Shown: positions 1 through 35,785 of the stretch, one piece after another
How the letters are laid out: the number at the start of each line of letters is the position of its first letter
How positions within the stretch are numbered: the stretch's first letter is position 1
Assembly: GCA_024276275.1 (NCBI GenBank)
Contig: JAJRXM010000100.1
Coordinates: forward strand, 1-35,785
Source: Candidatus Zixiibacteriota bacterium
GTDB taxonomy: Bacteria; Zixibacteria; MSB-5A5; GN15; FEB-12
Length of the DNA stretch: 35,785 bases
Direction of reading: 5' to 3'
Program-made: the position numbers and the translations under genes
The notes under the pieces: model-generated
What the model was told of the DNA's origin: nothing
The model's database searches: none
What the model saw: the letters and a program-made list of their open reading frames with translations, nothing else

Positions 1-110
1 CAATGAATGGAGATATCTTTAAGGTAAATTTAGAAAATGGAGAACTAACTCAATTAACTTTTGAAGGTATTGGAGCAAGAAAGATAGTTTGGTATAAAAA
101 ACAACAATAA
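1..110 (+). CDS. C-terminal end of a PD40/TolB-type beta-propeller protein (partial)
   Basis: The frame is open from the left edge and ends with TAA at 108-110; about 35 residues are visible. They include DIFKVNLENGELTQLTFEG, which matches the PD40/WD40-like repeat of TolB-type propellers (a strand followed by 'G.. .QLT'). In FCB bacteria such repeats often form the C-terminal half of membrane Ser/Thr kinases. A kinase N-terminus of that type starts at 35359, next to the second copy of the downstream cassette, so this may be the tail of a paralogous kinase. The kinase link is inference; the propeller repeat is visible. Confidence 0.55.
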   Translation, partial: MNGDIFKVNLENGELTQLTFEGIGARKIVWYKKQQ

Positions 111-196
111 CAGATATATTGTTGTTAAGATGTATGTCTTGATAGTGGTGATTAAATAAAATAGAGGTATTTGAAAGTTCTAGAAGGAAAATAAAG

Positions 197-937
197 ATGT
201 ATCAAAAAACAAAGTTATTTACTGCGATCATGCTCATAGTAGTTTTATTTGGCTGTATGCCTCCCACTCAAGGAAATTTAGAAGCAGGGTTTACAATTTG
301 GGGGTATGTCGGAAATACAGCTACCGAACCGGCATCAAATGTTATGGTTCTTCTTGTTGACGGAAACAGTGATAAACCGATAGCAAGTAAGAACAGTAAT
401 TTTCTAGGGAAATACAAATTTTCAGGACTTCGTCCGGGATATTATAAAATCAGAATATCTGATAAAGAAATTGAAGCGGTTATCACTACTGAAAACCAAA
501 GAGTCGATATTGATTTAAGCTCCGAAACAGGTACAATGAATTATGCCTCAGCAGCTATTAAAGATATTGTTGGAAATGGAAAACCGGGAGGCGATCCAGA
601 GTTGGTAAAAAGATTTTCAGGGCAGTGGTACAGTTATTCCGGTGCTTTGAGTGGCGGAGGATCTGAAAATCAAATGGGGTTATGTTCTAATGGTAATTAT
701 TATGAGAGTTACGAAGCAGGTTATTATGGAAGCGACGCATCCTCGGCTTGGGGGAGTGCATCTGAAAGCGGCAACAGCGGTTCATGGTCAATTGAAGGAA
801 ATGTTCAGCGGGGTACTATTACTATTAAATATAGAAACGGTTCTACATCTTCAATTCAATATCAGCAATCAAATGATGACCCTCAATGCTACTATTTTGA
901 TAACAGGCTTCACTGCTATAATGGTGTTTGTAAATAA
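197..937 (+). CDS. Lipoprotein with carboxypeptidase-regulatory-like domain (cassette copy 1)
   Basis: 246 aa. The N-terminus is a lipoprotein signal with a VLFGC lipobox (Cys20), so the product should be anchored in a membrane. Residues about 30-115 look like a carboxypeptidase-regulatory/transthyretin-like beta sandwich (GYVGNTATEPASNVMVLLVD ... GKYKFSGLRPGYYKI). Residues about 135-240 form a Gly/Ser/Tyr-rich domain (FSGQWYSYSG ... WSIEGNVQRGTITIKYRNG) seen in many surface proteins of unknown function; its Cys residues could pair. It is followed 56 nt later by the S74 fibre gene, and the pair is duplicated at 32473-35154 with identical gene length. A role as surface partner of the fibre protein is inferred from this pairing. 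The closing TAA and the full-length frame indicate an intact gene. Confidence 0.75.
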   Translation: MYQKTKLFTAIMLIVVLFGCMPPTQGNLEAGFTIWGYVGNTATEPASNVMVLLVDGNSDKPIASKNSNFLGKYKFSGLRPGYYKIRISDKEIEAVITTENQRVDIDLSSETGTMNYASAAIKDIVGNGKPGGDPELVKRFSGQWYSYSGALSGGGSENQMGLCSNGNYYESYEAGYYGSDASSAWGSASESGNSGSWSIEGNVQRGTITIKYRNGSTSSIQYQQSNDDPQCYYFDNRLHCYNGVCK

Positions 938-993
938 ATTGGAAATGATAACAGAAAATATGAAAAAAATACTATCAAAAAAAGAAGGTTCTT

Positions 994-2763
994 ATGAGAA
1001 AATCAATTCTAGCTGTTGTAATTACAACTGTTTTGACACTATGAATTTTTGCTGCCGTGCCAAGTCATATCAGCTATCAGGGGAAAGTAGATGATGCATC
1101 AGGACAGCCGATGGCATCGGGTAATTATCAAATGACATTTTCACTTTTTCGGACGGCAGTCGGGGGTACTACCGTTTGGTCAAGTGGTAGCCAGACCGTT
1201 GCTGTCATTGAAGGTTTATTCAGTTATGAGTTGGGTGTGATTGTTCCATTTCCAAATAATTTAACATCTGACTCTGCTCTTTGGCTGGAAGTAAGTTTTG
1301 ATAGTGAAATTATTACTCCGAGAACACAGTTCAGCTCGGTAGGATTTGCCCTAAAAGCACAGATAGCAGATACGGCTCTGTATGTTGTTAATAATAGCGG
1401 ATGGATTGACAACGGAACAACAATCTCACCGCTAAATTATTCAGATTCTGTAATAATAGGTGCCAATGTTCATAGAGCTTTACTTTCGGTAAGTAATTTA
1501 AATTCTACTGAAAATGATACTTCTTTGGCAGTTGGCACCCATTGGGGCGTAGCGGGGAAATTTGATGTAGTAGTCGGAGACGGTGATGCTCTCCACGCTT
1601 ATGTTGCATCCGGAAGTGGTGATGCTATTAATGCTCATTCTCATGGCTCGGGTAATGCCTTAAGAGTAGAACAATTTGGCAGTGGAGATGCTGTTAATAT
1701 AGAAAAATCAGGTACCGGGGATGCTATTTCTATTCAAGCTTATAGTGGAACCTCATTAAATATTCTTGATGCCGGAGGTAGTGACCCCTCGATAAAAATC
1801 CAAAGAGTTTCGGGACACACAATCAATTTGGGGTTACCCGATACAGGTTTATATATTAATACTACTGGCTATGGTGGGTATGCCGCGATACTTGATGGAA
1901 ATGTTAAAATTATCGGAAATACAGATTTCTTTGGACCTATCACTTCAGAAGAAATATGGAGTAATGGATTCGGTTCTGGACATGGTGTACATGCTGGTCA
2001 TGACGGCAGTGGAACCGGTAAATGTTTTCATGCTGAACGAGCTGGCGGAGTTTCAGCTTTCATAGGAGGTGCTGATACAGGCTTGTATATAAACCAACCA
2101 ACAGGATTAGCTGGATATTTTGATGGGGTTGTAGAAGTTAACGGTAATTTAGGTGTGGGTGTTTCTCAACCTGATGCTCAACTGCAGGTGAAAGGTGGAA
2201 ACTGGAATCCAGGGACAACAGAGGGTGATTTTAAAGTAGGAAACTCCACTCACAGATTTAAAATTGGAGTAGCTATGTTAGGTGGCGGTGCCGGTGATGT
2301 TCGCATGCGAGCAGATGGCGGTACCAGTCGCCTTATATTGGGTAGTGCTTTAAACGATGTCTTAGCTGTTAACGATACAAGAGTAGGTATAGGTACTTTG
2401 ACCCCCAATTATACATTGGATGTCAGAGGAGATATCGGAAATAATACAACTTTGTACCACTCTGATAAACGATGGAAAAAAAATATACATGCACTTGAGA
2501 ACTCACTTGATAAAATACAGCAGTTAGAAGGAGTCTCTTTTGACTGGCGAACAAAAGAGTTTGCCGATATGAATTTCCCCACAGGAACTAAAATTGGTCT
2601 GATTGCTCAGGATGTTGAAAAAATTCTACCGAATATAGTTCATACTGATGAGAACGGTTATAAATCAGTTGAATATGCAAATATTGTTGCGGTGTTGGTA
2701 GAAGCAGTAAAAGAACAACAAAAAGAGATTGAGGAATTAAAAAGACTTATAAAAGAAAAATAA
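994..2763 (+). pseudogene. Peptidase-S74 fibre-like surface protein, copy 1, with in-frame TGA in the signal peptide
   Basis: An ATG at 994, preceded by GAAGG, starts MRKSILAVVITTVLTL. TGA at 1042-1044 then interrupts the frame, which continues as IFAAVPSHISYQGK to TAA at 2761-2763. The intact paralogue at 33280 has an uninterrupted signal peptide at the same place, so the natural start is 994 and the TGA is a lesion or a recoded codon. Restarting at the GTG at 1057 would give a protein without export signal. Domains: an N-terminal 'ISYQGKVDDASG' surface domain (~110 aa), a Gly-rich beta-repeat region with GSGDAI-like repeats, then the peptidase_S74 intramolecular chaperone with SDKRWKK (Ser and Lys five residues apart) and a coiled C-terminus. 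S74 domains trimerise fibres and cleave themselves off. Confidence 0.75.
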
Positions 2764-2829
2764 AATAGATTTACTGTAACGAGTAGAGATTCCTGATATT
2801 GATAATAGTATTATATTAAATAATCCTTT

Positions 2830-2863
2830 TTGGGTGATACGCTCACACAACCGGGTTTATTTT
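2830..2863 (+). terminator. Hairpin with T-rich tail after the copy 1 cassette
   Basis: TTGGGTGA (2830-2837) pairs with TCACACAA (2843-2850) with one mismatch around a TACGC loop, and is followed by GGGTTTATTTT. A hairpin lies at the equivalent place after the copy 2 cassette (35209-35240) although the bases differ, which supports a conserved terminator function. Confidence 0.5.
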
Positions 2864-2874
2864 GACATACAAGC

Positions 2875-2893
2875 TTGTGCCATATTTGTGCCA
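2875..2893 (+). repeat. Two TTGTGCCA direct repeats at 11-bp pitch
   Basis: TTGTGCCA occurs at 2875-2882 and again at 2886-2893, about one helical turn apart. Short direct repeats at this pitch near a tRNA-end remnant resemble arm-type sites of tyrosine recombinases. That is an inference only: no integrase gene is in the window. Confidence 0.35.
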
Positions 2894-3019
2894 CATTGGG
2901 GTCAAAATAGACCAATTTACCTAAAACCAAGTACAACTAAATAAAAGATGTAACTTATTGAATTTCATTGCGATACGCTGTAATTAGAAGTCTCACAAGA
3001 GGTTGTAAAAACCGTGTTT

Positions 3020-3039
3020 TTCGATTCCCCCCACCTCCA
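3020..3039 (+). other. tRNA/tmRNA 3'-end-like remnant, possible attachment site
   Basis: The string parses exactly as the 3' end of a tRNA-like molecule: T-loop TTCGATT, a five-base T-stem strand CCCCC, a seven-base acceptor strand CACCTCC and a discriminator A. The upstream T-stem strand and the rest of a tRNA are absent (GTGTT where GGGGG would be needed). Integrating elements that use tRNA or tmRNA 3' ends leave exactly such partial copies. No second copy is present in the window. Confidence 0.4.
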
Positions 3040-3499
3040 TTATAATTCATATATCCATTAACTTATTACTTGACAACAGTTTAAGGGGGTATGTTTCCTG
3101 CAGAAAAGACTTGTACCACACTATCTCAGGAAATCGCAAGGATATATTAAAAAAAATGTCGAAATAAAAACTATTAAAGACGAATCAATTTTATATCAAA
3201 AGATTATATTAGTATGTCTTGAACAGATAGATTATGAAGAATGTTTTAATCTTTTTTAGCAGAGATTCATATCAAAACCTAAAATGATTTAGAAGAAATC
3301 ACCTAAGAAAAATGGGTGCAATAGAGCATAAACCCTTGCAAATAAGGTAATTTTAGAGTACGTCTGTTTTTTGTATTTAGCTATGGTTCAACATATTATA
3401 TGGGTAATCGCAGAGGGATTTTTACATGTTACACTCTTTTAACATCGAATAAGTGTCTACCCAATTAAGTTATATTAATTTATAACTAATAAATAAAGG

Positions 3500-3548
3500 T
3501 TGACAAATAATTTTAATGTGCTATATAGGCTAGCAAGTACTAGCTAGT
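3500..3548 (+). promoter_or_regulatory. Promoter with TetR-type operator for the efflux operon
   Basis: TTGACA (3500-3505), a 16-nt spacer and TATATA (3522-3527) form a good sigma-70-like promoter. It is followed at once by GGCTAGCAAGTACTAGCTAG, which contains the perfect palindrome ACTAGCTAGT (3539-3548) and the dyad GCTAG-N6-CTAGC. The dyad covers the expected transcription start, where a self-repressing TetR protein would bind. The adjacent TetR gene at 3562 is the natural candidate. Confidence 0.65.
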
Positions 3549-3561
3549 TAAAGGAGAAGAA

Positions 3562-4173
3562 GTGAAGAAAAACGAACAAAAAGTCAATAGTCGACAAGAA
3601 GAAATTTTAAAAGAAACCATGTATCTTATTCTCAATGGTGGTCTGCAAGCGGTCACGATGAAAAAAGTTGCGGATAGAGTGGGTATTAAGGAGCCTTCGG
3701 CTTATAGATATTTTCCGGATAAAACAAAACTTCTTATTGGAATAATAAATATTATCAAAAAAACGTTACTAGCTCCTCTATATAAAATAAAATGTTCTGA
3801 AGAGACCCCAGCAGTACGACTCAAAAAAATAGTTACTCACCATATCAAAACAGTTCTCAAGCTAAATGGTCTGCCTGTGGTTTTTATGGCGGAAATTGCT
3901 TCAAGTAAAAAGCATGATCTTATTAAACATATTAAACTTATTTTTGAAGAGTATCAGCAGATACTTGATGAAACTATTACAGAATTGAACCCAAATTTAT
4001 CAACATCATCTGTTCAAGAGTACTCGATGGTTTTTATCGGAATGTCAGCATCATTGGCTATACAAAAAAGACTGGGTATAAAAAGTGACGTCGAAAAAGA
4101 TATATTTAAATTATTATTGCCGATTACGATTCAAAGCATATGCGATAAAAATAATAAAAATGAAATAATATAA
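3562..4173 (+). CDS. TetR/AcrR-family transcriptional repressor
   Basis: 203 aa. It starts with GTG, preceded by AAGGAG five bases upstream. Residues about 12-60 form the typical TetR helix-turn-helix: ILKETMYLILNGGLQAVTMK, then VADRVGIKEPSAYRYFPDK. The remaining helices would form the ligand pocket. It is the first gene of a co-directional run with a cytochrome c', a TolC channel, an adaptor and an RND pump, and its promoter carries a palindrome, so autorepression and control of the pump are likely. The inducer cannot be read from the sequence. Confidence 0.85.
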   Translation: MKKNEQKVNSRQEEILKETMYLILNGGLQAVTMKKVADRVGIKEPSAYRYFPDKTKLLIGIINIIKKTLLAPLYKIKCSEETPAVRLKKIVTHHIKTVLKLNGLPVVFMAEIASSKKHDLIKHIKLIFEEYQQILDETITELNPNLSTSSVQEYSMVFIGMSASLAIQKRLGIKSDVEKDIFKLLLPITIQSICDKNNKNEII

Positions 4174-4192
4174 TTAAATTTTAGGAGATAAG

Positions 4193-4690
4193 ATGTTTTT
4201 AAAAAAAGTAATCATTGCTACTGTCATTATTCTATCGTTCAGTACAATTTCGATAGCTCAAACAATGCAAACTCATGATTCTACAAGTGCAAAATCGCAG
4301 CAGTTACAACTACCAGAAAATGTGCATGCTGTTTTAATTCACGAAATGACTACTATTACACATTTGATGGGGAATCTACTTGAATTTATTGTTCGGGGAG
4401 ATGCTATAAATTCATCACGTGCAGCTTTAGAAATAAGCAATACTAATTTGAAGCAGGAATTTAACTTACAAGAACTTAAGAAGATTATGAAAATACTTCC
4501 AAAAGGTTTTATTAAGATGGATCAAAAATTTCATATGACTGCTAATGCAGTTGCAAATGCTGTGGATACAAATGATTTTAAAACAGCAATAAATCTTTAT
4601 TCAGAAATGACTCAAAGTTGTGTTAGTTGTCATATGACATATGCAAATAACAGGTTTAAAAACCTTAAAATAAAAAGAAAAAGTAAGTAG
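4193..4690 (+). CDS. Periplasmic cytochrome c'-like protein with one C-terminal CXXCH
   Basis: 165 aa, with AGGAG upstream of the ATG. A signal peptide (MFLKKVIIATVIILSFSTISIAQ) is followed by a mostly helical protein. The only haem motif, CVSCH (Cys143-His147), sits near the C-terminus, as in four-helix-bundle cytochromes c'/c-556. It lies 19 nt after the TetR gene and 24 nt before the TolC gene, so it appears co-transcribed with an efflux pump, which is unusual. It may sense or detoxify a redox-active or NO-like compound, but its link to the pump is positional only. Confidence 0.7.
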   Translation: MFLKKVIIATVIILSFSTISIAQTMQTHDSTSAKSQQLQLPENVHAVLIHEMTTITHLMGNLLEFIVRGDAINSSRAALEISNTNLKQEFNLQELKKIMKILPKGFIKMDQKFHMTANAVANAVDTNDFKTAINLYSEMTQSCVSCHMTYANNRFKNLKIKRKSK

Positions 4691-4714
4691 TTGATTAAGG
4701 CGGATAGGTGAAAA

Positions 4715-6043
4715 ATGAAACTTAAAAGAATTATTATACTTATTTTGTTTATATGTGTAGCTGAGCAATCATATAGTCAGACTTCGTTGACTTTAGAGGA
4801 AGCACTTGATTTATCATTATCAGTGAATCCATCATTGCTGGCTGCACAAGCAAAAACAAAAGCAGCCAAAGCTTCAGTTAGTCAAGCGACAGGTTATTTT
4901 CTACCACAACTTAGTTTGAATGCAGGATATACAAAATATCAAGAACCTAGTACGATAACTCCCATTCACGAAATCGGAGTTTTCCCAGCACTTGATAATG
5001 ATATATATAATGCAAATTTCAATCTTACCTTACCTATTTTTGATGGTGGACGTCGCACGTCTAATCGCAATATAGCTAAAGCATCTGAGAAGGAAAATAA
5101 GGCTTATAAACGACTTGCTGAACAATCGTTGATGAAGCAGATTGCAGAACTCTTCCTTTTTGCTCGACAAGTCGATGACCAGTCCGATTTAATATATAAA
5201 CGACTTGATCTTCTCAATCTCCGTTATCAAGATCTTCTTGCCTTAGAAAGCGAAGGAAGAGTTCCTCCGGGAGATGTTGCATTAGTAGCATCGACCTTAG
5301 CGTCGGCACAAGCAGATTCGATAGCAGTATATATCTCAAAAAATCAGATAGATCTAAGATTAGGTTTATTAGTTGGGAAATTTAAACCTATAACGCCAAT
5401 ACTGCCATCGGTCAATGATTCATCTACTGATAGAGTTGATACGCATTATGATTCTGATATTATTGATACGAATATAATCGGACCAATACTGGAAGCCGCT
5501 ATAGCTCGTAATCAAAAATCATTAGCTGTTTCATCTATTGCCAAGAAAAGTTTTTGGCCTGAAGCTTCGTTGTTTGGTTCTTACGTGTATCGTTCAGGTG
5601 CAGAATGGGATCCAATTGGTGAATGGGCTGCGGGAATAAAACTATCGATTCCAATTTTTCAGGGAGGCACGAGAATAAATAAAATTCGTGAGACAAAATC
5701 TCTCGCATTTGCATCAAGTCAAGCTGTTCTTAGTGCTGAATTAGAACAAAAGACTAATTTACAAATAGCATTAGAAGATTATCGTTCAAATCAAACTCGC
5801 TTTAATTTGCTTACTCAAGCTGAAAATGAAAAAATAAAGTCAGTGGCAGCACAGGAAGAACTATATAAAGCCGGTCGTATTCCACTACGGGATTTACATA
5901 TTCAGGAACTTGAGCTTTTACAACTGCAGGTTGATAAAAATAAATTATTGTTCTCAGCAAGATCAGCACTTTTGCGATATGTCTTTATTACAGGAACATT
6001 ATCAAAAGAAAAGGCAATAAAGATTACCGGAGGTTTACAATGA
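4715..6043 (+). CDS. TolC-family outer membrane efflux channel
   Basis: 442 aa with signal peptide MKLKRIIILILFICVAEQSYSQ. Two outer-membrane-efflux repeats are visible: LTLEEALDLSLSVNPSLLAA at the start with LPIFDGGRRTSNRN, and the second-half equivalent LSIPIFQGGTRINKIRE. Long amphipathic helices surround these motifs. The TGA stop overlaps the ATG of the adaptor gene (ATGA at 6040-6043), showing translational coupling and also showing that TGA works as a stop in this genome. It forms the exit duct of the tripartite pump. Confidence 0.9.
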   Translation: MKLKRIIILILFICVAEQSYSQTSLTLEEALDLSLSVNPSLLAAQAKTKAAKASVSQATGYFLPQLSLNAGYTKYQEPSTITPIHEIGVFPALDNDIYNANFNLTLPIFDGGRRTSNRNIAKASEKENKAYKRLAEQSLMKQIAELFLFARQVDDQSDLIYKRLDLLNLRYQDLLALESEGRVPPGDVALVASTLASAQADSIAVYISKNQIDLRLGLLVGKFKPITPILPSVNDSSTDRVDTHYDSDIIDTNIIGPILEAAIARNQKSLAVSSIAKKSFWPEASLFGSYVYRSGAEWDPIGEWAAGIKLSIPIFQGGTRINKIRETKSLAFASSQAVLSAELEQKTNLQIALEDYRSNQTRFNLLTQAENEKIKSVAAQEELYKAGRIPLRDLHIQELELLQLQVDKNKLLFSARSALLRYVFITGTLSKEKAIKITGGLQ

Positions 6044-7104
6044 GATTGAAGCAGAAATCACTCAATAGATTAAAATCAATTATAGGTTTATTAGTTATGG
6101 TTCTCTTGCTACAGATTACGTCAGGATGTTCAAGTGATGATGAAACAAATGAAGTAATCCAACCTATTGCTGTTCGTGTCAGTAGTCCGCAGTTTCTTGA
6201 TATGTCAGAGCATTTGACATATATCGGTTCTGTGCATGCAACAAAAGAAATTCCTGTTATATCACAAGTGCAGGGAACGGTTGTATCTGCACCTATTGAG
6301 GAAGGTACGACATTTAATAAAAGTGATGTACTTATTAAATTATCAGTACCTGATTTAGACGCGAATGTGAAAAAACTTGAAGCAGAATATGCATATTGGG
6401 AACAACATCTCAATAAAAATAAGAATCTATTGGCCAAAAATGCTATCTCACAAGAACAGTTTGACATTTCAAAAAAAGCATTTGAAACATCGCAAGCATC
6501 ACTGGCGGAAGTAAAATCTCGCCTTAGAAAAGCAAAAGAAACAGCTTTGTTTGATGGAACTGTTCTTAAGCATTATGTTGAACTTGGTCAACATGTTATG
6601 CCGGGTCAATCTTTACTGTTGATTGGCAATAATAAACTTGAGTTGCATGTTGAAGTTATCCAAGAAGATATTAACAAAGGAATTAAAGTAGGTACTGTTA
6701 TTAATATAATTACGCATACAGGTAATAAAATTGCTTCAAAAATCTCAAGTATCGCATCAGCTCCAACAGGAATAGGTAGAACGTTTACTGTTAAAATTCA
6801 AATCCCATCACAATCTTTTAATGAAATTCGTTTAGGAGAAGCACTTACAGTTAATCTTATTTTAAATCAACAAAATCAGGTATTGTCTGTCCCGGAATCA
6901 GCAGTATTTAATAAAGAAAATAAGCAGTTTATTTTTCTTATTAAAGATAATAAAGCGATTCGTACACCTGTTTCACTTGGGATAAAACAAGCAGGGTGGG
7001 TAGCAATAGAATTTAATTGGAATGGTACTGATCCGGTAGCGGTTTCAAATATTGCAAATCTATCTGACAGTACAATAGTGTATCCTGTAAAAGATGAGAG
7101 CTAA
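6040..7104 (+). CDS. RND efflux periplasmic adaptor (membrane fusion protein)
   Basis: 354 aa. A lipoprotein signal ends at ITSGC (Cys30), so it should be lipid-anchored like AcrA/MexA. The lipoyl-type half motif PVISQVQGTVVSAPIEEGTT (about residues 70-90) precedes a helical hairpin and the matching half FDGTVLKHYVELGQHVMPG (about 180-198), then beta-barrel and membrane-proximal domains. It bridges the pump (7110) and the channel (4715). Its ATG overlaps the TolC stop, with GGAGG upstream. Confidence 0.9.
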   Translation: MRLKQKSLNRLKSIIGLLVMVLLLQITSGCSSDDETNEVIQPIAVRVSSPQFLDMSEHLTYIGSVHATKEIPVISQVQGTVVSAPIEEGTTFNKSDVLIKLSVPDLDANVKKLEAEYAYWEQHLNKNKNLLAKNAISQEQFDISKKAFETSQASLAEVKSRLRKAKETALFDGTVLKHYVELGQHVMPGQSLLLIGNNKLELHVEVIQEDINKGIKVGTVINIITHTGNKIASKISSIASAPTGIGRTFTVKIQIPSQSFNEIRLGEALTVNLILNQQNQVLSVPESAVFNKENKQFIFLIKDNKAIRTPVSLGIKQAGWVAIEFNWNGTDPVAVSNIANLSDSTIVYPVKDES

Positions 7105-7109
7105 ATATT

Positions 7110-10100
7110 ATGACTATATCTGAATTTGGACTTAAAAACAAATATACAATATATGCTATTTCTATAGCAGCTATATTTTTTGGAGTGATATCATATTTTT
7201 CAATTCCAATACAATTATTTCCTGATACTGCTCCTCCTTTGGTAAATGTATTAACAGCATTTCCGGGGGCATCAGCTGAAGATGCCGCCGATTTGGTTTC
7301 TGACCCGATTGAAAAAGAATGTTCAACTCTTGAGGGTGTTTATAATGTCTCATCAACTTCTCAGGACGGAATGTCTGTCGTAACTGTTGAGTTCCGATAT
7401 AATATAGATGTTGACATGGCGGCATTGGACGTTCAAAATGCACTGTCTAGAATCCAAGATAAGCTTCCTCAGAACATATTAGAACCTCAGGTTTTAAAAT
7501 TTTCTACATCAGACCGTCCTGTTCTGACAATGGGATTACAAAGTAACGATCTTGTTGATGTCAGAAGTATAGCTGAAGAAGTTATAGCACCCGAATTGCA
7601 ACGTGTGGTGGGTGTTGCGGCAGTTGATGTGTTTGGCGGCAATAAACCTGAAATATCTATATTAGTAGATAGAAACCGTTTAGATATTTATAATATTCCG
7701 ATTTCAGCTGTTGCTGAAGCTATCAAACAGTATAACGTCAGTATACCTGCCGGTAAAATTGATTCTAAAGTACAACAATTTACTTTTCGATTATATGCGG
7801 AAAGTAAAACTGTAAAAGAGATAGCACAGATTCCTATAAGACTTAAAGACGGCAATCGTATTCTTCTCGAAGATATTGCTGAGATAAAATATGGCGGTAG
7901 TGAAGATCTCTCCCGTTTTCATGTGAACGGCAAAAAAGCAATAGCTATTCAGATATTCAGACAGGATGATGCCAATACAGTTGAAGTTGTTTTACGAGCA
8001 AGAGAAAAATTTGAAGAGTTATCAAAACGTTATCCGGGTATCCAGTTTAATGAAGCTGAAGAATCGGCTACTTTTACTCAATTAGTTGTTGATAATATGA
8101 TAGGTTCTGTTGGTCAAGCCCTACTATTGGCTGCGATAATAATATTTCTATTTCTAGGTAGTTTTAAGCAGGGGGTTGTTGTTATTATTTCAATGCCTAT
8201 GTCGTTTCTTTTGACTTTTGCTGGAATGAAAATTCTTGGCTTAGAATTAAATTTAGTAACTTTAACAGCAATTATTCTGGCTGTAGGGATGGTGGTCGAT
8301 GCATCGGTTGTAGTCTTGGAAAATATTACACGTCGATTTAATGAAGAAAATTTATCACCTGATGAGGCGGCAAGTGTTGGTTCATCTGAAATTCAATTTG
8401 CTATTATTGCCGGGAATGCTACAACTCTGGCTGTATTGATACCCCTATTATTTTTGTATGGATTCATCGGAAAAACTTTCGGACCTTTAGCAGGAACACT
8501 TATTCTAGCCTTTCTTTCTTCACTTGTCGTAGCCTTAGTCATCGTACCAATTTTAACAACAATGACATCAGGTAAAGATGGTAAGCTAGAAGCCTTTTCT
8601 GAAAAGATATCTGCTCCTTGGAATAATCTGATGAATATAATTAAAAAAGGGTATCTGTTTTTATTAGAAAAGTCATTAACTAATCGATGGATAGTTTTTG
8701 TTTCGGCTATATTACTTCTTGTTGTCGGATTAATGTTCATTCAAAAACAGGGAAGTGAACTGTTACCGATTATGGATAGCGGTAATGGATTTGTTACTGT
8801 CGAAACAACCTCGGGTTCATCCCTTGATCAAACAGAGTCCGTGCTTAATGAAATTGAACGGATTATTCTTGAAGACCCGGAAGTTGTACAGCTGTCTACT
8901 CAAATAGGATTTGAACCGGGGATGCACTCTTTGGGTGGCGGGGGTGTACAGGGTCCTACGAAGGGATATATTTCGTTTACGTTGACACCACGTAATGAGA
9001 GAGATAGGACTATTTGGGAAATTCAGGATAAATTTCGTGAAAAATTTAGTAAAGTCCCAGGTATCGAAAATCTTGTAGTACGTGAATCAGGATCTACTGC
9101 GAAAGCTACAACAGCATCTTCCATTGTAGTCAGTATTCGTGGGGAAGACCCGTTAGTACTTGATAAACTTGGTGATGAGGTTCTTGAAGCAATAAAACCT
9201 ATTGAGTCAGTTACTAATCCGTACCGAAGTTGGCGAAGAGATCAAAAAAATATTCTGTTGTCTGTTAACCGTGACCGTGCTCTTGAGATTGGTTTCACTC
9301 CAGCATTTGTGGCAAGAGAACTAGCATATTCACTTGATGGTATTAACGCCGGTATGCTACGAAACCCGCTTGGGGATGATACACCTATTAAAGTTCGTTA
9401 TGATAAAAAATTCCGTTTAACTGAAAGTGATATATTTGAAGTACGAGCAGTTTCACAAGTAGATGGTCAATCAGTACCGCTTGGAGCGATTGTTAAAAAA
9501 GAAGAAAAATTGGTTCAAGGTTTGGTGACTAGAGAAAATCTACAACCTACTGTAGATATCTTAGCGCTTCATCAGGGTCGTGCTTTAAACTTTGTAGTTG
9601 CTGATGTTGTGGAATCAATAGAAAAATTGGTAGTTCCAAAAGGGTATTCGGTAGAATTACTTGGCGAGGATAAAGATTTAAAAGAGTCAAGAAACGAATT
9701 GATATTCGCATTAATCATTGCTTTTGTTGCTGTATATCTGTTACTTGTCGCACAGTTTAAATCATTTATACATCCAATTACAGTTTTGATGAGTATTCCT
9801 CTTTCTCTTTTTGGAGTTGGAACAGCTCTTTGGCTTGGTGATAAATCTATTTCAATGCCTGTTATGTTGGGATTCATCTTATTGATAGGTATTCTTGTTA
9901 ATAATTCAATTATACTTATAGATGTTATTCGTAAACAACGTGCCAATGGCATACAAAAACGTAAAGCTATTATTGAGTCAGTAAATTTAAGATTCCGTCC
10001 GATTATGATGACATCGCTTTCAACTATAGTTGGGATGATACCGCTCGCTATGGAATGGGCCCTTGGTGCTGAAAGATTTTCTCCTTTGGCTATTGCTGTT

Positions 10101-10232
10101 ATCGGAGGAATGACCGCATCTACATTGTTAACCATGATAGTGATACCGGTACTCTATGACAGCTTCGACGAAATTACTACGAAGTTCTTTTCGTCTAACT
10201 CAAACAATCTTGAACAGGTGACTAATGAATAA
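7110..10232 (+). CDS. RND-family inner-membrane efflux transporter (AcrB-like)
   Basis: 1040 aa, the usual length for AcrB-type proton antiporters. It has the N-terminal transmembrane segment, the porter region (DVDMAALDVQNALSRIQDKLP) and two blocks of membrane helices. In TM4 the motif reads GMVVDASVVVLENI: Asp397 is present, but the second acidic residue of AcrB (DD) is Ala, as in CusA-type and many non-enterobacterial pumps. In TM10/11 the AcrB Lys position reads GILVNNSIILID (Asn931-Asn932), again common outside Enterobacteria. The protein therefore belongs to the drug/solvent or metal pump superfamily, but substrate is not predictable. It begins 5 nt after the adaptor and its stop overlaps the next gene. 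Confidence 0.92.
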   Translation: MTISEFGLKNKYTIYAISIAAIFFGVISYFSIPIQLFPDTAPPLVNVLTAFPGASAEDAADLVSDPIEKECSTLEGVYNVSSTSQDGMSVVTVEFRYNIDVDMAALDVQNALSRIQDKLPQNILEPQVLKFSTSDRPVLTMGLQSNDLVDVRSIAEEVIAPELQRVVGVAAVDVFGGNKPEISILVDRNRLDIYNIPISAVAEAIKQYNVSIPAGKIDSKVQQFTFRLYAESKTVKEIAQIPIRLKDGNRILLEDIAEIKYGGSEDLSRFHVNGKKAIAIQIFRQDDANTVEVVLRAREKFEELSKRYPGIQFNEAEESATFTQLVVDNMIGSVGQALLLAAIIIFLFLGSFKQGVVVIISMPMSFLLTFAGMKILGLELNLVTLTAIILAVGMVVDASVVVLENITRRFNEENLSPDEAASVGSSEIQFAIIAGNATTLAVLIPLLFLYGFIGKTFGPLAGTLILAFLSSLVVALVIVPILTTMTSGKDGKLEAFSEKISAPWNNLMNIIKKGYLFLLEKSLTNRWIVFVSAILLLVVGLMFIQKQGSELLPIMDSGNGFVTVETTSGSSLDQTESVLNEIERIILEDPEVVQLSTQIGFEPGMHSLGGGGVQGPTKGYISFTLTPRNERDRTIWEIQDKFREKFSKVPGIENLVVRESGSTAKATTASSIVVSIRGEDPLVLDKLGDEVLEAIKPIESVTNPYRSWRRDQKNILLSVNRDRALEIGFTPAFVARELAYSLDGINAGMLRNPLGDDTPIKVRYDKKFRLTESDIFEVRAVSQVDGQSVPLGAIVKKEEKLVQGLVTRENLQPTVDILALHQGRALNFVVADVVESIEKLVVPKGYSVELLGEDKDLKESRNELIFALIIAFVAVYLLLVAQFKSFIHPITVLMSIPLSLFGVGTALWLGDKSISMPVMLGFILLIGILVNNSIILIDVIRKQRANGIQKRKAIIESVNLRFRPIMMTSLSTIVGMIPLAMEWALGAERFSPLAIAVIGGMTASTLLTMIVIPVLYDSFDEITTKFFSSNSNNLEQVTNE

Positions 10233-10863
10233 AAATAATATTATACATACAGCACCTGTTCTTAATCCTAATGACAACACAGAAGAGTTAAGACAAAATA
10301 TTAGAATAGCTGCATTGAAGCTACTATACCATAATGGATATAATGCCGTTACTCTGAAGAATATTTCAGAGATAGTGGATTTGGAGTTAAGTGATATTTC
10401 GGAATTGTATTCTTCGCAGGTTGAGATATTGACGGATGTAATTCAATGGGCTATTAAATTTGGAAATACACTTGGTGCTGAGTTGGAATTAATTACAGAC
10501 CCACATGTAAAAATTGAAAAATATATCATTTTTCACTTCGCTTTTTTAGATTCAAATCCGGCAATGGCTACTTTACTTCTTGCCGACGAAAGTATCTCCG
10601 GCTCTCGTCGAATTGAAAGTAAATTGCGGCAATTGCGATCTCATCGTATAGGATTATTAAAAAGTATTCTCGAAGACGGGAAAAACGATTCACAATGGGT
10701 TAGCGATGATGCCGAACAGATGACACTTCTGATTTTAGGATATATGCGAATGAAAATTGCTTCTTGGAAACAATCAAACAAGCAAGAATCTTTGTATGTC
10801 TATGGTAAAACTGCAGCTCGTTTTATATTAGAGATTTTAGCTTTAAAAACAAGAAACAATTAA
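10225..10863 (+). CDS. Second TetR-like regulator, fused into the efflux operon
   Basis: 212 aa. Its ATG lies inside the last codons of the pump gene (8-nt overlap), so it is translationally coupled to it. Residues about 20-65 resemble a TetR helix-turn-helix (IRIAALKLLYHNGYNAVTLK, then ISEIVDLELSDISELYSSQV), but the recognition helix is less typical than in the first regulator (LELSDISELY instead of the usual 'VSxxxLYxYF'). The C-terminal part is helical, as in TetR ligand domains. A second regulator at the far end of the same operon could give feedback control. Family assignment is likely; its target is unknown. Confidence 0.7.
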   Translation: MNKNNIIHTAPVLNPNDNTEELRQNIRIAALKLLYHNGYNAVTLKNISEIVDLELSDISELYSSQVEILTDVIQWAIKFGNTLGAELELITDPHVKIEKYIIFHFAFLDSNPAMATLLLADESISGSRRIESKLRQLRSHRIGLLKSILEDGKNDSQWVSDDAEQMTLLILGYMRMKIASWKQSNKQESLYVYGKTAARFILEILALKTRNN

Positions 10864-10872
10864 GGAGTATAA

Positions 10873-11361
10873 ATGAAATATTTTAGTAATAAAATACAAA
10901 CGGTATTCTTAGTTTTATTAAGTCTGATATTTTCATTCTCAATCACAAATGCCAGTGAGACTCAAAGGGATGATATAATCGGAGTTTGGGCGATAGAAGA
11001 AGATGGCGAGACTGTTGAAAAAATAGAGATATATAAGTGTGATGAATATTTTTGTGGAAAAATTATATGGATAAAGCAAACAGACTCAACAGGCAGACTA
11101 CCGCTCGATGAAAAAAACAAAAATAAAGAATTAAGAACACGCCAATTGTTTGGGTTAGAAATTATGAAAAATTTCAAATTTGATGGGAAGAACAGTTGGA
11201 AAGATGGAAAACTATATGCCTACAGAAAAGGGAGAACTGTTTCACCTAAACTAACCCTTATAGATGACCGGCATTTAAAAATTCAGGTAAAAATTTTATT
11301 TATAAAAAAGAGTTTTGTTTGGAAACGAGTTTTACCTAACAAGGCAAGTAACCCAAACTAA
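10873..11361 (+). CDS. DUF2147-family secreted protein
   Basis: 162 aa with AAGGAG before the ATG and a signal peptide ending near NASE. The mature part matches the DUF2147 pattern: GVWAIEEDGETVEKIEIYKC, then FCGKIIWIK, then a conserved Leu-Asp-Glu-Lys-Asn stretch, RTRQLFGLEIMKNF and WKDGKLYAYRKGRTVSPKL. These proteins form a small periplasmic beta barrel of unknown function that often lies near transport or stress genes. It is 9 nt after the second TetR-like gene and probably ends the efflux operon. Confidence 0.7.
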   Translation: MKYFSNKIQTVFLVLLSLIFSFSITNASETQRDDIIGVWAIEEDGETVEKIEIYKCDEYFCGKIIWIKQTDSTGRLPLDEKNKNKELRTRQLFGLEIMKNFKFDGKNSWKDGKLYAYRKGRTVSPKLTLIDDRHLKIQVKILFIKKSFVWKRVLPNKASNPN

Positions 11362-11876
11362 CAAAAGTAGTATCTGAAATTATTATTAACAAACAATTGA
11401 AATTACTTTGTAGTATTACTAAGTGTTTATCTAGTATTGATATTAAAGTTTTCATCTTTAATTATAGATCGATTTGCAGGTCTAACAGAAACTTTAAAAA
11501 CGACAAGCTTTGTTAACGTCGCTTAATAATAGAAAAGTAATCAGAGTCAAGTCTGTTAGAACTTATAAAAATCTCCAAAAAAAGTCTGAAGTGTTTTTCT
11601 TTTTCTATTGATAACTAATGAGATTTAAAATATTTGCTCTCTATAAATACCGTCCTACTCGTCAATTACTTAAGTACAACAAATTTATGAATAACCGGTA
11701 AGTTATTCATTATTTATAGCTGCCTCTGTTTCTTAATAAGCTTAAATAGTTACACAAAGAAGAGTATTTTACAAAGTATCCACTAAGCCTATTTTTGTTG
11801 ACACGTTTGTAGCCCACGACTAAGTTAAATATAATAAACTAATTAACCAATAAAATATTAAAGCAAAGGTTAATAT
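11362..11876. other. Intergenic region upstream of the multicopper oxidase
   Basis: 515 bp without a convincing gene. It holds a perfect 9-bp inverted repeat ATGAATAAC-N6-GTTATTCAT (11687-11710) and a TTGACA (11798-11803) 73 bp before the oxidase start. The best -10 at normal spacing is only TAAGTT; a better TATAAT lies 26 bp away, too far for a standard promoter. I see nothing else. Confidence 0.5.
11687..11710. promoter_or_regulatory. Perfect 9-bp inverted repeat, possible operator
   Basis: ATGAATAAC, six bases, GTTATTCAT. There is no T-tract after it, so it is more likely a protein binding site than a terminator. It lies about 170 bp before the oxidase gene. Confidence 0.35.
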
Positions 11877-13067
11877 ATGGATAGGCGAAATTTTATCAAG
11901 ACTGGAGCCGCTATATCAGCTGTGTCGCTTTTTCCGGTTTCACTTCTTACACCCAATGCTATAGCAGCTGTTTCTGAAAGATTTCAAAAGCCATTGACAC
12001 CAATAATGGATGGTGATGTAAAAGAGTTTCATCTTTCTGTAGATATATATCAGCAGGAAGTGGTCCCAGGATTTAGTTTTCACACTCTTGCTTTTAACAA
12101 TCAAATTCCAGGACCAGAGCTAAGAGTTACTCGCGGCGATAAGGTCAGGGTTATATTCAAAAACATGACAGAACTTAATCACACTATACATTGGCATGGG
12201 ATATATGTACCGTGGCGTATGGATGGTGTTCCATATGTAACACAAATGCCAGTCATGCCAGGTAAAGAATTTGTTTATGAATTTGTTGCTGAACCGTATG
12301 GTACTCACTTTTATCATTGTCACTGGGGGACTTTGCTTCATATGCAGGCCGGAATGTATGGTAGCTTTATTGTTGAAGACCCTGATGACCCTATCAAAAA
12401 ACAGTACGGTTATGAACGAGAATATACTCTTGTCTATTCTGCCCACGATGTTAATTTTATTAGAAAAGAATTGAATGTTATGTTGGATAGAATGAAAGAG
12501 CGAATGTATCTGATGAAACAGGGTCGTTTTGATAAAGAAAGATTTGCAACTTTCGATACAAAAGATGAATTCGTTGCAGCAGTAGAGAAGGGTTATCAGC
12601 CTCCTTATGTAACTAACCGTCGCTCTCCATCTGAACTTCCACAACCAAACTGGTTTACCGTTAATGGCAAATCATATCCGATGACACCAAATCTGTTAAT
12701 TAAAAAAGGGGAAAGTATTCGGGTTCGTTTAATAAATGCTGGTACGGAAGAGCATTATTTACATTTGCATGGACATGATTTCTGGCTTGTATGCGACGAT
12801 GGTGTCCCTGTACCTCAACCATGGCAAATGAACACGGTTCGACTTAGCCCCGGCAAGACAATTGATATTGTGATTGAAGGAAAAAATAGAGGTATCTGGA
12901 CATTTCATGACCACGATACCAGACGTGTTACCAATAATGGATTATATCCTGGTGGAAATCTACTCGCGTTGATATATGAAGATACACCAATTGAAGAAAT
13001 GGAATTGAACCACATGGCCAAGAAAATGGGACTTAAAAGCTTGCCAATAGTTGCCCTTGATGAATAG
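11877..13067 (+). CDS. Tat-exported two-domain multicopper oxidase
   Basis: 396 aa. The N-terminus MDRRNFIKTGAAISAVSLFP carries a twin-arginine signal. Copper ligand motifs: HWHG (105-108), HCHWGTLLHMQAGM (147-160; Cys, His155 and Met160 fit a type 1 site), HLHGH (296-300) and HDHD (344-347). The second cupredoxin domain has HDHDTRRVTNNG instead of a Cys-containing motif, so the type 1 centre appears to be in domain 1 only, as in two-domain oxidases that assemble as trimers. A helical insertion (~195-240) separates the domains. AAAGG precedes the ATG. The likely role is periplasmic oxidation of cuprous copper or phenolics; the Met/Cys-rich neighbours favour copper. Confidence 0.85.
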   Translation: MDRRNFIKTGAAISAVSLFPVSLLTPNAIAAVSERFQKPLTPIMDGDVKEFHLSVDIYQQEVVPGFSFHTLAFNNQIPGPELRVTRGDKVRVIFKNMTELNHTIHWHGIYVPWRMDGVPYVTQMPVMPGKEFVYEFVAEPYGTHFYHCHWGTLLHMQAGMYGSFIVEDPDDPIKKQYGYEREYTLVYSAHDVNFIRKELNVMLDRMKERMYLMKQGRFDKERFATFDTKDEFVAAVEKGYQPPYVTNRRSPSELPQPNWFTVNGKSYPMTPNLLIKKGESIRVRLINAGTEEHYLHLHGHDFWLVCDDGVPVPQPWQMNTVRLSPGKTIDIVIEGKNRGIWTFHDHDTRRVTNNGLYPGGNLLALIYEDTPIEEMELNHMAKKMGLKSLPIVALDE

Positions 13068-13139
13068 GGATGAGAGGTTTGGACACAATAGTGATTGATT
13101 GTATGAATGTCTTTAAAGTTTGTGAGCAGGGAGAATATA

Positions 13140-14330
13140 ATGTTAAGAGGTAGTATTTTTGCAAGTATCATTTTTGTTTTTATTTTGTCAGCAGCTTCTG
13201 TAGAAGCTGAAGTGAGTCCTGAAATCCAACTGGGAGCACGTGGTGTTATGTCTCTTAATGTTGATAGTAAAAATAATCAAACTACCGATGCTATAAGTGA
13301 TTTTTCCGACACTGATTTCATGGTTGGTTTCAGACAAAAAATGTATAACAAGTTTCGTGGTCAATTAGTAATAGGTTTTCAATTTCCAGATGCTGATTCT
13401 GATCTTGGACAAGTGTTTTTTCATCAAACATTTATTAAAATTGAGAATAAGTCTAATATTTTTAAAATGGGTCGCTCTCGAGTAAAAACGACTCTGCTCG
13501 ACTTTCCCTTGTTGCGCGATGACGATGCTTTGCTTCTGACGACAGCTCTTAATCCATTTTCTAGCGGTGAAAATAGTGAGGATCATCAGTATGGTAATGT
13601 GATAGAATTCATTCATCTATTTAGTCAACGTTATCAATTACAAGTTCATGCAGAACATTTTAGAAAGACTCCGAAAACTTTAGGTGTAGCCGAAACAGAC
13701 TTCGGTTTAAATGCCTTAGGTTTTGTCCTGCAATATAAAGTTCCTCAATCTCAGAGATGGAACCGCTCTATCATTCAATCCGTAAGTATTGGAACAAACA
13801 ACTTCTTGACAGACAGACCTGGATTTTCTAGTGAGTATGATCAAGCATTAAAGAATATTTTGTTCAGTTTTGCAATAAACCTCAAACCTGATCCAGTACA
13901 TTTTTGGGATCTGCGTTCACAGACAATCTATAATTCCGGTTTTAGAGAAGTACAAGAGATTAATGAGTTTGGTGATTTGACCCGTACAGAAGCAATTGGA
14001 AATTATTCTTCAATACGCTACCTATACCGTAAGATGGAACGTCCCTCTCTTCAAGTAGCATTTTCGGGGGGGTATAAGAAGTTTCTAAACACTATCCAAC
14101 CATCTAAACTTTTCCAAATTGCCAGCAGTATTTTTTACAGAATTGGTGAGAATTTTGATGTAGGCTTACAAATACAATATAAAGATTTTTCTGGTGATTT
14201 GAAGAATCTCTATGGAGATAACGAAACTCGCATTCAGTTTTCACTCATCTATTCCATAGACCAATTATGGAATAACCAGTTTGATGACAGAGAGTCTTTA
14301 CTAAACTTAGAGCATGGATATATACCTTAA
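13140..14330 (+). CDS. Outer-membrane beta-barrel protein of unknown substrate
   Basis: 396 aa from the ATG at 13140, which follows GGGAGA and gives a clean signal peptide (MLRGSIFASIIFVFILSAASVEAE); an earlier ATG at 13107 would put eleven polar residues before it. The mature part is full of alternating amphipathic strands with aromatic ends (GFRQKMYNKFRGQLVIGFQF, FHQTFIKIENKSNIFKMGRS), as in porin or alginate-export type barrels. It sits between the multicopper oxidase and a haem-binding protein, so it may serve metal or small-molecule passage, but I cannot assign a family. Confidence 0.6.
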   Translation: MLRGSIFASIIFVFILSAASVEAEVSPEIQLGARGVMSLNVDSKNNQTTDAISDFSDTDFMVGFRQKMYNKFRGQLVIGFQFPDADSDLGQVFFHQTFIKIENKSNIFKMGRSRVKTTLLDFPLLRDDDALLLTTALNPFSSGENSEDHQYGNVIEFIHLFSQRYQLQVHAEHFRKTPKTLGVAETDFGLNALGFVLQYKVPQSQRWNRSIIQSVSIGTNNFLTDRPGFSSEYDQALKNILFSFAINLKPDPVHFWDLRSQTIYNSGFREVQEINEFGDLTRTEAIGNYSSIRYLYRKMERPSLQVAFSGGYKKFLNTIQPSKLFQIASSIFYRIGENFDVGLQIQYKDFSGDLKNLYGDNETRIQFSLIYSIDQLWNNQFDDRESLLNLEHGYIP

Positions 14331-14349
14331 ATAAGTTGGGATATAAATT

Positions 14350-14925
14350 ATGAATGAAAGAAAACTCACCGGTAACAGAACACTAAGTATTTATCTGTTT
14401 GTAATTATTTTGATATTTGTTAATATTGCTGTCTTTGCTCATAAGAATAAACCTCATACTGTTTCCGATTCAAATGCTGTAGAATCTGACGTTATTCCAA
14501 ATGATAGTACTCAGATTGTCTTGGATTCAATTTATGCGATTATTCAGAATGGTCTTCAGAATCTGCAACCTCTTTTTCAGCGTGCTTGTTTTGATTGTCA
14601 TACTGATCAAACGACTTTTCCATGGTACTATAAACTTCCTTTAGTAAAGGGCTTGATTGATGAAGACATTAAAGAAGCAAGAAAACATTTGGATATGTCA
14701 AAGGGTTTTCCATTTTTAGGGCATGGTACACCACTTGAAGATCTGAACGCGATAAAAGAAGTTCTTGAAAAAGGGGAAATGCCACCATTTAAGTATAAGA
14801 TGCTTCATTGGAACGCAGGTTTTTCTTCTGAAGAGATTGATTCTATTAATGTTTGGATTAACAACAGCCTGAAACAAATTTCAGAAAATAGCCTCACACA
14901 AGAAGAAAGTAGTCACGAAGAATAA
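14350..14925 (+). CDS. Membrane-anchored haem-binding domain protein
   Basis: 191 aa. One N-terminal membrane segment (YLFVIILIFVNIAVFAH) is followed by a periplasmic domain with CFDCH (Cys80-His84), then TDQTTFPWYYKLPLVKGLID and GEMPPFKYKMLHW. These match the Haem_bd domain (CxxCH, 'FPWY', 'GEMPP'). The protein would carry one covalent haem c outside the membrane. It is 19 nt downstream of the barrel gene and likely in the same operon as the oxidase, where it might pass electrons; that link is inferred. Confidence 0.8.
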   Translation: MNERKLTGNRTLSIYLFVIILIFVNIAVFAHKNKPHTVSDSNAVESDVIPNDSTQIVLDSIYAIIQNGLQNLQPLFQRACFDCHTDQTTFPWYYKLPLVKGLIDEDIKEARKHLDMSKGFPFLGHGTPLEDLNAIKEVLEKGEMPPFKYKMLHWNAGFSSEEIDSINVWINNSLKQISENSLTQEESSHEE

Positions 14926-14974
14926 ATTTACAGGTAACTTTACATTAGTTTAACTATTTGCTACTATTGTGTGT

Positions 14975-15856
14975 CTACCTTATCCCTATTTTTACTTTTC
15001 TAACATTCAATACTATTATTCCTATAGTTATGATTACTGTCCCTATTATTTCATTTATTTCAAGGGTTTCATTCATAAACACTCCTCCTATGAAAAGAGC
15101 AAATAAAGGAGTTAAAAATGTATAAGCATTTAAGCGATGAAGCCGTTCGATTTTTAAAAGATGGAACCATAAATAAGTTGCAATAGCTGTTCCTGGAATA
15201 GCAAGAACTGACAAAGAAAGTATTAGCGATTGACCAAAGATAATGTCCTGTGAATCTTCAAATATCAGAGCACCTATTCCAAGAGGGATACTTCCAAGAA
15301 TAAATTGCCACGCACTTATTAGCAACATATCAAAACTTGTTGATATTTTTTTGAGCCAAACATTTCCGAACGCAACCCCGGAAGCACCTAATAATACAAA
15401 CCCGACTCCTCCTTGACTCAGATTTCCTTGCATATTGATAAGAGATGGCAAGACTATGGTGATAATACCTGTTAAACCTATTAACGATGCTATCAATTGC
15501 TTAGAAGTAATTTTTTCGACAGTCAATATATATGCAAAAACAATTGCAATCATAGGTTGTAAATTAGAAATAACTGTCGCAAGTCCTGGAGAAACAAGGC
15601 TACCTGCTAAAAACATTCCACTAAATCCTAATGATGTATACCCAATTCCAATGATTATAATAGATGACCAGGTTTTCCAATCTTTTGGTACTATTGGTTC
15701 TTCTCTTCTGATGCATAACAGTAATAAAGCTACACCAGCGATGGATGAGCGCATAAAAGCAAAATATAGTGGAGGTGCTTGATCTAAACCTATAGAGATG
15801 AAGGGATAACATAGTGCCCATAAAATACACACTAATAACATTTTGAATTTAATCAT
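14975..15856 (-). CDS. EamA/DMT-superfamily permease
   Basis: 293 aa with about ten membrane helices arranged as two EamA repeats, the second starting near GGVGFVLLGASGVAFGNVWL. Characteristic pieces are ALCYPFISIGLDQAPPLYFA near the start and LKIERLHRLNAYTFLTPLFA in the second half. Such permeases export amino acids or other metabolites; the substrate is not readable. CAGGTG precedes the ATG. The gene converges on the haem-binding protein gene with 49 nt between them. Confidence 0.85.
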   Translation of the reverse strand: MIKFKMLLVCILWALCYPFISIGLDQAPPLYFAFMRSSIAGVALLLLCIRREEPIVPKDWKTWSSIIIIGIGYTSLGFSGMFLAGSLVSPGLATVISNLQPMIAIVFAYILTVEKITSKQLIASLIGLTGIITIVLPSLINMQGNLSQGGVGFVLLGASGVAFGNVWLKKISTSFDMLLISAWQFILGSIPLGIGALIFEDSQDIIFGQSLILSLSVLAIPGTAIATYLWFHLLKIERLHRLNAYTFLTPLFALFIGGVFMNETLEINEIIGTVIITIGIIVLNVRKVKIGIR

Positions 15857-15974
15857 ATTAGCACCTGCGTAAATATCTATTGTACATAAGGGAATTTATG
15901 TAATTAAAATATGAGAATTAATGTATTTTATAAGACTCCAAAAATACTATTTGCGTAAATCATACATTTGAAGT

Positions 15975-16253
15975 TTACGATTTACCTGCACATGTTTGAC
16001 CATATTTTTTGTTGAAATAATTGAATAGTGGTACAAATATTAATGCTACATATATTCCGTATAGAACTGATTCAACCAATCCGATTATAAATGTATTCCA
16101 TGTTAACCAATAAAATCCAGGGAGTAAAGATTCCCATGCTTTATGCATCGCATATTCATGAAAAATAAGACCGTAAATCACGCAAATGATATAGGTAAAC
16201 ACTATAAATGAGCTTACAGATAAAGCTACGGGCTTGAAGCAAAGTTTATTCAT
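15975..16253 (-). CDS. Small two-helix membrane protein, DUF5676-like
   Basis: 92 aa with AGAGGA upstream of the ATG. Two hydrophobic segments (VALSVSSFIVFTYIICVIYG-type and IIGLVESVLYGIYVALIFVP) flank a loop with LLPGFYWLTWNTF. Its length, layout and 'W..F..G..E..LYG...A..F..LFNYF' pattern resemble DUF5676 proteins, which occur in heavy-metal gene groups. It is 12 nt downstream of the CCGGHSHG protein on the same strand. Family call is tentative. Confidence 0.6.
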   Translation of the reverse strand: MNKLCFKPVALSVSSFIVFTYIICVIYGLIFHEYAMHKAWESLLPGFYWLTWNTFIIGLVESVLYGIYVALIFVPLFNYFNKKYGQTCAGKS

Positions 16254-16265
16254 AAATTCCTCTTT

Positions 16266-16430
16266 CTAATGACAATTAGAATTTACCTTTTTCTTATCTT
16301 CTGAATCTGTTGATTGTATTTCTTCTTTTTTATTGTGGCTACCATGGGAGTGACCACCACAACAACCGCCTTTTCGCATCATAAAATAGAAAAAGATTCC
16401 TATGATTACTAACCAAATAAGGTTTTCCAT
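16266..16430 (-). CDS. 54-aa membrane-anchored metal-binding-like protein
   Basis: Reads MENLIWLVIIGIFFYFMMRK, then GGCCGGHSHGSHNKKEE and a charged tail ending NSNCH, stop TAG. AAAGGTG precedes the ATG. A single membrane helix followed by a CCGG-HSHGSH cluster is well suited to bind copper, zinc or a similar metal at the membrane. The gene lies between the Met/Cys-rich periplasmic protein and the DUF5676-like protein on the same strand, probably in one operon. I know small proteins of this kind from metal islands but cannot name a defined family. Confidence 0.7.
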   Translation of the reverse strand: MENLIWLVIIGIFFYFMMRKGGCCGGHSHGSHNKKEEIQSTDSEDKKKVNSNCH

Positions 16431-16501
16431 ATTTTACACCTTTCCAAATAGTTTTAAGTAAATTTAACTTACTGGTATAAAGTGAACATAAACCTTAGAT
16501 A

Positions 16502-16969
16502 TTACTTCTTTGCACAACATCCTGAAGGATTTTGACTTGACAGTACTACGGGAGCATTTGTTGTATTTCCCATAGTACTATTCATATTTTGAGAATGCAC
16601 TTCAGACATCATCTTACACATTTTTTGGTGTTCACTAAAATTGTTCCGAATTTCTTTCATCATAAAATAATGTTTTTGTAATTCTTCTTTTAGAATTTTA
16701 ATATTATCAATTCTCATGATTTCATCAAAGTGAATCTCTAAGTCATTAAAATTTTCTTCCATCGCTTGATTTTGTTGTGCCATCATATTCATCTTGGAAT
16801 CGATATCTGCCATCTCTCCATCTTTCATCGTACAAGACTTGGACATTGATTGTGATTTATTCATCGAAGAATTGTCATGATTACCACCCATCATTTGAGC
16901 ATAAGTAAAAGATGCGATACTAACCAGCATGATTGCGATAACTAACAAGATTTTTAGATTCTGTTTCAT
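16502..16969 (-). CDS. Met/His/Cys-rich periplasmic protein, probable copper binder
   Basis: 155 aa with AAAGGAG before the ATG and a signal peptide ending FTYAQ. The mature N-terminus is MMGGNHDNSSMNKSQSMSKS, the middle is a helical region with many Met residues (KMNMMAQQNQAMEENF, KHYFMMKEIRNNF), and the C-terminus is PSGCCAKK. Met-rich and CC motifs in the periplasm suggest cuprous or silver ion binding. Located next to the CCGGHSHG protein and near the multicopper oxidase. No family recognised with certainty. Confidence 0.65.
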   Translation of the reverse strand: MKQNLKILLVIAIMLVSIASFTYAQMMGGNHDNSSMNKSQSMSKSCTMKDGEMADIDSKMNMMAQQNQAMEENFNDLEIHFDEIMRIDNIKILKEELQKHYFMMKEIRNNFSEHQKMCKMMSEVHSQNMNSTMGNTTNAPVVLSSQNPSGCCAKK

Positions 16970-16999
16970 AATAAACTCCTTTAATTTTGTTTTCTGTCT

Positions 17000-17044
17000 A
17001 TTATATTAGCAACCTTCATACCAAATACGATTATCTTGTCGTAT
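17000..17044 (-). promoter_or_regulatory. Promoter and dyad upstream of the Met-rich gene
   Basis: On the minus strand TATAAT occurs at 17005-17000, about 30 nt before the start codon at 16969. Its -35 hexamer is poor. A dyad ATACGA-N8-TCGTAT (17025-17044) covers the -35 region, where an activator or repressor would act. This fits a metal-responsive regulator but none is encoded nearby. Confidence 0.4.
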
Positions 17045-17176
17045 CCTATAGTCGTACTTCACTATATACCATATTAGATAATTACATCACATACTATACA
17101 TTTAAGAATATCAGAGACTATTCTACAATAGTATTGATTTTTCTTGTTTGAGAATAAAGAATAATAATTAATGTCG

Positions 17177-17205
17177 AACCCCTATCTAATGTTTAGATAG
17201 GGGTT
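17177..17205. other. Perfect 13-bp hairpin with 3-nt loop
   Basis: AACCCCTATCTAA, loop TGT, TTAGATAGGGGTT. Neither side has a T-tract, so it is not a clear intrinsic terminator. It could be a transposon-end scar, an RNA element or a protein site. Confidence 0.55.
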
Positions 17206-17343
17206 GAATGGGGAGTTATGAAGGTTGTGAAATTTGAAAATTTATTTTGAGTATTCAAATGCTATTGTAACGTTTTAAATTTTTTTATTCATTTTACAAT
17301 ACTTACTTGATATAAGAGCAACTTCCATGCCGATTACTTGGGC

Positions 17344-17562
17344 ATGACGGATTTTGATAGCCAAGTCTTATTTGTTCATTACATTAGCGATGATATAAGT
17401 TTGGTTGATAAAAAAATCATTTTAAAAAAAGTGAAGAAAATTAAAGACTATTATCCAAGTTTGTTTAATATAATTCATAACATTATCAAAACTTGTTCTA
17501 GTCCATTTATAAATGTATCCTTTAATTTGGTACAATACTTGATAGTTCTCATTTTATTATAA
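17344..17562 (+). CDS. Doubtful 72-aa hypothetical protein
   Basis: Begins MTDFDSQVLFVHYISDDISL and ends with a short hydrophobic stretch (YLIVLILL). There is no convincing ribosome binding site before the ATG, the composition is that of AT-rich non-coding DNA, and I recognise no family. Listed only because it fills the space before the truncated methyltransferase gene. Confidence 0.2.
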   Translation: MTDFDSQVLFVHYISDDISLVDKKIILKKVKKIKDYYPSLFNIIHNIIKTCSSPFINVSFNLVQYLIVLILL

Positions 17563-17582
17563 ATCAAATTGGAGAATAAATT

Positions 17583-17774
17583 ATGAACTCACAGAATGCG
17601 AATAATCTTGGAGGACAATGGTTTCTAGCAGTTCTTATGATTGTATTAGTAAGTTGGTTTATTTTTTATTATTTAATACCACAAAGCGGGGAGAAATGGC
17701 GTGCGGTAGAAATTTTACAAGCATTTATAATCGCATTGTATACAGAGATCTATGGATTCCCTCTGACATTTTAA
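17583..17774 (+). pseudogene. Truncated isoprenylcysteine-methyltransferase-like membrane protein
   Basis: 63 aa with GGAG before the ATG. One membrane helix is followed by EKWRAVEILQAFIIALYTEI and YGFPLT, a pattern I associate with the N-terminus of ICMT-type methyltransferases ('AFIVALFTEMYGFPLTIYLL'), which are normally about 200 aa. Here the frame ends as YGFPLTF-stop at 17772, only 7 nt from the last codon of the opposing regulator gene. The catalytic membrane core is missing, so the gene has been cut at a rearrangement junction. Confidence 0.55.
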
Positions 17775-17781
17775 AATTATT

Positions 17782-20700
17782 CTATAAGATATTACTGACT
17801 AACCTTACAAGTTCGCTATCAGGTTTGATTCCTAAGCTATTGTGTAATGAAGTTTTATAACTATTAAAGACTTTGTATGCATTGATGGTTTTGTTCAGCA
17901 GAACATAAGTTTTAATGAGTTTTTCGATTCCATCCCTCCAAAGATGGTCATACGTCAATGCTTTTTCTAAATAATTAACTGCTTCTTCAAATCTGTTTTC
18001 TTTGATTAGTGATTCTGAAAATCTTAGTATTACATTCTGATATGTTAAATGAAAAAACTCACGTTCTTCTATAGCATAAGAATTATTCAAATCTTCAGTT
18101 AATAAACGGTTATCATAGAGCTGTACACACTTAAAACATTGTTCAATACAATATTCATCAGGGTTACTATTACTTGTATTTAATATTTTATCGGAAAAAT
18201 CTATAAAATCAACAATGTCTATAGAAGAACTTTCCGGTAAATCAAGTTGATATTGTGATTGTTTATTTACAATATATGAGTCTTTTCTGGTATGGTGATA
18301 TGGATCAAGATCATTTCTAAGGTCTTTAACAGCAGTTCTAAGTGATGCTTTTCCTTTTGTAATTTCTGAATTTGGCCAGAGAAGTTCAATTAATTATTCT
18401 TCGTTGACTGTTGACGGATACATTAAAGTCAGAATCTGCAAAAGCTGTTTAGATTTTTTTCTTTTGAAATTTATCTGGCGGTTATCAGAAAGAACATAGA
18501 AAATACCGAACATATTTATCTGAAGAGGAGGGAGAGGAATACTTGAAATGGTATTAAGGTATTCAGCAGCATTTTTACTTAACTTTTTCTGATTAATTGA
18601 CATCTGTTTTTTTGCCAGAGGTACTAATCCACGAATTTTATTAGCTTCTGCGACAGAAAATAGTTGTAAATAGTTTTTTGTTTTTAACTCTAATTTTGAA
18701 ACAAGATTATCAATTTCATCGGAAAATTCAAAAGTATAATCAGAACATAAAATTTTATCAATAAACTGCAATTTTCCACTTTTAACAGCATATAATACCA
18801 ATCTTTCTGTAATTTTTTTGTTATACATCGGATAAGAATACATTTTGTTCTTTTGTAAGATTGATATTCCTTTTATAAAATAGTTATAAGAAAGTGAGTA
18901 ATCATTTGAAAGTTCAGCATGGAGCCCTAATAAAAAGTTGGCTAACGCCTGCCAAGAAGGTAGTTTAGATTTAGAACTGATGGTCAAAAGTTTATCGGCA
19001 TTATCAAAACATTGTTTTTTCTTTTTATTTATAAAACTACTATAACTTTTATATACTAAATATAATAAATTTGATTGTGAGAACTGTGCTATAGAAATAG
19101 TTTCATCATTAGATAGTAGAGAATCTGAACTCCCTGTTAATAATACAAGATAGTCGATATAAATTTTAGTGTAAACGACTTCTTCTTCATTATATTTTTT
19201 TGCGTACTGCAATGAATTATGTAGTTTTTTTATTGCCATTTCATAAAAACCTAAGTAAAACAGAGCAATTCCTTTATAGTGTTCAGCAAACATCTTTGCT
19301 TGTATATCAAACGGTTCATGTTTAAACATTATTTGTTCAGCATCACCTATTATCTCCAAGCCCTTATTAATTTGTCCGCTTGAAATCAGTACCCAGGCAA
19401 TTTGTAGTAAACGGTTAGACATTCCATGGAATACTTTTTTTCTTTTACTTTCCTTTTTGTTGTCGTAGTAAATTGTTAATGCCTTTTCAATATTACCGGT
19501 ATAAAATTCAAAAATAGCCAAATTATCTAATTGATTTATTTTATATACAAAAGAACTATTGCCTATATATTTAATGCTTTTTTTAATATGCATTTTGGCT
19601 TTTGCAAAGTTTAGTTCTGTATAGGCAGCACAGCTTAAAGTTATTTCAACGCCAATTTTATCTTTTTCAGGATAGGGACCTTTTGCTTTTTCAATCTTAT
19701 TCCATGATGACAGCACCTCTTTATAAGAGGGGTTATTTGTTGAGTGTAAAATCGCCCAATAATATTTAACCCAAAGAGAGCAAAGGAGAATATCTCCTTT
19801 TTTATATAATGAAAGATCTATCTTGTCAGAAAGGAAGTCTATAACAGCAGAATTATCATTTATCTGAGATAAAACATTTGAATATAATTTTATAAAGAGA
19901 CGATGTGAACTATTCTTTGGAGAAATTTCAGCAAGTAAATTATTAATAACTTTTAAACCACCCTGTTCTATAAGCTTGAGCCAGTGAGAGTCAATAAATT
20001 CTAATAAAGATTCCTCATTATCCAACATGGATACCTTTTCAAGAGCATCTAAGTACATTTCTTTTGAAAGGTAGTATGCCGTTAGTTTATTGTTTATAGA
20101 GTCTATTTCTGATTGATTAAGTTTTTCCCGGGCAAGTACAGTTAATGCCTTTTCAAATATAGGGTGGTATTTTATTTCATCTCTGCAATACTCATTATAA
20201 GGGATTGAAGAATTTTTCAATTGTTTTATGAATTTTTTCACCTCTTCTTCTGAATTTAAGAGAATTGATAAAATTTCGGGTGTTATAATTTTTGAAAAAG
20301 AAGATTTTATCAGCCGTGTAATAAAAGTTTCATCAAGGTTACTAATATATTCCTCAAGTATATAATTTTCAGACATTTTATAATTAAAATAATCATTTGA
20401 GGAGTCAAATAAAGAGAACTTTTTCTGTTTAAAAGATTTGTCTATAAAGGCTGTGTTAATACACCAACCTTTAGATAATTTCCAAAGCTGTTCGAGTTCC
20501 TGTTTCTCAAAATTCAGTTTCCGTATAGTTAAAGAATCCATAAATTCTGTAAATGAAAATTTAAGATCTTTTTGGGTAAGTATTTTAATTATTTCCTTTT
20601 CTTGTAAACGAGAGATATTAAACGACGGATTTATTCTTGATGTAATAGCAATTTTCAGTTTCTGATTTGTGTGCTGTATGAGCTGATTTATAGTTTTTCC

Positions 20701-21129
20701 ATTTTCGTTATTGTCAGCAGATTCCCAATTATCTAAAAACAACCAGTGTATATTTTTTATCTTTTCCTGAAAAAGAAAACAGAGGTCTTCGGTTCTTTCT
20801 ATAATAGATGAACCATTTGATAACAACTCTTCCATTTTTATATTGTTATTCAATTCATTAGATGAATTAAATAATCCTGTTACTATATAATATAATAATC
20901 TTTCAGTATTCTGTTCATTTTCATCAACTGTTACCCATGTTTTGAAATGGTTCGTGGGCAGGTATGCATATAGTTGTGCTGCAAATGTAGTTTTTCCAAA
21001 TCCGGCAGGAGCCTTGAGTAAGTAGAGATTATAAGAGGAGCTAAGGCTGATAGAATCTAACAGTCTTGTACGCTGAATCAAATATTTAGAATTAACAGGT
21101 ACTTGTAATTTTGATTGTAATATCCTCAT
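17782..21129 (-). pseudogene. STAND/MalT-like ATPase-TPR-BTAD (SARP-type) regulator with one in-frame TAA
   Basis: One open frame of 1115 sense codons, broken only by TAA at 18396-18394. Residues 40-48 are Walker A (APAGFGKTT) and about 130-134 Walker B (LFLDN), as in MalT-type NTPases. A long helical TPR-like region fills about 330-840. From about 870 a winged helix begins (LPPLQINMFGIFYVL ... INFKRKKSKQLLQILTLMYP), and right after VNEE the stop replaces one codon; the frame resumes LIELLWPNSE ... KASLRTAVKDLRNDLDP, then a BTAD helical domain ending DSELVRLVSNIL. The stop falls inside the DNA-binding domain. A Lys, Glu or Gln codon to TAA by one change explains it. The start has AGGCAGG upstream. 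It is divergent from the operon at 21252. Confidence 0.85.
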
Positions 21130-21213
21130 TTTTCCTGCCTTTTATAGAAATTTAACTAAAAATAATAAAAAAAAACAAAAATAATAGTAAAAATATCTAA
21201 AATTATCTCTTTT

Positions 21214-21245
21214 TGTCACTCTGCTGTCACTTAGGAAAATATATT
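21214..21245 (+). promoter_or_regulatory. SARP-type direct repeats and -10 box of the surface operon
   Basis: TGTCACT occurs at 21214-21220 and again at 21225-21231, an 11-bp pitch. Eight bases later lies TATATT (21240-21245). SARP activators bind heptamer direct repeats at 11-bp pitch with the last repeat 8 bp from the -10, in place of a -35 box, and there is no TTGACA-like box here. The ATG at 21252 starts 6 nt after the -10, so the transcript would be leaderless. The divergent SARP-type regulator is the obvious binder. Confidence 0.65.
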
Positions 21246-21251
21246 ACAAAC

Positions 21252-21446
21252 ATGAAAAAAGATAAAAAAGTACACGGCAAGCCGATGAAGTTCATCCTTC
21301 ACATGGCAAAACAGGACTCTGATTGGGCAGGTAAAGCAGTCAGTTTTGAGAAAAATAAAGAAATAAAATTCAAAAATTTGAAAGAATTTAGTGATTGGCT
21401 CGATTTAGAGATCGAAATAAAGCAGCCGGAAAATGAAGAGGTTTGA
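21252..21446 (+). CDS. 64-aa cytoplasmic protein, first gene of the surface operon
   Basis: Reads MKKDKKVHGKPMKFILHMAK, then QDSDWAGKAVSFEKNKEIKF, KNLKEFSDWLDLEIE. The pattern 'F...... RQ(d/n).sW.G.v......F.s..El...id' recalls small proteins in Firmicutes and other bacteria that occur beside large BTAD/MalT-type regulators. No membrane segment. The 21252 ATG has no ribosome binding site but is placed for leaderless translation from the TATATT box; an earlier ATG at 21213 would lie upstream of the promoter. Its stop is 1 nt before the next start. A role as a partner of the regulator is inferred. Confidence 0.65.
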   Translation: MKKDKKVHGKPMKFILHMAKQDSDWAGKAVSFEKNKEIKFKNLKEFSDWLDLEIEIKQPENEEV

Positions 21447-21447
21447 A

Positions 21448-24216
21448 ATGAGAAAATATCTGATAATTTCAGTACTATTGATATTTATTTTATGTTTGTC
21501 CTGCAGCAAAGAAAATCCGATAGAGCCATCTGATGTCTCATATTCTGAGATGCTTGACAATGTAAGTTTCAACCCAACGTCAGGTGCTCCCGGAACTATA
21601 ATAGATGTATCTAACTTAGAGTTGCCTGTCGGTGAAGATACGGTATGGTCTCTTGAAATCGGTGGGCAGATAGTTCCTATAATGAGAGATTCAGGTACAA
21701 CAATTCGTACCGTCATACCTCTTATATTCGAAGACAGTAATTCAACCTGGCATACTCCGCCAACTACACCGGTCAACGTAACCCTCCTAAGATTTGATAA
21801 AGAGGTCGACAGTCTTGTTGGAGTTATCAGAATCGATTCCTTGCCCCACGCAAAAGGAGCGGCTGATTCTTTAATTGCAGATTTACAATCAGGTGCTGCA
21901 GCAATTAGAAATATTGCTTTATCAATCGGCATTATTGATACGATTATGCTTGCCACTTATGATGCTATGGATGTGATACTATATACCGGGGAGAATTCAC
22001 TTGCCAATATTCTAAACGGGAATTCTCCTCTTGTACCTTCTGATTCTATGCATAAAGAAATATTTTCAGCATTGTTGGTATCGTCAGGGTATGCAGACTA
22101 CTTTTCTCAATGGTCAGATAGTTTGAAATCAATAGCCACAACCGATAAATCACTACTGATACAAAAGTCACAAACAGGTATTACAGATGAAGAACTGGCA
22201 GCAAGAATGCAACTTCAGGCTTTGTTAGAAGATTTTGGTACAATGGTAATTGGAAATACTGCACTATCTTGGAGTGAGATAGCTGTGTATGTTGGAGCTG
22301 CAGGTGTAGTTATTCCGCAAATTAATTTTATAGAATTTATCGTCAGCTATATTATTGCTGAATTAGATTTTATATTTAATAAACTAGTTATTGCTGCCTT
22401 TCCAGCAGAAATCTCTAGTATAGAGCTTGATTTTGTGGAGCCTACTATAAGTGTGGGAGATACTACTAATGCGATAGTTTATATTTCTGCTAAAAATAAT
22501 CCGCCTAATATAACTCCGATGGATATTGTTCTTCAAGTTGTCGGAGGTATGGCACTAACCGATTGGATACGCAGTATAGGAACTTCAAGAAGTATTATAG
22601 ATCAATTACGTAATTTTGAACAAATAATACAGAATGTAACAGTTTGGCTGTTAGGTACCATAAACAATTTTCTGAGTGCTAACTATAATTATCCGACCCA
22701 GCTTGATGTAAATTTTCCTCACATGACCTGGGATTCTGTGCGAGTAAACAATCCCGAGCTAATTGATTTGATGATACCTGATTTGAGCAAGATGAGTTAT
22801 ATCAGTGGAAGTTTTAACGGTCAGGCAAGAGATTCTCTTGGAAAAATAGGTCTGCAGATGCGAACCCAGCCACCAGGACCTAATACATGGATTCATCCAG
22901 TTATGCAGAGTTTAGGGTATGCGGGTGGTACTTTTGGTAACGATTTATATGTCAGTAATATTGATACCATAACAATTGTAAGTAAGCTCGCTTTACAAGT
23001 TGATTTTTCTAACACAATTTCTGCTAACGGTTCCAATGTACTTGGTCTTGATGCCGGATATTATGACAGTCAGGGGAATCCTCACTGGGAACCGAATATT
23101 GATATCACTTTATTAGTAACCGATGGTAGTGCCGACGTGACCAACGGAGTTACTGATGCACAAGGACACTTTAGCAGTATCATTACAATAGACTCAACAG
23201 CTGATTCTGTAACTGTTGAGGTTCTTGCTGAGGGACAATTTAACTCACAAGTAGATACGATTGTCGTGTCGTTTAAAGAGAAGGACCCTATTGTATATGC
23301 TCGTTTAACTTATGCATCAAATTACTGTTCTTATGTACAACCAAATGAAACTATTCCTTTAGATGTAACAGTATTCAACCCTGACTCCGGACAAATCCCT
23401 GATGCCCAAATAAGTGTCTGGATTGACGGTGGAGGTTCTCTTGGTGCAACAAGTGGTTTGACTGATGCCAATGGAGATTGGTCGACATCTTTTACGACAC
23501 CATCTGATATGTCAAACCCAATTAAAATTCATGTTGAAGTAGATGCAGGAATAGGTTCTATCCAAGAAAAAGTTATTCACGTCAATCGCCTTGGTGGAGT
23601 ACCAGGTACGGGACCTATTTTTATATGGGGACAACAATATTCTCTTCGAGTTATGACTTGTGCGGTCAATGCTTACGGAGGACCAAATGATGATGGAGGA
23701 AGTAGTATTTCTAACATATTTGCTACCTGTGATTCAGGAATTACTTCGTCAAATTCTTTAAGTCTATCAGCTTCCTTTGGTTGTCAATTTGGTGGTGGAA
23801 GTGTTTCAACAACTATGGATTTAATAGGTGCAAATAATCAACACACTATCTTTTGGACAGCTATTGGAGGAGCAAGTGGGTTTGGTGAATATGCTTCATC
23901 AGGTATGGACGCAACTCTTAGTGGTGCTATTCTTTACCGAAAACCAAGTGGATTGAGTTTCCCGGCAGGAGCTATACTTCGCATGACTGTCAATTGGAGT
24001 GGTAACAGTTATTGGAATATAGCAGATTCCAGTAGTTTTAATATACAAGCGAGACAACAAACATTTGATATAGTACTACCGGAAGGACAAACGTCGTTGG
24101 TTGTACCAATAAGTTTTAATGCTTATGGGCAAGGGACTGGTGGAAATAATATATGTACTTCCAGTCTGGCTGCCGCAGTAACTACTAATATGGAATGTAT
24201 CAATTGCGGTGATTAG
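21448..24216 (+). CDS. Large surface lipoprotein with bacterial Ig-like repeats
   Basis: 922 aa from ATG 21448, chosen because GAAGAGG lies 7 nt upstream and the signal MRKYLIISVLLIFILCLSC follows directly; an ATG five codons earlier overlaps the previous gene. Lipobox LCLSC, acylated Cys19. Residues about 35-130 look like an IPT/TIG-like strand domain (FNPTSGAPGTIIDVSNLEL). A helical middle follows, and at about 560-720 there are two Big_1-like domains (GSADVTNGVTDAQGHFSS and GGGSLGATSGLTDANGDWS). The Cys-containing C-terminus (EGQTSLVVPISFNAYG) is probably also beta. No enzyme motif seen. Likely a membrane-anchored scaffold. Confidence 0.7.
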   Translation: MRKYLIISVLLIFILCLSCSKENPIEPSDVSYSEMLDNVSFNPTSGAPGTIIDVSNLELPVGEDTVWSLEIGGQIVPIMRDSGTTIRTVIPLIFEDSNSTWHTPPTTPVNVTLLRFDKEVDSLVGVIRIDSLPHAKGAADSLIADLQSGAAAIRNIALSIGIIDTIMLATYDAMDVILYTGENSLANILNGNSPLVPSDSMHKEIFSALLVSSGYADYFSQWSDSLKSIATTDKSLLIQKSQTGITDEELAARMQLQALLEDFGTMVIGNTALSWSEIAVYVGAAGVVIPQINFIEFIVSYIIAELDFIFNKLVIAAFPAEISSIELDFVEPTISVGDTTNAIVYISAKNNPPNITPMDIVLQVVGGMALTDWIRSIGTSRSIIDQLRNFEQIIQNVTVWLLGTINNFLSANYNYPTQLDVNFPHMTWDSVRVNNPELIDLMIPDLSKMSYISGSFNGQARDSLGKIGLQMRTQPPGPNTWIHPVMQSLGYAGGTFGNDLYVSNIDTITIVSKLALQVDFSNTISANGSNVLGLDAGYYDSQGNPHWEPNIDITLLVTDGSADVTNGVTDAQGHFSSIITIDSTADSVTVEVLAEGQFNSQVDTIVVSFKEKDPIVYARLTYASNYCSYVQPNETIPLDVTVFNPDSGQIPDAQISVWIDGGGSLGATSGLTDANGDWSTSFTTPSDMSNPIKIHVEVDAGIGSIQEKVIHVNRLGGVPGTGPIFIWGQQYSLRVMTCAVNAYGGPNDDGGSSISNIFATCDSGITSSNSLSLSASFGCQFGGGSVSTTMDLIGANNQHTIFWTAIGGASGFGEYASSGMDATLSGAILYRKPSGLSFPAGAILRMTVNWSGNSYWNIADSSSFNIQARQQTFDIVLPEGQTSLVVPISFNAYGQGTGGNNICTSSLAAAVTTNMECINCGD

Positions 24217-24248
24217 AAAGAATACAATATAGAAACTTGAGGTATAAA

Positions 24249-25715
24249 ATGAAAAAAATGATTATGATGATTTTGGTTGTTACTTTTATGATATCTTCTA
24301 TCTCTAATGCACAACTTAGTAAATCATGGGAGTACACGTTTTCCGGAAATTTTTTATATAGTGGAAAGAACTTATCATTTATAAATGAGAATGAACCTTT
24401 ACTATTAACCGGAACAAACGGGGGAGAAGTCAATATAGGGTTACATAAATTAACTAAAGACGGAACTGTCGATTGGTACCATGCTTTTAATCTGGGTGGT
24501 CGTGATTACGGTTTTGAATTAACGGTTAGTGACAATAATTCAATACATTTTGTTGGTCTTAAAGTTGATAGTTTGGGGAAGAGAGAAAATTATTCGATGT
24601 CTGTTTCAAAAGCTGGTGATTTGTTAGCACAAACTAAACTTGCTATATCAACGTATGAAGCACTTGCTGATAATAATAATTATTGGACTAGCTTTAGAAT
24701 GGGACGTTCTGGTAATGTTGTTTCTACAACAATACCCAATTGGGAGACGCTCTGTGCATCTTTTGGAGCTCGTATAGCACTGATATCTTATGCAGTGAAT
24801 TACTATAATGCGGGTAATTCAAGTTATGCATGGGAAGTTGGAGCGATTTCAGAAAATTCTCCGACACAACAGACATCTGTTTTAGGAGAAGTTACAGCTG
24901 ATGGTTCTATCCCAGTATTAGAGAATAATAGAGATGTGTCACATTGTAATTGTATATTTAGTGATTGTCTTCCGATTTTTACTGTTTATATTCAGAAATT
25001 TAATTCTAACGGTTCTCTTGCATGGAGAACCCAATTACCTTTGGGAAGTGGTATTATTCTTGGTCAATCTAAAGATTATATTGTTATTGAAACTTCAGGT
25101 CAACCATGGACATCAAATAAATCTAATGCTGAAAGTTTTTTGATAAACGTTGTATCATTAGCAACTGGTAATATTGTATTATCTTATCAAGTCCCAGATG
25201 GTTCTATCGCATATCAACCTGAAATACATAATAATATTATGATTATGAAAGTAAAAAGTGCGAGCTCAAACTCACTTTATATGTTTGATATCTCTACAGG
25301 AACTTTGATTAATAGCGCACCACTTGGTTTTAGTCCGGCAGGTGAGTTCGGCAGTAAAATGTTAGATAATGATGGTAATGTTTACCTTTTGAACGGAAAC
25401 TCAGAAATAGTATCTTTTGATTTAAACCTTAATGAACGATGGAAAGCTACCGTTGATGCAGGAACAAATGTTATTAGAGGTTTTGATACTTTTAACAATA
25501 TCTATACACTTCACAAAAATGGTTCTAATTTTATTCTTTCAAAGTATACGCAAGGTTCTTCTCTTACTCTTAATGATACCAATGGAAATACACTTTCTAA
25601 TACAGATTTTTATTTAATCAAAGTCGCCGATGATGCACCGTTATATACTCCCGATACACTTGGTGTTGTCAAAACAGATGCTGACGGAAAAATAAAAATA
25701 CAGCCGGTGCAGTAA
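24249..25715 (+). CDS. Secreted beta-propeller protein 1 with conserved C-terminal module
   Basis: 488 aa from ATG 24249 (GAGGT upstream). The signal peptide MKKMIMMILVVTFMISSISN ends near AQ. The body is built of propeller-like blades (INENEPLLLTGTNGGEVNIG, SKDYIVIETSGQPW, DNDGNVYLLNGNSEIVSFDL). A middle stretch contains five Cys within about 50 residues (CASFG, HCNCIFSDC). The last 50 residues (25563 on) are LTLNDTNGNTLSNTDFYLIK, VADDAPLYTPDTLGVVKTDA, DGKIKIQPVQ: a module shared by four consecutive genes. It most resembles the third paralogue (27084). Confidence 0.75.
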   Translation: MKKMIMMILVVTFMISSISNAQLSKSWEYTFSGNFLYSGKNLSFINENEPLLLTGTNGGEVNIGLHKLTKDGTVDWYHAFNLGGRDYGFELTVSDNNSIHFVGLKVDSLGKRENYSMSVSKAGDLLAQTKLAISTYEALADNNNYWTSFRMGRSGNVVSTTIPNWETLCASFGARIALISYAVNYYNAGNSSYAWEVGAISENSPTQQTSVLGEVTADGSIPVLENNRDVSHCNCIFSDCLPIFTVYIQKFNSNGSLAWRTQLPLGSGIILGQSKDYIVIETSGQPWTSNKSNAESFLINVVSLATGNIVLSYQVPDGSIAYQPEIHNNIMIMKVKSASSNSLYMFDISTGTLINSAPLGFSPAGEFGSKMLDNDGNVYLLNGNSEIVSFDLNLNERWKATVDAGTNVIRGFDTFNNIYTLHKNGSNFILSKYTQGSSLTLNDTNGNTLSNTDFYLIKVADDAPLYTPDTLGVVKTDADGKIKIQPVQ

Positions 25716-25736
25716 AAAGGAGTAGTAATGAAAAAA
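25673..25736 (+). repeat. 64-bp exact direct repeat, left copy
   Basis: Identical to 27029-27092. It covers the end of the module coding sequence (ACAGATGCTGACGGAAAAAT ...), the stop, the AAGGAG ribosome binding site and the ATGAAAAAA start of the next gene. Confidence 0.9.
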
Positions 25737-27071
25737 AGTATATTGCTATTAGTTATAACAATAGTTGCCATGTTACCACTTAAAGTTGATGCACAGCTCT
25801 ATGTGGAATGGGAACAAGATACACCAGATCAGCGTTATTCTGTGCTAGATAAGAATGGAAACTTCTATTTCATTAATAGATTTACACCTGTTTATCTCAA
25901 CAAGATAAACTCTGATGGAACACCGGGTTGGCAGATAGGTATTACTAGTAGTGAGGTAGGAAAGAGCGGACTACATTTGGATCAAAGTGGGAACATTATC
26001 ATTCCCTTTGATTCAATCCCTTTCAACCCTAATGGAGGTTATAGCAATCTTACTTCATACTTAAAATATTCGCCTTCCGGTCTACTAATTTCCAATCCCT
26101 CAATACTGGAACCTCTTTTTGCCCATCCTGGTACGCAATATATTACCACCAGAATTGATTTTGCAGATAATGTTCTTGTAGTAGGGAGTGAAACCGAATG
26201 GTTACCCTGCGATGGAGGTACGTGTGGGTATCCACATCTTAGGATTACATTTATGAATGATGCCGGTGCGATTTCGAGAATTACAGTAGACGGAGGGACT
26301 GAATCTATATTGGAAGGTTCAACAGGTAACATTATCGGACCTGATGCGAATGATGAATTTATTGTACAATATACTAATAAACAAACCCAGTACCCTTTTC
26401 TACCTGAGTACTATGAGTTGAGATGTAGTGTCCTGTCTGGAGTAATCTGGAAACAAGAAAGAAACCCTAGTGATAATTTAATTTTGGGACCCTCTGGAGC
26501 TATCTATCGACCCATTTTGAATGGCATTACTAAGTACGACCGTATGAATAACTTAGAGTGGAGATTTAACAATCCGACTGATTTAACTACTTTTTCTGTT
26601 TACGAAAATCCTATTGATTACAGCTTAGTTAACTTCTTAGTTGGTGGAACCCAGCCTAATACACTGATATGCTTAGAACAGGATGGCTCATTCCGTTGGC
26701 GTCGTAATGCTACAGGTACCTTCCACGGATTTGATTCAGATGGTAATGTGCTGGTTGAAACTTCTGATACTGTTTTGCAGCAAATAAATTACATTGATGG
26801 AAACATAATCAGCTCATCTCCTAATATACATATTTTTGGTAAAATCTTTAGCGACACACTCGGAAATGTATTTGTTGTAAGCAGGTACAAAATAGCTAAG
26901 CTGGCATCCCTTCCTGAACTTATCGTTAAAGATGCTCAAGATAATACACTTTCTAACATAGATTTTTATTTAATCAAAGTCGCCGATGATGCCCCAAATT
27001 ATACACCTGATACATTGGGAATAGTTACAACAGATGCTGACGGAAAAATAAAAATACAGCCGGTGCAGTAA
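25728..27071 (+). CDS. Secreted beta-propeller protein 2 with conserved C-terminal module
   Basis: 447 aa, with AAGGAG upstream, 12 nt after the previous gene. Signal peptide MKKSILLLVITIVAMLPLKV ends near DAQ. The body has blade-like repeats (LDKNGNFYFINRFTPVYLNK, LDQSGNIIIPFDS, FDSDGNVLVETSDTVLQQI) but shares little sequence with its neighbours. The final 50 residues repeat the module (NTLSNIDFYLIKVADDAPNY ... DADGKIKIQPVQ). The gene is framed by two 64-bp identical repeats, so it could be deleted or duplicated as one 1356-bp unit. Confidence 0.75.
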   Translation: MKKSILLLVITIVAMLPLKVDAQLYVEWEQDTPDQRYSVLDKNGNFYFINRFTPVYLNKINSDGTPGWQIGITSSEVGKSGLHLDQSGNIIIPFDSIPFNPNGGYSNLTSYLKYSPSGLLISNPSILEPLFAHPGTQYITTRIDFADNVLVVGSETEWLPCDGGTCGYPHLRITFMNDAGAISRITVDGGTESILEGSTGNIIGPDANDEFIVQYTNKQTQYPFLPEYYELRCSVLSGVIWKQERNPSDNLILGPSGAIYRPILNGITKYDRMNNLEWRFNNPTDLTTFSVYENPIDYSLVNFLVGGTQPNTLICLEQDGSFRWRRNATGTFHGFDSDGNVLVETSDTVLQQINYIDGNIISSSPNIHIFGKIFSDTLGNVFVVSRYKIAKLASLPELIVKDAQDNTLSNIDFYLIKVADDAPNYTPDTLGIVTTDADGKIKIQPVQ

Positions 27072-27092
27072 AAAGGAGTAGTAATGAAAAAA
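27029..27092 (+). repeat. 64-bp exact direct repeat, right copy
   Basis: Identical to 25673-25736, 1356 bp downstream. Recombination between the two would remove or duplicate exactly one propeller gene while keeping both junctions in working order. Confidence 0.9.
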
Positions 27093-28595
27093 GTAATACT
27101 AATGATTTTAGTCCTGACATTTATAATACCGTCTGTCTCTGAAGCACAGTTAGTAAAAGTATGGGAATATGTGCTTCCGGTTGGAGCCAGTAATACCTTT
27201 AAGTTGATAAACTCAGATGAAATAGTTTTTACCGGCATCTCATTAAGTCAATCTGAAAGTATAGGAATAGGGAAACTAAATAGTAGTGGAGCAGAGGCTT
27301 GGTATCATGAAACGGTGTTAGGTAAATATGCTCAACCTGATGATGTACCAACAATTATAAATAACAATGAAATTAGTTTTGTCAGTTCTTATGCTATTCT
27401 TAACCAAGACAGTAGAATTACAACAATTAATCATTTGTTATCTACTTATTCAGAAACAGGTAGTTTAATTTCTTCCACTTTATTAAATAAGTCAAGCTAT
27501 GAAGATTTGGGCGATTACATAAGTCGCTCTACTTATACTGGTGGATTGAAAATAAATAATAAAGGTGATGTAGTGTTTATTACCAATCCATATTGGCGCG
27601 TAACTTGTTCGGATAATACTGTTGACTACGGGAGTGCTACATATGCAATAAACTATTATACATATAACAATAGTAATTATACATGGGAGCATCGTGAATC
27701 AAAAGCTGATTTTATCCATCATAAAGGATACATTAGTGATTTTACACCGGATGGGTCTATAGTTATTATTGAAACCTTAGAAGACAGAACAGGCAATAAC
27801 TGCCCATTTAATCCTTTAGTTCAAAACCCATTTACAACAACAATAAAAAAATATAGTGCTGCAGGTGTTTTATTATGGGCATCAGAGCTATCTCATAGAT
27901 ATGGGAATATACTTTGTCAAACAGATGATTTGATTATTGTTCGTTCGTACGGTCCTTGGACTGACCAACGAATAACCGCCTATGCAGTACAAACAGGAGC
28001 AGTTGTCTGGACATATAATATGCAGGGGAATCATATACCTGTTAATGCAGATGTTTATACAGATAAATTGTTATTACAGGTACAAGCTACAGACGCAAAT
28101 GACAGAACAGTTACTCATTTTTACCTGCTTGATGTTGCAACAGGTGCTGTGTTGCGTACTATGGCGTTTACAGATCGAGCATTTGATGACAGAAATAATA
28201 ACTGGTTTGACAATGAAGGTAATATATATCTATTAAATACAGTCTACTACAACGAAGGACTCGGTGACTACGGTATAACTTGTTATGATATAAACTTTAA
28301 TCAACTTTGGAGAAGTTCTTTTGGTAATACTCGGATATATAGGTTATTGGAAATTGATGATAATAAGAATATTTATTTATATGGTCGTGATGTTTTCGGA
28401 AATACAGCATGGAAAATAATGAAATACACACAGGGAACTACTCTCACCCTTAAAGACTCTCAAAATAAAGCACTCTCCAATACAGATTTCTATTTAATCA
28501 AAGTTGCCGATGATGCTCCAAACTTTACACCTGATACGTTGGGCATAGTAACAACAGATACTGACGGAAAAATAGAATTAAAACCGGTACAGTAA
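27084..28595 (+). CDS. Secreted beta-propeller protein 3 with conserved C-terminal module
   Basis: 503 aa, AAGGAG upstream, 12 nt after the previous gene. Signal peptide MKKVILMILVLTFIIPSVSE, cleavage near AQ. The body resembles propeller protein 1 in order and length (SSYEDLGD ... NPYWRVTC ... YAINYYTYNNSNYTWEH against YEALAD ... NWETLC ... YAVNYYNAGNSSYAWEV). The last 50 residues are the shared module (KALSNTDFYLIKVADDAPNF ... DTDGKIELKPVQ). No catalytic motif seen. Confidence 0.75.
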   Translation: MKKVILMILVLTFIIPSVSEAQLVKVWEYVLPVGASNTFKLINSDEIVFTGISLSQSESIGIGKLNSSGAEAWYHETVLGKYAQPDDVPTIINNNEISFVSSYAILNQDSRITTINHLLSTYSETGSLISSTLLNKSSYEDLGDYISRSTYTGGLKINNKGDVVFITNPYWRVTCSDNTVDYGSATYAINYYTYNNSNYTWEHRESKADFIHHKGYISDFTPDGSIVIIETLEDRTGNNCPFNPLVQNPFTTTIKKYSAAGVLLWASELSHRYGNILCQTDDLIIVRSYGPWTDQRITAYAVQTGAVVWTYNMQGNHIPVNADVYTDKLLLQVQATDANDRTVTHFYLLDVATGAVLRTMAFTDRAFDDRNNNWFDNEGNIYLLNTVYYNEGLGDYGITCYDINFNQLWRSSFGNTRIYRLLEIDDNKNIYLYGRDVFGNTAWKIMKYTQGTTLTLKDSQNKALSNTDFYLIKVADDAPNFTPDTLGIVTTDTDGKIELKPVQ

Positions 28596-28604
28596 GGAGA
28601 ACAT

Positions 28605-30038
28605 ATGAATAATAATTTAAAAATGTTGATTTTAGTTTTCTGTTTACTATTGATACCTACAATAACTCAGGCACAGCTTTCAGAACAATGGACACATGTT
28701 TATTCTGAAAACGTGTTTAATTCTATGTATATCTATACACCCGTATTCGATAAAGAAAGTAATATATATATTGCGTGTACCTATAAGGCACCTGATAGCT
28801 CGGAAACAAGTCGATTAATAAAGTTTGATAAAAAAGGTAAGATAGTATGGGAATATGATGATGTTCATTCAGGTAATGTTAATCAAACAGTAGTTGGACA
28901 AAATGATGAAACAGCACTTACCGGGATGGAGTTTCTTAATTCTGGAGAAACTCAATTGTTTTTTAATAACATTAACGTATCAGGTGCAGCGATTTGGGAG
29001 CAAACGTATAGCCAAACGAATCATCAGATATGGAGCTATAACAGTTGTTTTAATAGTACAGGAGATTTCTTTGTATCCGGGTTTACGAGAATAATTGATT
29101 CACGTAATTCTGAGGACATAATTGTTTTAGCATACAGTCCGACAGGTAATTTCCGTTGGGCATACTCTTTTGACGGTGCTTTACATCAACAAGATACCGA
29201 TGGAGCTATAGTTGGGGATAACTTGGGAAATATCTTTATAGTTGGAAGTGAATGCGTTGATGAAGATATCTACAATAGATGTACAACACTTTCAAATCAT
29301 CTGTTCAAATTTAATAACGAAGGGTTAGTGTGGAATGTCGCTGTACCATACAAGTCAGAATGGGCAGTAAATAGTGCAATTTCTGCCAAGGTTGATAATA
29401 GTAATAATCTAATTTTTATGAGTATTATAATTTCCGACGGTAATTATTATCATTTGTCACAGTTATACAAGTATAGTTCGTCAGGTTCTCTCCTTTGGAA
29501 CATCGTAACTGATAGTGCTTCAGTACCTGCAAATAATTTAGCAAAGGAAATAGTTGTAGATAGCTACAATAATATAATTGTTTTAAGTAATGGAGAGAGC
29601 TGGGATGATTTAGTTGTACACAAATACAGTTCCGATGGTGTTGAGTTGTGGAGCCATACATATAACGGTCAAGGAGCTCCTCGCGATATTTCAGTAAATT
29701 CTAATGGAGATATTTATGTAGTTTACAGTAGTGGTGCATTAAAGTTACGTTCGGACGGTACATTATTGTGGGAATATGCTTTACCATACTCAAACTACTC
29801 TACTGTAAATAAAAAAGGACAGATTGCCCTTTCAATAATAAACACGATAGGGTTCAGCATTATAATGTATTCGGAATCTTCTACTCTCACACTTAAAGAC
29901 TCTCAAAATAATACACTTTCTAATACAGATTTCTACTTAATCAAAGTTGCCGATGATGCTCCAAATTATACACCTGATACATTGGGAGTTGTTACCACAG
30001 ACTCTGACGGTAAGATAAAATTAAAACCGTTGCAGTGA
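28605..30038 (+). CDS. Secreted beta-propeller protein 4 (SBBP-like repeats) with C-terminal module
   Basis: 477 aa, AAGGAG upstream, 9 nt after the previous gene. Signal peptide ends near TQAQ. Blades are of the SBBP type (FNSTGDFFVSGFTRI, GDNLGNIFIVGSECV, DSYNNIIVLSNGESWDDLVV, VNSNGDIYVVYSSG), each with 'D..GN.' and 'W' motifs; these fold as a beta-propeller. The final 50 residues carry the module (NTLSNTDFYLIKVADDAPNY ... DSDGKIKLKPLQ). The stop is TGA at 30036-30038. The protease gene follows 44 nt later. Confidence 0.75.
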   Translation: MNNNLKMLILVFCLLLIPTITQAQLSEQWTHVYSENVFNSMYIYTPVFDKESNIYIACTYKAPDSSETSRLIKFDKKGKIVWEYDDVHSGNVNQTVVGQNDETALTGMEFLNSGETQLFFNNINVSGAAIWEQTYSQTNHQIWSYNSCFNSTGDFFVSGFTRIIDSRNSEDIIVLAYSPTGNFRWAYSFDGALHQQDTDGAIVGDNLGNIFIVGSECVDEDIYNRCTTLSNHLFKFNNEGLVWNVAVPYKSEWAVNSAISAKVDNSNNLIFMSIIISDGNYYHLSQLYKYSSSGSLLWNIVTDSASVPANNLAKEIVVDSYNNIIVLSNGESWDDLVVHKYSSDGVELWSHTYNGQGAPRDISVNSNGDIYVVYSSGALKLRSDGTLLWEYALPYSNYSTVNKKGQIALSIINTIGFSIIMYSESSTLTLKDSQNNTLSNTDFYLIKVADDAPNYTPDTLGVVTTDSDGKIKLKPLQ

Positions 30039-30082
30039 TGATTATGAATAGTGAATTAACTAATAACAATATGAGGTACAAA

Positions 30083-32461
30083 ATGAAAACAAAACTAATG
30101 AGAGCTTTAATAGTTATGATTTTTCTCATCATTCCATTTTTAGCTCAAGCACAAACGTCTGATTTTGAAATCAGACTAACAGATGGAAGTACAGTTACGG
30201 TGAGTTCCGGTGATAAAATTAAGTTTGCCAAACTTGTTGATGAAGAACCGGCAATGAAACATCCGGTACTTTTAGGAACGCTGTATAATCTGCATCTCGA
30301 TAACGGTAAATTTGACGAGAACGGTGTTTTAAGTTATGATGAAATAACAGGGGACAATCAAGATATAATAATGGATCATACAGAAATTAGATATAACCTT
30401 GTTGTCTCGGTAGAGTGGGATGCCAAGGAGGAATATCTGCAAAGCGTAAACAATGGATTTAGAAAATTATCTAACTATTTATATGATGTGACCGACGGTC
30501 AAGTATGCCTTGATACAATTTATATTGGTGATGATATGCAGTATTGGAATGAAGCAGATATTCGCATACGTGCTCATAACAGCAGTAGACCAGTTGCCTC
30601 AATAAATGGAGCTAATACAAATCAAAGAAACGCAGTTATGCTGATTCCAAGGAAATGGTATGGGGATATAGATGAATCTCGCAACGGGTCATACGATGAG
30701 GTTCCTCCAATAGATTATACTGATGATGAAAATATTAGAATGATTGCTCATGAGCTGGGACATTACCTATTTGGTTTTGAGGAAGAGTATGAGTTTTTTG
30801 ATAACAATGGAAGATGTTCTCCTCTCTATGACTATGGTCTTATGGATGGATATTTAATATATCAGAATAACTGGACATCAGCTATGACATCAGAAATGTC
30901 GAGTGGAAATACATACATAATAACAGAATGTCAAAATACCAGACAATTTGTGTTAAACCAGAAATCCTGCTGGGATCAATTTGAAGAAAAATTTGAAGGT
31001 ACAGTGGGTCCTGAAGCTATTTATGTGCCTATTTTAAAACCTACAATATCTGACGAAACAGAAAATGTTGTGCCGGCAACTTTAACGTATATGCCGGGAC
31101 CTAATAATGACTTAAGTAATTTGGACTATGATGTTGGTGCAAGAATGGTAACTCCTATTATTCCTACAATGTCAACTGCATTTGATTTAGATGTAGTGAC
31201 ACATGATTGGCAAGCAAATAGGTTAGGTAACATAAAAGTTGTTTTAAGAAAGCTAAACATGATATCTCATAGAGATATAGAGCAAGGCTTTACAGCCGAT
31301 GTTGATCCGTTTGGATTATCAGGCGGAGGGATATATGTCCTTGGTGCTGAAACAAATGACAAGATAATGGTATCCTCTGACTATAATATTATGGGAATAT
31401 CAAGAAGAGGCTTTTCTGAATTCTCATCATCTACCAGATGGTACTCAGGAGAGGTCACGGTTGGAGCAACTTCAGACAGCTTGGAAATAGAACTAAAAAA
31501 AGTTGAAGGAAATTATCCGCTTGTTATTAACGCAGTAAAAGATAGTTCGGGAATAACATTTGATATGCTTTTTGCCCTGACATTTTCAGAATTACCTACG
31601 ATAGAGATACCTGAATCGGGCGGCCAATATCTGTTTAGCGCGTCAGCGAATTCAACTTATACGGTATCGGTTTCAGACAGCCTTAACTCTAACGGAACTG
31701 TGACTATCTATGCCAAAGATGCTAACAGTACAGATTTCTTTTTTAACCTTGGTTATGATAATATCAGGTTTGATTCAGCATCATCTAATATTATCGAAGC
31801 AAGTGACGGCCTTATTCGTTTAGAACGTTCAGATACATCAACACAAGATATATTCATTGTTTCATCACCGTATCTGGTTATGGAAAGTAATCTCCCTGCC
31901 TCTGCTCTAAAAATAGGTGAATGTTATTCAATTTGGAAATCAAGTAATGATAGTTTACGAGTAACAATTAGATATACAGATGCTGACTTATATAGCGATG
32001 ATTCCTTTATCGGCTATGAAGATATGATTCAATTGTATATGTGGAATAGTAACAACAATCAATGGGAACAGTACTCAGCAACATTGGATACAGTAAACAA
32101 TTCTGTAACAACACAAGTAAGTAGTTCCGCTATTTTTGCTTTGTTCAGCTCAGATGTTATGACAGATATTGCAGATAATCCAATTGTAACATTACCGAAC
32201 AGGATTGTACTTAATCAAAACTATCCTAATCCATTCAACCCTTCAACAGAAATAACTTTTAGCTTGCCGACAGCTTCTGATATAAAACTTGAAGTGTATA
32301 ACACTCTTGGCCAGAAGGTGACAAGATTATTAGAGGGAAGGTATAATGCAGGTGTTCATCAGGTAACATGGGACGGCAGTGAGTCTGCCAGCGGAGTATA
32401 TTTTTTCAAGCTGATAACAGGAGATTTTATGGAAACGAAGAAAATGTTGTTACTAAAATAA
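30083..32461 (+). CDS. Secreted CLCA-like zinc metalloprotease with type IX sorting domain
   Basis: 792 aa from ATG 30083 (GAGGT upstream; upstream in-frame starts would put polar residues before the signal MKTKLMRALIVMIFLIIPFL). Residues about 75-170 hold YNLVVSVEWDAKEEYL and SNYLYDVTDGQVCLDT, a domain found before such proteases. The active site reads HELGHYLFGFEEEYE (His223, Glu224, His227), the HExxHxxxGxx(D/E)E spacing of CLCA/M87 peptidases, with Glu234/Glu235 as third-ligand candidates instead of Asp. LMDGY follows. A long beta region leads to the C-terminal 80 residues LNQNYPNPFNPSTEITFSLP ... GQKV ... GVYFFKL ... KKMLLLK, a type A type IX secretion signal. Confidence 0.85.
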   Translation: MKTKLMRALIVMIFLIIPFLAQAQTSDFEIRLTDGSTVTVSSGDKIKFAKLVDEEPAMKHPVLLGTLYNLHLDNGKFDENGVLSYDEITGDNQDIIMDHTEIRYNLVVSVEWDAKEEYLQSVNNGFRKLSNYLYDVTDGQVCLDTIYIGDDMQYWNEADIRIRAHNSSRPVASINGANTNQRNAVMLIPRKWYGDIDESRNGSYDEVPPIDYTDDENIRMIAHELGHYLFGFEEEYEFFDNNGRCSPLYDYGLMDGYLIYQNNWTSAMTSEMSSGNTYIITECQNTRQFVLNQKSCWDQFEEKFEGTVGPEAIYVPILKPTISDETENVVPATLTYMPGPNNDLSNLDYDVGARMVTPIIPTMSTAFDLDVVTHDWQANRLGNIKVVLRKLNMISHRDIEQGFTADVDPFGLSGGGIYVLGAETNDKIMVSSDYNIMGISRRGFSEFSSSTRWYSGEVTVGATSDSLEIELKKVEGNYPLVINAVKDSSGITFDMLFALTFSELPTIEIPESGGQYLFSASANSTYTVSVSDSLNSNGTVTIYAKDANSTDFFFNLGYDNIRFDSASSNIIEASDGLIRLERSDTSTQDIFIVSSPYLVMESNLPASALKIGECYSIWKSSNDSLRVTIRYTDADLYSDDSFIGYEDMIQLYMWNSNNNQWEQYSATLDTVNNSVTTQVSSSAIFALFSSDVMTDIADNPIVTLPNRIVLNQNYPNPFNPSTEITFSLPTASDIKLEVYNTLGQKVTRLLEGRYNAGVHQVTWDGSESASGVYFFKLITGDFMETKKMLLLK

Positions 32462-32472
32462 AGGAATGAAAT

Positions 32473-33213
32473 ATGTATAACAAAACAAAACTAATATTTA
32501 CTGTTATACTGTTGGCAGTTTTCTTAGGTTGTATGCCACCGTCTCAAGGAAGTGTAGAGAAAGGATTTACAATATGGGGGTATGTCGGTAATACAGCTTC
32601 CGAACCGGCATCAAATATAATGGTTTTACTTATTGACGGAAACAGTGACAAACCCGTGGCAAGTAAGAATAGTAATTTTCTAGGAAAATACACTTTTTCA
32701 GGACTTCGTCCGGGGTACTATAAAATAAAAGTATCAGATAAAGAAATAGAAACTGTTATTACGACAGAAAACCAAAGAGTTGATATTGATTTAAGCTCCA
32801 AAACAGGTGCTATGAATTATGCTGCCGCTGCTATTAAAGATGTTGTCGGAAACGCTAAACCGGGGGGAGACCCGGAATTGGCAAAAAAATTCTCAGGACA
32901 ATGGTACAGCTATTCAGGTGCTATGAGTGGCGGAGGTTCTGAAAGTCAGATGGGGCTCTGCTGAAACGGTAACTATTATGCAAGTTATGAAGCAGGCTAT
33001 TATGGAAGTGATGAGTCTTCAGCTTGGGGTAGTGTCTCAGAAAGCGGAAGTAACGGTACATGGTCGATTGAAGGTAACGCACAGCGGGGGACTATTACTA
33101 TAAAATATAGAAACGGTTCTACATCTTCAATGCAGTATCAACAATCAAATGATGACCCTCAATGTTATTATTTTGACAGCAGGCTTCATTGCTACAACGG
33201 AACATGTAAATAA
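32473..33213 (+). pseudogene. Lipoprotein, cassette copy 2, with one in-frame TGA
   Basis: Starts MYNKTKLIFTVILLAVFLGC (lipobox FLGC) with AAAGGA upstream. It is the same length as copy 1 (741 nt) and has no indel, but after MGLC the codon TGA (32962-32964) stands where copy 1 has TCT (Ser). The frame then continues NGNYYASYEAGYYGSD ... CYNGTCK to TAA at 33211-33213. Differences from copy 1 after the TGA are again mostly synonymous, so the rest of the gene has been under selection until recently. If the stop is real, the protein ends after 163 residues, keeping the first domain but losing most of the second. Confidence 0.8.
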
Positions 33214-33279
33214 ATCGGAACTTATGCCGAAAATAAATGAAGAAAAAAAGATAAATTTGAATCAAAAAAGAAGGTGCTT

Positions 33280-35154
33280 ATGAAAAAGTCAGTTATTACT
33301 ATTTTAATTTTTACTTTATTTATTTTATTGGTAAATGCTGCTGTCCCAAACCATATTAGTTATCAAGGAAAAGTTGATGATGCTTCAGGGCAGCCGATGG
33401 CGTCCGGAAGTTATCAAATGACATTTTCACTTTATCGAGCGGCAGTCGGGGGGACTGCCGTTTGGTCTAGTGGAAGCCAAACAGTTGTAGTTACTGATGG
33501 TCTTTTCAGTTATGAGTTGGGAGCAATAGTACCATTTCCGTCTGACTTGGTGTCTGATTCAGCTCTTTGGTTGGAAGTTGGTTTTGGTGGAGAAATTATA
33601 TCTCCCCGAACTCAGTTCAGCTCTGTCGGTTTTGCTCTGAAAGCACAAACGGCAGATACAGCTTTATTTTCTGTTTCCAATAATGGATGGATTGATGATG
33701 GGAGTACTGTTTCAACATCGGAAAATGTTGTGATTAACAGTAATCTATATGTTGATTCGATAAAGATTGGTACGGCTAATCATGAAGGGCTACTGCATGT
33801 TGAAGGTTCAGGAAATGCCGTTGCTGTTATTGGTTCAAGTGCAGACGGGTGGGGAGTTATGGGAAGAGCTTATGGAGCAAGCGGCGTAGGTTTATACTCT
33901 ATAGTTGACCAAGCAAAAGGATTAGTTATTGACAGAAACGGCGGACCGAATGTTTTTCTGGGAGCTACTGACACAGGGTTATATATCAATACATATGGCA
34001 GTGGATATGCAGGGATATTTGACGGGAAAGTAAAAATTACCGGAACAACAGATTTTATGGCTCCGATTACTACTCAAGGTGTTAATCAGGCCGCATCTTG
34101 GAATGTTGCCTATGGTACAGGTTCAGCAGTTCATGGTCTTCATGATGGAAGCGGTCCGGGTAAATGTTTTGTTGCTGAAAGAAATGGTGGTGCTTTAGCA
34201 TTTATCGGTGGTCCTGATACAGGGCTATATATCAATTCATACGGCAGTGGATATGCGGGGATATTTGACGGGAAAGTAAAAATTACCGGAACAACAGATT
34301 TTATGGCTCCGATTACTACTCAAGGTGTTAATCAGGCCGCATCTTGGAATGTTGCCTATGGTACAGGTTCAGCAGTTCATGGTCTTCATGACGGAAGTGG
34401 TCCGGGTAAATGTTTTGTTGCTGAAAGAAATGGTGGTGCTTTAGCGTTTATCGGTGGTCCTGATACAGGGTTATATATTAATTCTAACGGATCCGGGATT
34501 GCCGGTAGGTTTGAAGGTATTGTAGAAGTTAGCGGTAACTTAGGTGCCGGTGTATCTTTACCGGATGCTCAACTACAGGTAAAAGGTGGAAACTGGAACC
34601 CGGGAACAACAGAGGGCGATTTTAAAGTAGGCAGTTCTGCATACAGATTTAAAATTGGAGTAGCTATGTCGGGAGGAGGTGCCGGTGATGTTCGTATGCG
34701 AGCTGATGGAGGTACCAGCCGTCTTATTTTAGGAAGTGCTTTAAATGATGTACTGGCAGTTAATGATACAAGAGTTGGTATTGGGACGCTTATACCTAAT
34801 TATACTTTAGATGTAAGAGGAAATATCGGGAACAATACAACTTTGTATCATTCTGACAAACGCTGGAAAAAGAATATACATCCCTTGAAAAGTTCTCTTA
34901 AAAAAATACTGCAATTACAAGGTGTCTCTTTTGACTGGAAAACGAAACAATTTGCCGATATGAATTTTCCGACAGGAACAAAAATTGGTTTGATTGCTCA
35001 GGATGTTGAAAAAATTCTACCAAATTTAGTTCATACAGATAAAGATGGGTATAAATCAGTGGAATATGCCAATATTGTTGCATTGTTGGTGGAAGCAATA
35101 AAAGAGCAACAAAAAGAGATTATAGAACTAAAAAGGCTAATCAAAGAAAAATAA
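33280..35154 (+). CDS. Peptidase-S74 fibre-like surface protein, copy 2 (intact)
   Basis: 624 aa from ATG 33280 (GAAGG upstream; a GTG two codons earlier is inside the ribosome binding site). Signal peptide MKKSVITILIFTLFILLVNA. N-terminal 'ISYQGKVDDASGQPMASGSY' domain to about residue 125. Two in-frame 82-residue repeats (246 bp each) from about 231 to 394 (GLYIN.YGSGYAGIFDGKVK ... GKCFVAERNGGALAFIGG). The C-terminal peptidase_S74 chaperone has SDKRWKK (Ser525, Lys530), IGLIAQDVEKILPN and a coiled tail of EQQKEIIELKRLIKEK. S74 domains assemble trimers and release themselves by self-cleavage. This is the intact partner of the TGA-broken copy at 994. Confidence 0.8.
   Translation: MKKSVITILIFTLFILLVNAAVPNHISYQGKVDDASGQPMASGSYQMTFSLYRAAVGGTAVWSSGSQTVVVTDGLFSYELGAIVPFPSDLVSDSALWLEVGFGGEIISPRTQFSSVGFALKAQTADTALFSVSNNGWIDDGSTVSTSENVVINSNLYVDSIKIGTANHEGLLHVEGSGNAVAVIGSSADGWGVMGRAYGASGVGLYSIVDQAKGLVIDRNGGPNVFLGATDTGLYINTYGSGYAGIFDGKVKITGTTDFMAPITTQGVNQAASWNVAYGTGSAVHGLHDGSGPGKCFVAERNGGALAFIGGPDTGLYINSYGSGYAGIFDGKVKITGTTDFMAPITTQGVNQAASWNVAYGTGSAVHGLHDGSGPGKCFVAERNGGALAFIGGPDTGLYINSNGSGIAGRFEGIVEVSGNLGAGVSLPDAQLQVKGGNWNPGTTEGDFKVGSSAYRFKIGVAMSGGGAGDVRMRADGGTSRLILGSALNDVLAVNDTRVGIGTLIPNYTLDVRGNIGNNTTLYHSDKRWKKNIHPLKSSLKKILQLQGVSFDWKTKQFADMNFPTGTKIGLIAQDVEKILPNLVHTDKDGYKSVEYANIVALLVEAIKEQQKEIIELKRLIKEK
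33970..34461 (+). repeat. Two tandem 246-bp in-frame repeats in the S74 gene
   Basis: The units 33970-34215 and 34216-34461 are nearly identical at DNA level (differences mainly in the first 45 bases), and the start of a third unit follows at 34462. 246 is a multiple of three, so unit number can change without breaking the frame. Confidence 0.9.
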
Positions 35155-35208
35155 AATAGAATTATTGTACCGGTAGAGGTTTTTGAAGTAGGTTGTTATG
35201 TTAAATAA

Positions 35209-35247
35209 CCCGGTTTGTGTGATATTCTCATACTACCGGGATTTATT
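35209..35247 (+). terminator. GC-rich hairpin ending the surface operon
   Basis: CCCGGT (35209-35214) pairs with ACCGGG (35235-35240). Inside it GTGTGA pairs with TCATAC (one G-T wobble) around a TATTC loop. ATTTATT follows; the T-tract is weak. It occupies the same place as the hairpin after copy 1. Confidence 0.6.
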
Positions 35248-35316
35248 AAATGTGCCTGCAATACAATCATGTTTTTCAAATACAATAATTGAACCCTAAA
35301 ATTGTCTATATTAAAA

Positions 35317-35345
35317 TTGACTCTTTAATGTTGAGTTTCTATATT
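35317..35345 (+). promoter_or_regulatory. Promoter of the Ser/Thr kinase gene
   Basis: TTGACT (35317-35322), 17-nt spacer, TATATT (35340-35345). The kinase ATG at 35359 is 14 nt after the -10, with no ribosome binding site between, so the mRNA leader would be only a few bases. Confidence 0.55.
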
Positions 35346-35358
35346 ATAGCTAGTACCT

Positions 35359-35785
35359 ATGAAAGACAATAACGACGAAACTCATATCCATGTAGTCTTG
35401 GCAAAAGACACTATGGTACAGCATTACCGAATTATTAAAAAAATCGGTGCCGGTGGCATGGGTGAAGTATATCTAGCAGAAGATACAAAACTCAAGCGAA
35501 ATGTTGCTCTTAAATTTATGCCGTCTCACTTGGCATCAGAAGCTAATATGCGCACACGATTTACCCGTGAAGCTCAGGCAGTAGCCAAACTCAATCATCC
35601 TAACATTGTTGTAATTCACGAAGTGTACGAATCTGAGGAACGTCCATACTTTGTCATGGAACACGTGGAAGGTCAATCACTTAGGGATATAATGAAAGAC
35701 CGTGATTTGAGTGTCGACAAAATATTAGAACTGGTTATTCAAATATGTAGCGGTATCAGTTCTGCTCATCAAAAAAATGTAGTAC
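35359..35785 (+). CDS. Hanks-type Ser/Thr protein kinase, N-terminal part (runs off the window)
   Basis: 142 codons are visible from ATG 35359; the frame stays open to the edge. Motifs: glycine loop IGAGGMGEVYLAED, the ATP-anchoring Lys in VALKFM, the helix C region FTREAQAVAKLNHPNIVVIH and the hinge FVMEHVEGQSLRDIM. The window stops just before the HRD loop. In FCB bacteria such kinases usually continue with a membrane segment and PD40 propeller repeats, like the gene tail at position 1. An internal ATG at 35413 (MVQHYRIIKKIG) is an alternative start. Confidence 0.9.
   Translation, partial: MKDNNDETHIHVVLAKDTMVQHYRIIKKIGAGGMGEVYLAEDTKLKRNVALKFMPSHLASEANMRTRFTREAQAVAKLNHPNIVVIHEVYESEERPYFVMEHVEGQSLRDIMKDRDLSVDKILELVIQICSGISSAHQKNVV

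Follow-up and report, generated by a model that had tools for sequence, protein, structure and literature searches.

Probable SARP-type control of a surface-protein operon outside Actinobacteria: comparative sequence evidence

Comparison of ten sites supported SARP-type promoter control outside Actinobacteria, with a regulator whose domains are rearranged. The promoter lies in the window (the whole stretch of 35,785 nucleotides of a Candidatus Zixiibacteriota bacterium that was analysed), in front of a gene for a 64-aa protein. We consider it likely, with a probability of roughly 0.8, that a STAND-SARP regulator binds the two heptamers of this promoter, recruits RNA polymerase and so gives a leaderless mRNA for the 64-aa protein and a surface operon. 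We infer the binding, the activation and the transcript start from the sequences compared. An earlier, sequence-only reading of the window had proposed control of the SARP type; the comparison bore this out, and that reading had overlooked both a nonsense codon in the regulator gene and the likeness of the repeats to a PHO box. SARPs were described in a 2024 review as exclusive to actinobacteria and tied to antibiotic clusters (PMC10972967).

Promoter layout and its recurrence at ten sites

The sequence at 21214-21254 reads TGTCACT-N4-TGTCACT-N8-TATATT-N6-ATG, and the 11-bp pitch, the 8-bp gap and the 6-nt gap were all exact, as the sequence-only reading had given them (Table 1). SARP targets were reported to be poor promoters with an extended spacer, a repeat pitch of 11 bp and the 3' repeat 8 bp from the -10 (PMC10936776). 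Of the pitches known for the heptameric direct repeats of SARP promoters (11 bp or 22 bp), all ten sites showed 11 bp. The 3' repeat lay 8 bp from the -10, and the repeats overlapped the -35 region, where no consensus -35 was present at normal spacing. Averaged across the ten sites, resemblance to TATAAT was highest at exactly 8 bp past the second heptamer (4.3 of 6 positions). Resemblance to TTGACA had its sole peak at the 21-bp spacer (TTGTCA, mean 4.7 of 6), with a mean of only 0.2-1.2 of 6 at the normal spacers of 16-18 bp. The afs box extends from -40 to -19 and has an essential T at -38 and at -27 (PMC10936776). With +1 set at the A of the ATG, comparison of coordinates placed the first T of each heptamer at -38 and -27.

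Table 1. Coordinates of the promoter elements, the regulator and the operon genes in the window
Feature	Position	Strand	Remarks
Regulator reading frame	17782..21129	-	MalT-type STAND ATPase, TPR-like region, C-terminal winged helix and BTAD (SARP domain)
Predicted recognition helix SLRTAVKDLRN	18313..18345	-	beyond the TAA; from alignment with AfsR
In-frame TAA	18394..18396	-	inside winged helix, NEE*LIELLWP; paralogue NEEELVEILWP (glutamate codon)
-35-like TTGTCA	21213..21218	+	21-bp spacer; overlaps upstream heptamer
Upstream heptamer TGTCACT	21214..21220	+	predicted half-site of first SARP protomer; kept in ten sites, co-varies with second copy
Inter-heptamer spacer CTGC	between 21220 and 21225	+	N4, between both TGTCACT
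Downstream heptamer TGTCACT	21225..21231	+	11-bp pitch; 8 bp from -10 hexamer
8-bp segment TAGGAAAA	between 21231 and 21240	+	separates second heptamer from TATATT
-10 hexamer TATATT	21240..21245	+	TATAAT match over ten sites best at exactly offset 8
6-nt gap ACAAAC and start codon ATG (21252-21254)	21246..21254	+	predicted leaderless start, +1 at or beside A of ATG
64-aa conserved small protein, first operon gene	21252..21446	+	nine homologues; predicted beta-beta-beta-alpha
Second gene, large exported protein	21448..24216	+	probable lipoprotein, Big_1 domain
Remaining surface-protein genes	24237..32964	+	including PQQ_2-like, Por secretion tail and CarboxypepD_reg/SdrD_B-like proteins; gaps of at most 21 bp or overlap

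Exact 7-mer repeats at pitch 11 occurred four times, at three places, in the window, and other pitches gave similar counts. At this frequency the repeat is not significant by itself, and a comparison was therefore needed. A chance repeat without function, which the window alone would allow, was refuted by the comparative data and has almost no probability, given the conservation over ten sites with concerted change and the exclusive location at SARP loci. Genome-wide scans were run as pattern searches. TGTCACT-N4-TGTCACT was present in exactly two copies in the 3.39-Mb genome, one at 21214 and the other at a paralogous locus (C44). Across 132 genomes of the phylum, the wider pattern TGTCANT-N4-TGTCANT-N8-TANNNT-N4..10-ATG matched five times and only at this locus, and the reversed control pattern did not match at all. 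Further near-matches in the 3.39-Mb genome, C18:12559 and C2:21976 among them, were rejected as chance because they fell inside a coding sequence or at its end, or had no -10 at 8 bp.

Of the ten sites, two belong to the own genome (the window and its paralogue C44), seven come from further genomes of the phylum, one each, and the last is from Candidatus Abyssobacteria SURF_17 (G117, locus L030). The 64-aa ORF was used as query and gave homologues in G003, G004, G015, G038 and G056, and later in G109 and G117; the G045 site was reached via its regulator and not via the small ORF. Both copies read TGTCACT before a TATATT hexamer in the window, C44 and G003, and G004 had TGTCACT/TGTCACA with the same hexamer. 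TGTCATT was found twice in G015 (hexamer GATACT) and G117 (GATATT), TGTCAGT twice in G109 and G056 (TAGCTT), TGTCAGC twice in G045 (TAAATT) and AGTAAGT twice in G038 (TATAGT). At G045 (locus L123, about 5440-5500) the repeats and the -10 were kept with no 64-aa ORF at 6 nt, and the first large ORF began about 400 bp downstream.

The 7-N4-7-N8-hexamer spacing was invariant in all ten aligned sites. At pitch 11 the two copies agreed in 69 of 70 positions, whereas pitches 6-10 and 12-22 gave agreement in 3-27 of 70. The paired copies of the five heptamer types (TGTCACT, TGTCATT, TGTCAGT, TGTCAGC and AGTAAGT) varied in concert, and such a concerted change is the mark of two putative half-sites read by a single protein. 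The 60 bp upstream were 88-93% identical inside the own genus and 20-50% identical elsewhere, so the conserved layout does not merely reflect recent common descent. A search for the layout upstream of homologous operons, which the sequence-only reading had suggested as a check, returned the exact spacing across six regulator groups with about 25-34% full-length identity to one another. The divergent regulator adjoined the repeats at every one of the ten sites, with only its N-terminal part carried on the G056 and G109 contigs, where the gene is split over contig ends.

The repeats might instead be a PHO-type box for a PhoB-like response regulator of the OmpR type, the adjacent SARP gene being incidental. 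PhoB and its PHO box likewise combine direct 7-bp repeats, an 11-bp pitch, a TGTCA core and an OmpR-type winged helix. In E. coli, the most conserved PHO motif, CTGTCAT, forms direct repeats of 7 nt separated by 4 nt (PMC4415409), to which TTGTCAC-TCTG-CTGTCAC compares here. In Streptomyces, the sites of PhoP and AfsR overlap (PMC10972967). However, no such box stood out upstream of pstS in eight genomes, where the best matches (6-8 of 10 core positions) were at background level, although the pst promoter may lie elsewhere. TGTCACT-N4-TGTCACT was confined to the two SARP loci of the genome, and the repeats were linked to the SARP gene at all ten sites. PhoB carries a receiver domain and lacks BTAD. 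The heptamer here drifts with the local regulator, as far as AGTAAGT in G038, where the geometry was retained and the pstS region had no matching change. We therefore consider the PHO-type reading unlikely and prefer the divergently encoded STAND-SARP protein as the reader of the two heptamers.

On the minus strand (21202-21230) the repeats read GTGACA and, with a GATAAT 17 bp off, formed a promoter-like match toward the regulator gene. This GATAAT was absent from G003 and the more distant sites. A bound activator might shut this promoter-like match, which would be autorepression.

The divergent regulator

A profile built from five full-length regulators matched MalT (3e-45) over residues 2-406 and matched EmbR (1.1e-9) and AfsR (3.7e-8) over residues 873-1118 of 1119. 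A single-sequence search matched the SARP domain to AfsR at 6.9e-7. Pfam placed BTAD above its gathering score in four of four regulators, with Trans_reg_C alone below its gathering score. NPHP3_N, AAA_22 and TPR_MalT were matched in the regulator, the last of these below its cut-off, and the P-loop APAG[FY]GKT was conserved in A2. AfsR was the top PDB fold match of the predicted SARP-domain model (1.5e-6), and AfsR and EmbR were its only good PDB matches; this model was of low confidence (pLDDT 62, two-row alignment) and served only to back the sequence match. The regulator thus has the P-loop ATPase and TPR-like sensor region of a STAND protein of the MalT type. Intact relatives have an OmpR-type winged helix followed by BTAD, as in the SARP family; in the window copy a TAA falls within the winged helix. 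SARPs with extra domains carry the SARP domain N-terminally and the extras C-terminally; here the MalT-like part came first and the SARP domain last. The family was found in this phylum and in Candidatus Abyssobacteria, and thus beyond actinobacteria.

The divergent gene had been described from the sequence alone as encoding an ATPase-TPR-BTAD protein. For the relatives this was upheld by profile, Pfam and fold, but the window ORF itself (18394-21129) stops at the TAA before BTAD. The frame stays open beyond it, to 17785. Since the rest of the frame is intact, with a SARP domain 79% identical to that of G003, the TAA is either recent or an assembly error. The C44 locus carries a 64-aa ORF with 88% identity, an identical promoter and a divergent intact regulator, and the regulators of the window and C44 are 72% identical. 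The intact C44 paralogue may serve the window promoter, a role suggested by the nonsense codon in the window gene; if the TAA is real, C44 could supply the activator because both promoters carry the same 18-bp site.

Alignment of the predicted recognition helix to AfsR showed that R87, T88, R94 and K95 were largely retained and that S91 was usually K. The base-contacting R92 of AfsR was replaced by D in the regulator group and by S in G045, so the base readout must differ from that of AfsR. Regulators with LRT..KDLRK were paired with TGTCA[C/T]T, those with LQT..KDLRR with TGTCAGT, those with LQT..SSLRK with TGTCAGC and those with LQT..SDLRK with AGTAAGT. Residue 87 was R where heptamer position 6 was C or T, and Q where it was G. 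The joint variation of recognition helix and heptamer, with few independent changes, is suggestive of a matched pair.

The closest known system is AfsR-afsS of Streptomyces coelicolor, a large SARP (SARP-NOD-TPR). It likewise has a STAND ATPase, TPR and a SARP domain, the last matching the regulator here in sequence and predicted fold, and it likewise acts on an adjacent small-protein gene, whose promoter has a pair of 11-bp direct repeats (-40 to -19), a poor -35 and an extended spacer. In contrast, the domain order is reversed here (STAND-TPR-SARP, with the SARP domain C-terminal), the regulator gene is divergent, and the heptamer is TGTCANT where AfsR has CGTT(T/C)ATCG. The host is not an actinobacterium, the target is a lipoprotein operon with a predicted leaderless first gene, and the 64-aa protein has no detected relative. 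The SARP-LAL proteins (PimR, SanG, PolR) and the small SARPs DnrI and ActII-ORF4 likewise use heptameric direct repeats with 4-nt spacers, and they require two heptamers or more (PMC5930380). They differ in their N-terminal SARP domain, their heptamers and their place in Streptomyces antibiotic clusters, and the main operator of PimR has three heptamers. MalT of E. coli, a STAND activator, strongly matched the N-terminal 400 residues of the regulator, but it has a LuxR-type DNA-binding domain in place of the SARP domain.

Start of translation, small protein and operon

The absence of a ribosome binding site from the first gene, noted in the sequence-only reading, was confirmed. The 64-aa ORF has no usable Shine-Dalgarno, the nearest AGGA (21233-21236) being 15 nt from the ATG, and AGGAG is common before many other genes in the window. 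Nine sites have the 64-aa ORF; the gap between hexamer and ATG was N6 in eight of them and N8 in G056, which leaves no room for a leader. In G109 and G117, in-frame stop codons lie within or just after the promoter, so an upstream start is excluded and the ATG is the sole start there. The retention of N6 and these in-frame stops support a leaderless transcript as the simplest reading. A true start or leader further upstream, with the repeats translated from a TTG start or lying in a 5' untranslated RNA, would agree with the frame in the window, where the 17 codons before the ATG contain no stop. We regard it as highly improbable: the stops in G117 and G109 leave only the ATG, the N-terminal MK was invariant in all nine small-protein homologues, the paralogue differences upstream of the ATG were dispersed and not codon-like, and Rfam gave no match.

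The 64-aa protein was modelled as beta-beta-beta-alpha (pLDDT 73.5), and sequence and structure searches gave no Pfam, NCBIfam or convincing PDB relative. The repeats could be an operator for repression, for example if the 64-aa protein exerted feedback at its own promoter and the SARP protein acted elsewhere. A protein bound to the repeats would stand in the way of RNA polymerase, and wherever the small protein occurs, its gene comes first. However, the predicted fold of the small protein has no DNA-binding relative, G045 retains the repeats without the 64-aa ORF, and the exact 8 bp to the -10, together with the lack of a -35 at 16-18 bp, agrees with a promoter that depends on an activator. 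A repression operator is thus very unlikely, and activation by the STAND-SARP regulator remains the reading we prefer.

Closely spaced genes extended from 21252 to 32964 (11.7 kb) and were followed by a gap of 310 bp, so the tight spacing supports only about 11.7 kb of the 14-kb operon claimed before. Lipoprotein genes were found downstream of the small ORF in the relatives and at C44. On the basis of the Por secretion tail, an FCB affiliation is plausible. An identical stretch of 25 bp (GCCGGTGCAGTAAAAAGGAGTAGTA) stands before two successive operon genes (25703-25727 and 27059-27083), which suggests tandem duplication of these surface-protein genes. At 35359-35784, just past a Peptidase_S74 protein, the start of a gene with a protein kinase domain is cut by the window end.

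Proposed mechanism, spread and significance

In the mechanism that we propose, the two heptamers would be the operator for the divergently encoded regulator, whose STAND part (MalT-type ATPase and TPR-like sensor region) would be switched on by a signal. Two SARP domains would then bind next to each other, each on its own heptamer, in the manner of AfsR at afsS, and would hold sigma region 4 over the poor -35 at the over-long 21-bp spacer. RNA polymerase would thereby be recruited to the -10 exactly 8 bp downstream, and transcription would start at or next to the A of the ATG. The resulting mRNA would be leaderless and would cover the gene of the 64-aa protein together with the lipoprotein/surface-protein operon behind it. 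MalT-type STAND proteins are controlled by partner proteins, and by analogy the 64-aa protein may feed back on the regulator.

The small ORF was rare, being present in six of 80 genomes of the order, and was found in none of 82 genomes of the KSB1 phylum and in neither of two other genomes of the Abyssobacteria phylum. The regulator tree grouped G117 with G015, and G109 (from another order) with G056; these groupings suggest that regulator, operator and small ORF travel as a unit. The L030 regulator of Candidatus Abyssobacteria and its G015 counterpart share 64% identity, a likeness that suggests transfer between phyla. When the search by C-terminal region was broadened, another set of SARP-domain regulators came to light within the phylum (L155-L163, in G027, G038:C17, G041, G044, G047, G116, G122, G124 and G125), most of them about 1,030-1,256 aa long, and the heptamer layout was not found upstream of them. 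Two Chloroflexota SARP loci (L052 and L055) showed neither such a promoter nor the small ORF. As a tentative extension, which we hold to be possible and not probable, a partly mobile, self-contained cassette (STAND-SARP protein, private operator and 64-aa feedback or signal protein) might run surface-lipoprotein operons in uncultured Gram-negative lineages, with half-sites and helix drifting together. If this reading is true, the cassettes would form a natural series for the specificity code of OmpR-type winged helices.

The fixed distance from -10 to ATG makes the first gene a candidate for obligate leaderless translation, although Shine-Dalgarno sequences are otherwise in frequent use in this genome. 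With five heptamer types, each paired with its own regulator, DNA recognition by the SARP domain can be tested directly. In a phylum other than the actinobacteria, the SARP module is accompanied by the complete promoter grammar (7-N4-7-N8-hexamer), at surface-lipoprotein genes. If the proposed mechanism is true, activation of the AfsR type by sigma adaptation would be a mechanism of wider use among bacteria.
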